Source of the DNA: Lineus longissimus
Taxonomy: Eukaryota > Nemertea > Pilidiophora > Heteronemertea > Lineidae
Direction: 5' to 3'
Assembly: GCF_910592395.1 (NCBI RefSeq)
Contig: NC_088314.1
Span: 10,232,001 to 10,296,000 of the forward strand
DNA length: 64,000 bases
Shown: piece by piece, positions 1-64,000 of the stretch
Position numbering within the stretch: the stretch's first letter is position 1
How the letters are laid out: each line of letters opens with the position of its first letter
Notes under the pieces: model-generated
Databases searched by the model: none
What the model saw: only the letters and a program-made list of their open reading frames with translations
Told to the model about the DNA's origin: nothing
Made by a program: the position numbers and the translations under genes

Positions 1-401
1 GAAGGGCCTAGGAGAGGCTGTAACTCTCGACTGGTATCTTTTTTAAGGCTGCAACGAAGAAGCACTTCATGACATTTAATGCTGTGTGACGATGACGACA
101 TAACTACCCTGGAGAATCTTTCAACTTGCTGAGCAGGCAGCTCTTCCAACTTGACCATGTCAATGAACTGGCCTGTCTTGGGAAATGAGAACATTTTCTC
201 TCAATGATGTTGAAAAAACTGTGTTGCGGGAGTCTTCCAAAGTAATAATGACGTCTTCATCTGGTACTTAGCTTCTTTTAACATGATTTGCATCACATAG
301 AGAGAAATATGTACCTGCTGGTCCACTGATTTGCCCTTTTGCAGTTAACAAACTTCAAAGCATATATGTACCAAGAATGTGTCCGAACTACAGAGTAACC
401 A

Positions 402-641
402 GGGCCAGGTTGTTCAAAGCCTGGTTAGTTATTACTTAACTTAGTGGATCCCTTGGGGTGCCGCTATAACTTGGCAGTAGCCCATGACAAAACCCTTGCA
501 GATCCACTAACTTAGCGGTGACATAGCGGCAGCTAAGCCTAACGGACAACGGCACAAATTTGGCGGCACGCTAAGGTTACGATGGTTTAGCGGCTGCCAA
601 ACCACCGTTAGCAGATAGCGGAGCTTTGAACCACTAGGCCC
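402..641. mobile_element. Inverted-repeat element (MITE)
   Basis: Termini GGGCCAGGTTGTTCAAAGC and the reverse complement GGGCCTAGTGGTTCAAAGC, about 240 bp apart. The interior is rich in TTAGCGG/GCCGCTAA palindromes. No clear target duplication. hAT-like at best. Confidence 0.5.
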
Positions 642-1013
642 AGGCTGTTAATTTACCTCAAAATGTAGTGGATATACATTGTCATATTATCAAAGTATTC
701 AGATGGACACAGGTTACTTTGGTAAATTTACCAATGAGCACATATTTTGGCTATTTTTCTTGCGATGCACACATTTTCTCCATGTCTCTACCAGGCACTA
801 TCCAGGGTAAGCTACTCATCAAGTTGGAAGGCCTGTCAATGGTACACAAGATTCTTGGTCACTTGAGGAACTGATTCACCGGGGTGATGGCATACAACAG
901 ATAACATGACATCATCATCAACCTAGGCGCTGTACTGCATCTGTTTTTATGAACTTTTTGATGCTGGCATCACTCTCAACCTGGCTGTTGATAGGTACAG
1001 TTGTTGGCCTTAT

Positions 1014-1598
1014 CAGTTCGGCAAACGTCAAAATTCAGCAGCGATGCCGTCTGAGGCAACTGTTGCCGTAAAGTGACACTTCCGGTGAAAATTGACACCA
1101 CAGCATTGAAAATCATGTGAGCATCGTTCGATTAATTCCGTTTTTTTTTGTTACTGCTGAAATGAATTAAAAAACACATATTTTACACACAAATTTGCGC
1201 CAGAATATTCTGCAGTACATGTCGTCTGCTGAGCCAGAGCTTACAAGACGGGGACATGGGACAGGTCGTATTAATTAGCTGTATTTGAGTAAGTGTATTA
1301 GAATTGAACCTCCATCAGTTGGTCTGATGCCACATTTCAGTGGAGGCCATTCTAAAAATTGAGAATTTTCAAAAATGCGTGGATAGACTTACATTTCCTT
1401 GGGTAAATATTTAGATCAATATCAGCTGCCCCCTATTAATCTATAAAGGAACCCCCGATCGGCAGCGCTCGGCCCCGAAGTTATCCCCAAGCTGAGGGAT
1501 ACTGCGTGAGGCATCCGAAGGATGCCGAATAAAGCAACCGTTGATTCCGGGGATTCCTCGAACGGCATCGCTGCCGAATTTTGACGTTTGCCGAACTG
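1014..1598. mobile_element. Inverted-repeat element flanked by TTAT
   Basis: Terminal repeats of about 37 bp starting CAGTTCGGCAAACGTCAAAA, near-identical at both ends, with TTAT directly outside each end (1010-1013 and 1599-1602). No coding frame inside. Confidence 0.7.
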
Positions 1599-2059
1599 TT
1601 ATTATAAGTTGGCTGGTTGTTTTCATTTCATAATGAAGAGGTACCAGACTCCCAGCGCAATCTACAGGAATTTATCAAAAGTCTGCTTCCCCTTGTTCAG
1701 TCTTGACCCAAACCAGTTCTGTCAAAAGGACCATCTAGATTTTTACCCTTTTAAAATTATGCTTAAAAGATTTGATACCTAATCAGGGTTTTGGTTATCC
1801 CATCTGGACCCCGTGAATATTGACCTAAACAGCAGGTCAAAAACATGAGGTGGGAGCCATGAGTTTGAGGTAAGATGACAGCCATGATCTCCCCACTCAA
1901 CGTCTTGATGACGCAACCAAAACCAACTTCTTAAATATTTTCCAAGCATCAAAAATAGAGGAATTTTGGTTTTGAAATTATCCCGTTTGCTTCCCTGCTT
2001 CAAATTTGAGAACAATGTCTCCTGTTCTAGAAGTGTATAAATATAGCATAGAATACTAA

Positions 2060-2743
2060 GGTAATATAACTCTTCAGCCTTATGGTGATATAGGTTCAGT
2101 CATTCTGAAGTTATCACATACATCCAATATAACTCTTCAGCCTTATGGCGATATAGGTTCAGTCATTCTTAAGTTATCACATACATCCAATATAACTCTT
2201 CAGCCTTATGGCGATATAGGTTCAGTCATTCTTAAGTTATCACATACATCCAATATAACTCTTCAGTCTAATGGCGATATAGGTTTAGTCATTCCTAAGT
2301 TATCACATACATCCAATATAAATCTTCAGTCTTATGGCGATAGGTTCAGTCATTCTTAAGTTATCACATTATATACATCCAATATAACTCTTCAGCCTTA
2401 TGGTGATATAGGTTCAGTCATTCTTAAGTTATCATATACATCCAATATAACTCTTCAGTCTTATGGCGATATAGGTTCAGTCATTCTAAAGTTATCACAT
2501 ACATCCAATATAACTCTTCAGTCTTATGGCGATATAGGTTCAGTCATTCTAAAGTTATCACATACATCCAATATAACTCTTCAGTCTTATGGTGATATAG
2601 GTTCAGTCATTCTTAAGTTATCATATACATCCAATATAACTCTTCAGTCTTATGGCGATATAGGTTCAGTCATTCTAAAGTTATCACATACATCCAATAT
2701 AACTCTTCAGTCTTATGGTGACAGCTTCAGTCATTCTAAAGTT
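2060..2743. repeat. 63-bp minisatellite, about 11 units
   Basis: The unit contains AATATAACTCTTCAGTCTTA and GATATAGGTTCAGTCATTCT. Units differ by a few substitutions (GCC or GTC TTAT; TAAAG or TTAAG). Not coding. Confidence 0.9.
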
Positions 2744-3302
2744 CTAGAATTCTAATAGGCAAATGAGAGAAAAGTACATCAAACCTGTAAAAACAGTAAG
2801 AAAAATGTCTGATGGATTTGTTTGAATGTAAGATACGTATAAAAAACGTATAAACAAACAATAAATGTATGAAGAGGCGTAAACTTATATGGAATCAAAG
2901 CTCTAAATGAATTGCGCAATATCCTCTATACAAACTTATTTATTAGCAGAGGCTGGTCAACTAGACTACCCGGGCAGCAGGCGCCATTTGCAGACGTCAC
3001 GGCCAACCTTGTCGCCTGGTACACCTTGAAGCACTACAATGCTCTTATCCACGCTATGTATTTTAACATTAGTCCTTTGCAGTGTTTTTATTAACACATT
3101 TTTTGCAGTTATCTTAAGAAAAGTTTCAAATGAATCAAGAAAAATTGTTTGTATGTTAATACGTATAGCGAAATTCGGTAGAGATGATGGAGTTCCATGT
3201 TTTTTTCCCAGAAACTAAAACCAGCATGATGTTGGCTGGATTAATGAATACAAGAGGCCAAAGCACCCATTGTTAAGAGGATATTTTGTCAATTGTAAAG
3301 TC
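2744..3302. other. Intergenic, nothing recognised
   Basis: AT-rich unique sequence between a minisatellite and an inverted-repeat element. The small open frames lack coding character. Confidence 0.3.
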
Positions 3303-3546
3303 GAAAGGGCTACGCCATTCGTAAAAAATTTGAAATTTGTAATTGAATTAGAAAATTTCCTTTCACGTAAATTTGTACTGAATAATAATTTTAGCATTGC
3401 CGTTCTGTAGACAGATATACAAATACTATACATACCAAGTTTCAGCCAATTTGTATGCATAATAACTGCTCAACAGCATTGTGTATTAACTGCATTTCTA
3501 TTTTCCTAGACCACAAGCGATTACGAACGGCGTACCCCATTAAAAA
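3303..3546. mobile_element. MITE family X (ACGAACGGCGTACCCC termini)
   Basis: Starts GAAAGGGCTACGCCATTCGT and ends ACGAACGGCGTACCCCATT, an imperfect terminal inverted repeat. Other copies are at 18975-19215, 42145-42385, a copy interrupted by another element (61795-62369), and a fragment at about 33963-34085. Confidence 0.7.
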
Positions 3547-3890
3547 ATGCTTACCTTAAAAGTTGTCACCAAAATGGGGAGCACTAGTTAATCAATATGA
3601 GTGTTCACTAATGTCTTGACAGAGTTATTGTGCAGAGGGCAGTCCTGGGATGTGTCAGAAAACATACACAAACATTCTACCTTGTCACCCAATGTGTACT
3701 TTTGGATGTATTTCTACGGCAGAACTGACAGCCGACTTCTGAAAATAGTCCGACTGTTTCGTGGGTTTCCCCAAAACCCTGAAACTAGAAGCATAAGACT
3801 ATGTATCTTTTTCTGCAGCACCCTCTACACAAGAACTCTGTCACTACAGATTGGTGATGGCCGGTACTAACGATAGCACTAATCCTTTAA

Positions 3891-4207
3891 CCCCTTCAGG
3901 ACGAGTCTCGCAAAATTGCGAGCATCGCAATAGCTCCGTTCTGGACGAATCTCGCAAAAATGCGAGATCGACGATCTTTTCACTACATCGGTTTTCCAGT
4001 CATTTCTAATGCCAATCCGCATTTTCTAACTGCCCGGAGGGGATTCCTGACATCCTGGGGAATACCTTTTCTATTCATGCCAACTTCATAGCGATTCTTG
4101 CACAGCCGATAATTTGCTTTCAAAAACTTTGGATGTTGACGAAAAAACTTGAAAAATATCCAGTCCAGAGCGGAGGTTTAGGAAAAAAATATTCAGTCCT
4201 GAAAGGG
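3891..4207. mobile_element. TTAA-flanked MITE (piggyBac-like ends), family 1
   Basis: TTAA on both sides (3887-3890, 4208-4211). The ends CCCCTTCAGGAC and GTCCTGAAAGGG are inverted repeats. Internal palindromes CTCGCAAAATTGCGAG and TCTCGCAAAAATGCGAGA. TTAA plus CCC.TT termini is the piggyBac pattern. Confidence 0.7.
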
Positions 4208-4213
4208 TTAAGG

Positions 4214-4906
4214 CAGAGTTTACATATGTTTTTTATGGGTCACACCTCTTGAGTCACATTTGATACAAGTGTACTGCCAAGTGGCAGCAATATACACCCG
4301 TCGCTCCCTACAAAACAATCCAATCATCTATCTGTGAGTGAACACATTTTTTACATTTTGCGTGTGACAGCCCCTAGTGGCCAAACCAGGAATGACATGA
4401 CATTGAAAATCAGCCTATGAGTTACTGTCACCTAGGGGTACATCTGTACATCGACTGCTTTCAAAAGATTCAGTGGTTACAAAATATGACTGCTTCATAA
4501 TTTGACAAAAACCTTCGCCTCCACAGATTAAGCATTACGAAACTGTTTTGCACTTGGCCTTATTAACATTGGAGAAGGTAGGTTCACAGTGTGATTTGGT
4601 AAAGGGAGAAGACGTGGGTGCTACACCAGACGGGCAAACCATTGGCCAGACAGGGGAGTCCTAGTTGTGCGTGTAGTGCATTGCATTAGTACTACATGTA
4701 CAGGTAACCCCCTCTTGGGCAGTACCCATTCACTCGTTCCCTGGGAACGGATGTGACCTGTTGTTCTTGACCAATTTTTTAATAACGCTTATCATCGAAG
4801 ATAAAACGGAAGATAAAGTTAAGTTTAAAGTTAAGCTATTTCTATTCAGATATACAAAAACATGCATACGCAGAAGATTATGATGTCATACCATAGATTA
4901 TCAAAC
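4214..4906. other. Downstream flank of the GRAMD4-like gene
   Basis: Unique sequence containing the presumed 3' UTR (about 4760-4906) with ATTAAA at 4778-4783 on the minus strand. Nothing else supported. Confidence 0.4.
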
Positions 4907-5044
4907 TTAGTTCGCAGAGGCGCCAACAGGAGGTGCCTCCACAGCCGGCTGACCAAATGACCATTCAAGATTGGCCCGTCTGCCAGCAATTATTATTGTC
5001 TCATAGGCCTCATCTCGATTCAGTAAGGCTCCAAATGTATAGGG
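4907..5044 (-). CDS. GRAMD4: GRAMD4-like exon 17 with stop codon
   Basis: 138 bp. It encodes PYTFGALLNRDEAYETIIIA and a Pro/Ala-rich tail, ending in TAA at 4907-4909. PYTFGALLNRDEAYETI is the end of the GRAM domain. A weak ATTAAA poly(A) signal lies at 4778-4783, 123 nt after the stop. Confidence 0.9.
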   Translation of the reverse strand, partial: PYTFGALLNRDEAYETIIIAGRRANLEWSFGQPAVEAPPVGASAN

Positions 5045-8000
5045 CTGCAAGAAAGAAGAGGGAGACAATAGAACAAGGTTGAGAGGCTCTGAGGGAGGTG
5101 GTTGGCCGTTGCACCGATTCTGACAACTAAATATAGGTCACGCATCATCATCATCTAATTTGCGTATCACTTTTATGTTGTCTGGATGGTTGTGAATCAT
5201 TAAGGTTTGACCATATGTACCGCCATTTTGACTAGACCTCCAAATCATAAAGCCATTATAACTTTTTCAAAACGTAGTGAATGCTCATTTCAAGGTCTGG
5301 AGTCTGTTCTTTGTTTTCCAGAGAACAGCCTCCAGGGTTTTAAATGAGCATTCAATTCATGTGGAAAGAGTTCTAATTGCTTTAAGATTTTGAGGTCTAG
5401 CCAAAATGACGGTACCTATGGTCAACCCTTAAAAAGTTTTGCATGAAAGCAAGAGGCCATTCACTAAAAGTGGTGAAATGGGAATTTCTTAAATCTTTCA
5501 TATCAAGCGTGGTAAAACTATGAAAGAATTGTCAAAAACTGTTTTGCTTGTCAGTTTCATACGTCATGTTCAGTAATGTAGTTTGGGTGGTGCAGCGCTA
5601 GAGTGCATGCACTCCAGATCGAGAGGCTATGAGTTCAAATGACTTTTTAAAAGTCAGTTTTCCTTCCAAAAAGCAATATTCATTATCAGAATACCAGCTG
5701 AGATTTGCACAAAAACATCTTTCAACTAAAGATAATTTGTACATGTAGGTAGATTTAGGGCCAGTTTGGTTTAAACACCAGACATGTTTAGACACTGTTT
5801 TACCAGTCTGCACTAAAATCACTTGCTGTTGAGTGGCCGGGGTTTAAATTTCCCGATACTCATATTACATTGATCAATAATGCAAATTCAATCCCCACAA
5901 CCCAACAGATAACCTGAAACCACTTATGAGCTGTGCCTAGTAAAAATTGACAGATATGATGTAGGTTTGCACCTGGCTTTGCCTGGGGGACCATTTTGGC
6001 ATCAAGCCACTCGTCTGTCAGCATTGTTGTCAAATAGACAGTGTCTTTTTGGTTGATAAAATTCTTCAAAGTCAGAGAGAATAACACTTTCAAATTTTTT
6101 GTTTGCTGATCTTTGCAATCGCAAACGTAAAACCAGTTGAAACGTGTTTAACATAAATCGCATAATAAAATCCCTGCCGAATTTAATGAGGCAGCCGTAC
6201 TTTGGAATCTATCACATTCTGTCAGCCCAAGCAACACCACCTCCCGAGGATTATAACAACAAGGATGAGGGTTTGTCAGCGGCACATGCAACTCTTACAA
6301 GGAATGTGGCACACCAGTGAGAGGACCGGGACACAATAGGGAGAGCTTATAGCTTTTAACGCATGCATGCACCAAGCGGAATATTTGAGGTCCAAATCTG
6401 GGCCATGACGCCAAAATGATGATGATCAGACAAATATGTTTCCCACTGAATTTGCTTTATTTTGTCTCATCAGGTCCCTTCACTCACTGCAAACAAGCAA
6501 CTTTTATTGCATCAATGTGCAATTTTTATCACGTGCAACCAAACCTGCTTCTCTGCGGGGGTCTTTGCAAGTGCCTGCGATAAGGAGTCTGTTATTGCAG
6601 TGAGGTGCGATAAATATTTGGCCCGCAGAGAAGAGATCTTACATTGCTGTGATAAAAACGCTTGTCTTTGGTGTGATTAAGGGCCTTGACACAACTTTTC
6701 CTATCCTTCCCACTTACCTTATCAATGCCTCCGACGTGTATCTCAAGGGCCATGCCACCACCAGGCATCCATGAGTAAGGCTTGGCCTGGAACCAAGAAT
6801 GTAAAGGTCATCAGCTGGATAGCGGTTTAACCTCTTGACTACCCCGACAGCTATAGCGGTCACAATCAAATACACGTGTTTACCGCCGACAGCTATAGCG
6901 GTCACAATCAAATACACGTGTTTACCGCCGACAGCTATAGCGGTCACAATCAAATGCACGTGTTTACCGCCGACAGCTATAGCGGTCACAATCAAATGCA
7001 TGTGTTTACCGCCGACAGCTATAGCGGTCACAATCAAATACACGTGTTTACCGCCGACAGCTATAGCGGTCACAATCAAATACACGTGTTTACCGCCGAC
7101 AGCTATAGCGGTCACAATCAAATACACGTGTTTACCGCCGATAGCAAAAGCGGTCACAATCAAATACACGTGTTTACCGCCGACCGCTTGTCGCTATAGA
7201 CCTTTGTGTGTATTGTTTGGTATGATCTGGCTCAGCTCTACTGGTGTATGACAGTGATGCAGGCATGTCATCACCCACCAACTTGAACAAAGTCCTATAG
7301 ATGGCGCTGCGGTGGCGGCGAAGACAATAGTTTTGCCAGATGCACGTGGCTGTGTAATGATACCAAAAAGGTGCCGGTATGGAACGGTTCAAACGGCCCG
7401 GTATGGAACGGTTCAAACGGCCCGGTATGGAATGGTTCAAACAGCCCGGTATGGAATGGTTCAAACGGCCCGGTATGGAACGGTTCAAACGGCCCGGTAT
7501 GGAACGGTTCAAACGGCCGGGTTGTCAAGAGGTTAAAGAGCACCACACTCACAGTCAAGAGGTGTTAGGTTTGCTTTTAGAAGAACTATCGATCAATGTT
7601 TTGACAGAAACAATTACATATGACGACACCTTATTGTGCTGAGCTGATCATAGTAAATATCACCAGTTTAGTTGTCTCATTTCTGAATGCACTAAGGATC
7701 TTAGTCAAAGAGAAGCCTCTGCAACAAAATATACTACTCCTACTAACTGTAGGAGGTATTATATTTCAAAAAATAATCGTGTGAGGGCCCAAGGGTCACC
7801 TCACTAAAAACTTTGTGAACTGATGCTCATATCGATGCTCCACATCTGGTGCACAGTTAAAACATGGTGGTCAAAACAGCTTTAAGGGGACAATATAGGC
7901 AGCAGCTAGGCAGGCAAGATAAAGTTACACAAAGCCGCCAATAGGGGTCTCTCACATCTCACAGTAGGTCAAAATGATTCACGCTTGTACAAGGGATATA

Positions 8001-11000
8001 TTTAGTGCTGAGTCTGACAAGACCAAGGGCCCTTACTGTGTATACTAGTCACTTGAAGATGGCCAAATTAGCACATCTCCTCCTGCCTATAGTCCCCCTT
8101 TAAGGTATCTTACCAGTCTTTTAGTGGTGAAGACTTGAATCCTAGGGGATGTCCAAATAAAGGCAAGTTTACAGTGGTTGTTACCATAGTTACCTTCTCT
8201 ATTTTGATAATATCGGTAAGTGGAATCACAAGATTTTTGGGAGTTTGTGTCTTGGACCTCTCAAAACATAGGAAGCTTCTGGTCAGGTAGAGCTTGCCAT
8301 TCTTGAAGGCAGACGTCAATGACTTCTCCCGGTTGATGAGGGTGCATCGCCGGCCACCACTCCATGCTGCAATATCAGAAAAGACAAACCAATTTTACTT
8401 ATTATGCAAATATAGTGATGAAGAATGACGACGCTAAATCTCTGAAAACAAGTAATTTACTGAGTATGGAAATGTGCTAAGCGCTATAGTTATTTCGTTA
8501 CAGACACATCATATAGATCTTTGTCACATGAGGTGAAAGTCTCGCGTCATAGCTCAAACATTGCAAAAATAAGAGCAGTTCAAAAATCTAATAGCAAAGA
8601 AAAAATTCAAGACTCTTATTTTCATAGTGTTTGAGCTGTGGATCTCACTTTAACTACATGTGCTTAAGATCTGTATGATGATATATTGGCACATTAACAA
8701 GGTAGAGCTCTCATACACCAAGAAACAATTCCATATTTTGATCAGCCGGGCTATGGAGAATTAATGCCTTGGGGTTGATGCGGATGTCCCTATCACCAAA
8801 GAAAAGCAACTTATGGCTAACCTCGTTGCTGGATCGCTAGAAGGATACAATAATCAGCTTCATTGGCATATAAATGCTGTAGCAATCAGCATTTTGAAAA
8901 GCACTTGATCAAGATTCGTCTCTTTTGATAAACATGCGTGGTTCTGATAAGAACCGTTTTTATCTTTATGATACAGCTGTCGCTTCTTTCTTGTTAACTT
9001 GCGGCGCCATCTTCCTCCTCTGCCTCTGATGTGGATGAGCCTCCCAACTCAATCTGGATCAACATCTCGATGATCTCATCCGACTTTTGCCGCATGTAGC
9101 AAACAAACGCATGCCTCACGCCCTCTACCGTCAGCACTCGTAACTGCAGGTTGTAGAGCATGACTTTGTTGTTATTGCGGACTGCCGTACCAATCTTGTC
9201 ATTCAGAACTTGGAGCTCCCGGTCGATGACTCGTATCTGCTGGCCGGCTTTGTTGATCTTCACCTCTGTGTGCTTCGTCATCTGCATCAATGTCTGAATG
9301 TCCATGCTGACTGGGACTTTAATTCTAGTATTAGATGTGACAAGGTCTTTAATTCTTGAAGTAATGTTCTCAAGAGTTCTTATACAAGTTATCACTTTCC
9401 AAGAATGATGCTTTTCAATCTTTACAGCAGTATTTATTCAATCTTCTCATCAATAACTTATAAGATAAGTGAATAAAACTCACAATTAATTTCTTAAGAA
9501 ACACATTGAGTGTTTGGTGGTGATTAGTCACATCAAATAGTGATATCTACTCAGTCATGAACCGGCCTCATAACAGCATATTGAGAAAGCCTTATTTCCG
9601 CTTGAGGAATTCTGAGCAACTTGAGGGTACACCAGTGATGATTACAGTACTTGTCAGCAATTAGGGTACTTCACAAACAAAGTAAGTGTTAAGTGCATGG
9701 TCAACTCTGTCAATTTGTGACCAGAGAGCTCACATCAGTGATGTGGAACTGTCATGGTACCCCCAAAGTGAGAAAAGCTGTGAAAAATTACCCACTCTTA
9801 TTCTTAACCTGTGTTTTAGTACTTGAAATCAGTATTTTCATACTACATAGGATCACCAAAACATTGTCTGGTGAGAAAATGCCTTAGGTTTTGCAATGAA
9901 TGTAACAATAACAAACATCGATTTCCAATGCCCACTAAGAAGAGTATGAAGTCACATGGAATGTGAAATGTCACTTTAGACAACTATCAGCTCATCTGAC
10001 AGGTTAAAAGAACCTTGGTTGATGCAGTGTGCCAGGAAAAGGACATCAAAACTTATAGCTAATCACTTCAGCCATGGACATCTTAACACTTGCAACTTCC
10101 AGCTGTTGTTCCCTTGTGACAATTACGCTGTGTTGGAGGTCAAGTTGGGCATAAATTGATGCATGCATATTTGTAATTCGTATTATCTCGCATGGAATGA
10201 GACTTGCCAGATACTGTAGAACGGAACATTTTTGCGTGCAGAATATTTTCGCAAATTTCGCGAGTAGGTCAGCCCGCGAAAATATTCTGCCGCTAAAAGC
10301 TTATTCCATGTCATTGTTGCCATGTTTCCACAGAGGCACTGCATACAGCTCGACCCTACATATATATCCCGCGCAATTAGCACATACACCTGCTTAATTA
10401 CTGCTAATATTGTGTGCTTATAGACTAAATTACTCGACTCAACAATATATTATATAGGTGACATTGACACTACAGCCCCATACACTAAGAGCTTAGGCAG
10501 TTTACTTGGAAAACAATTCTTCACTCGCGAAAGTATTCTGCCGCTTATATGTCCATCATTAGGCATTCGCGAAAATTTTATGCCACAAACATTTTCTGTT
10601 CTGCCCTGAAATATATTTATCATTTATTGTTGATTTCCATTTGGTAATCTTTACTTAATTACTGTGGTGGCACAGGTAACATGGCAATGTCACGTTGAGT
10701 AAGTGAGCGAGTGACTTAATTACAAGGTAAAAACAAGCTTGATTGGTTTTAATCAATCAAGCTAATTCTTAATTAGACTAGCTAATTCTTAATTAGCTAG
10801 TCTGTGCCCAATCACTCCAGAGTTGTTCTGTCAATTAGCACATATTGGCCATATTCAAAGACAAAACTGATGGATACTACCAAGTGAATCAAGCATTAAG
10901 AATAGCAAATGCAGTGCCAAACAGCATATTAAATTGTTAAAGTTGAAAGGAATAGACAAACAAGTGAGAAGCCTTTTCAGTTCCAACATGAGCCATTTTC

Positions 11001-14000
11001 CCCCAACAAATCTAAAGTGACAGATAGCGAGAAATCTTCGTCCAACAAAATCATCATAATCAATCACATCAAACACTTTATGGCTTAGTCACACAAAAAA
11101 ATATCAGATATTCAAACAAAGAAAATATATGTATCACATATTTTGGTAGATTTGTAGATTTAGAGGAAATAAAAAATTGAATGCTGGTCAGCAAACAATT
11201 CCTCAAAGGTAATTAAACATCCCACCTAATTAACAAAACTGAACAATTACTTGAGTTGAATATAAAGGTCATTCATGAAGATGACTGCAATTAGTTAACT
11301 GTCAGGACATGTTAAAAGGATTTCAATTAGTAATTACCAGTAATCACCAGGAAACAAACAATTCAAGTATGACAGTGATGAAATTAATCTGATGTCAATG
11401 TTGACAGACATGTGTATCAAAAAGTAGAGTGGGTCAATTGACTGATATGAAAAGAGATATAAGGCTGCTGAAATTGAAGGTATCCTCATAATCACTTTTG
11501 TTCTCTTCTAAAGAAGTTGATTCAAACCCTCACAGCAGCTACCAATATCCGAGATGGCTACAGTCATGAAGAAGGCACAACAATACAACCAAGAAGAGTA
11601 CGTTGATGATGAGTTCAAGATCTGGACCCAACTCAAAGAGGCTAATAGAAAGATGTACAAGGCCTGTGAGCAGATTGTCATCCTTGATAGGAAGCTTCAA
11701 GACTTACATCAACGCTTTGTGAATGCTACCAACGAGAGGAACCGCGCTGTAAGATACAACCTCAAACTTAAGCTTGTTACTATAGAGGGCGTGAGGACTG
11801 CCTACTATATGTATGCAACAACCAAGGCCGACGAGAGTCAAGAATTGAGGAAGAAGTTGGCCAGGGCTGATGAAGAGGCTGCAGGATACGGAGAGGAGAT
11901 GTATGAGATTGACATGGACGAGTGAAGTCACAGATTGCGGGATATCAAGTACGGAAAAATAACGGTTCTTTTCAGAACCACAAAAATTGTAAAAAGAGAT
12001 CAATTGGTTAGCTGACAATTTCTTGTTTACATCCTTGCTTCAGCCAAACTGCCATCCTGTGCTGTCAACCAGAATACAATGCAGGGAAACCTTCATTGCT
12101 TATAGCCAAACTGCCATCCTGTGCTGTCAACCAGAATACAATGCAGGGAAACCTTCATTGCTTATAGCCAAACTGCCATCCTTTGCTGTCAACCAGAACA
12201 CAATGTAGGGAAACCTTCATTGCTTATAGCCAAACTGCCATCCTTTGCTGTCAACCAGAACACAATGTAGGGAAACCTTCATTGCTTATAGCCAAACTGC
12301 CATCCTTTGCTGTCAACCAGAACACAATGTAGGGAAACCTTCATTGCTTATAGCCAAACTGCCATCCTTTGCTGTCAACCAGAACACAATGTAGGGAAAC
12401 CTTCATTGCTTATAGCCAAACTGCCATCCTTTGCTGTCAACCAGAACACAATGCAGGGAAACCTTCATTGCTTATAGCCAAACTGCCATCCTTTGCTGTC
12501 AACCAGAACACAATGTAGGGAAACCTTCATTGCTTATAGCCAAACTGCCATCCTTTGCTGTCAACCAGAACACAATGTAGGGAAACCTTCATTGCTTTCA
12601 GCCAAACTGCCATCCTTTGCTGTCAACCAGAACACAATGTAGGGAAACCTTCATTGCTTATAGCCAAACTGCCATCCTTTGCTGTCAACCAGAACACAAT
12701 GCAGGGAAACCTTCATTGCTTATAGCCAAACTGCCATCCTTTGCTGTCAACCAGAACACAATGTAGGGAAACCTTCATTGCTTATAGCCAAACTGCCATC
12801 CTTTGCTGTCAACCAGAACACAATGTAGGGAAACCTTCATTGCTTTCAGCCAAACTGCCATCCTTTGCTGTCAACCAGAACACAATGTAGGGAAACCTTC
12901 ATTGCTTTCAGCCAAACTGCCATCCTTTGCTGTCAACCAGAACACAATGTAGGGAAACCTTCATTGCTTTCAGCCAAACTGCCATCCTTTGCTGTCAACC
13001 AGAACACAATGCAGGGAAACCTTCATTGCTTTCAGCCAAACTGCCGTCCTTTGCTGTCAACCAGAACACAATGTAGGGGAACCTTCATTGCTTATAGCCA
13101 AACTGCCATCCTTTGCTGTCAACCAGAACACAATGTAGGGGAACCTTCATTGCTTTCAGCCAAACTGCCATCCTGTGCTGTCAACCAGAATACAATGTAG
13201 GGAAACCTTCATTGCTTATAGCCAAACTGCCATCCTTTGCTGTCAACCAGAACACAATGTAGGGAACCTTTCATTGCTTTTAGCCAAAAAAGGCATCCAT
13301 TGCTTTCACATGCTATAGATTTTTGATCAACCTTGCTTCAGCCAAACTGTCATCCTTTGCTGTCAACCAGAACACAATGTAGGGAACCTTTCATTGCTTT
13401 TAGCCAAAAAAGGCATCCATTGCTTTCACATGCTATAGATTTTTGATTCAATAAAGTGACTTGAAAACTAATCTTTTTCATCAAAAGTCAATCTGCTTAT
13501 CACCCATGAGAACCATCAGGAAGTACCAATTTCAGTGGCTGTGATGATGGCTGCAGGTACACTTGTTGGGAGTATTCTAAGTGCATCAATGGCTCTCGTG
13601 GTCAAATTCTGGCCACAGCATTTCTGACAACTGAAGTCATAATCAAGAAGCAAACTGCCCCCCTTCTGCAAATGAAATGGCCAGGGCCATTGTGCTCACC
13701 TCATGTGGAGGAAAGATGGATAAAGAGCATGGTATTGTGTCATGTAGTGTTAGGTTTGATGTAGGTCCAAGCAATTACAATTTCCCCAAAATGGCCAATT
13801 TACAGTACATTCGACCTCTGTGACCTTGAAAAGTAGGTCAAATCAAAGAAGACCCGGGTGACATATTGAATGGTTGTTAGAATTAGATGTACCTATGATA
13901 TAAAATTGGTGCCAATCGGGCAAGTAATACTAGGAATAATGGCATTTTGAAGAATTTAGGATTTGGCCCCCTCCCTGGAGGCCAAACGGCAAATCAGATC

Positions 14001-17000
14001 GCACCAAACTTCGGTACCTGACACCACCTGACCAAGGGGTACATGTGTACTTAATTTGTGATCAATAGTCATTGCAGTTAAGAAACGTGCCATAGTTACG
14101 GCCTGACGGCCAATTTACGCCATTTGACCTCTGTGACCTTGACAAGAAGGTCAAATTAAAAACCTGTGTGACATATACTGTATGGTGGTTAGATGTACCC
14201 ATGATATCAAATTGGTGGCAATCGGGCAAGAAGTTAAGGAATAATCACATTTTTAAGGTTTTTGGATTTTGCCCCCTGGTGGTCAAGTGGTGAATCATAT
14301 TGGACCAAACTTCGGTCCCTAAGATCACCTGACTAAGGGGTAAATGTGTACCAAATTTGGGATCAATAGTCATTGCAGTTTAGAAACGTGCCATCGTTGC
14401 ATCCTAACGGCCAATTTACACTATTTGACCTCTGTGACCTTGAAAAGGAGGGCAAATCAAAAACCCGGAGGATATATGATGCACCTTTGCTAGAAGTACC
14501 TACCATATTTTTTTCAAAATTTCCCGACTACTATTAAGGGAGATATTGCATATTTTCACTTTTAACGTTTGGCCCCCTGGTGGCCAAACCATGAAACGAA
14601 TCGGACCGAAACTTGGTCTCCAAGGTGTCATTACATAAGGGTACATGTGTACCAAGTTTCAACTCAATAGCTCTAACAGTTACGAAACGTGCCCTGCTAA
14701 CGGACGACGGACGACGACGACGACGACGACGACGGACGCCACGGTATGGGATAAGCTCACCTCTGCTAAGAGGTGAGCTAAAAAGCCAACATTGAAGGGG
14801 TGGAATTCGATGTGTGGAGAGACACTGATATTTTGGCATGAAATTTGGCAACTGATCCATTCACAACAGCCTCTCTGTGAAGATTGTTGCATAACATCAC
14901 AGTGACATCAAAAATGGCTAAACAATACATTGACAATGACATTCACTTCTGCTTATTGCATCCTGATATCCCATGCTGTCATGACAGAACTGAAATCAAA
15001 TCAATCATTGAGCAGGTGTTTATGTATTGTTTATATACAGTAGAACCTCTTTATTGAGGACACCTTTGGGACTGACAAGTGCTGTCTTTATAGAGAGGTG
15101 TCCTGATTAGAGAGGTCAAATTGAATGGAAATAACCAATTTGGGACCAAAACTAGTGTCCTTATAGAGAGGTGACCTGATTAGAGAGGTCAAATCGAATA
15201 GAAACAACCAATTTGGGACCAAAACTAGCGTTCTTAATAGAGAGATTGTCCTTAATAGAGAGGTGTCTGCTTAGAAAGGTTCGATACAGACACATGGATA
15301 TATTGGGATGGTGGCAGAATCTCCACATTACTGTATGAGAAGCACGAATCACAATCAGTTTTAAAGCTTATCGATGCTTATCAATCAAAATTACAGATGG
15401 GTGACTTTGTGGAATAAGTGACTAAATGTTGATTACATGGACTTACCCGGGAGAGGACACTCAGTCTGCGGCAATGAAAACAGCTCTAGGAAATAGCGAT
15501 CTTCAGCGGAGAGTAACGGTCGTGACAGGAAATCGCCTTCATCCTCCGTCATATCCAATGGAGTTGGAGGCAGGATGTACTGGAATATGGAGGAATGGCA
15601 TCATAGTGGAGGGTCTGTTTGGTTAAAGGGATCTTATTCTAGCCTTCTGATTGTGAAAACAGACTGAGTCATATCTGAGTCATATAACTGAGAGTTGACG
15701 CCAGGCCTTTGTGTGTGAGGGGGACGGGGGAGGGGGTGACAGGTATCTTTTAACCCTTTAGCTACTGAAGATTTTTAATGCATTTTTAATGCATTCCTGT
15801 ATTTCCCTGGAGCACGAGAAGAAACATACCTCGGCCACAGGATCAAGTTAAAAATTCAGCCAAAATTTGTGCAGCACCATATGGAAATTTTGCATGCATT
15901 CAACACCTACAATAGCTAAAGGGTTATAGTATGCCCCTGGCTTTATTAAAGGGTTTGCGTGAAAGATGGGGGGTCTATTTAGCCATTGGGGCCCCACATT
16001 TCCGTTACAAAAACGACCTTATAACACAATTTAAATTCCTTTTTTTAATTGATGCAGGTGACCTAGTTCTCGCATCTAAGCATCATCAGCCAAATAAACA
16101 TGCCCAATATTAAGTTCCTGCTCCAGTCGAATTTTGTTGAGGTTAGAAATCTGGTCAAGATAATATTAATCTAACATCTTTTCCAATGATCATCCCTTTC
16201 AGGAACTAAGTTTTCAATGGAAAAAAATGTTTTTTAACGAGATAAACACCGGATAGCACAACTTTAACCCTGTAACACCTGGAGGCGCCCATTGACACCC
16301 GCCACCGATCTCACTGGAGGGGTCCGATGACGCCCAAACATCCATATTCAAATTTCGCACGCTTAGCTACCGATCTTCTTCAGAGCGCCGCCTAATATTA
16401 ATCTATGAAATTAAGCTTTCAAATGCCCGGATGAACAATGGTGGTTGCTGTAGAAGTTTTAGAGATATTTGACGATTAAGTTTTTCTTTCTCTTCAAGCC
16501 AGTAAATGCAGGTCGGACATTTGAATTGCTGAAATGGATTTTTTGTTTGATTCCGATTCGGATGTACCCTATCTAATAGGAAATTTCATCTTCTCTCAAA
16601 TAAACAGGACTTGTAATACATTATTTGGAAGTTCACCTATGTCATTTTGTGAAAAACTGGACCCACCGCAAAAAATGTGATTTCCAGGTAAAATTACGTC
16701 GAGGGCCTAGGGGAATAAGCACTTGCACTGGCAGTGGCTCCAGGTGTTATAGGGTTAAAAGTAAACTGCACGTAACTATATAAGGCTTAGTACAAATAAA
16801 GACAGATTCATGAATTGCACCTACCCTGTCTATTTCAGCTCGAGTGGTCCTCCGCTCTAGCTCGGCATCTGTTGGCAATTGTTGCCACACTTGATATGCT
16901 GTGTCATGTTTCGCTCTCACTCGAGGGAAACGATTGAATATGTAGTCGATGAGAAAGAGTTTGACGCCCATGTAAAGAGCTGAAAATAAGGAGCGGTTGA

Positions 17001-20000
17001 GTTTTTTAGCTGAAGTTGAATACAGTGGTGAAGTCACCTTCAATAATTTGGCATAACTTTAACATTATTCATGTTAAATTCTGCTAAAATCTTAAGCCTT
17101 TCAAAAGCATTATAAATCAGAGGGACTAATTAATGAACAAATTCTGTAACACTTGATTATAGCATATACCATAAATGTAACTGTAAAGCAGACACATCCC
17201 AGGAAAACAGACATATCTGGGCAGGAAGCAGGACAGCTTACCGGTTACTGTAAAACAGGCATATTCTGGCAGGAAACAGAACAGCTTACCTGTAACTGTA
17301 AAAACAGGCATATCCTGGCAGGAAATGGGACAGCTTACCTGCTACTGTAAAACAGACATATCCTGGCAGGAAACGGGACAGCTTACTTGTTACTGTAAAA
17401 ACAGGCATATCCTGGCAGGAAATGGTACAGCTTACCTGCTACTGTAAAACAGACATATCCTGGCAGGAAACGGGACAGCTTACCTGTTACTGTAAAACAG
17501 ACATATCCTGGCAGGAAACGGGACAGCTTACCTGTAACAGACATATCCTGGCAGGAAACAGGACAGCTTACCTGTTACTGTAAAACAGACATATCCTGGC
17601 AGGAAACAGGACAGCTTACCTGTTACTGTAAAACAGACATATCCTGGCAGGAAACAGGACAGCTTACCTGTTACTGTAAAACAGACATATCCTGGCAGGA
17701 AACGGGACAGCTTACCTGTTACTGTAAAACAGACATATCCTGGCAGGAAACAGGACAGCTTACCTGTTACTGTAAAACAGACATATCCCATTAGGAAACA
17801 GGATAGCTTACCTGTTACTGTAAAACAGACATATCCCATTAGGAAACAGGACAGCTTACCTGTTACTGTAAAACAGACATATCCTGGCAGGAAACAGGAC
17901 AGGATGAACATGAAACACATGGAAAAATACATCTTGGCAGTGGCAGTAGGCTGCTTCCACGTCATCAAGCTGAAATGACAAGTGTTCCATAAAATACAGT
18001 GTCCACTTTATAAATTGAAGGGTGGGGATTCTGTGTTATTTACTACCATACTTTTTTTCAACTGTCAGCACCTAGTACATAGTACTTCATGAAGCATGCC
18101 AGATCAATCTCCGAGTCCTAATCTTCCCAAGTGGCAGATGTCCCAGGTGACAGATTGTAAGCAATGAAGACAGCCATCACTTGAAGCATAATTCAAGCCA
18201 GAGAAACTCTTGAACTATTTGTTTTGATGACCAGAAAGAGGTTGAAGACGGTATTACTTATTTATTTCAGTCCCTACACACACTGGGCCAGATTAAATTT
18301 CTCCAAACTTGATTGAACTCAGACATGTGAGATAGAGAAGACAACACTCTTACATACTTTTTCATTTTCTCCAAACTGTCTGCTATTTGGCCAAGACCAT
18401 TCTGAAAATAATAGGATTTAAATTTTATTGCAAGACAGGAGCATAACTGAAGCATTTTCTCAGACCAAAGTTTGTTCTTAAGAACTTGAACAGCTACCCA
18501 AGATTATCAGTTGGTCTTCTATCTCAAAACGAAAGGATAGCATTACAAATGTTACCTGATCAAATAGTGTAAATATACCGGCTATTTATCAAATACTGGG
18601 GCTAAAACAGAAATGAAATCTTGCTTGGGTCTAAAGGGTGAAACCAGTCCATTGTGGACAGGTACATTCGTTCTTGGAACGGCTGAGCAGTCTTTTCACA
18701 TAAGCCAATGCACTACAACTGAAGACGCCATTTCTACAGGGCCTTTTTTCTTGTAACGTTTCGCGATATGTATCGCCACATCTGCGGTATATCGCCATTT
18801 ACGTCATGACGTTAATTCCCATTGAAAATTATTATAAAGTGCACTATCTTCTCACTACATGGCATTAAAATATCGTACAACGTTAGTCTGTCACACTGCG
18901 GTTTTCACCACATTGTTTCTTATCTTATGCCCTATTATATTTTCCCCAAGTTAAAAGTGTTGCAGGTGACCTTTAAAGGCCTACGCCATTCATTAAAAAA
19001 ATTTGAATTTGTAATTGAATTTGAATACTTTCAATTGCGTAAATACATACTAAATATAAATTTCAGCACTGCCTTTCTGTAGACAGATATAAAAATACCA
19101 TCAATACCAATTTTCAACAAGTTCGTATTCATAATAACTGCACTACGACATTGTGTATTAGTGGATTTCTATTCAACTGAACCACGAGTAATTCCGAACT
19201 GTGTACCCCTTTAACATGTTTAAGGTTCCGTAACAGGTAGACTGTATTTCATACAATTCAAACCAAACGTCCTTACTACATACTGTAAAATCAGTCTTTG
19301 TTTTCAAAGCGAAACCTATATTATTATCATAATTGAATATCTTGATCGTGACTTGCTTTTCCACTCACCTGGACACTCTTTGCAACCTGTAGAACCAGAT
19401 TAAACTTATCTCCAACTCCCGTCGTGTCTTTTTCTTCTACCTCCTGTAAAATGGACATAGGATTTTGATTAAAAGGCATACTGAGTAGAGAGTCCAAGTG
19501 AATCAGACAGTGTGAAAGACATTCAAACCAAACAAATTTACAGCCGCAAATTCTTAAGTGGTTGAGCTATCCATGCCTTAAAATAGAGTGGAACCTCCCT
19601 TAGCAGACAAGTCTCCATTAAGGACAACCTCTCTATTAAGGACACTAGTTTTGGTCCCAAATTGGTTATTTCCATTCAATTTGACCTCCCTAATCAGGAC
19701 ACCTCTCTATTAAAGAGAGCACTAGTCAGTCCCGAAGGTGTCCTTAATAGGGAGGTTCTACTGTACTCCAAAAACGGTCAAAGACAAATGCTCCACCCTT
19801 GGCTTGGAGTTCAAAATGTTGAGAATATAAAAGAAACAAATACACTTTAGCAATAACTCTGGGAATTTTGCCTTCATGCACTTCATGTCTTCATGCTCTT
19901 TATGCGAAATTGGATTTCATTTTTCTAATCAACCACCATGAATGCTAAACTCTGGCGTCATTCAATCAGTTGTGTGAAAAGCTTCACCACAGCAAGACAA

Positions 20001-22017
20001 AGGCTGTTTTACCTCTTTATCTTCTTGATATTGCAGGTAATGGACATCTACATTCCAACCTCTGGAAGAAAACGTGTCATGGATAAATCTTCCTTCAAGT
20101 CATACTTCCGAATGAATTTGATTGACGATATTGAAGTTCTTAAAGTTCGCACACATCTCTGCCTTCACACACAGAGCATTCGGTGTTTTAAAAATGGAAC
20201 TTTTAGCACCAAAATTACTTCGTCATATGCTAGAAATGCTGTACCTGGGCCAGAAATCAATCAACGGAGCCAGGGATGAATTCAAAACACACCCAACTAC
20301 AAATCCACTCCTTGCCTACATGTAGTCACAGCAACTGAAAGTGGCCCATCTTTGTGGTACAGTGATGAGACAACTGGAATAATTTATTCCTTGAAGGTCA
20401 TTTCAACTCCTAAACGGGGCAAGCTAGTGAAAAGCAAAGGTCACTATCTTCACGTAGAATTTCATTTTCTTCAAAATGTCGCCCCGAGGCCCGAGCTGCA
20501 GCCATTTTCCCTAATGATGTCAAGTTTGTGAAAATATTGGATCAGGATCCGGACTGGTTTAAACGTGGTCTGAAGGAAGCTATATGCAGATTAGGATTCT
20601 AAAACCTCAAAAGGGGCACAATTTTACCCATAATACAGATACAGTAGAACCTCCCTTAGCAAACACCTCTCTATTAGGGACAACCTCCCTTCTAAGGACA
20701 CTAGTTTTGGTCCCAAATTGGTGGTTTTCATTCAATTTGACCTCTCTTATCAGGACACCTCAATATCGAGGAGAGCACTTCTCAGTCCCAAGGGTGTCCT
20801 TATTAGAGAGGTTCTACTGTGTACAGATACGGGTATGCCACTGTTCTTTTAGTCAGTTGACTTACCTGTGTCTAAGAAAGTTCACAGAAAGGCGAAAGAC
20901 GGCCAGGAACATGATGAGTGGTAGCAGCCAATCATACCATACGGCGTACATGTATAACTGAAAATTACAGCAGAAATACAGCTAAAATGAAATGGCCAGG
21001 GCCATTGTGCTCACCTCATGTGGAGGAAAGATGGATAAAGAGCATGGTATTGTGTCATGTAGTGTTAGGTTTGATGTAGGTCCAAGCAATTACAATTTCC
21101 CCAAAATGGCCAATTTACAGTACATTCGACCTCTGTGACCTTGAAAAGTAGGTCAAATCAAAGAAGACCCGGGTGACACATTGAATGGTTGTTAGAATTA
21201 GATGTACCTATGATATAAAATTGGTCATTACTAGGAATAATGGCATTTTGATGAATTTAGGATTTGGCCCCCTCCCTGGAGGCCAAACGGCAAATCAGAT
21301 CGCACCAAACTTCGGTACCTGAGATCACCTGACCAAGGGGTACATGTGTACTTAATTTGTGATCAATAGTCATTGCAGTTAAGAAACGTGCCATAGTTAC
21401 GGCGTGACGGCGAATTTACGTCATTTGACCTCTGTGACCTTGACAAGAAGGTCAAATTAAAAACCTGTGTGACATATACTGTATGGTGGTTAGATGTACC
21501 AATGATATCAAATTGGTGGCAATCGGGCAAGAAGTTAAGGAATAATCACATTTTTAAGGTTTTTGGATTTTGCCCCCTGGTGGTCAAGTGGTGAATCATA
21601 TTGGACCAAACTTTGGTCCCTGAGATCACCTGACTAAGGGGTAAATGTGTACCAAATTTGGTATCAATAGTCATTGCAGTTTAGAAACGTGCCATCGTTA
21701 CATCCTAACGGCCAATTTACACCATTTGACCTCTGTGACCTTGAAAAGGAGGTCAAATCAAAAACCCGGAGGATATATGATGCACCTTTGCTAGAAGTAC
21801 CCACCATATTTTTTTCAAAATTTCCCGACTACTATTAAGGGAGATATTGCACATTTTCACTTTTAACGTTTGGCCCCCTGGTGGCCAAACCATGAAACGA
21901 ATCGGACCGAAACTTGGTCTCCAAAGTGTCATTACATAAGGGTACATGTGTACCAAGTTTCAACTCAATAGCTCTAACAGTTACGAAACGTGCCCTGCTA
22001 ACGGACGACGGACGACG

Positions 22018-22055
<38 letters not shown>

Positions 22056-25000
22056 ACGACGGACGCCACGGTATGGGATAAGCTCACCTCTGCTAAGAGG
22101 TGAGCTAAAAAGCAACTACAAGAACTCAGCACTTGGTGTCATAGAGATATGACTAATGTGAACTGCCACTGGTTCAGATTTCAAGCTTTATTTTGTCATG
22201 TTGATAGGTGAAAGACAATGCAGATTGTCTTAGACACATCAAACCCTTTGACTTATTTGCCAGTTGAGTGGAAATGACTAAGATCTGTCAAGTGTTAGAG
22301 ATGCAATGGAGTAGTATTGGAATGTAAGAAAATGAGGCAAGCTGTTTTGCTGTCAAAATGGAGTTTTTCGAGCTAAACTATGTCCACTGCTGTAAACAAG
22401 GAAAGTTTTACGAGGGATTTTTTTTGGCCACAAGCAAAATGCATAAAATCAAAACACCTGGTTTCATTACCCGGTTTACCATACAAACTTTCAATGTATG
22501 GATCATGTTGATGAGGAAGGAACGTAAGTTAGTCAGCCATACTTACAGATAGCACCAGAAGCGATAAAGACGGGGTTTTCCACGATAACATAGCCTTCAC
22601 ACCTTTTGTAGTATTTACAATGGGTTTCGTTGCAGCATCTGAAAGACAAAGAAAAGTTTGTCAGTTCACTAAAAACTTGAAATTGAAATTGGAAACTCAG
22701 AACTGTATAAATACACATTGGAGATAAATTTTAACAGTTCCGTTGAGTGCACCCAATATTGAAATATTCTACATGACGATTTTCAGTGTGTGTGTTTCAA
22801 GTTGGCAAGTCTAGAACTTGTTGTACGAAGGCAATGTTTATTTCTAATTGCTAGTTGGACACATGTAAGCAATGCATACAAACAAATCATGTCTTTAGGT
22901 CATAAGTTACTAACTTTTCTGCAGTTACCAAACACTCAGCAGGCAATATCAAATGTGGAGTTGGTACATGTAGTGTGAGTATCTGTCAATATTTTGAAAT
23001 GAAGTGTTCCCTCAATGACGCTATACTCACAAAATCTTTTGATATTTTCTTTCAACCTAAAAATAATGAAGAAAATGATGCACAATACATTACAAGTGAT
23101 TGTGTTAGAGGAGGGGGAATTATTCAGGAGTATGACACACACTTGAATTACTAATGCTAATGAAAATAATTCTTGCTGGTTTCAGTCGCTCAAAGTGCTT
23201 CACGTTATTACCCCTAGCTATTGGCCTGTACATTCATGATTCAAGCTCTACTCTCTGGGAGTATCACAGGGCCGAGCTGCAGTTATACAGCGCTCAGGAC
23301 TACTAACAATCATAGTTTGCCATCTCTGTTTCCAGCACATAATAAATTTTGATAATCTATATCTTTAAAGTAAAACCCAATCACTCCCACATTTTTTTCA
23401 TAGAATCCACAGACTATATTAAAAGCTTGTTCTATGATAATTGTAAGTGGAAGCAGTTGGACTTGGAACAGTTACCCTAAATTTCAAAGTTGTTGCTGGT
23501 GACTGTTTTACTACACCAGCCTGCCTGAACTAGACAACTCCATGAGACTTACTGTTTGACAGTTAACGGGACATCCTCTCCTTCCTGTTGTTGTTCTGTT
23601 TCAACTTCCTCGGAGAAGTCAGCTATGAGTTCATAGAAGAAGCTGTACAGCCATTCGTGTAGGCGGCGGGTTAATGAGGGCTTCGGGGGCGGTGGGGCGG
23701 CTGGAGAAGAAAAAAACTAACTCATTAAAGTTAAAGATGTTAAAGGACCGACGAAATAAGTAAGAGCATTTTATTAGCGCGAAGCTGTTGGCTGCCCAGT
23801 CACCTTTCATGCCACAGTATCAGCCTCCATACCTGAGTTATGCACTTTTATAGAATTTACACCAACAAATACAGTGGAACCTCTGTTAGCGGACACCTCT
23901 CTATTAAGGACAACCTCTCTATTAAGGACACTAGTTTTGGTCCCAAATTGGTTGTTTCTATTCAATTTGACCTCTCTAATCAGGACACCTCTCTATTAAA
24001 GACAGCACTTGTCAATGTCAGTCCCGAGGGTGACCTTAATAGAGAGGTTCTACTGTACATAGTAACTCGCCAGCATGTGATTGCAATGCATTCAAAAGAG
24101 AGCTTGAAAACAAGCTCCTCCTTAAAATTTCTGTTCTTTAATTTTGGTAAAAGTTCATGTTTAAGTGCGTTTGCAAAGAGAAAAAACCATCCCCAGGCAC
24201 CTGTTACATCATGACCATATGTTCTATCATTATGTCAGGCCCCTCGTTAAAAACATCCCAAATTGATTTATGACTGTTTACATCGGAGGCAGGTTGCTGA
24301 CATTACTTGACAAAACAATCATATCCCAGGGACAATATTGCGTGATGCCAGCATGCCACTGACCTGACAATGATTCAGGTGACGTGGCTATCTGGCAAAG
24401 ATCTCACAAGTCAAAATAGCTAGGGTGCAAATCTAATACACTCAATGGCATGTTTGGCAATATTTTCTGATCAATTTCTAGCACAGAAAATGCGAAACAC
24501 ACTGGCTTCAGCAACAAAGAAATTAAATATTTTGCTTTCAGTTGACGTTGTGGTCATATACAATCATAAATCTTTCAACCGGATTTTTCTGACTTGGAGT
24601 TCCATCCATAAAATCAACATTGTTACCATACGAGTATAAATCAAATATTTCCCCACAGCTGGCCATAAGATTGATTGAGTTGGTAACTGTAATTATGCAG
24701 CTGCTGCATGGAGTACAGTGACATCGTATACTGAGTTTTATCTGACATGTCTACAATGGTAAGGTTGGTTGTCAAACAAATCCTCACAATGTCAACAACT
24801 CGAACACACTCATATGAACAGCTAGGTTTATTTTAAAATGCGGCCCAAAGAACTCAGAAATAAACACAGTCTTTGTGCAGTAATGGACAACCCAGAGGAA
24901 CAAAACTTGGCATGTAAATATCTACTCCTTTAATATCCATCACAACAGAATTGTTAAAATTTATCCATATTAAAAGGTTACATAGTATGTATGAACCTGT

Positions 25001-28000
25001 TTTTAAACAAAATAGAAAAATAGCATTGCCATTGACGTTGAAGGTGAGATGATAGTGAAGTGGACTTAGAGAGACAAGACAGACAGAAAGTGCACCCACA
25101 GACAGACAGGTGGCCACCTCAACAATATCTTGACCTTGACATTGGACTGTCAAGATTGTTACAATGTATTACAAACAATCTAAAAGTGCATTCTCTATAA
25201 CTGTTATGTAGATTTTTGTTAACAGGACGCATGTTAGATTCATTATGAGCAGATTTTCATTTAAGAGCTGTTTGACCATGATCTTGAGTAGTCAAGGTAG
25301 AGGGAGATGTTGGTCCCAGACCACAAACTGGTTTCCAGATAAAATTATAAGAGCATAATTCCATTTCAAAGTAGTATGACCTTGACCCAGACCCTTTGAA
25401 CCATTATTCAATCTGAAAGGACTTCCTCAATGACTTGAGCATAAATGCTGCTACCAGTCATCTGGCTAGTTTCCTGCTATAAAAGTTATGAGCAAATTTC
25501 CATTTTGATGCTGTATGACCATGACCCATGACCTTCATACTTATCTCGATAACCTCAGTATAGATGTTAGTACTCTGCCCTAAGCTAGTTTCCGGCTTAA
25601 GGAGCATATGTCTATATAAGTATTTGATCATGACCTTGACCCCATGACCTTCACGGTCATCACATAATCTGAAAGAGTGTCAAAGATAATCTGGGCATAG
25701 ATATGATGGTTCCAGACCACCAGCTAGTCTGGAGATGACGTTATGGGCATATTTCAATTTCAGAGCAGTTTGACCATGACCCGGATGCATAAACTTCAAG
25801 TTCATCACAAGAAAGAATGCAACCCTCTGCAAGCAAATAATACAGCTCTTAGCAAAAATTCAAAATCCCCCGATACTAATATAGTCATAAGAATCGTGCT
25901 GCCAGGTGGACTGACCAGCTCCATCCCACTCATGACTGGCCAATCAGTACCCAAACACTATGCGAGACTTACCAACATCAGGGGTGAGAACAGTGTCTTC
26001 TGATATCTCCTGGGCCATGTCAACCCAGTCGTCCCCGATCCCAGCCACGTCAATGCCATCTGTGGATGATGAAGAACCTTTTCCGATGGATCGATGTTTC
26101 TTGAAGCTGAAAATGTGATCATTTTGAGAATTTTACAATGAAGATCTTTGCAGTTATGAGCCCAATAGACAGTTCAGAAATCTGGATGGATGATTTCCAA
26201 TTTTTTTTTAGTTACTATTACCAAGTTTGGTTGAGATCAGTTCATTACTACGGTAACAATTTGACCACACATGAAATTTGGACCATTTGACCTTGACCTT
26301 GTAGACCCTTGAGTGTAATCTGCAAGAGACAAGACCACAATTGATTTTTTAAGCCTTTTAGCAGTTAAATTGTCAATGTTTGACTGCGACGCATCAAATA
26401 ATGCGTGCGGTTGTGAATCTGAAATTTAGATTATGTTATTCCGGACAGTCGGGCAAGTAAATGGTGAAAAATAAACTGGTGATTGACCACGGAAATTTTT
26501 TGATAATCGACAAATTAGACAGACTTTGATATTTCCACTCTTTTCAGCCAACTGGCAGAAAAAAACTCAAAACACGCCCCCTATTACCCAATTAGCAAAA
26601 TTCGAAATTAATTTTTTCATCAAATAATTTCTTTATATCTGTAGACTTGCCACAACAAATATTTTTTCAATACCTCTCCAAATATGTACTTGAGAGTTAA
26701 AAACATGCACTCGTCTAATTGATAGGCCTCGACCCTCCAAGCTATGAATATTCATTAGTGGTCTTGTCTCGCAAGTCAAACAGCACATGTTTGTAAAGCT
26801 TAGAGGCAAACAGGCCAAGGACCTTAGATGAGTCATGGAACAATGACTTTATGACCTTGACCTTTGACCCTCCAATGGCACACTGGTTCCAGGTAACCTT
26901 GACCTTCTAGCTACCTATCAGAGAGGAAAGAGGGTCACATTCATTTACTCGGAATGACCCTACTACATCGGACAGTACATGCATGTAAATACGGAGTGCT
27001 CTGGCATTATAGTGCAAACATTTTAGTATTCTACAATCTGGCGGTACAGTCAGCCCTTTCAATGGTCCACCCACCTTGCCTGTCTTGACTCCTTAGTTTT
27101 TTCTTTCAGCCGATTGGTAAGAATCTGATTCCTCTCCTTCTCAAACTCTAACTGGCGATGAAGTTTATCCAGTTGACTTTTGTCTTTGATTTCTTTAAGT
27201 TCTCCAGCTGGAAGGAAGTTACAGTTCCAAAATATTAGGGTGCTTTTAATCATGTATGATTCACATCACAACAATGATAACTGGCTTGACGTCATCTTTT
27301 CCTACGATATCATGATGTAGTGTCAAGCGCAATCGTAAAGTTTTCATGTAAGCAAGCGAGAAAAATAGTTAGGTACTTTACTTAGTATTTCTGGGAATAT
27401 GTGTGGTATATGACAAATATAACACTACCCTTGTGTCTGATCCTCGTCACCAGATCGCACTAGTTAATTTTCTCTGGGCAGACAGCTCATGTCCTGTGGC
27501 CTCGAGCTTTCTAAGGCCGGAGAAAATCAACCCGTGTGACATGGCGACTCAGATCACACACTCGAGCAGTGTTCTTATTTCATTGATAAATTTTTTGAGT
27601 CACACACATACTAAAAATTCGAACCAAAAAAATCTTGTGCCATCATGAAATCAAAATTAACCGCAGATCTCTCAAAAATGATTCCATGTAATTGGTCAAT
27701 GCTCCAGTGAAACAAAATTTTGATTTCCGACTGGAAATCCCCCTCCCCATTCTGATTGCAGATGTTCTAAAATTCATTACGACAATTAAAAACCTTACCA
27801 AGATTTTGATTTTCTATCATGGCTGCCACCAGTTGTTCTTGAAGCTGGGTCAGCTGACCCTCATAGACAGCCTTCTCTTCACGATCCTTGAAGCCTTCCC
27901 CATCCAGTGATACGTTGTGTGTTTGCCTTGGGCTAGTGGGTGGTGAACTCCCTGGACTTCCTGCCCCACCTCCACCACTGCCAAATGATATGATTGAAGG

Positions 28001-28547
28001 GCCATGTTTGGAATCCTATTGGAATAGAAGGAAAAACATTTAAAAGAAGTTTGGGCAAGGAGTTGCACTCAATGCCCTTAATCTTGCTTGATGAGATTGA
28101 GTTTGGGTTTTTTAAGGTTTGCAAATCAATAATTCAATGATTCATTTCTCTTCATAGATTATTGTATTTAAACTTGTTGGCTCACCTGTTTTTTGAATGC
28201 TAATTTGTTGTAACTGTAATTTCGTTATGTATCATTGCAATATTACCAGACATCGGCCGTTCGTGTAATAAAGCTTTATTTCAAACTGAATTTGAATTTG
28301 AGGGTGAAATGATGCAGTTTATTTATGCAGTGCACAATTCCATGTCTGATAACTTCCCCACAAAAATTCAAATGCTTACCTCCCTGCTCTCGACACAGTC
28401 CTTAAACTCTGTACTCTGGTACAGGTCGCTCTCATCATTTGGGAGGCTAGTTGCTTTTGTCAGGGGGTCACGTTTGGGACCATCTCCAGTGCCATCACGT
28501 TGTTCGAAGCTTTTGAATTTGGCTTTAAATGCACTTCGTAGGCTCAT
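4907..28547 (-). CDS. GRAMD4: GRAMD4-like GRAM-domain membrane protein, 17 coding exons
   Basis: Exons in transcript order: 28547-28380, 28015-27799, 27207-27075, 26106-25973, 23700-23553, 23056-23031, 22638-22547, 20957-20866, 20061-20013, 19443-19369, 18401-18358, 17969-17860, 16979-16825, 15579-15447, 8366-8194, 6786-6718, 5044-4907. All junctions are GT-AG, phases match, and the sum is 1,956 bp (651 aa plus stop). Order of parts: Ser/Gly/Pro-rich N-terminus, coiled coil (about residues 103-172), two hydrophobic segments (about 296-333), a third hydrophobic region (about 404-443) followed by FNRFPRVRAKHDT, and a C-terminal GRAM domain (about 515-625) with TLINREK and LYLTRSFLCFE. The order and motifs match vertebrate GRAMD4, which is somewhat shorter (about 580 aa). 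Vertebrate GRAMD4 is reported as an E2F1-induced, mitochondria-associated pro-apoptotic protein; function here is inferred only from homology. Two intronless genes are nested in intron 14. Confidence 0.9.
5200..5432. mobile_element. Inverted-repeat MITE in GRAMD4 intron 16
   Basis: Imperfect terminal repeats of about 45 bp: TTAAGGTTTGACCATATGTA at the left, and the reverse complement TTAAGGGTTGACCATAGGTA at the right. Internal palindrome around GAATGCTCATTTCAAGG and its complement. Confidence 0.7.
5590..5645 (+). repeat. tRNA-derived SINE-like head (weak)
   Basis: GGTGCAGCGCTAGAGTGCA resembles an A box context, and ATGAGTTCAAATGAC, about 35 bp on, a B box. No acceptor-stem structure, so not a tRNA gene. 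Confidence 0.3.
6718..6786 (-). CDS. GRAMD4: GRAMD4-like exon 16
   Basis: 69 bp, phase 0 to 0. It encodes YSWMPGGGMALEIHVGGIDK, comparable to VLPGSGMGIAVSTPSTQK in vertebrate GRAMD4. Donor GTAAGT. Confidence 0.87.
6844..7186. repeat. 42-bp minisatellite, about 8 units, each with an E-box
   Basis: The unit includes ACAGCTATAGCGGTCACAAT and ACACGTGTTTACCGCC. Most units carry CACGTG. Because 42 is divisible by 3, several frames stay open on both strands; none is a gene. Confidence 0.92.
7373..7520. repeat. 24-bp minisatellite, 6 units
   Basis: Unit CCGGTATGGAACGGTTCAAA plus CGGC. The multiple-of-three unit keeps frames open in both directions; not coding. Confidence 0.92.
7881..8103 (+). mobile_element. 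MITE family Y (AGGGGACAATATAGGCAG)
   Basis: Inverted ends TTTAAGGGGACAATATAGGC and the complement of CTATAGTCCCCCTTTAA. Other copies: 37227-37954 (interrupted), 46875-47096 (minus), 49687-49915, and a diverged one near 54816-55010. Lies 90 bp from GRAMD4 exon 15. Confidence 0.8.
8194..8366 (-). CDS. GRAMD4: GRAMD4-like exon 15 (GRAM domain core)
   Basis: 173 bp, phase 1 in and phase 0 out. It encodes CTLINREK, then KNGKLYLTRSFLCFERSK and LVIPLTDIIKIEK, the classic GRAM beta-strand pattern. It is separated from exon 14 by a 7.1-kb intron that carries the two nested genes. Confidence 0.93.
8919..8926 (-). promoter_or_regulatory. Histone-downstream-element-like site
   Basis: AAAAGAGA on the minus strand, 13 nt beyond the stem-loop; the counterpart of 11992-11999. 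Confidence 0.7.
8940..8955 (-). terminator. Histone-type 3' stem-loop of paralogue 1
   Basis: On the minus strand the sequence is GGTTCTTATCAGAACC: the same 6-bp stem as in paralogue 2, loop UAUC. It is preceded by GATAAAAAC and sits 38 nt after the stop, exactly the spacing of the other gene. Confidence 0.88.
8994..9305 (-). CDS. Intronless 103-aa helical protein with a histone-type mRNA 3' end (paralogue 1)
   Basis: Single-exon frame, ATG at 9305, TAA at 8994. An open frame continues upstream, but homology to paralogue 2 begins at this ATG, and a TATA-like TATAAGA lies about 75 nt further up. The protein looks alpha-helical, with a core ending in LTVEGVRHAF and an acidic tail (SEAEEEDGAAS). 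By hand alignment, 21 of 53 core residues match the gene at 11554-11925, so the two are diverged duplicates. I do not recognise the family; it is not a histone (no histone fold motif, no basic tail). The 3' flank holds the stem-loop GGTTCTTATCAGAACC 38 nt after the stop and AAAAGAGA 13 nt further on, as in replication-dependent histone genes. It lies inside GRAMD4 intron 14 on the same strand. Confidence 0.85.
   Translation of the reverse strand: MDIQTLMQMTKHTEVKINKAGQQIRVIDRELQVLNDKIGTAVRNNNKVMLYNLQLRVLTVEGVRHAFVCYMRQKSDEIIEMLIQIELGGSSTSEAEEEDGAAS
9378..9384 (-). promoter_or_regulatory. TATA-like box of paralogue 1
   Basis: TATAAGA on the minus strand, about 73 nt before the ATG at 9305. 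It is a match to the arrangement upstream of paralogue 2, though short TATA matches are common in AT-rich DNA. Confidence 0.4.
9396..11457. other. Shared upstream region of the divergent paralogue pair
   Basis: Two kilobases between the two TATA-like boxes. The only structure I see is an inverted-repeat element at 10208-10608 and, near 10730-10800, short palindromic stretches built from AATTAGCTAGTC and AATCAAGCTAATT. No open frame looks coding. Confidence 0.4.
10208..10608. mobile_element. Inverted-repeat element with TTCGCGAA palindromes
   Basis: Left end TGTAGAACGGAACATTTTTG, right end complement AGAACAGAAAATGTTTGTGG. The interior carries several GCGAAAATATTCTGCCGC-type segments in both orientations. 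Confidence 0.55.
11458..11464 (+). promoter_or_regulatory. TATA-like box of paralogue 2
   Basis: TATAAGG in the context AGAGATATAAGGCTGC, 90 nt before the ATG. This would place the transcription start near 11490. Confidence 0.5.
11554..11925 (+). CDS. Intronless 123-aa helical protein with a histone-type mRNA 3' end (paralogue 2)
   Basis: Single-exon frame from ATG 11554 to TGA 11925, strand opposite to the host gene. Residues 20-100 or so look like one or two long helices (QIVILDRKLQDL, then VRYNLKLKLVTIEGVRTAYY) and the C-terminus is acidic (GEEMYEIDMDE). It shares the pattern I..DR.LQ.L...A....N....YNL.L...T.EGVR.A...Y...K.DE with paralogue 1. A TATA-like TATAAGG sits 90 nt before the ATG. 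The stem-loop GGTTCTTTTCAGAACC begins 38 nt after the stop, with AAAAGAGA 12 nt after it. This implies stem-loop-dependent, probably S-phase or early-embryo, expression without a poly(A) tail. Family and molecular role are unknown to me. The nearest AATAAA is about 1.5 kb downstream, past a minisatellite. Confidence 0.9.
   Translation: MATVMKKAQQYNQEEYVDDEFKIWTQLKEANRKMYKACEQIVILDRKLQDLHQRFVNATNERNRAVRYNLKLKLVTIEGVRTAYYMYATTKADESQELRKKLARADEEAAGYGEEMYEIDMDE
11964..11979 (+). terminator. Histone-type 3' stem-loop of paralogue 2
   Basis: GGTTCTTTTCAGAACC is a 6-bp stem with a UUUC loop. It is identical to the metazoan histone stem-loop GGCTCTTTTCAGAGCC except for one compensated base pair. It is preceded by AAAAATAAC and followed by ACA, and sits 38 nt after the stop codon. 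Confidence 0.9.
11992..11999 (+). promoter_or_regulatory. Histone-downstream-element-like site
   Basis: AAAAGAGA lies 12 nt after the stem-loop, the position and purine-rich composition of the U7 snRNA pairing element of histone genes. The same 8-mer occurs at nearly the same distance behind paralogue 1. Confidence 0.7.
12034..13290. repeat. 62-bp minisatellite, about 20 units
   Basis: The unit includes CCTTCATTGCTTATAGCCAA, ACTGCCATCCTTTGCTGTCA and CCAGAACACAATGTAGGGAA. Variants TATAG/TTCAG and GTAGG/GCAGG alternate in blocks. The array starts about 40 bp after the HDE-like site of paralogue 2. Confidence 0.93.
13267..13446. repeat. Two degenerate end units of the 62-bp array
   Basis: A segment containing TTTTAGCCAAAAAAGGCATC and CACATGCTATAGATTTTTGA occurs twice, separated by one partial 62-bp unit. 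AATAAA follows at 13449. Confidence 0.75.
13671..14786 (+). mobile_element. 1.1-kb DNA element family Z, copy 1
   Basis: Begins AAATGGCCAGGGCCATTGTG and ends CACCTCTGCTAAGAGGTGAG CTAAAAAGC after a (GAC)n tract. Made of about three degenerate 300-bp units, each with TGACCTCTGTGACCTTGA. Near-identical copies at 20986-22112 and, inverted, at 44867-46039. No coding capacity. Confidence 0.85.
15038..15291 (-). mobile_element. pogo/Tc1-like MITE (CAGTGGAACCTC ends), minus copy
   Basis: The inverted ends read CAGTAGAACCTC; the interior repeats AGAGAGGTGTCC and ACCAATTTGGGACCAAAACT twice. Other copies: 19585-19763, 20642-20819, 23872-24055, 48153-48243 (truncated), 63818-64000 (cut by the window). 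TA flanks at the 23872 copy suit a Tc1/mariner-pogo origin. Confidence 0.75.
15447..15579 (-). CDS. GRAMD4: GRAMD4-like exon 14
   Basis: 133 bp, phase 0 in and phase 1 out. It encodes an acidic linker and RYFLELFSLPQTECPLPG, which leads into the GRAM domain (vertebrate NFHEIFNLTENERPL). Acceptor ATATTCCAG, donor GTAAGT. Confidence 0.82.
15754..15923. mobile_element. TTAA-flanked MITE, family 2
   Basis: TTAA then CCCTTTAGCTACTGAAG at the left, ATAGCTAAAGGG then TTAT at the right (one TTAA mutated). Same piggyBac-like end pattern, different interior. Confidence 0.6.
16268..16754. mobile_element. TTAA-flanked MITE, family 3
   Basis: TTAA on both sides. Ends CCCTGTAACACCTGGA and CCAGGTGTTATAGGG. 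A second copy in opposite orientation is at 62371-62765 and a fragment at about 61735-61796. Confidence 0.8.
16825..16979 (-). CDS. GRAMD4: GRAMD4-like exon 13
   Basis: 155 bp, phase 1 in and phase 0 out. It encodes LYMGVKLFLIDYIFNRFPRV and then WQQLPTDAELERR, one of the most conserved parts of GRAMD4. Donor GTAGGT. Confidence 0.92.
17180..17905. repeat. 48-bp minisatellite derived from GRAMD4 exon 12 and its splice donor
   Basis: About 15 units. On the minus strand each reads CTGTCCTGTTTCCTGCCAGG then ATATGTCTGTTTTACAGTAA then CAGGTAAG. The exon-proximal unit is the real 3' end of exon 12. Fourteen GTAAGC-type donors are present. Seven units keep the exon's reading frame; a short unit near 17530-17569 (40 bp) then breaks it. 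Confidence 0.92.
17860..17969 (-). CDS. GRAMD4: GRAMD4-like exon 12; its 3' end is the first unit of a minisatellite
   Basis: 110 bp with the proximal donor, phase 2 in and phase 1 out. It encodes NLMTWKQPTATAKMYFSMCF and then SCFLPGYVCFTVT, a hydrophobic segment. The last 42 or so bases plus the GTAAGC donor are repeated about 14 more times in the adjoining intron. The proximal-donor form aligns without gaps to the vertebrate protein. Confidence 0.85.
18358..18401 (-). CDS. GRAMD4: GRAMD4-like exon 11 (44 bp)
   Basis: Phase 0 in and phase 2 out. It encodes NGLGQIADSLEKMK (vertebrate: LFGKMADILEKIK). Acceptor TTTTCAG, donor GTATGT. Confidence 0.87.
18975..19215. mobile_element. MITE family X copy
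   Basis: Begins TTTAAAGGCCTACGCCATTC and ends ATTCCGAACTGTGTACCCCT; interior TAGACAGATATAAAAATACC as in the other copies. Confidence 0.65.
19369..19443 (-). CDS. GRAMD4: GRAMD4-like exon 10
   Basis: 75 bp, phase 0 to 0. It encodes an acidic start and GDKFNLVLQVAKSVQ, comparable to SEKFQLVLDVAQKAQ in vertebrates. Donor GTGAGT. Confidence 0.87.
19585..19763 (+). mobile_element. pogo-like MITE copy
   Basis: GTGGAACCTCCCTTAGCAGA at the left and GGAGGTTCTACTG at the right, in GRAMD4 intron 9. Confidence 0.75.
20013..20061 (-). CDS. GRAMD4: GRAMD4-like exon 9 (49 bp)
   Basis: Needed to join exon 8 (phase 2) to exon 10 (phase 0). It lies between TTTTCTTCCAG and GTAAAA and encodes GWNVDVHYLQYQEDKE, matching the GWRIQWS region that follows the membrane pair in vertebrates. 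Confidence 0.8.
20515..20630 (+). pseudogene. Fragment of a GIY-YIG-type retroelement protein (Penelope-like), frameshifted
   Basis: The plus frame reads DVKFVKILDQDPDWFKRGLK then EAI, and after a +1 shift near 20580 reads IRILKPQKGHNFT. This resembles the DP.WF.RGVKEAIyiR...PSLN stretch found in GIY-YIG endonuclease regions of Penelope-like retroelements. It lies antisense in GRAMD4 intron 8. Confidence 0.5.
20642..20819 (+). mobile_element. pogo-like MITE copy
   Basis: CAGTAGAACCTCCCTTAGCA to AGAGAGGTTCTACTG, abutting GRAMD4 exon 8 (46 bp away). Confidence 0.78.
20866..20957 (-). CDS. GRAMD4: GRAMD4-like exon 8 (membrane segments)
   Basis: 92 bp, phase 0 in and phase 2 out. It encodes YMYAVWYDWLLPLIMFLAVF and RLSVNFL, a hydrophobic pair that matches the YMNAVWHGW...LFLAILRLSLNYL region of vertebrate GRAMD4. 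Confidence 0.9.
20986..22112 (+). mobile_element. 1.1-kb DNA element family Z, copy 2
   Basis: Nearly base-for-base the copy at 13671-14786, same orientation, ending in a longer (GAC)n tract (about 22004-22060) and the hairpin CTCACCTCTGCTAAGAGGTG AG. Confidence 0.88.
22547..22638 (-). CDS. GRAMD4: GRAMD4-like exon 7
   Basis: 92 bp, phase 1 in and phase 0 out. It encodes AATKPIVNTTKGVKAMLSWK and the start of a hydrophobic segment (SLSLLVLS). Acceptor CTTTCAG, donor GTAAGT. Confidence 0.87.
23031..23056 (-). CDS. GRAMD4: GRAMD4-like exon 6, a 26-bp micro-exon
   Basis: Exons 5 and 7 do not join in frame. A 26-bp segment between TTTTTAG and GTGAGT restores the phase and adds QLKENIKRFY, which matches the LTENMRRLKR segment of the vertebrate protein. 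Phase 2 in, phase 1 out. Confidence 0.85.
23553..23700 (-). CDS. GRAMD4: GRAMD4-like exon 5
   Basis: 148 bp, phase 1 in and phase 2 out. It encodes a Pro-rich stretch, then RRLHEWLYSFFYELIADFSE, which aligns with the RLQKWFYERFGEYVEDF region of vertebrate GRAMD4. Donor GTAAGT. Confidence 0.88.
23872..24055 (+). mobile_element. pogo-like MITE copy with TA flanks
   Basis: CAGTGGAACCTCTGTTAGCG to AGAGAGGTTCTACTG, with TA on both sides (23870-23871, 24056-24057). Confidence 0.8.
25255..25800. repeat. Degenerate tandem repeat with TGACC(A/T)TGACC cores
   Basis: Four or five imperfect units of about 125 bp in GRAMD4 intron 4, each with a TATGACCTTGACCC- or TGACCATGACC-type segment and a CTAGTTTCC-type segment. 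Confidence 0.5.
25973..26106 (-). CDS. GRAMD4: GRAMD4-like exon 4
   Basis: 134 bp, phase 2 in and phase 1 out. It encodes an acidic, Ser-rich linker (STDGIDVAGIGDDWVDMAQE). Acceptor TTTTCAG, donor GTAAGT. Confidence 0.85.
27075..27207 (-). CDS. GRAMD4: GRAMD4-like exon 3 (coiled coil)
   Basis: 133 bp, phase 1 in and phase 2 out. It encodes the main coiled coil (DKLHRQLEFEKERNQILTNR). The donor used is GTGGGT. A GC donor 5 nt upstream is possible but would break the phase. Confidence 0.85.
27799..28015 (-). CDS. GRAMD4: GRAMD4-like exon 2
   Basis: 217 bp, phase 0 in and phase 1 out. It encodes a Gly/Ser/Pro-rich linker (FGSGGGGAGSPGSS) and then the start of the coiled coil (EGQLTQLQEQLVAAMIENQ). 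Acceptor AATAG, donor GTAAGG. Confidence 0.85.
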
Positions 28548-28591
28548 TGTGCCCTCATTGACATCATAGAACACCGAGTTCAATCACCAGC
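28380..28591 (-). CDS. GRAMD4: GRAMD4-like exon 1 (first coding exon)
   Basis: The first in-frame ATG is at 28547 (MSLRSAFKAKFKSFEQ); 28548-28591 is 5' UTR. A polypyrimidine-AG at 28592-28594 suggests that an untranslated exon lies further upstream. A short upstream ATG frame (28565 to 28542) overlaps the start. The donor is GTAAGC, phase 0. The encoded 56 residues are charged and low-complexity. Confidence 0.75.
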
Positions 28592-28637
28592 CTGAAGTAG
28601 ACAACAGGTACTTGAATTACAAGTGTGCAATTCCCTA

Positions 28638-29003
28638 TGGTACGGTATGCTGGCGATGTAGAATTAGCAGAATGAGCGGATTCTGTACAAAATATGATAT
28701 AATTACACACAAAATGGGACTTAATGACTTCATTAGGTTTTAATTTGTTCGATACGCCACAAAGATTATTTGAAAATCACTTTTTACAGTCTTTGAGCCA
28801 TGACTCACAATGAGGGCATGAAAACTGGTCTGTAGGGACAGTTTAGTTCAGTCGGTAGTCGTGTGCAGCGCTGCATTACCGTACCTCCTTTCGTCTTCAG
28901 AGTTCAGGCATGGTGATGATCATCGCGACAAATACTGGCTTTTCCAGGTGATTGAAGCTCAGAATCCGCTCATTCCACTAATTCTACATGGCCCGGTATG
29001 GTA
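28638..29003. mobile_element. Inverted-repeat element with a tRNA-like interior
   Basis: Left ATGTAGAATTAGCAGAATGA GCGGATTCTG, right complement ATGTAGAATTAGTGGAATGA GCGGATTCTG, plus outer GGTACGGTATGC-type sequence. The middle holds TTAGTTCAGTCGGTAG (A-box-like) and GAGTTCAGGC (B-box-like), so a SINE may be captured inside. It lies just upstream of the GRAMD4 first coding exon. Confidence 0.55.
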
Positions 29004-29546
29004 TGCTAGACACCCTTAACCCTTTCTTTCAATCCACTGACCTATAAATCTGTCATAGCTGTGCCTTGGGAACATACATTGCTGTATTGATCAATTCCAC
29101 AACCTTGGCGGGGAGAAGATCACAGCACCTGACATTGGTGTATTTCACTTGTTAGAGACAGCTTCAAGAAGGCGTTTTCTGAGAAATTTGTTCCAGCTCA
29201 GAACCGGAGGTTTGAGGTGAAGGTGGGGGTGTTTGTGGAAGGTATACTAACCCGACAAAGTGGTCAGGTAGGTCTGATTTTTATAAGTGCCACCCCCCCT
29301 TGAAATCAGCTCAAAAAATACAAACTCTTATGAGCTGGAAAATAATACATGTACTTTTACTACACAGTTCAATAGGTCTTCAAATTCAATTTTTCCATAC
29401 AGACACTTTTAAGTAATTTTCATTGTGGAAAAAAGGAAAGGGTATGACTCTGACCCCCCCCCCAAACATGCTAGAGAGAGTGCAAGTAACACTCACTATC
29501 GCCTTGTGAAAATTTCAGCTTGACATATAAATAAAAATAAACAAAC

Positions 29547-31275
29547 AATGAAACGGCCAGGGGCCATTGTGCTCACCGTAGAGATATTTGGTGCTTTGGA
29601 ATTCATCCAGGTTAAGAAACATTGTACATGTATAGTGTATAGGTCAAACCAAAGTCGGTATGACATGTGATGTATCGTTGCTTGGAGTAAGTACCATAAT
29701 AATATCATCAAAAACAAGTCACTTATAAACGAGATATTGCACTTTTTACCTATTTTAGTTTTGGCCTCGAAATTCGGTGTCCAAGGTTACATGACGTAGG
29801 GAGTCATGTGTACCAAATTTCATGTTCATAGCTTTAGTGGTTAAGAAACGTGCCATAGTTACAATCAAACGACGAATTTACGCCATTTGACCTAGAGCTG
29901 TGACCTTGAAAAGCAGGTCAGATCAAAAACTCATATGATATGTGATGTATCCTTGCTAGGAGAACCTACCATAAAAATGTTATTGAAAACGAATCAATAA
30001 CAAGCGAGATATCACACTTTCTAGGTTTTCACTTTTGGCCCCCTGGTGGCCAAGTCGAGAATCAGACCGGACTGAAATTCAGGGTCAGAGGTCAGCTGAC
30101 CTAGGGGGTCCTTTGTACAAAGTCTCAAGTTCATAGCCTTAGGGGTTAACAAACGTTCCACAGTGTACGCTCAAATGGCCAATTTACGCCATTTGACCTC
30201 TGTGACCTTGACAAGAAGGTCAAATCAAAAACCCGTATCATATGTGATGTATCCTTGCTAACTGAGTATGATCATAAAATTTTTACCAAAAAAACTAATC
30301 AGTAACGAGATATCACACTTTCTAGGTTTTCACTTTTGGCCCCCTGGTGGCCAAGTCAAGAATCAGACCAGACTGAAATTCAGGGTCAGCTGACCTAGGG
30401 GGTCCTTTGTACAAAGTCTCAAGTTCATAGCCTTAGGGGTTAACAAACGTTCCACAGTTACGCTCAAATGGCCAATTTACGCCATTTGACCTCTGTGACC
30501 TTGACAAGCACGTCAAATCAAAAACCAGTATCATAATGTGATGTATCCTTGCTAAGAGTATCTACCATAACATTTTTACCAAAAACTGATCAGTAATAAG
30601 CAGGATATGGCACTATTCAAATTTTTGGTTTTGGCCCCCTGGTGGTCAAGTTAAGAATCAGACCGGACCGAAAATCAGTGTCATAGGTCATCTGACCTAG
30701 GGGGTCATGTGTACCAAGTTTAAAGTTCATAGCTTTAGTGGTTAAGAAACGTGACATATTAACACACAAACGGCCAATTCACACCATTTGACCTCTGTGA
30801 CCTTGAAAAGTATGCCACATCGACTGATTTTTTGTCAACATGTACAGCTACGTAACAGGTGTCTACATACCAAATTTAAAGACTATAGGACGAATAAAGA
30901 CAAAACGTGCCACTATCGGTGAAATTTTAGAGTTTGACCTCTGTGACCTTGACCAGTAAGTCAAATCAAAAACCCGTATGATATGTGATGTATCCTTGCT
31001 AGGGGTAACCACCATAAAATTTTTAGCAAAAACAAATCAGTAATAAACGAGTTGTCGCATTTTTAAAGTTTTTGGTTTTAGCCCCCTGGTGGCCAGGTGA
31101 AGAATCAGACCGGACCGAAATTGGCTGTCAGAGGTCATGTGACCTAGGTCATAATGTGTACAAAGTTTCAAGTTCATAGCACAAGCGGTTAAGAAACGTG
31201 CCACACAGGATATGGACGACAACGACGACGGACACAGGCCTATCGTATAGACTCCCCCAACGGTGAGCCAAAAAG
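29547..31275 (+). mobile_element. Larger relative of element Z (CTCACCGT ends)
   Basis: Starts AATGAAACGGCCAGGGGCCA TTGTGCTCACCGT and ends CGGTGAGCCAAAAAG. Contains about five degenerate 300-bp units, each with TGACCTCTGTGACCTTGA. GACGACAACGACGACGG near the 3' end. No open frame of note. Confidence 0.75.
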
Positions 31276-31750
31276 AAATGCCCAAAAAGACTACAGTCTG
31301 TAATACGAAATCCAAGATGGCCATACTGATACAGATTGGGTCCCAACTTAATAAGGCACCTCCCCCCACCCCACCTATCACGCTACAAAGAATTCAAGCC
31401 AATCCGGTGATTTGTTCTGCAGTATTGCAATGCAAAATATAAGGTGGCTGCCTAGCGGCCATGGATATTGGACAGGACCCATAACTGATAGGGCAACTTT
31501 TCCATCCCACGGCCCCCATCCCGGTATTCCCGCCAAAGAAAAGTCAAGCCCATTAAGTGACTTGTTCTGGCATAACAGGCCACAACGCAAAATCCGTAAT
31601 TGCTACTTGGCAGCCATACTGTACACCAGATCAAGGCCAAATTTGTTTGGGTACCTCTCAGATTGCAGCCAAAATCAACAGGCACCTCTCTCCCATCACC
31701 CCCATCATGCCAGAGAAAAATGAAGCACATCAAATCACTGATTTTCAACC
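31276..31750. repeat. Degenerate tandem repeat, about 140-170 bp units
   Basis: Segments with CAAGATGGCC, GTGACTTGTTCTG and CACCTCTCCC recur three times in the same order. The small open frames on both strands are not coding. Confidence 0.4.
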
Positions 31751-32410
31751 GTTGGAATCCAGAGCAAAATTCTTGGTCTAAAGGTAAAGGTCAAATGGTA
31801 TTGATCTATTGGTAAAGGTCAAGTGGCGATACTGTCTTTTACCATTATTTCTCGAAGCAAATGCATATTCTCGGTTAACACTTGGACTATATGAAGCTGA
31901 GCATTTATGCCAGGAGGTGGGTCTTAGTCAGAAAATCCCAATCGGTTGATTTCACCAAAATGTGTAGTCAATTACCTTTTACCACTGCACCACTGAGGAA
32001 TAGACTCAGGCTTGCTATGCATCATTGATGTCAGCTCTGGTTGTAAAACACCGCTGTGAACTCCTGTCATTTATTCTGACTTTGAATTATAGCGGATCAG
32101 ATCTGAGACACTGAATGCATTGAGTTCAAGCACATGAGTGAAAAATCCCCAAATACATTAATTTGGTAAAACTAAACTTCTGGTAGTGCTAATAATTTTC
32201 ATGCTGCCGTAATTGGGCTAAAGTGCCATGAGAGCAGCAAGAATAATCTGAAATGTCAAAAGACTATACCATTAGTGTTACGATGACAACACACGTGAAA
32301 CCATGGCGACAACATTTAGAATGATGTCAGAGCTGATGCTTGCATTAGTCCGCAAACAACATTCTCATCAACGACGCAAGAAAGATAAGACACTAACTGA
32401 AATACATGAT
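31751..32410. other. Intergenic, nothing recognised
   Basis: Unique AT-rich sequence; a short direct repeat GGTAAAGGTCAA(A/G)TGG occurs at about 31784 and 31811. Confidence 0.3.
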
Positions 32411-32412
32411 CA

Positions 32413-32538
32413 TGGGTGATATGAATAAAGACTAGCAAATGCTTTTACTTCAATTTTGTACAGAAAGGACTTGCCTTTAGTGTAAATGTATGTGGAGTTT
32501 TAGAAAAAAGCATTTGCTAGTCTTTACTCATATCACCC
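32413..32538. mobile_element. Short near-perfect inverted repeat (126 bp)
   Basis: ATGGGTGATATGAATAAAGA CTAGCAAATGC and its complement GCATTTGCTAGTCTTTACTC ATATCACCC flank about 60 bp. Typical of a very small MITE. Confidence 0.7.
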
Positions 32539-32693
32539 CATCCCAAGGAGCCAAAGTGGTGTAAAACTATTATGGCAGGTGGCCCCTCATGACAAAATGA
32601 AGACCTCATGACAAACCTAGGACCTTCAGTACAAAATAAGACCCTTTACAATATGAAAACCTCATGTCAAAACTAAGACAATATCTTCATTTG

Positions 32694-33935
32694 AAAATAA
32701 AACGGCCAAGGGCCATTGTGCTCACCGTATACAGAATTCATCCTGGTTAAGAAACATGTTACATGTATAGTATGTAGGTCAAAACAAAGTCGGTATGACA
32801 TGTGATGTATCGTTGCTTGGCATACATACCATAAAAATATCATAAAAAAAAGTCACTAAAAAGCGAGATATTGCACTTTTTACCTTTTTTAGTTTTGGCC
32901 TCCTGGTGGCCAAGTTGAGAACCAGATCGGATCGAAATCGGTGTCAGAGGTTATATGACGTAGGGAGTCATGTGTACTAAATTTCAAGTTCATAGCTGTA
33001 GTGGTTAAGAAACGTGCCATAGTTACACTCAAATGGCCAATTTACCCCATTTTACCTATGTGACCTTGAAAATAAGGTCAAATCAAAAACCTGTATGGTA
33101 TGTGATGTATCCTTGCTAGGAGAACCTACCATATAACCGAAAACGAGTCACTCATAAGAGAGATAGCACACTTTTTAGGTTTCCACTTCTGGCCAAGTCA
33201 AGAATCAGATTGGACCCAAATTCAGTGTCACCTGACCTGGCGATTTATTTTTTCACACCAGGCGACGCCATTTTGTTTCCAATATTTGGCACACGTGTCA
33301 TAATTTATTCATACGAATGAGGTTATGGGAATCCCCATTTCGTCTGGCATGTCTCAGTGAGTGCAAGCTGAGAGGCAACAGGCGAACGGGGTTGACAGAG
33401 ATAATCAACACCAGGTACCTTGTCTCCAGGTACTTTAGCCAGCGTTCACACTGGATGACCTACCTCGAGCGGTTCTTTTGTTTTAGCGCGCGATTTTTAC
33501 TTGACTCAGCAGTGAAACAGAAAGGAAACAATTACCATTACCATGGTTAACGACCTATAGTGATGACTATTTTCGTAAGATGCAGAGTAAATTAAATGGA
33601 TTTTGTGATGGGAGGCCCGCTCGCGAAAGTTCATGCGATGAGGTGCAAACGCCCCGTAAAATACCTGGGAACAAGGTGCTTAATGAAGATAAGGAAAGTA
33701 ACCTTGTCCACCCGCTGCATCAAGCACAGGTATGTCGATCTACATACATTCTACATGCAATGACGCTGCGGCATAAATTATGCCAAACATGGGAAACAAA
33801 ATGGCGTCACCTTGTGGAAAAAAATAAATCGCCCTGACCTGGGGGATACTTTGTACAAAGTTTCAAGTTCATAGCTCTAGTGGTTAAGAAACATGCCAAT
33901 GTTTTGGAACGGGTTACAGACGACAACGGACGACC
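32694..33935 (+). mobile_element. Element Z relative, interrupted by another element
   Basis: Starts AAACGGCCAAGGGCCATTGT G; the two halves (32694-33239 and 33833-33935) form one element split by the insertion at 33240-33832. Confidence 0.7.
33240..33832. mobile_element. 593-bp inverted-repeat element with 9-bp target duplication
   Basis: Ends GCGATTTATTTTTT and AAATAAATCGC; the terminal inverted repeats extend about 70 bp through GACGCCATTTTGTTTCC. CCTGACCTG is duplicated at 33231-33239 and 33833-33841. A 9-bp duplication suits a Mutator-like non-autonomous element. Confidence 0.8.
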
Positions 33936-34099
33936 CAAACAAGAAGTGACAACAATACCGTAACTGAAACTCACTAAAAATACTATGCCAAGTTTCAGCA
34001 TATTTGCATGTATAATAACTGAGCTCCGGCAATTTTTATTTCTATTTATCTGTGCCACAAAAACCCAAATAACAGACCTTTGAAAAAGGATTGGCATAT

Positions 34100-35160
34100 T
34101 GCAGTTGTTGTGTTTTCACAAAGCACCCCCTGTTGGTCAAACTGTGAATCGGATTGGGTTGCATTTTGCAGGAAACAGTGTCTACTGACAATATGAATGG
34201 AGAAAAAATTAGTGTCTAAGTTATTGAACAGATGTCGTAAATCTCAATTGAGTCACTGCAAAAATCATCAATCTAGACCACTGGGAAAATCTGTCAGAGC
34301 TCATGAAGCCCACATAGGATGTAAATCCAGAATCATGGCAAGAAGTGTTAAGTGCATGTAAACAGGGCTGGTCGTATATCATACCGGGAGCCCCAGATGC
34401 ATAGAGTCAATTTAAAAGCCTACTCAACAGCTGCATGATGATGTGTCCAGCTGCAGGTGTTGTTTTCTTCAACTATGACAAAACTGGAGCTATTGATTTA
34501 AATGATGTATGTACATAATCACTGCTTCCACTAGGATTTTGTCACTGTGGGTCCTGAACCCATGAATTTTTTTTTTGCACCAAGCGAGAATTGGAGGGTC
34601 CCATTAATCGACTGCTTCCATTGCATCAACTCAAGCAGTTTTGGTTGCATAAGTGCACTGTGCAAACACTGTAAACTGCAGCTCATTAGAAATCGAGGTG
34701 TTTCAGATTTCTCATCGCAAATTGATTCATCATAGTTTGATATTTTAAACTTGAATAATGTCCATGCTGACCAATATAGGCTTTGAACAAAGTTCTTTCT
34801 CAATGTACTATACATAAATATCAGTGTGCATTTAAAATCTCTCTGCAAGACTTTTCTTGTCCAATATTGGCGTTTTTAGACGTCTAAGAATTTTGGAGCG
34901 ATTCACAAAATTATATTTTTTAAAAACATTATGCCAGAAAACCAAAAGTTAAAAAATCATCTGTAAAATTGAATGGGCAACTTGAGGCTGTAACTCCACT
35001 GCACACTATCGTTAGAGAGTTGACACTATGTCTGCTCTAGAGACCTAGGGCAACTGGACGAATGTTATGTGGAGGGGTTATCTCACAATCTGATCAGAAA
35101 TGACTGTTATCCTTGTAACATAAAACATTGACATGAAAGTTCATTAAGACCGAAAATATC
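34100..35160. other. Intergenic, nothing recognised
   Basis: No repeat or coding frame that I can support. The two overlapping open frames near 34540-34850 are antisense to each other and lack motifs. Confidence 0.3.
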
Positions 35161-36190
35161 AGTTATAGACTGCTGTACGAATGTGCATGTATTGCCTGTG
35201 TGCTCGGCCATCCAGTAGATTCTTCAGCATCCATAGAGTGTTGTGACGAATTAACCTCATTCCATAGTCGTCCTGCTACACAGGTCCAATGAACGCTTTC
35301 ACATCAGTTGGAGGTTGCAGCAAGAATGTACGCCTTGGATGGTCTTGCATTCAAAGAGGTGTGTGACTGATCCCCAATGAACAACATTCATGGACACTAC
35401 AGAGTGAGTCAATAAAAACTACACACTTTTAAAGCCCCACAAGTGACAGTTAAAGGGCTCAGGTGAAATCAGACTTGCGCCAACTGATCAGGGCTGGATA
35501 CGAATGAACTGAAATGACCATGATTCGTGTCCTGGGTTGCATAATCAATTCACTGGGCCTAAGACATGAAATGAACTTACCATAAATGTTTTAAAGTGTT
35601 ATCTCTAGCCCTGATCAGTTGTGGCGTATGTCAGATTTCACCTGAAGCTTTTAACTGTCACTTGTGCAGACATGCATAAACCTAAAGAAGTGCAACTGGT
35701 GCCAAGAGAAGGAGGAAGAGTTGCTGCTAAAGTACATGTGAAAAAATATTGTATTCATCATCATGTCAACCTTTATGGCCCTCCTGGGTCTTTTCTTGCA
35801 CCATATAGCAATGGGGCTTTAAAAAAGTGTGTAATTTTTCATTGACTCACTCTGTACATTGCATCAGTTAAAGATGCACGCCATGCATGATGCTCCTGTG
35901 GCAACAGACAAGTACAGTGTAAGGTGAAGTTCTTTCTGTATTCATCCAATCTATCAGTTAGAGACTACTGCATGAATGTGCATGTCTTGCCTGTGATATG
36001 GGCTGTCCAATATGCCCCACTGTCTATAAAGAGTTGGGACGGGTCACCCTCATTCTATAGAAGTCCAATGAGCGTTTTTTTCTTGGCTGTGATCGAGATG
36101 GGCCATCTTGCAGTATGCTCTAGCATCCATCATGACCATGGTTGTCCAATGGACGCTATTGCGTCAGTTAGATATTGCAGCATGAATTGA
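35160..36190. repeat. Diverged duplicated segments flanking a foldback element
   Basis: 35160-35345 and 35950-36190 share a series of motifs (GAATGTGCATGT, CATTC(C/T)ATAG, TCCAATG(A/G)(A/G)CG, CAGTTAGA or TTGGAGGTTGCAGCA) in the same order. Between them, 35399-35855 is an inverted repeat. Confidence 0.5.
35399..35855. mobile_element. Foldback-type inverted-repeat element
   Basis: Outer arms CAGAGTGAGTCAATAAAAAC and its near-complement at 35836-35855. Inner arms 35438-35495 and 35605-35665 (CAAGTGACAGTTAAAGGGCT). The right arm is split by about 145 bp relative to the left. Confidence 0.65.
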
Positions 36191-37226
36191 CGCGCCGCGT
36201 CTGCTGTGTACAAACCATCCAATGGACTAGGCCTAGTCACTTTTACACAAGGCGGAGGAAGTCACTGCCAGTGCCAGCCAAAGAGGCAAAACAAACCTAG
36301 GCACAACGAACAGCGCGCATTGGCTTCCTCCACCTGGTGAAGTGCTAGTCATTCGACTAGTGTCGTGCACTGTTTAGTCTAGTGTTCATTCATGCATTCA
36401 ATTCATTCTATAATCCATGTGTTGCAGATTTTCTTGACCTGACTGAGCTTTGCCTTGGTGAAGATTTTCTCACTCTCAGCCTCAGGAAAGGGCTACTTGA
36501 CCACCTATTCGTGTATAATGATGCCGGACTTGATGCTGGGAAAATACAGTATCAAACATTACTTACCAAGCTGTTAATCACCTGATCTGCTGATGTTTTT
36601 GGCTCAAAACGCACACATGACAGAAGTGCAAATTTATATTAGGCCACCTAGATGGCAGCACTACACGACCTTTAAATCAGTCTAGCGCAAAACCAATTAG
36701 CAGTTTCAGCTTCATGCACCGGCCCCCATGTACACACATCCTATTTCTAAGTAATGTGCGCGAGAACTTTTGGTTTTGGCCTCGTTTCAGGAACGAATAT
36801 AAAATAGTTTGTACAGTAACTTGATATAAACATAGCAAGTACAGCTTTCTTTGGGACGAGACTGCAGGTGCTTGGGAACACATCAACAATATGGCTACAT
36901 GCCCATGAATAGTTCATGAATTACCACGGTTTCAGGGAAAATTAGAGAATATTTGGAGGATGGGAGCGACCTGTAGCAGTGAAAGCACTGTGCCACCAAT
37001 AGACACTGTGCAAAAGCCACTGTCTGTATGTATTTTGGTATATTTGTGATGAATTTGAACTTCCTATCTATCTATAATACTTCTCTCTCATTCATAGTCA
37101 TCAATCATGCAATCAATGAATCATTGACATTCCATTCGGCCTTCCAATCCTGGAATCCATGCATGCATGCATGCATATGTTTATGATAATCATGTGTCGT
37201 AGCACTTGAATACTTGATAACTTAAA
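36191..37226. other. Intergenic; one palindromic segment
   Basis: 36220-36375 has inverted halves (CTAGTCACTT..GGAGGAAG against GGAGGAAGCC..CTAGTCATT complement). A short frame after TGTTGCAG at 36427 (FLDLTELCLGEDFLTLSLRK) ends in TGA; I do not recognise it. Confidence 0.3.
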
Positions 37227-37954
37227 CTTAAAAGGACAGTATAGGCAGCAGCTAGGCAGGCAAGATAAAGTTACACAAAGCCGCCAATACTACAATCAAG
37301 ATGTACAGACCGGGGGAGCTGGCTGTACGTACCCATAAGTCTTTGCGGTAGTCTCGCGCGTACCGGATATAACCCATCAAGCTTTTCTCCTTCAGAGAAA
37401 TACTGCGTTGCGCTCAAGTGCCTTATAAGGCTGTGAACAAAATTAACGTTCGACCAATGAGAAAGCCACATTACCCTGCATACGAGGTTGGACGCGTGAT
37501 CACTAAATGACAAGTAAAAATAGAATCAGACCACATGTTTCTATATGTCAGAATGCTGCCGTTTGCGCTGTAGTACACGTGTGTTGTCCAAATTTTCGAT
37601 TTCAAGCAAGTTTAAGGCCAACCTCGTGTCCACCAGACTAATGCATAATTGGCAGTTGAGCGCAACGCAGTATTTCTCTGAAGGAGAAAAGCTTGATAGG
37701 TTATATCCGGTACGCGCGAGACTACCGCAAAGACTTATGGGTACGTACAGCCAGCTCCCCCGGTCTGTACATCTTGATTGTCGTATAATACTAGGGGTCT
37801 CTCACAGTAGGTCGCAATGATTCATGCTTGTACAAGGGATATATTTAGTGCTGAATCGGACATGACCAAGGGCCCTTACTGTGTATACTAGTCACTTGAA
37901 GATGGGCAAATTAGCCCCTCTCCTCCTGCCTATACGTCTTTAGTCCCTCTTTAA
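37227..37954 (+). mobile_element. MITE family Y copy interrupted by a second inverted-repeat element
   Basis: The two halves of a family Y MITE flank a 0.5-kb insert at about 37290-37792. The uninterrupted site reads GCCGCCAATAGGGGTCTC in the copy at 7881-8103. Confidence 0.82.
37290..37792. mobile_element. Inverted-repeat element with 130-bp arms
   Basis: Arms 37292-37422 and 37654-37785 are near-perfect complements (ACAATCAAGATGTACAGACC at the tip, GCGTTGCGCTCAA at the base). Small ATA/CTA differences at the edges blur the target duplication. Confidence 0.82.
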
Positions 37955-38307
37955 CGTTGTGTGATATTGTATCGCCATACTTCTGCATTTATTTTATCAC
38001 CATTTACATCACTTCCTTAAAACTCTGTACACACTGACAACATTTTGGGAAACATGTTGGCCAACATGTTGTCCAGGTGCGATGTTATCGAAAATGTTGG
38101 CAGTGTGTACAGTTCGGAAACATTCGGAAACATTTGGAAACATGTTGGCCAAATGTTGCTCAAATGTTGTCGAAATAATACAAAATCAATTTTGTTGCCG
38201 AGATGCTAATGATGTTGTCGAGTTTTATCCAATCAGAAATAGGCCACAAATCACATGATCTACCTTAAGCCATGTGATGTAGTCAAAAGGCAGCCTCAAG
38301 CAAGGAA

Positions 38308-38440
38308 TGGTTACTGAGTGAAGTTGAACAACTTATTGCAGTATGGGAAAGTTGTGCCTGTTTATGGGATGTAACATCCAGGGAATATAAAGACAAGAAC
38401 AAAAAGAAAGCTGCTATTCTAGAAATAGCTACAAAATTTG
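38308..38440 (+). pseudogene. MADF-domain fragment of the Harbinger accessory protein
   Basis: WLLSEVEQLIAVWE, LWDVTSREYKDKNKKKAAIL and EIATKF form the first half of a MADF (Myb/SANT-like) DNA-binding domain, as in the second protein of PIF/Harbinger elements. Cut off by the internal deletion. Confidence 0.65.
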
Positions 38441-38462
38441 CCCCATGCTGGTGTCTCATATT

Positions 38463-38585
38463 AATCCATGGTCTTGTCCACACTCTTTTCTCATCTTTAC
38501 GTCTTCTTCGCCGTCTTTCAATCAGGATACGTAAAATTATGGCAGAACCACCGACAATACATCTTCTTCTCTTGGAATCTTCCAT
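38463..38585 (-). pseudogene. Harbinger transposase N-terminal fragment
   Basis: MEDSKRRRCIVGGSAIILRI followed by an Arg-rich run and VWTRPWI. The R-rich then W(V/T)(H/R)PW pattern marks the start of ALP1/HARBI1-like transposases. The catalytic DDE part is absent. Confidence 0.6.
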
Positions 38586-38775
38586 TGTTTATGAATTTCC
38601 CTCCAAAATATTCCCTCCAAAATCCTCATTTCTCGGAAACATTCGACAACAAGTTGCCCAACATGTTGTCGAATGTTGTCATGTGTATACAGGGCCAAAT
38701 TTTCGATAACATCGCACCTGGACAACATGTTGGCCAACATGTTTCCCAAAATGTTGTCAGTGTGTACAGAGCTAA

Positions 38776-41150
38776 TTCTCATTAAACTAAGGTGGCGATA
38801 TAAGGCACACTCTTCTCACGACGTTGCAATACAGTATCGTTCAACGTTACTCCAGTCATCATTCATTGCCAGCGTCATCGCCCATCAGCATCACTATCCA
38901 TCATGCAGTGAAATTAAATTCAGGGGTTAATGTTTGCTTCTCTGGTCAGTGGTCCTGCAGACAAAGCCCAGAAACATTAAATACTACCCCTCAATGACTG
39001 ACAGTCATCCTAAACAGCGTCCACCAGCATCCACCAGGTTTAAAGTCAGGTATAACGTCATCAAAATAAAATTTAGTAGCCATAAACGAAGTAAATACAC
39101 CATAAAGCACATTTCCTGAAAATTTCATGACATTTGGGTGTAAGATTAGGGAGATGTTGTCCAAAATCACAGGGCTCCTGTTGTATTGGGAAGCCCTATC
39201 ATTTCCTCCAAGTCAAATCCAACATGGCCGCCGACTGGGTGGTGGACGCTGTCGCTGGTACATTTTAGACAACAACTCGCTAATCTAGCACACAAATGTC
39301 ATGAAATGTTCAGGAAATGTGGAAAATGTCCTGTGTAGCAATTTTCAGTCTTCTTTTTCTCCAAAAAACCTCTGTACGAAATTTCGACGATCAGTCACAA
39401 CCAAGGGACAATGTCACATCCAGATGTTGATCACAACCATCTATAGTGCCACTGGACTTTACACCAAGACTGTCTAGACATGAGTGTCTTCACATGATTT
39501 CCAACCAGAAAGGAAAACAGGCAAATGGTATCCCAAAATAGAAGGTCATATTGCAATATGCATGTCTATAACATAGCTGGTACACTGACGAACGTCACCA
39601 CTCATTTGTGGCAAGGTCGGACATGGTTGCCCGGCGCCAAGAAATCTGGCTGTCGGTGAGCTGGAAATTTCTGGATGACTATTAACATCACCAGACATGC
39701 ATACACGATAACTATCGACAGTTTGGACCCCCTTTTCCTGGTTTTTGGTAATGGAAGGGTGTCATCCGGATAATGTGAGGGTAAAGGTCGAACCTCATAT
39801 CTGGTGCATATGGGGATAAGATATGGGGTTCGTTCTGCCAACATTTGGATTAAAACATCAGAAATAATATTAACTTTATTCCATGTAGTCACAAATCCTA
39901 CTCTATCCAACACTATCGATTGGGTTGATATCATAGATAATTACTGGTCAGATCATTGAGTAGTCTACTCTGCTTGATTTCAGGCCTGTAGGAAGACCGA
40001 ACAGGGGGGGGCCAACTGCCCCCCCCCCATATTAGGCTCGTCAAAAATAAAAATGAGTGTTGTGAAAATGAGAGGCAAGATTGAGTGTCCAATTTTGCTC
40101 TCAGTTGCCAGGAAATCGTGTAAAAGTACTCTTTTTCTCTTATTTAAAAAAATTTCGAGAGGGAGGCCCCCCCTGGGTTTCGCGCCTATTGCGCTTGTTG
40201 TAGTTCTAGCCTTCGGCCCTCAAATGTCAGAAATCTCTGCCCCCAACTCAAGGATGTTCCTACAGTCCTGTATCTTATCTGTAATAACCTATCTGTTAGG
40301 GAGTGATCACAGTGGCGAATGTTTGAGGCAATTGTTGATGCTGGCTGCATGTGGCTGGCTTGGCAAGACTTGTCGGAAGTGGCCTGACCCATCAGAAATA
40401 CTTTTCTTCCAAAGCAGGTTTGAAGTCTGTGATATCCCAGTGTCATAGCGAATATCGATCGCTTTAACGTCACAATATATGCTTCATTGATCTTCTACAA
40501 TGTATTGGTGTTTTTTCCTTGCTTTCAACATTGATGTTGTCTTACATTGCATCATCCATTGTGTGTACAGCCATGCTGTTATGAGTGAGTAATAGATGAT
40601 CAACATCATTAGGAAACAGACTGCATATAAATTCATGCTGTAATTTTCGTCAAGGTATTGACGCGTGTTGTCTGTAAGCTGAGCAATGTCAATACATTGA
40701 GGGTCAAGATGGCTCTAGTCTTTCCATGAGTGCAAGTTGAAACAACACACAGAGTTTGTTCTGCACATATTTGTATTCATTTTCACAAATGAATTAACAA
40801 AATGTTTTCAACAAGTTGTTTCTTGCTACAATGCTGCATAATGGTTTGCGTGACTTTCTTGCTGTTTAAACCCTCTGACGGGATCTGTGCTGCATTTTAA
40901 AAACATCAATCCTATGTTTCTTTGATGACTGAAATAAAAAAAACCATGACATTTTAGTTCTGTTTGATATGCTTCAGATTGTCTCTGATATGCTCTGTCT
41001 TTATTTGTGGCAATAACCACCAAAATATTCTGTACTATAATATTGATACTCCAATATTAATAGACAATAACATACTGTATTCATAAAATAACTTGATGCC
41101 TTGTGGGTTGGCTACTGTGTGTTTTGTTTGGGAAGGTTGACAGTGACGCA
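38776..41150. other. Intergenic, mostly unrecognised
   Basis: 38776-38870 continues the sequence that the Harbinger element interrupted (similar to 18764-18870). The remainder to 41150 has no supported feature; 40000-40260 contains homopolymer C/G runs and an open frame without motifs. Confidence 0.3.
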
Positions 41151-41159
41151 TGCCGATCA

Positions 41160-41350
41160 ACCGTTGTTTTGCAACAATTGTTTCATCATAGATTGCGTGG
41201 TGACTCTGAGCTATTGCTTGTGGTGCCGATTACGCAGCTAACTTTTGGAGACCGGGCATTTTGCTCGGCTGCCCCCAAGCTTTGGAACAATCTCCCCAGG
41301 AGTATTAGGGATGCTGACTTGACCCAAATGCACAGTGCATGTTGTATCTA
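41160..41350 (+). pseudogene. C-terminal fragment of a non-LTR retrotransposon ORF2
   Basis: The frame reads ELLLVVPITQ, TFGDRAFCSAAPKLWNNLPR and SIRDADL. The GDRAFS.AAP.LWN.LP..IR pattern is the end of many LINE (CR1/L2/RTE-type) reverse transcriptase proteins. The upstream part is missing. Confidence 0.75.
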
Positions 41351-42144
41351 GAAGAAGGGTAACCTGATCCTGAGCTTGGCACTATCATTCAGGCCGTCAT
41401 TCAATTACTTTGTGTGGAGCAATTTGATTGACCACCCGTTTATGATGGTGCGTCTGACGGATTATCTGGCGGGAGTTATCAGCGTTGAAAGGAGGAGACA
41501 TTAGGACTGATATTCACTGGCGATAAGTCGGCATGACAATGACCTAGTGCCGCCTGACCTTCAATAGTAATTATTTGAATCGGTACCGCCTGGAAAGCTT
41601 CATCACAACACATCTTGCCTTTCTCAGTTTAGAAGCATTCAACTTTAAGTTAGTTTAAGTATATACGCAGCCGACATACACTGCAAAGATTTCATAACAC
41701 CACTTTAAAACCTCTTACGTGAGTTTTTCTCCTTGTCTCCAAATCAATGCCCCTCATTGGTCGAGGCAATGGTAACTGATGATAATTGAGCTGTGGTCAT
41801 TTCAGTATTCAAATTCATGGGCCGCCGTGTTGGCTCTGCTCTCGTGTCACCAGATCACCTCCTCATGTGTAGGAATTGTAGATAATATCATCGTCGACGC
41901 TACACGGCGATGTGGAACCTATAATTCTTTGTAAAGTTTGAATTTTAAGCCCTCATTTGACAGAAGTTAGAAAACGTTTTTCAAAATTTATTGCTTGCTC
42001 TTGCACAGATCAGTTTTTGAAATGTTGCTCAATTATGCCCATCTTCCCAACTTCTGCCAATTGTGGTGCTGATTCAAAGTCCTCAAAGGAGTGATGAAAA
42101 TGTACTGTCACACTTTCTTTCAATTCATTTTGTACTTTTCTTTT
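41351..42144. other. Upstream region of the DPY30-motif gene
   Basis: Around 41745-41900 there is a CCAAT box (as ATTGG) and CATGGGCCGCCGTGTTGGCT, which could be a TATA-less promoter and untranslated exon. No TATA box is evident. Confidence 0.3.
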
Positions 42145-42385
42145 TAAAAGCCTACGGCGCCATTCGTTAAATATTTTGAATTTGTAATTGAATTTAAAAA
42201 TGTCCAATTGCAGAAATACGTACTAAATATTAACATTGTGTAGACTGGATACAAATACATGTACTATGAATACCAAGTTTAAACAAATTTGTGTTCACAA
42301 TAACTGCACTACGGCATTGTGTATTAGTGGATTTCTATTTCACTGGACCACAAGCAATTACGAACGGCGTACCCCTTTAACATGT
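42145..42385. mobile_element. MITE family X copy
   Basis: AAAAGCCTACGGCGCCATTC to ACGAACGGCGTACCCCTTTA A, 80 bp before the first DPY30-motif exon. Confidence 0.7.
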
Positions 42386-42464
42386 CTAGACTGAAGTGCC
42401 ATGAGTTGAGAGATGAGAGAGTGTATTAAGCAATGAAATCATAATTACTGATGATTTGTTCCAG

Positions 42465-42642
42465 TTCATCTGCGAGTGAATTGAATCATATGGATTCTAA
42501 CTATATCAGAGAAGTTCTTGGTGGTGTCCTGGTTGAAGGTCTCACACAGGTTGTCCTGGAGAAACCAGCTGATCCCATTGAGTTCCTCGCACACTGGCTC
42601 TACAATCAGGTTGGGAGGCAACAAGCACAGGGTGACACTTTA
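42465..42642 (+). CDS. DPY30-motif protein, first coding exon
   Basis: An acceptor (TTTGTTCCAG) precedes 42465. The ATG at 42490 starts MDSNYIREVLGGVLVEGLTQ and continues ADPIEFLAHWLYNQ, a DPY30 (RIIa-like dimerisation) motif. The start resembles the METNYLK start of vertebrate DYDC proteins, so this Met is likely the true one. The donor GTAAGC follows DTL, phase 0. DPY30-motif proteins of this type dock on partner helices in ciliary radial spokes or chromatin complexes; which applies here is unknown. An untranslated first exon would lie upstream, possibly near 41750-41900. Confidence 0.75.
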
Positions 42643-43147
42643 GTAAGCATTTTGAACATCCTTATTTAAAAAATAACCTAGAGAAAACAATGATACTGAT
42701 ATGTGCTGCAGATGGTAACTAATTACAATTTGTTACAAGTTTTAAATACTCTTGATAGAGCAGGTATGTGACGCCATCAATGGTGTTTGATGGTGATATT
42801 TGAGTGCTATTTTGCAATGTAATTATGTTGCATCAGAGTCCTTTAGTCCAGAAAATTTGGTTTTGTGGGTGTCCCATCAGATTACCTTTGACCTTGTTTT
42901 GTCAATTCATGAAATGCTAATGTAGCAATAGTTTTATGAATGGGATTGTATTCCCAGCAACCTCTCTAAAATGATATTACTACTGTGTGTAATCATGGAC
43001 ATACTGCCATATCATACACCTTCATAATATATGGTGCTACAGTGAGCTCTTAAAATACTGTAATGTGCCTGTCAGCCAACAGGCTACATCGTAATTAGAA
43101 TCTCAGATAACATAGATAATGATATGTGATGGTAGTATGTAAATGTT

Positions 43148-43551
43148 GAAACGAGCCAAATGAAACAAGCCAAACTAAACGATCCAAATAAACATTTTAA
43201 ACCTAAACTGAAAGATCGAGTTTACAGGTAATATTCATTGCAGGATTCGGTCAAGTATGTTAATGGCATAAAATGAAATATTATTCACATAGTCCTATTC
43301 AAATTGGTTCATTTTCTGTTTTGCAAGGTGCACCATGGAATGTTTCATTCACTCGTTTATTTTGGCTTGTTTAAAACTTAAATGGGCCAAATTAAGTTGG
43401 CCTGATGATTTTTCATTGCATGCAAATATCAACCCAACGCTATTGCAATGATATTACATCATGTACATCCAAACGTGATCTTCAATTTCATGTTTAGATT
43501 AGATTGTGTATTTGGTTCGTTTAATTTGGCTTGTTTCATTTGGCTCGTTTC
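43148..43551. mobile_element. Inverted-repeat MITE in the DPY30-motif gene intron
   Basis: GAAACGAGCCAAATGAAACA AGCCAAAC at the left and its complement at the right (GGCTTGTTTCATTTGGCTCG TTTC); about 45-bp imperfect ends. Confidence 0.78.
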
Positions 43552-43593
43552 ATCATTTACATCCTACCATATGTGAAGATGTTTTCACCACAG

Positions 43594-43824
43594 CTACCAG
43601 CCCTCTCTGGTCCATATCTCCTGCCTCATGTCCAGAGCCGGGACCTAACTCCAGGAGAATCCACAAAGTCTCAGCCAAGCTTCCAACATGTTGACTTAGT
43701 GTCATCAACCGAGACACCACTGGATATCGGCATTGACCTAGATTTCAATGAGCGATGTGTGCCTGTCCACGTAGATTTTAGAAACGACTTTGGGGATCTT
43801 TTTGATGATGAAGATGTCCAATGA
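43594..43824 (+). CDS. DPY30-motif protein, likely terminal exon
   Basis: Acceptor TTTTCACCACAG, phase 0, matching the donor at 42643. It encodes 76 residues that end in an acidic tail (DFGDLFDDEDVQ) and TGA. Joined to the previous exon it gives a 127-aa protein. AATAAA at 44159-44164, about 335 nt after the stop, fits a transcript end. A 404-bp inverted-repeat element ends only 42 bp before the exon. I cannot exclude a different exon order. Confidence 0.55.
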   Translation, partial: LPALSGPYLLPHVQSRDLTPGESTKSQPSFQHVDLVSSTETPLDIGIDLDFNERCVPVHVDFRNDFGDLFDDEDVQ

Positions 43825-44158
43825 TTACCAGAGGTAAACTGAATCTGTGCTCTTGGTAGGCGCTTTTTAGAAACCCTTGCAATGGTTATGACTCAATCTC
43901 CTCTTCAAAACTAACTCTTAAGTACGTGTACTAAAAAATGCACCGACTGCTTGTGAAATCTCTTACGTGCAACATATTTGCAGCATCGTGGGGGCATTGC
44001 TAATGTGTGCTTCGTCCATCCAAGCAGCACATGTGCTGCAAAGTTGCTGCTCTAAATAACAAGCTCATTAAATTGCATGACTAATACAGCACTGATCCAG
44101 CACCTTTCCAGCATTTCAGATATTTCAAACAGTGTGCTTCATTGGTGCTCCATATAAT

Positions 44159-44164
44159 AATAAA
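44159..44164 (+). terminator. Candidate poly(A) signal of the DPY30-motif gene
   Basis: AATAAA inside CATATAATAATAAAGTGC, 335 nt downstream of the TGA at 43824. Confidence 0.4.
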
Positions 44165-44866
44165 GTGCTGCAGCAGTGAACTGCAATAGCAAACCCCCGA
44201 GCTCTGTCACAAAATCTGCCCTGCCGTAACTGATTTACAATTGGACATCCAAAATGACATCCTGACAATATCAGGCCGTTTCACTAGATACATACTTACT
44301 CCCTCAGAAACATGCGTAAGGAGAAGTCGTGTTGTTAGGCCCTGTTTGCAAGAGGATGCCAAAATGAACCAAAAAGAAGTTTTTATGAAGCCAGCTTGCA
44401 TAGAGCAGAGCACGCGGTCGTCGGCAACAAATTCAAGTATCATTTTACAGGTTAGGAGTATGGCCTTGGAGTATGGCCCCACTGTAAATACTGCTAAAAT
44501 GTTCCTTATTTTTATTCAAACTGTCCTTTTTGGACATCAAGCTTAACTCATAATTGGTAGTTTAAACTGAGAACTGGAGTTGGAAAACAGCGGAAATCTT
44601 GTACAAATGATGCGATCTGAACGGGAGGGAGGGAGAAATCATCCAAAATTTGATTGTTCGTAATGACTTATTTGTTTAATTGTGATGGATGTCTAACTTT
44701 ATTTCGAGATATATCCACTGTAATCAATTGCTGTGCTGCACTTCTGTAAGGGATATTCTCTTGAGGTGCTGCAAAAATATTAGATTGTGAATTGTATGCA
44801 AATGGTGTTTAAGAATTGCAGTTCAGAGGGTATATCTGAAATCCTGTAAATACACTCGCTTTGCTT
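44165..44866. other. Intergenic, nothing secure
   Basis: 44241-44455 is open on both strands and ends at CAG|GTTAGG, so an unrecognised exon is conceivable, but no homology was seen. Confidence 0.25.
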
Positions 44867-44938
44867 TTTAGCTCACCTCTTAGCAGAGGTGAGCTTATCC
44901 CATACCGTGGCGTCCGTCGTCCGTCGTCGTCGTCGTCT

Positions 44939-44997
<59 letters not shown>

Positions 44998-46039
44998 CGT
45001 CGTCCGTTAGCAGGGCACGTTTCGTAACTGTTAGAGCTATTGAGTTGAAACTTGGTACACATGTACCCTTATGTAATGACACCTGGGAGACCAACTTTCG
45101 GTCCGATTCGTTTCATGGTTTGGCCACCAGGGGGCCAAACGTTAAAAGTGAAAATATGCAATATCTCCCTTAATAGTAGTCGGGAAATTTTGAAAAAAAT
45201 ATGGTAGGTACTTCTAGCAAAGGTGCATCATATATCCTCCGGGTTTTTGATTTGATCTCCTTTTCAAGGTCACAGAGGTCAAATGGTGTAAATTGGCCGT
45301 TAGGATGTAACGATGGCACGTTTCTAAACTGCAATGACTATTGATACCAAATTTGGTACACATTTACCCCTTAGTCAGGTGATCTCAGGGACCGAAGTTT
45401 GGTCCAATATGATTCACCACTTGACCACCAGGGGGCAAAATCCAAAAACCTTAAAAATGTGATTATTCCTTAACTTCTTGCCCGATTGCCACCAATTTGA
45501 TATCATGGGTACATCTAACCACCATACAGTATATGTCACACAGGTTTTTAATTTGACCTTCTTGTCAAGGTCACAGAGGTCAAATGGCGTAAATTCGCCG
45601 TCGGGCCGTAACTATGGCACGTTTCTTAACTGCAATGACTATTGATCACAAATTAAGTACACATGTACCCCTTGGTCAGGTGATCTCAGGTACCGAAGTT
45701 TGGTGCGATCTGATTTGCCGTTTGGCCTCCAGGGAGGGGGCCAAATCCTAAATTCTTCAAAATGCCATTATTCCTAGTAATGACTTGCCCGATTGGCACC
45801 AATTTTATATCATAGGTACATCTAATTCTAACAACCATTCAATGTGTCACCCGGGTCTTCTTTGATTTGACCTACTTTTCAAGGTCACAGAGGTCGAATG
45901 TACTGTAAATTGGCCATTTTGGGGAAATTGTAATTGCTTGGACCTACATCAAACCTAACACTACATGACACAAGACCATGCTCTTTATCCATCTTTCCTC
46001 CACATGAGGTGAGCACAATGGCCCTGGCCATTTCATTTC
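44867..46039 (-). mobile_element. 1.1-kb DNA element family Z, copy 3 (inverted)
   Basis: Starts with the hairpin GCTCACCTCTTAGCAGAGGT GAGC, then a (GTC)n tract of about 90 bp (44910-45008), and ends CCATTTCATTTC. Almost identical to the copies at 13671 and 20986. Confidence 0.88.
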
Positions 46040-46289
46040 TTAGAAACCTCACTTTGACTAACTTGTGAATTGCCAGTAGTTGTTTTATTTGTCATATCCA
46101 TTGTGTCATATTATTCGGTTGTAAAACAACGCAGAATTTAGAATTATGTTTTTCCATGAGCCCACCCTTTCAAAATTTGCTATCCAACTGGTGGGCACCT
46201 TACCCTGACAAACTTGAATTTTTGGAGGTTCCTTGTCAGTATGAGTAAAGGTATACTTTACCTTACATTTGTATCTATGCTGTGTGTAC

Positions 46290-46565
46290 ATTTTTAGCTC
46301 ACCTCTCTGAGTGGTGAGCTTTTACTTTGGCGTGGCGTCCGTCGTCGTCGTCGTCTGACAGTCCGCTCGGCCGTCGTCCGTCAACAATAGGGGCACACTT
46401 GCTCACTATTGAGTCTAGAAAGTTGAAACTTGGTGTGAGGATGTCTTATGACAACATGACTTGACACAAAAAAACATCGCCATTTGACCTACTTTCTGGG
46501 CTCCAGACGGCCATCTTTGAAAACCTTATTTTGTCAATATCTCATGAACTTTTGGCAGATGAACA
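46290..46565. mobile_element. Relative of element Z, truncated
   Basis: TTTTTAGCTCACCTCTCTGA GTGGTGAGC, then GTCC/GTCGTC-rich sequence and a CATTTGACCTAC unit. Cut off by a 16-bp satellite. Confidence 0.6.
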
Positions 46566-46795
46566 CAAAGTTTGCGTAACACAAAGTAAACGTAACACAA
46601 AGTTAGCATAACACAAAGGTAGGGTAACACAAAGTTTACGTAACACAAAGTTCGTGTTACACAATGTTCGTGTAACACAAAGTTAGCGTAACACAAAGTT
46701 AGCGTAACACAAAGTTAGCGTAACACAAAGTTTGCGTAACACAAAGTTTGCGTAACAATGTTCGCGTAACACAAAGTTCGCGTAACACAACGTCG
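46566..46795. repeat. 16-bp minisatellite, about 14 units
   Basis: Unit CGTAACACAAAGTTAG with variants TTTG, TTCG and TTTA. Confidence 0.9.
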
Positions 46796-46874
46796 ATCAA
46801 CGTCAATAGTGTGTGCTAGAGGTTTGGATTATAACACATGGCCATGCAGCAACTTCGAGAAGCGACACGTATAT

Positions 46875-47096
46875 CTTAAAGGGGGACTATAGGCAGGAAC
46901 AGAGGGGCTAACTTGGCCATCTTCAGGTGACGAATAAACACAGTAAAAAAAGGACCCTGGGTCTTGCCAGATTCAGCACTAAATGTATTCCTCGTACAAG
47001 CATAAATCTCTACTGTGAGATGTGAGAGACCCCTATTGGCGACTTCGTGTAACTTTATCTTGCCTGCCTAGCTGCTGCCTATATTGTCCCTTTAAG
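46875..47096 (-). mobile_element. MITE family Y copy
   Basis: TTAAAGGGGGACTATAGGCA G to GCCTATATTGTCCCTTTAA, in reverse orientation relative to 7881-8103. Confidence 0.8.
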
Positions 47097-47561
47097 AGGC
47101 CATGCCAAACCAACTCTCCTTAATGAGGGAAAGATTGTTGAAACCTTTTGAAATTGGTAAAGGGACTTCCGTACAGCCCCACAGTGATATTTTGTAGTCA
47201 ATGCAAAGAAGGTGTTTTACGAAACATATCACTGTAAATATTTCTGCCAAAAGTAAGGTCGAAGTGTACTTTTTTGGTAATTTTGATATAAAATCACAAA
47301 TTTCCTTATGGATGCAATTTCAGTAATTAGTGCTTTTGTAACTCCTCTATCTAAATCAGGATAATCTATAATTATACGTCTCGTACCAGACGTTATTATG
47401 AAAGGCTCTGTGGTTAGGCAGTAGGACTGGTTTTGATACCTAGCATCATCTTTTGTGATTTGCATTTTTGTCATTTCAATGTATTTTTTTATCTGTAAAG
47501 TGCAATGTCCCTAATGGATATTTCATTTCTTGTTGATCTAAGACTTTTTCTTTCCTTTCAG

Positions 47562-48027
47562 AAACCAAAGCCCAAGCCGGCACATCCTACCGTAAGCCCC
47601 GAGGGTGAACAGCATCATGCCAGACATGATGACCCTTTGTGTCAAAATACATCATCTCAGGAAGCCTCAAATACTCTGGAAGCAGATGGCATGAGGAGCA
47701 CATCCAGAGCAAGTTCCAGGCCGATTCTGTCCAGTATGAGCAGGGGCTCAAATCACGATTCTTGTGTTAAGGGGATCACCCTTGCATCACCTGCTTCAAC
47801 AGATATGGACCAGGTTCAAGATCCTGTAGATGACAGACCAGCTAGCAAAAATGTTTTCCAGGGTGATGAGTCCCTTGTGGAAGAGAGCACAGTTGGTCAA
47901 GATTTGGATGCCCCCATCTCAGCTGTTACAATGCCTGTTGAAGAAGTGCCAGTTGAGAAATCTCCAGAGGTGGTGATTGCCAATACCTACAAACCAGTGA
48001 TGATGTTACCAATGCTTAGGTCACCAG
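47562..48027 (+). CDS. Probable exon, Ser/Pro/acidic low-complexity protein part
   Basis: A strong acceptor (TTTTTCTTTCCTTTCAG) at 47545-47561 opens a 155-codon frame (KPKPKPAHPTVSPEGEQ onward, Ser/Thr/Pro/Glu-rich, with EEVPVEKSPEVV near the end). It closes at CACCAG followed by GTGAGT. Phase 0 in, phase 1 out. It could be an alternative downstream exon of the DPY30-motif gene (phase 0 donor at 42643) or a 5' exon of the next gene (phase 1 acceptor at 51827). No known domain; disordered by composition. Confidence 0.6.
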
Positions 48028-48152
48028 GTGAGTGTGTGTCATCCTCGTACAGCAAGACTTTGTATCGTTCTTAAAATATGCTCAAGTGTATTCCAGAAAC
48101 GTTCCAAAGCCAGCTATGGGAGGATGGTAGTCTTATCTGCATTTACGACGTA

Positions 48153-48243
48153 CAGTGGAACCTCCCTTAACCGACACCTCTCTATTAAGGACAACCTCCC
48201 GACTAAGGACACTAGTTTTGGTCCCAAATTGGTTGTTTCATTT
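48153..48243 (+). mobile_element. pogo-like MITE, 5' half only
   Basis: CAGTGGAACCTCCCTTAACC to CCCAAATTGGTTGTTTCATT, where another sequence (TATAGCTCACC) begins. Confidence 0.7.
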
Positions 48244-48306
48244 ATAGCTCACCTTCAGGAAAACTTCTACAATACTCTAGTGTTTGTCTGCCTCTGTTGT
48301 ATGTTA

Positions 48307-48747
48307 AGCCCGCAGCACACTAGCCGCCAACTTTGGCGACAAGAAGCGTTCGGCTGACGCCTCTCGATGCAAAAGTTGGCGGCCAGTGGATCCCGGTCAG
48401 AGCACACCTGCCCAGAATCGGCGTCAAGTAGCGTCTTTTCCGCCACTTTAGGCTGCCATTTTCAAATCATGGGACATCAAGACGCTAGCTGATTGGCCAT
48501 AGCCTCGCCGCTGACGCCAAGTCAGGCGGCCATCCGTAGCACACCTGACTTCTTCTTGCGTTCAAGTGCGGCGACACGCGTCAAAAATCAAACATGTTAG
48601 ATATTTGGCGTTTAGTTGCGGCAAGTGGCATCAAGTCGCGTTCGCCGACGCCGTTCGTAGCAGACTAGGGATTTTTCAGGCGTTCAGGACTCTTGCGACA
48701 AAAAACGCCTGTGAACGCCGAAGTTGGCGGCTAGTGTGCTGTGGGAT
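48307..48747. mobile_element. Harbinger-type MITE with TTA target duplication
   Basis: TTA at 48304-48306 and 48748-48750. Ends AGCCCGCAGCACACTAGCCG and the complement of CTAGTGTGCTGTGGGAT. The interior is GC-rich with repeated (T/G)GGCGT...AAGT.GCG motifs. It lies inside a CTCACC-type repeat. Confidence 0.75.
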
Positions 48748-49404
48748 TTAGAGAGGGCTTTTTGACTGAAACTTGGTGTGGTGATACCATAGGGGGATTA
48801 TGCTCAGGTGTATTTTTTCGTTTTTGCAATTTGGCCCACTTCCTGATCTACAGGTGGACATCATGAAATACTTTTTTGTCATTTTCAAGTCAATGGTTTT
48901 AGAAATGTTAGAAAGAGGTATGAAATTTTTGTGTTTGGTGTATCTAATTGAGCTACATCATATATTACTTAGGTTTTTGATTTGACCTACTTTTCAAGGC
49001 CAGAAGGTTAAAACTAACAAAATTAAGCGATAGTGGCACCTGTGTCAATTGTCCAGAAGTCTGAATTTAGTGTGTAATATAGTACAGGCATTTCAGTTAT
49101 GTTGAAAACAATTGATTGAAAATGATTTGTGAAATTGACCTTCTTTTCGTGTCATTTAGTAGGTTATTGTCATTAAAACGCTTAGTGGGCTATATGATAT
49201 TTGAAGTTTTTGGAGGTGCATATAATGTCATCGTAGGATTATTAATACATTGTTCAAATTATCAGTTTTTGCTCTGGCACTTAAATTTATGGTCAGTTTC
49301 TGCATTGCAAGAATTTTGTTTTCAGATATGGATAAAAATTCTGATATCGATTGTAAGTTCTGTGGAAAAATTATTTGCTTTTGTAATTTGTATTTTGTTT
49401 TTCT

Positions 49405-49486
49405 TTTGAATTTTTGAATTTTAAATTTTAAATTTTGAATTTTGAATATTGAATTTTTGAATTTTGAATTTTGAATTTTGAATTTG
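49405..49486. repeat. Simple repeat (TTTTGAAT)n
   Basis: About ten imperfect copies of an 8-bp AT-rich unit. Confidence 0.85.
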
Positions 49487-49534
49487 TAATTGGTTTTTCT
49501 TTTTCATGTTGGTATATTTGTCTATTTGTTTAAG

Positions 49535-49647
49535 GAGGTGATACTGAGCTGGAGGTGTTGGCATTCTCTAAGCATTTTGTCTGTCCAAACACTGGAGGGT
49601 GGCACTTCAAGACAAAAAATTACTACTGGGGTTGTTTGGGGATATAA
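49535..49647 (+). CDS. Possible terminal exon
   Basis: After TCTATTTGTTTAAG, a phase-1-compatible frame reads DTELEVLAFSKHFVCPNTGG and ends YYWGCLGI at TAA. It would complete the transcript from 47562-48027. Short, with no homology recognised, so it may be chance. Confidence 0.25.
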
Positions 49648-49686
49648 TCAACACCAATAGTGAGATATCGCTATCTATTGATCACC

Positions 49687-49915
49687 TTAAAGGGACAATT
49701 TAGGCAGCAGCTAGGCAGGCAAGATAAAGTTACACAAAGATGCCAATAGGGGTCTCTCACATCTCACAGTAGGTCGAAATGATTCACGCTTGTAAGAGGG
49801 ATATATTTAGTGCTGAGTCTGACAAGACCAGGGGTCTTACTGTGTATACTAGTCACTTGAAGATGGTCAAATTATCCCCCCTCCTCCTGCCTACAGTCCT
49901 CCTGTAAACTAAACA
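49687..49915 (+). mobile_element. MITE family Y copy
   Basis: TTAAAGGGACAATTTAGGCA G to CTACAGTCCTCCTGTAAA; same interior as 7881-8103. Confidence 0.8.
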
Positions 49916-50789
49916 TTGAAATGTGATGTAATTTGACTGCTTTCAAATTTTCTCACTCCCAAGAAACATGGTTGCAACGAAGTGCCACCACCATTTATTT
50001 TTGAACATGTCTTCTGTTAGACACAAACTAGGTCATTGTTGGGGTCTGTGGTTTTGACATGTTTTTCTGCTTTGTCTGGGCTTTTCAGAAACAGAGTAAA
50101 ATAGGTCATCACCACCTATATTTCGAGTATAAAATTAGCCTACCGGTATCTGTGAAAATTCAGAATTTCAGAAAAAAAAGTATGCTAGCTTTCAATGTGA
50201 ATCTCATCAACTAAATTGTTTGACCCGGGAGCATTAAAATGAAGTATTGTCAAAGCTTTTACTAAACTATTTGATTTGATCTCAGGATATACCCCAAAGA
50301 GTATTTTTTCAATACAAGTCCAAATGAAATACCCTCAACTGAAAAAAGATCCTTCACCAAGCATTGCCTACTAGATAGCTTCCCTCCAACCTCATGCATT
50401 GATGCATTCAAATGGCATGTTGTCTCATCTGCTGGGGCCAAAACGAGGCCTGATGCATTTTACAGAATTTAGAATAAAGAAGTGCACAAGATTTTTTTAT
50501 TTTTTGTTTGTTTTATGCACTTATCCATCGTGATCATATGAATAATTTTTAAATTTTCGATTTAAACACATACAAGTTACTATCAACACAAAAAGCCTTC
50601 TTTTAATTGATGTTATCTTTATTGTTGCTTAAAGAGTAAGTAGAAATCGTTCGAAATACAGTAAGGTATATCACAACTGACCAAATTTCTGTGCTGAAAT
50701 ATTGCCACATGATCAATATCAGGGGTTTAAATCGGTCGTTCAAGGGGCAAATATCTTGGCGCAAAAAACATACGTCGGCCATGTTTTTT
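49916..50789. other. Intergenic, nothing recognised
   Basis: AT-rich unique sequence. The frame 50691-51056 on the plus strand has no motifs and overlaps the promoter-like region. Confidence 0.3.
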
Positions 50790-50889
50790 GAAAATGATGT
50801 CATACAATGTAAAATCAAAGAAGGACGATCTTGTGTTGCCGACGGGTCGGGTACTTGCGAAATTTACGCACCTTGGCGCAATAGAGGTC

Positions 50890-50940
50890 GATATGACGTA
50901 ACATACAATTTTGTGACGTCATACGATGTAAATGGCGGCC
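50890..50940 (+). promoter_or_regulatory. CRE and YY1-like promoter motifs
   Basis: ATGACGTAAC at about 50893, the full palindrome TGACGTCA at about 50914, and AATGGCGGCC at 50931 occur within 50 bp. CRE plus YY1 at a start codon is a typical TATA-less metazoan promoter layout. Confidence 0.45.
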
Positions 50941-51102
50941 TCCATGGACCAGTGCGGTTTGGGGAATGGCCAGCCAAACGTAAATGGGCCCATAGAAGTC
51001 ATATACGACCTGATATCCGCTCAGACGTTTCTGGTTGTTTTAAATTCTGGCTGTGACTACAGTCATGAAAAGCAGTGTGGCTCTAATCTACTTACTCTTT
51101 GA
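50932..51102 (+). CDS. Small frame at a promoter-like region; candidate first exon
   Basis: AAATGGCGGCCTCCATGG begins a 56-codon frame (MAASMDQCGLGNGQPNVNGP onward). The ATGGCGGCC context is both a good start and a YY1-type start-site motif. Two CRE-like sites lie just upstream. It could be the 5' exon of the FBA-domain gene, but no donor with the needed phase is convincing. Confidence 0.3.
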   Translation: MAASMDQCGLGNGQPNVNGPIEVIYDLISAQTFLVVLNSGCDYSHEKQCGSNLLTL

Positions 51103-51224
51103 ATGTCAGTTATCTTTCTAAACTATATAAAGAAAATGTTTTATGACTACACTTTATGTAGGACTACGAAAGCTCTTTGTATCTTAGTGTAGTAAATTCC
51201 TACTGTATGGTTAGATGGACCTGT

Positions 51225-51300
51225 GACCCAGTGGTTCCATCAGCGGGCTCATAATGGGGTTGGGAGGTCAGGTTCAACTCTCTAAAGCATCACCGCTTTT
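51225..51300 (+). repeat. tRNA-derived SINE-like head (weak)
   Basis: GACCCAGTGGTTCCATCAGC (A-box-like) and GGTCAGGTTCAACTC (B-box-like) at typical spacing. Confidence 0.35.
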
Positions 51301-51826
51301 TTTGCCCAATGTCCTAGAGAGATTTAGTGCTGAGCAAAGGACGTCCTCGTGTTAGCCCATTGTGGAGACTTCAATGTCCCAGAGGAAGCAATGCTTATTG
51401 CCTTCAAAGGAGGTGTAAAACTAAAGTTCCTCGTACAGGATCTCAATGCTGGGAAGGTAGAATAATAACCTTTTGTTTAAGATCGTGGTCAGCTGGGCCA
51501 TTGTGGAGACTTCAAAACATCATATATTTTGTTAACAGTTAATTCTTCCAAAAATGTAAATAGACACAGCAAAAATTGTCTCTTATTGTCATCCGAGGCA
51601 CCATGTTTGGTCTTCATATTGATCTGACTGGGAACATTTCAAGTCCTTTACACTGTACACACCGCTCAGGCGTGCAATATGCACCTGCTTGCAAATGGTG
51701 AAGAAAACACCTTGGTTGGAACAGATGCGCGAAAACAAGAAAACAGAGGACTATTTTGCTTTTTTCAAGATCTTCCTTATCATGACCTCGCTCATTTTCT
51801 ATCAAATCTTTTCCTTGTTGTTCCAG

Positions 51827-53104
51827 CGGCTATCTCAAGCATCGCTGCTACCTGCAACAGTAAGTGGCCGATCCGTTGCTATGGAAAACTTAACATCAAC
51901 GTCAACGCAAGTTATGGGGGTAGTGCGGCATTGGCACTTGTCTCTTGTGCCTACGGGGAGGATGGAAACGGCAGCACGGGCATGTTGTACTTACTCAGGT
52001 TTGGATTTGACGGAAACCATCTTGAAACAAAGACCATCAGCCAGTGCCATCATGGTCACTTTGGGCCGTCTACATCCTTTCTTTGCGAAGAAGATGGGAC
52101 TTTGCTCAGCGATAATCTGTTCGGGACCAACCACCTCTCTCTGATGTCTAACAATGGATTGATCACTACCAACGACTCGGGCGTGGTTGTCAGCGGCCAT
52201 GTCTTACCAATCAATGTCAATGGTCAGTACGCTGGGGACTATGGTGGTGGCGCCACCTTAATTCTCTGCAGCAGTGCTGAACCAGGGGTGAGTGATTCTA
52301 CAGTCACCTACGGACTGTACACTACACGGTTAGGATATGCAAACAACCACTTCACTGCAAAATTCTTCCAGGGGGAGGATAAGTGGTCATTTTCAGTTGA
52401 TGGACAGAGTCGTCTGTGCGTTTCCGGCCCTGACAATTCTCGCTATTCCGTGTTCCACAATCGCCAGAACCTCCTCCAAGATTGCCCAGGCATTGAAGGG
52501 CGTGCCACAGTTGCCCATTTCCAAGCGTTCAACGGGCAAGATGAAACAGATTTTCCGGTCAGCTATTCCAGTGCAAGTCACTCTGTTGTGCTTGTCCTAT
52601 GTTCTAACAGTAGTGGCACTGAAAATCAAACAGCTGCTGCCGTCTATAGTTTAGCAATAAAACAAGACTTAGACAAGCCCGAGATAACATCTGCTTCTCT
52701 TGTTGAAGGGTCAGCCGGTTCGAGTTACCCTTCTCATGATCTCTGGAGCTTTCAGGTGAAGAATCGAAACGTGGTTGTAACTGGACCGGCTGGACCGTGT
52801 CGATATGCAATATTTACCAACGTGCCGGATGGAAACGCTGCTTCTGTTTGCAAACAACAGGCTTGCCTAGCAACAGACAAGTATCAGCCGATCCGAGGTG
52901 TGGTCAGTATTAATGAGAGTGAGGTGTTAGGTTTTGTTGACCGGCAAGCTTCTATCAGTATTATCATGGGGGAATCGGAAGTTGCTACATTCTCTGCCGA
53001 CCAGCTGATTGATGTTGACCGACAATCGTGCCAGTTTGCATTCCACTACGCCTGGAAAGATGAAGATAAAATGGTAGGGGCTCGCTGGGCAAGAGTTTAT
53101 GCAG
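51827..53104 (+). CDS. FBA-domain gene, large module exon
   Basis: 1,278 bp, phase 1 in and phase 1 out, after the acceptor TTTTCCTTGTTGTTCCAG. It encodes the tandem beta-rich modules and then a distinct C-terminal part (CQFAFHYAWKDEDKMVGARW). The open frame extends upstream to 51679 through the intron, which is not evidence of coding. Confidence 0.88.
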
Positions 53105-56100
53105 GTAGGTTGAAACCATTTTGTTGTGTTATAAAACTTGGATTAAACGTGTCATGTAGTTTGCCTTAGATCATTTCATTATTCAGTGAACAGAATGCAA
53201 CTAAACTATACATGGTGATACAATCTAGAACTGGCTATCATTAAACAGTTGCCCACCACTCAGTTGCATAGTTCTCAGCAAAGTCCATAGTGTACCATAG
53301 CTACATGAAAAAACACTACTAAATTACCAGAAGAAACACAAACCCTGAAGCTGTTTTACACAAATACACAAACACACTTTATTCACAATAACAGGAACAA
53401 GCTAGGTAAACATAAACATATTATAAGTGTCAACACCACCAGAGCTCATTGAATGCTAGGAGAAGTTCGCTCCGTCTGTAACTGAAGACACATCCGCCAG
53501 TAGAAACACAGTCATGTACATGTAGAGATGACGTCACGAAAAAGAACAGGATGAGTGCAAGTCCGGTAACGGAAGTGAGTGACAAAGAGAAGTCACGGTT
53601 TACGAAGGCCTTGAATGACAAACAGGAAGTACACATCCAACAGGAAGTACATATATCTAACAGGAAGTACGACAACACGTACACGTACACGTAAACGTGA
53701 AGTGCCCCTCCTTGCGGCCGCCACAGAGACTTGTTTTAAACGACTTTACGAAATAGCTGTATCACATGTGCACGAGTCTATGTCGGTCTGTGCCAATACA
53801 TAGTTTGAAATATCCCTCGAGACACACAGCCCGACACACAGTTAGAAAAGCATTCTTTCCATTTATAGGCTTGGAAAGAATTAATCACAAACGTCGAACC
53901 TTGGAGTAAATTGTCCAAGAAGGAGAAACAGGAGCAAACGTTCTTCTGGTCTCCACACCACAGAGCTCTGCACACGAATGGCCGAGTGTAGAAAACTAAT
54001 AAAATGAACCTATGCACTTACGTAAGAAGGTAAGTGCATAGGCCTAAAATAAACTGTGTTTGTAAACAAGTCTCTTGATGGCGTCCACCACAAGCCAGCA
54101 CCATACATGTTGTAACAAAATAATTAACTCAGGTCCTATTTGACCAACAACCGAACACATAGCAACCAAATGCCTGAGTTAGAGATGTTTTTCATGATGT
54201 AATGGTAGGCATGGTTCCCTGACATCAGTCCACCATTAAATTTCGAACTGATAGTATCAATCCACCATCAAATTGCCGACTGACAGTAAGTCATAAAAAA
54301 CTTTGTTAGGCTGTAAACAGAATCCTCACAGCCCCGTTTCATGATCTGTAGCCATATCATAGAGCACTACAGGCACACTGTAGCTTATAATAGTTGTTAT
54401 TTCAGTTGTTTCTGTGACCCAGTATCTTCTTTCAGATGTTGCTTCCATTAATTTAGGCAATTTGGCAAATCATCCAAATATAAAACCATTCTTAGTAGAA
54501 CGTTTTTCCACACCTAAGCTAAAGATTGCATTTCTCACTCACAAAATTTAAGGCTCGCAAAGAAAAAGGGGTTTACTCTGTTTTTTATTTGTGATTTCAG
54601 TGGAGGATGGCAAGAGGATTGAACTGAAAGACTCTCCCCGTCGACTCATCCACCAACCAAAGGGTGTCATCTACACTCTGAATGCAGCCAGCAACACCTA
54701 CCATGCACTCAACGACATTACATATGAAAGTGAACATAAGCGATGGGCAAACTTTAGCTATAGTACTATATTTGGTAAGTATGAGGCATCTCTTTAGTGT
54801 TATCTGACACTGTCAAAAGGGGACTATAAGTAGTGGTTAGGTGGTCAAATTGATGGTTTTCAGGTGACATATGCACGCTTAGGGACTGGGTCCTGTTTAA
54901 ATCGGCGATAAATTTAATCCTCGTACGAGCCTGGATAGTTTTGATGTACTGTGAGATGGCAGCGACTCCTATCAGTGGTTTTTGGAAGTGTAAACACATC
55001 TCTTTGCTGTCCTCTCTGGATGCTTTGCAAGTACAGTCCTAATCACAATTGACCGCCCGTCAATTGCATCATTGGCATGTCAATGACGTGTAGGTTGTGC
55101 GTAAGTCATGCTTAGGTCACATGTAAATTACGTGAACCATAGAGAGATAAGTGTCTCACTAGTGTGCAACTCGTGCTTACGTTGCGCATCCGTGACTGAC
55201 GCGAAGCAGGACGGATGTCAGTTGTGATTTGGACTGTTTGAAAATATAGAAAGTATTGTTTCATTATCATCATCATCGTTGTCATGTATGCTTATAGAAA
55301 ACCTGACATTTTATTTCAGGTAGTCGTCATCGGTGTGGCGGTGGTGTGAAAAGCAATGCTTGGCAGCCATATGCAATCAAGAACACCCATGATAGTTATC
55401 TCTACCATATGTGTCGGAGTAGAGGTGTAGAAGCCCAGGATGAACAGGCTGTGGACTATCAGGTACTCGCTCTCTCTCTCTCTCATTTGTAATACCTTGT
55501 TCCGTCTAGTAAGGTTAGACAAAACTCTTTCAAAAGAGCCTGGGTTACATTTACCTTCCCATGAGGGAGCAGGTCAAAATCATGATAAGCCAAACTCATT
55601 TGTAATACCTTGTTCAGTCTAGTAAGGTAGAAAACTCTTTCAAAAGAGCCTGGGTTACATTTACCTTCCCATGAGGGAGCAGGTCAAAATCATGATAAGC
55701 CAAACTCATTTGTAATACCTTGTTCAGTCTAGTAAGGTAGAAAACTCTTTTAAAAGAGCCTGGGTTACATTTACCTTCCCATGAGGGAGCAGGTCAAAAT
55801 CATGATAATAAGCCAAACTCATTTGTAATACCTTGTTCAGTCTAGTAAGGTAGAAAACTCTTTCAAAAGAGCCTGGGTTACATTTACCTTCCCATGAGGG
55901 AGTATGTCAAAATCATGATAAGCCAAACTCATTTGTAATACCTTGTTCAGTCTAGTAAGGTAGAAAACTCTTTCAAAAGAGCCTGGGTTACATTTACCTT
56001 CCCATGAGGGAGTATGTCAAAATCATGATAAGCCAAACCTACTTATAATTTTTTTGTTAGTCAGTTCTCTATCTTTACTGAGATAAAAATCATTTGCTAA

Positions 56101-59100
56101 TATTTCAGATAAGATAGTTAAGAGCATTCTTCCTTTCACATTGCCCTGTCACACCAAAGTGTCCTCGGTACATTTCATTAAGAAAATTAAGAAGCTCTTC
56201 ATCGAAAGGGTATAGATGGTTCACCACTTCTTTCAGCTGACTGACATGCCTAGTCAAGCCCTCACCGTGCGTGTCCACTTCGTCGGAGAAAAAGCTGGTG
56301 TCACTATCAATGGCAAAGACTTTACGGCACAGGTAAGTTTTGTGGTAAAAGGCCTGATGCCACAGGCACATTTTCCCACTGCTGTCACCGCTACAGGGAA
56401 ACCATGTTCAGCCTAAGCAGTTATCTGATGGTTATAAATGACCTGCTGGTGCGGTTGGTGTCTTGTGATGGTTCTTCCACTTCTCACCAACAGCGCTAGC
56501 AGGTAGGTTGAATTGCCATTTAACCAATAGGAAGAGGCAAAAATGATAAATACTATGCATGCAGTAAACCCCGCTTAAATTTGACACAAGCTGGGGGGGG
56601 GGGACTTTGATGTGACAAAAAACTGTCTTGGGACAAAGATCTAATTATTAGTAATTTAATCTTAATTTTGTAGATAAGCAAGGAGTTTTCCACCCAGGCC
56701 AAACGCATGACAGGTTATACTGCTCGCTATGCTGATCTTGGTCCAGTTAAAGCTTCAAACAGCCGCCTGCATATCAGTGTGAAGAGTGGGATGATCTGTG
56801 CTTTTGCTGTCCTTGGTGATTCCTATAAAGAAAAGCATAAGGATTCCACGCAGATTCAGGCTGAGAATGACATGAAACAGAAAGTAAGTGATGAGAGTGA
56901 TCTTGAGGCCATGCTCATGCTCAAGGACAAGACAAACCAGTGATGGTCTGACCACCAACGCTCTTTGTTGTCATGCTCAAGGACAAGACTAACCAGTGAT
57001 GGTCTGACCACCAACGCTCTTTGTTGTCATGCTCAAGGACAAGACTAACCAGTGATGGTCCGACCAACAACACTCTTTGTTGTCATGCTCAAGGACAAGA
57101 CTAACCAGTGATGGTCCGACCACCAACGCTCTTTGTTGTCATGCTCAAGGACAAGACTAACCAGTGATGGTCCGACCACCAACGCTCTTTGTTGTCATGC
57201 TCAAGGACAAGACAAACCAGTGATGGTCTGACCACCAACGCTCTTTGTTGTCATGCTCAAGGACAAGACTAACCAGTGATGGTCTGACCACCAACGCTCT
57301 TTGTTGTCATGCTCAAGGACAAGACTAACCAGTGATGGTCCGACCACCAACGCTCTTTGTTGTCATGCTCAAGGACAAGACTAACCAGTGATGGTCCGAC
57401 CACCAACGCTCTTTGTTGTCATGCTCAAGGACAAGACAAACCAGTGATGGTCCGACCATCAACGCTCTTTGTTGTCATGCTCAAGGACAAGACAAACCAG
57501 TGATGGTCTGACCACCAACGCTCTTTGTTGTCATGCTCAAGGACAAGACTAACCAGTGATGGTCCGACCACCAACGCTCTTTGTTGTCATGCTCAAGGAC
57601 AAGACTAACCAGTGATGGTCCGACCACAAACGCTCTTTGTTGTCATGCTCAAGGACAAGACTAACCAGTGATGGTCTGACCACCAACGCTCTTTGTTGTC
57701 ATGCTCAAGGACAAGACTAACCAGTGATGGTCCGACCACCAACGCTCTTTGTTGTCATGCTCAAGGACAAGACTAACCAGTGATGGTCTGACCACCAACG
57801 CTCTTTGTTGTCATGCTCAAGGACAAGACAAACCAGTGATGGTCTGACCACCAACGCTCTTTGTTGTCATGCTCAAGGACAAGACTAACCAGTGATGGTC
57901 CGACCACCAACGCTCTTTGTTGTCATGCTCAAGGACAAGACTAACCAGTGATGGTCCGACCACCAACGCTCTTTGTTGTCATGCTCAAGGACAAGACTAA
58001 CCAGTGATGCTCCGACCACCAACGCTCTTTGTTGTCATGCTCAAGGACAAGACTAACCAGTGATGGTCTGACCACCAAAGCTCTTTGTTGTCATGCTCAA
58101 GGACAAGACAAACCAGTGATGGTCCGACCACCAATGCTCTTTGTTGTCATGCTCAAGGACAAGACAAACCAGTGATGGTCTGACCACCAACGCTCTTTGT
58201 TGTCATGTTCAAGGACAAGACTAACCAGTGATGGTCCGACCACCAACGCTCTTTGTTGTCATGCTCAAGGACAAGACTAACCAGTGATGGTCTGACCACC
58301 AAAGCTCTTTGTTGTCATGCTCAAGGACAAGACAAACCAGTGATGGTCCGACCACCAATGCTCTTTGTTGTCATGCTCAAGGACAAGACAAACCAGTGAT
58401 GGTCTGACCACCAACGCTCTTTGTTGTCATGCTCAAGGACAAGACTAACCAGTGATGGTCCGACCACCAACGCTCTTTGTTGTCATGCTCAAGGACAAGA
58501 CTAACCAGTGATGGTCCGACCAACAACGCTCTTTGTTGTCATGTTCAAGGACAAGACTAACCAGTGATGGTCTGACCACCAACGCTCTTTGTTGTCATGC
58601 TCAAGGACAAGACAAACCAATGATGGTCCGACCACCAACACTCTTTGTTGTCATGCTCAAGGACAAGACTAACCAGTGATGGTCCGACCACCAACGCTCT
58701 TTGTTGTCATGTTCAAGGACAAGACTAACCAGTGATGGTCCGACCACCAACGCTCTTTGTTGTCATGCTCAAGGACAAGACTAACCAGTGATGGTCCGAC
58801 CAACAACGCTCTTTGTTGTCATGCTCAAGGACAAGACTAACCAGTGATGGTCTGACCACCAACACTCTTTCTTGTCATGCTCAAGGACAAGACTAACCAG
58901 TGATGGTCCGACCACAACGCTCTTTGTTGTCATGCTCAAGGACAAGACTAACCAGTGATGGTCCGACCACAACGCTCTTTGTTGTCATGCTCAAGGACAA
59001 GACTAACCAGTGATGGTCCGACCACCAACGCTCTTTGTTGTCATGCTCAAGGACAAGACTAACCAGTGATGCTCCGACCACCAACGCTCTTTGTTGTCAT

Positions 59101-62100
59101 GCTCAAGGACAAGACTAACCAGTGATGGTCCGACCACCAACGCTCTTTGTTGTCATGCTCAAGGACAAGACTAACCAGTGATGGTCCGACCACCAACGCT
59201 CTTTGTTGTCATGCGCAAGGACAAGACTAACCAGTGATGGTCCAACCACAATGCTCTTTGTTGTCATGCTCAAGGACAAGACTAACCAGTGATGGTCCGA
59301 CCACCAACGCTCTTTGTTGTCATGCTCAAGGACAAGACAAACCAGTGATGGTCCGACCACCAACGCTCTTTGTTGTCATGCTCAAGGACAAGACAAACCA
59401 GTGATGGTCTGACCACCAACGCTCTTTGTTGTCATGCTCAAGGACAAGACAAACCAGTGATGGTCTGACCACCAACGCTCTTTGTTGTCATGCTCAAGGA
59501 CAAGACTAACCAGTGATGGTCCGACCACCAACGCTCTTTGTTGTCATGCTCAAGGACAAGACTAACCAGTGATGGTCTGACCACCAAAGCTCTTTGTTGT
59601 CATGCTCAAGGACAAGACTAACCAGTGATGGTCTGACCACCAAAGCTCTTTGTTGTCATGCTCAAGGACAAGACAAACCAGTGATGGTCCGACCACCAAC
59701 GCTCTTTGTTGTCATGCTCAAGGACAAGACTAACCAGTGATGGTCCGACCACCAACGCTCTTTGTTGTCATGCTCAAGGACAAGACTAACCAGTGATGGT
59801 CTGACCACCAACGCTCTTTGTTGTCATGCTCAAGGACAAGACTAACCAGTGATGGTCCGACCACCAACGCTCTTTGTTGTCATGCGCAAGGACAAGACTA
59901 ACCAGTGATGGTTTGACCACCAACGCTCTTTGTTGTCATGCGCAAGGACAAGACTAACCAGTGATGGTCTGACCACCAACGCTCTTTGTTGTCATGTTCA
60001 AGGGCAAGACTAACCAGTGATGGTCCGACCACCAACGCTCTTTGTTGTCATGCTCAAGGACAAGACTAACCAGTGATGCTCCGACCACCAACGCTCTTTG
60101 TTGTCATGCTCAAGGACAAGACAAACCAGTGATGGTCTGACCACCAACCTTATTTTTTGTTGTCATGCGCAAGGACAAGACTAACCAGTGATGGTCCGAC
60201 CACCAACGCTCTTTGTTGTCATGCTCAAGGACAAGACTAACCAGTGATGGTCCGACCACCAACGCTCTTTGTTGTCATGCTCAAGGACAAGACTAACCAG
60301 TGATGGTCCAACCACAATGCTCTTTGTTGTCATGCTCAAGGACAAGACTAACCAGTGATGGTCCGACCACAAACGCTCTTTGTTGTCATGTTCAAGGGCA
60401 AGACTAACCAGTGATGGTCGACCACCAACGCTCCTTGTTGTCATGCTCAAGGACAAGACTAACCAGTGATGGTCTGACCACCAACACTCTTTGTTGTCAT
60501 GCTCAAGGACAAGACAAACCAGTGATGGTCCGACCAACGCTCTTTGTTGTCATGCTCAAGGACAAGACTAACCAGTGATGCTCCGACCACCAACGCTCTT
60601 TGTTGTCATGCTCAAGGACAAGACAAACCAGTGATGGTCTGACCACCAACCTTATTTTTTGTTGTCATGCGCAAGGACAAGACTAACCAGTGATGGTCCG
60701 ACCACCAACGCTCTTTGTTGTCATGCTCAAGGACAAGACTAACCAGTGATGGTCCGACCACCAACGCTCTTTGTTGTCATGCTCAAGGACAAGACTAACC
60801 AGTGATGGTCCAACCACAATGCTCTTTGTTGTCATGCTCAAGGACAAGACTAACCAGTGATGGTCCGACCACAAACGCTCTTTGTTGTCATGTTCAAGGG
60901 CAAGACTAACCAGTGATGGTCGACCACCAACGCTCTTTGTTGTCATGCTCAAGGACAAGACTAACCAGTGATGGTCTGACCACCAACACTCTTTGTTGTC
61001 ATGCTCAAGGACAAGACAAACCAGTGATGGTCCGACCACCAACGCTCTTTGTTGTCATGCTCAAGGACAAGACTAACCAGTGATGGTCCGACCACAAACG
61101 CTCTTTGTTGTCATGCTCAAGGACAAAACTAACCAGTGATGGTCCGACCACAACGCTCTTTGTTGTCATGCTCAAGGACAAGACAAACCAGTGATGGTCC
61201 GACCACCAATGCTCTTTGTTGTCATGCTCAAGGACAAGACTAACCAGTGATGGTCCGACCACAAACGCTCTTTGTTGTCATGCTCAAGGACAAAACTAAC
61301 CAGTGATGGTCCGACCACAACGCTCTTTGTTGTCATGCTCAAGGACAAGACTAACCAGTGATGGTCCGACCACCAACCTTCCCTCCTCCCCTCCAGCCCA
61401 TCTAAACTCTACCATTATTTGTTGCAGCTCTGTGACGAAGCTGAGCCTCTTAGCAGAACCGTGATCAAGAAGCAGATGGCCATTGTTGGTTGGTCGCAAA
61501 ATCTTCTTCAGAATGCAAGTGCTGAGGTAACTTCCTTCTGTGTACATGTATCAGTGATTCACATGGTTTTATCATAGAGAAAGTAGACCCAGTAGCTGTA
61601 ATCCATTTATCAAAATAGTAGTAGTATATATATAGTTTAAAGTTGAGAGGTACAAAAATCCACTTGAGGTCTTTTTGAGTTTACATTGTGATTACATACA
61701 TATACGTTACATCACATTATTATGATCACAGTATCGGGCGCCTCCAGTGAGATCAGTGGCGGGTATCCTCTGGCGCCTCCAGGTGTTATAGGGCTAAATA
61801 TAAATTTCAACATTAGCCGCACTTACACCACCTGAAAATGGACCACCCATTTTGGTTCGGGAACCAATGCCGCACCATCGAAAATCCACCAAGCGCTTAC
61901 ACCAGCGCTGCAGCTAGTTATAAAATCCGGCTACAGATGGCGCGCAAACAATAAGCAGAACGCGGAAAGCCTTGGCAGAAAGCGCCATTTCGAAAGCGCC
62001 GCCTGGAGCCGAACCATCTAACTAGCTAATTGCCGATCCATTTGCGCGTACACCACGACAAAGCCGAGCTTTTAACAAGCCGGGCGAATTTGGACCATCA

Positions 62101-62974
62101 AGCTTGGTGGGACAAATTCGCTCGGCAATTTGTATCGGCAATGGATTGCCGAACCAATTTGTCGCGGCAATGTGGTGGTGTAAGTGCAATTGGTCCACCA
62201 ATATTTCGTGGTGTAAGCGCAGCTATTGTCTTTATGTAGACTGATATACAAATACTGTGAATACCAAGTTTAAACAAATTTGTATTCATACTAACTGCAC
62301 TACGGCATTGTGTATTAGTGGATTTCTATCAACTGGACCACAAGTAATTATGAACGGCGTACCCCTTTAACCCTATAACACCTAGAGCCACTGCCAGCGC
62401 AAGTGCTTATTCCCCTAGGCCCCGACGTGATTTTACCTGGAAATCACATTTTTTTGCGATGGGTCCAGTTTTTTACAAAATGACATAGGTTAAAGTTCCA
62501 AATAATGTATTATAAGTCCCGTTTATTTAAAAGAAGATGAAATTCCCTATTAGATAGGGTACATCCAAATCGGAATCAAACAAACGATCTATTTCAGCAA
62601 TTTCGGCATTTGAAAGCTTAAGTTTCATAGATTAATAATAGGCGACGCTCTGAAGGAGATCAGTAGCTAAGCGCGCGAAATTTGAATATGGGTGTGCGGG
62701 CGTCATAGGGCGCCTCCAGGGAGATCGGCGGCGGGAGTCATAGGGCGCCTCCAGGTGTTATAGGGTTAAGCATGCTCTAGTTGTCTCTTATGCTTTTTTC
62801 TAGGAGGGTAACATGAAGCATTGGAACACCAGAGGCACATTTGCCACTACAGAGGGAGGTCATGGAACAGAGAGGGCATTCACGACTTCTCACATGTGGT
62901 GTACCAAATCTCAGGTTGTTGAGTTGACACAGTTATTCCCACCAGAATACCTTGATACTGCTCCGGAAATTCAG
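51827..62974 (+). CDS. FBA-domain protein with a triplicated beta-rich module (partial, continues past the traced exons)
   Basis: Seven consecutive exons: 51827-53104, 54601-54774, 55320-55462, 56237-56332, 56674-56883, 61428-61526, 62804-62974. All are GT-AG with matching phases (723 codons plus two leading bases). The first exon holds about three copies of a roughly 110-residue module built around a LVLCS-type strand, a later LWSFQV or KWSFSV strand, and VSGP followed by YSVFHN or YAIFTN. Exons 6-7 spell the start of an F-box-associated (FBA) domain: SQNLLQNASAEEGNMKHWN and FTTSHMWCTKSQVVEL, as in FBXO2/FBXO6/NCCRP1. FBA domains bind glycoproteins in the FBXO2 group. No F-box is visible in the traced part; the 5' end and the rest of the FBA domain are missing. 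The family of the N-terminal modules is unknown to me. Confidence 0.85.
53105..54600 (+). other. Intron of the FBA-domain gene
   Basis: Holds the CRE/ETS cluster (53525-53700), a 13-bp perfect hairpin at 54009-54042 (CCTATGCACTTAC and complement, 8-nt loop), and otherwise unique sequence. Confidence 0.5.
53525..53700. promoter_or_regulatory. Intronic cluster of CRE and ETS-type motifs
   Basis: A CRE palindrome (ATGACGTCAC) at about 53528 and four GGAAGT cores within about 100 bp, three of them as ACAGGAAGTAC in a short tandem arrangement, then repeated CACGTACACGTACACGT. It looks like an enhancer or a fragment of a mobile-element promoter. Confidence 0.35.
54601..54774 (+). CDS. FBA-domain gene exon
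   Basis: 174 bp, phase 1 to 1. It encodes VEDGKRIELKDSPRRLIHQP and then HALNDITYESEHKRWANFSY. Acceptor GTGATTTCAG, donor GTAAGT. Confidence 0.88.
54816..55010 (-). mobile_element. Diverged MITE family Y copy
   Basis: AGGGGACTATAAGTAGTGGT to ACTGTGAGATGGCAGCGACT CC; resembles the reverse of 7881-8103, with many changes. Confidence 0.5.
55320..55462 (+). CDS. FBA-domain gene exon
   Basis: 143 bp, phase 1 in and phase 0 out. It encodes SRHRCGGGVKSNAWQPYAIK, then YHMCRSRGVEAQDEQ. The donor is GTACTC, followed at once by a CT-rich run and a 110-bp tandem repeat. Confidence 0.87.
55475..56036. repeat. 110-bp tandem repeat, 5 units, beginning right after an exon
   Basis: Unit: CTCATTTGTAATACCTTGTT, AAAGAGCCTGGGTTACATTT, ACCTTCCCATGAGGGAGCAG. 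The first unit starts within 20 bp of the donor at 55463, after a (CT)n run. Confidence 0.92.
56237..56332 (+). CDS. FBA-domain gene exon
   Basis: 96 bp, phase 0 to 0. It encodes LTDMPSQALTVRVHFVGEKA and then VTINGKDFTAQ. Acceptor CTTCTTTCAG, donor GTAAGT. Confidence 0.88.
56674..56883 (+). CDS. FBA-domain gene exon bordering the 56-bp minisatellite
   Basis: 210 bp, phase 0 to 0, 70 residues (ISKEFSTQAKRMTGYTARYA onward, then charged KEKHKDSTQIQAEN). The donor GTAAGT is followed within about 45 bp by the first minisatellite unit. Reading through the donor meets a stop at 56941. Confidence 0.88.
56925..61375. repeat. 4.4-kb minisatellite of about 79 units of 56 bp
   Basis: Unit: CCAGTGATGGTCCGACCACC, AACGCTCTTTGTTGTCATGC, TCAAGGACAAGACTAA. 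It fills nearly the whole intron between exons 56674-56883 and 61428-61526. Two blocks (60060-60540 and 60562-61040) are near-identical over about nine units, offset by 502 bp, a higher-order duplication. Confidence 0.95.
61428..61526 (+). CDS. FBA-domain gene exon (start of FBA domain)
   Basis: 99 bp, phase 0 to 0, straight after the minisatellite and the acceptor ATTTGTTGCAG. It ends GWSQNLLQNASAE, the usual N-terminal FBA motif (NLL.NP.gEE). Confidence 0.9.
61735..61796. mobile_element. Fragment of TTAA MITE family 3
   Basis: GGGCGCCTCCAGTGAGATCA to CCAGGTGTTATAGGGCTAAA, matching one end of 62371-62765. Confidence 0.6.
61795..62369. mobile_element. MITE family X copy interrupted by another element
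   Basis: AATATAAATTTCAACATTAG at the left and ATGTAGACTGATATACAAAT to TGAACGGCGTACCCCTTTAA at the right match family X; the gap is filled by 61820-62223. Confidence 0.65.
61820..62223. mobile_element. Inverted-repeat element (GC.CTTACACCAC ends)
   Basis: Left CCGCACTTACACCACCTGAA, right complement CTGCGCTTACACCACGAAAT. Internal palindromic GGTCCACC/GGTGGACC and CCGAGCTT/AAGCTTGG-type segments. Confidence 0.7.
62371..62765. mobile_element. TTAA-flanked MITE, family 3, second copy
   Basis: TTAA at 62367-62370 and 62766-62769; ends CCCTATAACACCTAGAG and CCAGGTGTTATAGGG. 38 bp before the FBA exon. Confidence 0.82.
62804..62974 (+). CDS. FBA-domain gene exon (FBA domain core)
   Basis: 171 bp, phase 0 to 0. 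It encodes EGNMKHWNTRGTF, then FTTSHMWCTKSQVVELTQLF, the FBA signature (F.TSyeWC.KaQvIdL). The donor is GTAGGA. The remainder of the domain must lie downstream of this exon; I see no matching exon before 64000. Confidence 0.9.
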
Positions 62975-63817
62975 GTAGGATGTGGTCTCTTTTTTAGTGT
63001 GAATTGTTTTCTGTAGTTTTATTTTTGAAACATCCTCATAGATGTCAAATTTGAAGGATTCGTTGAGTTTCTGATAGCTATCAGTAATTTCGTTTAGACT
63101 TGGAAATGAGTGCGGCCTGTATCTGTGTATCTGTTTGATCTGTTTGATCTGTTCAGATTGATGATTCTAGACTCCTTCTTTAGAATGTTTGATTCACTTC
63201 CTTTTGTCAGGTCGAACCGACCACGAATGGTCAAGTAAATTATCAGTATGGCAGGCTATCAGCGGTGTGATCACCTCCAAACCCATCACACCCCTAAAAG
63301 TCCTCTTGGATAGCTATTTTCAGCTCATGTGGGTGAGCTTTTGTCATCAGCACCTCTAGTCAATCATCTAGCAGCCTGTAGGGTCAGCAGCTGTGGTCTG
63401 TCAACAGTGGTCTCTCAAAAGTTGAAAGTTGATGCAATAGTAGGAAATGTCCATCTATTTACCCGTGGCCTTTGTTGTCTTAAGAGAGCACAACGCCCAG
63501 GGGACAATTTATTCACTCCGCAGTTTATTGGAACATTTGTGACCCGTCACAGCAAAACCAGGCGCATGTCGCACAGAAGATGAGCCTAAATGACACCAGG
63601 AGATAATGGAAGAAATTGATGTGCTCATATTTCACAAAAGGCAGACAATAGAGAAATGAACAAACAGTCTGTCTCAACCTGCCAAGCTCAGAGCGACATG
63701 CGCCTGGTTTTGCTGTGACGGGTCACATTTTTCAGGTGAGGTGCCATACTTGTCAGCATGTACAAGCTCCTGGGCAGAGAAATGCGTGCGAGGATGATGC
63801 CGGCTTGTTTGGTTATG
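62975..63817 (+). other. Intron of the FBA-domain gene
   Basis: An inverted pair, GTGACCCGTCACAGCAAAAC CAGGCGCATGTCGC at 63539-63572 and its complement at 63697-63730, brackets about 125 bp, probably a small MITE. No further FBA exon seen. Confidence 0.5.
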
Positions 63818-64000
63818 CAGTGGAACCTCCCTTTGCGGATACCACTCTATTAAGGACAACTTCTCTAACAGGGACACTCGTTTTAGTCCCAAATTGGTTC
63901 TTTCCATGCAATTTGACCTCTCTAATCAGGACACCCCTGTATTAAGGACAGCACTTGTCAGTAACGAGGGTGTCCTTAATAGAGAGGTTCTAGAACCTCT
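63818..64000 (+). mobile_element. pogo-like MITE copy at window end
   Basis: CAGTGGAACCTCCCTTTGCG to AGAGAGGTTCTA, essentially complete, cut at or just before its end. Confidence 0.75.

Follow-up and report, generated by a model that had tools for sequence, protein, structure and literature searches.

A multi-copy family of non-histone genes with histone-type 3' ends in the genome of Lineus longissimus

The RNA steps proposed below are drawn from sequence signals together with the established SLBP and U7 pathway of histone 3'-end formation (PMC5636114, PMC7026596). Replication-dependent histone mRNAs are given as the only known metazoan stem-loop mRNAs in one source (PMC6303110), and histone mRNAs are termed a unique class in another (PMC12775136). 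Poly(A)-minus mRNAs of non-histone genes have been published, for example znf460 and sesn3, and the passages on them ascribe no histone-type stem-loop to these mRNAs (PMC3188798). A survey of the literature that covered few subscription papers gave no non-histone stem-loop mRNA among the papers listed. The genes described here come from the nemertean Lineus longissimus and carry the 3' signals of histone genes. The proposed mechanism is known, and the kind of client would be new.

The window, a stretch of 64,000 nucleotides (C7:10232001-10296000), contains two members of this gene family in divergent orientation. The plus-strand gene (11554..11925) encodes a protein of 123 aa with a predicted helical hairpin and an acidic tail, and its minus-strand paralogue (8994..9305) encodes 103 aa. 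A sequence-only reading of the window had proposed intronless genes with a TATA-like box. Both coding parts are indeed unbroken as far as the stem-loop, with TATAAG boxes at 11458..11463 on the plus strand and 9379..9384 on the minus strand, 96 and 79 nt before the respective ATG. The same reading had claimed an identical 6-bp stem with a 4-nt loop 38 nt after both stop codons, which the sequence bears out. The plus-gene stem-loop GGTTCTTTTCAGAACC occupies 11964..11979 (plus strand) and the minus-gene stem-loop GGTTCTTATCAGAACC 8940..8955 (minus strand). The element AAAAGAGA, which resembles the histone downstream element, follows the stem by 12 nt in the plus gene (11992..11999, plus strand) and by 13 nt in the minus gene (8919..8926, minus strand), as had been proposed. 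The Rfam model Histone3 (RF00032) scores the plus-gene stem-loop at 38.7 bits (E 8.3e-8), over the gathering score of 34, and the minus-gene stem-loop at 29.1 bits (E 3.2e-4), under that score. Each folds alone at -6.9 kcal/mol (z of about -5). Of the window's 78 ATG-initiated ORFs with 60 aa or more, the two with a stem within 120 nt are the two family genes. The sequence-only reading called the two genes nested. The minus strand does have a GRAM-domain exon at 8113-8394, but this exon does not establish a nesting of the pair in a host gene.

The two window proteins are paralogous, with 28 of 71 residues identical (E 1e-16). Codon position 2 is the same at 49 of 71 codons and position 3 at 26 of 71; dN is 0.58 and dS was not computable. 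The 38-nt leads from stop codon to stem are identical at only 11 of 38 positions, and the stem-loop and AAAAGAGA thus stand out from a diverged UTR. By these comparisons, the proteins are conserved under purifying selection while the UTR lead has diverged.

The family is large. The plus-strand protein was searched against the genome of this one species (391,118,348 bases, 30 contigs), giving at least 115 matches at E<=10 and at least 105 at E<=1e-3, lower bounds that include fragments and broken copies. By place, 83 of the 105 matches fall on chromosome 12 (C12), mostly in two stretches at 8.99-9.01 and 9.37-9.48 Mb, and 22 fall elsewhere. The C12 array repeats every 2.7-2.8 kb, and its units hold two copies in head-to-head orientation, of 101 aa on the minus and 94 aa on the plus strand. 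The dispersed members have diverged and occur singly or in pairs. One further locus (L087), a very diverged probable family member, was reached via its stem-loop. A 250-nt 3' flank was tallied for 82 of the 105 matches, the other 23 being array matches. A GGYYYT-N4-ARRRCC stem is present in 77 of these 82, and a downstream element as well in 76 (by a loose pattern). Most of the 77 stems are not independent, since the array copies are near-identical; outside C12, 18 of 22 matches have the stem-loop. Among the 78 gene records with a stem, 65 carry GGTTCT, and GGCCCT occurs in six family copies. The downstream element in these records reads AAAGAGA in 43, AAAATGAGA in 31 (the array plus copies) and a one-base-type variant in four. 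A TATA[AT][AG] box within 170 nt of the ATG was found in 10 of 21 picked members, with 5' UTR introns possible in the rest. The five matches without a stem-loop are one copy on C8, one array fragment, and members on C4, C1 (C1:17180751) and C19.

The worm's own histone genes carry a similar 3' end. The histone domain PF00125 has 38 genome matches, of which 29 fall at C6 5.75-6.04 Mb, and the family loci lie elsewhere. The ends of H3 (GGCCCTTCTCAGGGCC), H2A (GGCCTTTCTAAAGGCC), H4 (GGCCCTTATTAGGGCC) and H2B (CGTCCTTCTCAGGACG) each have AAAAGAGA 11-12 nt past the stem. Family ends, ACAAAATTATTTAAAAGAGACCAATCGT for instance, resemble the H2B end CCAAAATATTTAAAAAGAGATCAATCGT. An absence of stem-loops from H2B genes was considered and rejected, as their CGTCCT stem falls outside the GG...CC pattern and is seen with a wider one. 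One H3 gene on C1 has no stem-loop within 130 nt. Genome-wide, 72 of the 75 RF00032 matches scored (from 64572 first-look candidates) exceed the cut-off, family and histone loci included, and none of 14 control genomes has a match over it. The genome has an SLBP gene at C6:16122499, where its one SLBP_RNA_bind match above the cut-off scores 97.2 bits. The six weak matches to the U7 model (RF00066; best 24.6 bits against a cut-off of 34) are at noise level, because 12 of 14 prokaryote controls also match below cut-off; CTCTTT occurs in three of the six, all at this control-noise level. The promoters differ. The octamer ATGCAAAT is found in 16 of 20 histone promoters (a set with many near-copies and no H4 promoters) against 0 of 19 family promoters. 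A GTCA-N2-9-TGAC motif occurs in 7 of 19 family promoters (shuffled mean 0.8, maximum 5) against 0 of 20 histone promoters and, having been picked post hoc, is a lead only.

The idea raised from the window, that histone-type 3' ends on non-histone genes may mark a new class, gains support from this same-genome evidence: the stem-loops in 77 of 82 matches, the covarying stems, the downstream element common to the worm's histone genes, and the SLBP gene. We suggest, with a probability of roughly 0.8, that this is a non-histone multi-copy family whose mRNAs are processed by the histone mRNA machinery into a poly(A)-minus form. Confidence in this reading is slightly reduced because broken copies keep stems and because family and histone promoters differ.

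The alternative that survives best, though we regard it as unlikely, treats the stem-loops as optional signals or as relics of descent: the family might have taken over histone 3' flanks while its mRNAs are mainly polyadenylated. Polyadenylated forms of replication-dependent histone genes have been published (PMC3661734). Some broken family copies also have intact stems, including C8:14821514 with an internal stop and truncated array copies, so that a stem is no proof of a working gene. Against a relic, the stem and downstream element have been kept across widely diverged paralogues and the UTR lead has not, and one broken copy (C8:18613125, with an in-frame stop) does have a decayed stem. Compensatory changes in the stems argue in the same direction. 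In 16 of 27 distinct 3' ends, near-duplicates being left out, all 96 of 96 stem cells pair, compared with 10-56% pairing in slid controls. Stem pairs 3 and 4 vary among UA, CG and UG. Ten cells are altered on both sides, a value reached by 0 of 500 shuffles in a test that relatedness of the sequences may inflate; pair-count and type-count measures of the stems were not unusual (reached by 177 and 358 of 500 shuffles).

Spread within mobile or array DNA that captured a histone 3' end, with a secondary or selfish role for the protein, seems less likely again. Histones and the coiled-coil family are not the sole carriers of such stem-loops. Outside the histone cluster and the listed family members there are 16 RF00032 loci. 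Of the 11 that were read, one is a probable family member and ten (L088-L097) belong to one dispersed repeat, unrelated to the family, which also ends in a histone-type stem-loop and a AAAAGAGA-type element. The array units contain other genes too, as six of seven array minus-copy stem-loops (L011, L018, L047-L049) lie beside both 5S rRNA and U5 snRNA genes; the L047 minus copy has neither above cut-off alongside. Histone locus bodies often accompany Cajal bodies, according to one source (PMC9133132), and any meaning of the U5 linkage is a guess. The purifying selection on the proteins speaks against mobile-DNA spread, as do the dispersed members, which are diverged singles or pairs, and a Pfam scan of 18 members that returned no credible transposon domain.

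The family could also be an odd subfamily of extremely diverged histones, which would account for the likeness to histone genes in divergent pairing, tandem arrangement and 3' ends, but we consider this very improbable. The proteins had been called non-histone from the window alone, and wider searches agree. Neither window protein attains any Pfam cut-off, and the 18 members have no credible Pfam family (best E 0.0016), with no histone among the 13 families listed. No profile or structure link to histones was found, and several members are acidic. An AlphaFold2 model built on 18 alignment rows (mean pLDDT 87.9) places long helices at residues 2-60 and 64-115, with a core pLDDT of 95-98 and lower confidence in the acidic tail. 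The protein is thus modelled as a two-helix hairpin or coiled coil and not as the three-helix histone fold. Chance hairpins or a DNA-level feature can be all but dismissed, as nothing beyond the shortness of the motif is in their favour, 20 Mb of order-2 simulated sequence contained 0 occurrences of stem and downstream element combined (91 of the loose stem by itself), and 77 of 82 family matches have the stem.

Under processing by the histone mRNA machinery, RNA polymerase II would produce an unspliced pre-mRNA from the family genes, the worm's SLBP would bind the stem-loop, and a U7-type snRNP would pair with AAAAGAGA. A cut a few nt 3' of the stem would then release a poly(A)-minus mRNA, which might be stored, translated and destroyed alongside histone mRNAs. 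Control could resemble that of replication-dependent histone mRNAs, acting in S phase or in the oocyte and early embryo. Any coupling to histone supply would more likely be post-transcriptional, since family and histone promoters differ. We infer transcription, cleavage, the absence of poly(A), the timing and a bulk need for the product. If the reading is true, a large non-histone family with histone signals would end the histone exclusivity of the stem-loop. Such a family would let the purpose of the stem-loop be tested independently, whether that purpose is coupling to the cell cycle, storage in the oocyte or a high output. It would also open a search for more SLBP clients, which poly(A)-selected RNA-seq would miss. 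The findings suggest that proteins other than histones may also be served by message control of the histone type.

A more far-reaching proposal is tentative and, taken as a whole, rather doubtful. The family might form a second class of clients for the histone mRNA pathway, one made up of non-histone genes, in which dozens of tandem divergent pairs supply a coiled-coil component of chromatin or replication, perhaps a heterodimer, in step with DNA synthesis. Spliced, polyadenylated "replacement" members alongside would make this an independent parallel of the split between replication-dependent and replacement histones. The commonest array partners have pI values of about 5.2 and 10.3. An acidic-basic heterodimer is speculation, however, because both window proteins are acidic (5.6 and 5.3) and both proteins of the C1:22 pair are basic. 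Candidates for replacement members are the intact-looking copies on C4, C1 (17180751) and C19, which have splice-acceptor-like sequence and no stem-loop. The sequence in question lies upstream of the ORF on C4 and C1, and the C19 copy has an apparent intron inside the coding region (CTTCAG/GTATGA ... TTTCAG/GTATAA). AATAAA follows the stop by 750, 457 and 353 nt (C4, C1 and C19, respectively), a motif that is common in such DNA. Judged by these signals, the three members look spliced and polyadenylated.

Replacement histone variant genes are spliced and polyadenylated, and the three stem-loop-less members appear to match them in splicing and in the presence of AATAAA. They differ in encoding non-histone proteins, and splicing and polyadenylation are known here from sequence alone. 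Animal 5S rDNA arrays can be linked to histone or snRNA genes. The Lineus array is similar in its tandem units, where 5S rRNA and U5 snRNA genes stand beside divergent stem-loop genes, and unlike them in that these stem-loop genes are not histone genes. There is also a likeness to replication-dependent histone genes, the SLBP and U7 clients described by RF00032. The family shares with them a small gene size, an uninterrupted coding part, a short 3' UTR, divergent pairs and a tandem array, together with the 6-bp stem, the 4-nt loop and AAAAGAGA as in the worm's own histone genes. Family stems are mostly GGTTCT, whereas the histone stems are GGCCCT, GGCCTT or CGTCCT. The histone cluster lies elsewhere, on C6, with a promoter octamer that the family promoters lack, and the family proteins are not histones.

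Ten loci of the Lineus longissimus genome (L088-L097; contigs C4, C1, C7, C9, C3, C2, C8 and C11) hold a second dispersed repeat, which is unrelated to the stem-loop gene family. Copies are 72-96% alike over their shared parts, and L094 has just 48-80 bases in common with the other loci. The 3' end of the repeat consists of the stem GGCCTTTCTAAAGGCC followed by a AAAAGAGA-type element, with the stem variant GGCCTTTCTTAAGGCC found in L094. Reading frames within the repeat appear broken. The repeat is perhaps a mobile element carrying a histone-type 3' end.

The window holds a GRAM domain exon on the minus strand (8113-8394; PF02893, E 3.4e-10), which perhaps belongs to a host gene enclosing the divergent gene pair. 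A plus-strand open reading frame (43525-43821) matches MYEOV2 (PF15004) at 27.2 bits against a cut-off of 27. The window also contains two long minisatellites, one of 80 copies of a 56-bp unit (56915-61377) and one of 22 copies of a 62-bp unit (12035-13408). The latter starts 36 nt 3' of the AAAAGAGA element of the plus-strand gene of the pair.

In units of the C12 tandem array, stem-loop gene pairs are adjoined by U5 snRNA and 5S rRNA genes, located at 722-841 and 1183-1301 of locus L011 and present also in L018, L048 and L049.

Among the worm's own histone genes on contig C6, the first stem pair of the H2B genes L062 and L064 is C-G (CGTCCT...AGGACG), whereas the other histone stems seen in the same genome have G-C at this position.
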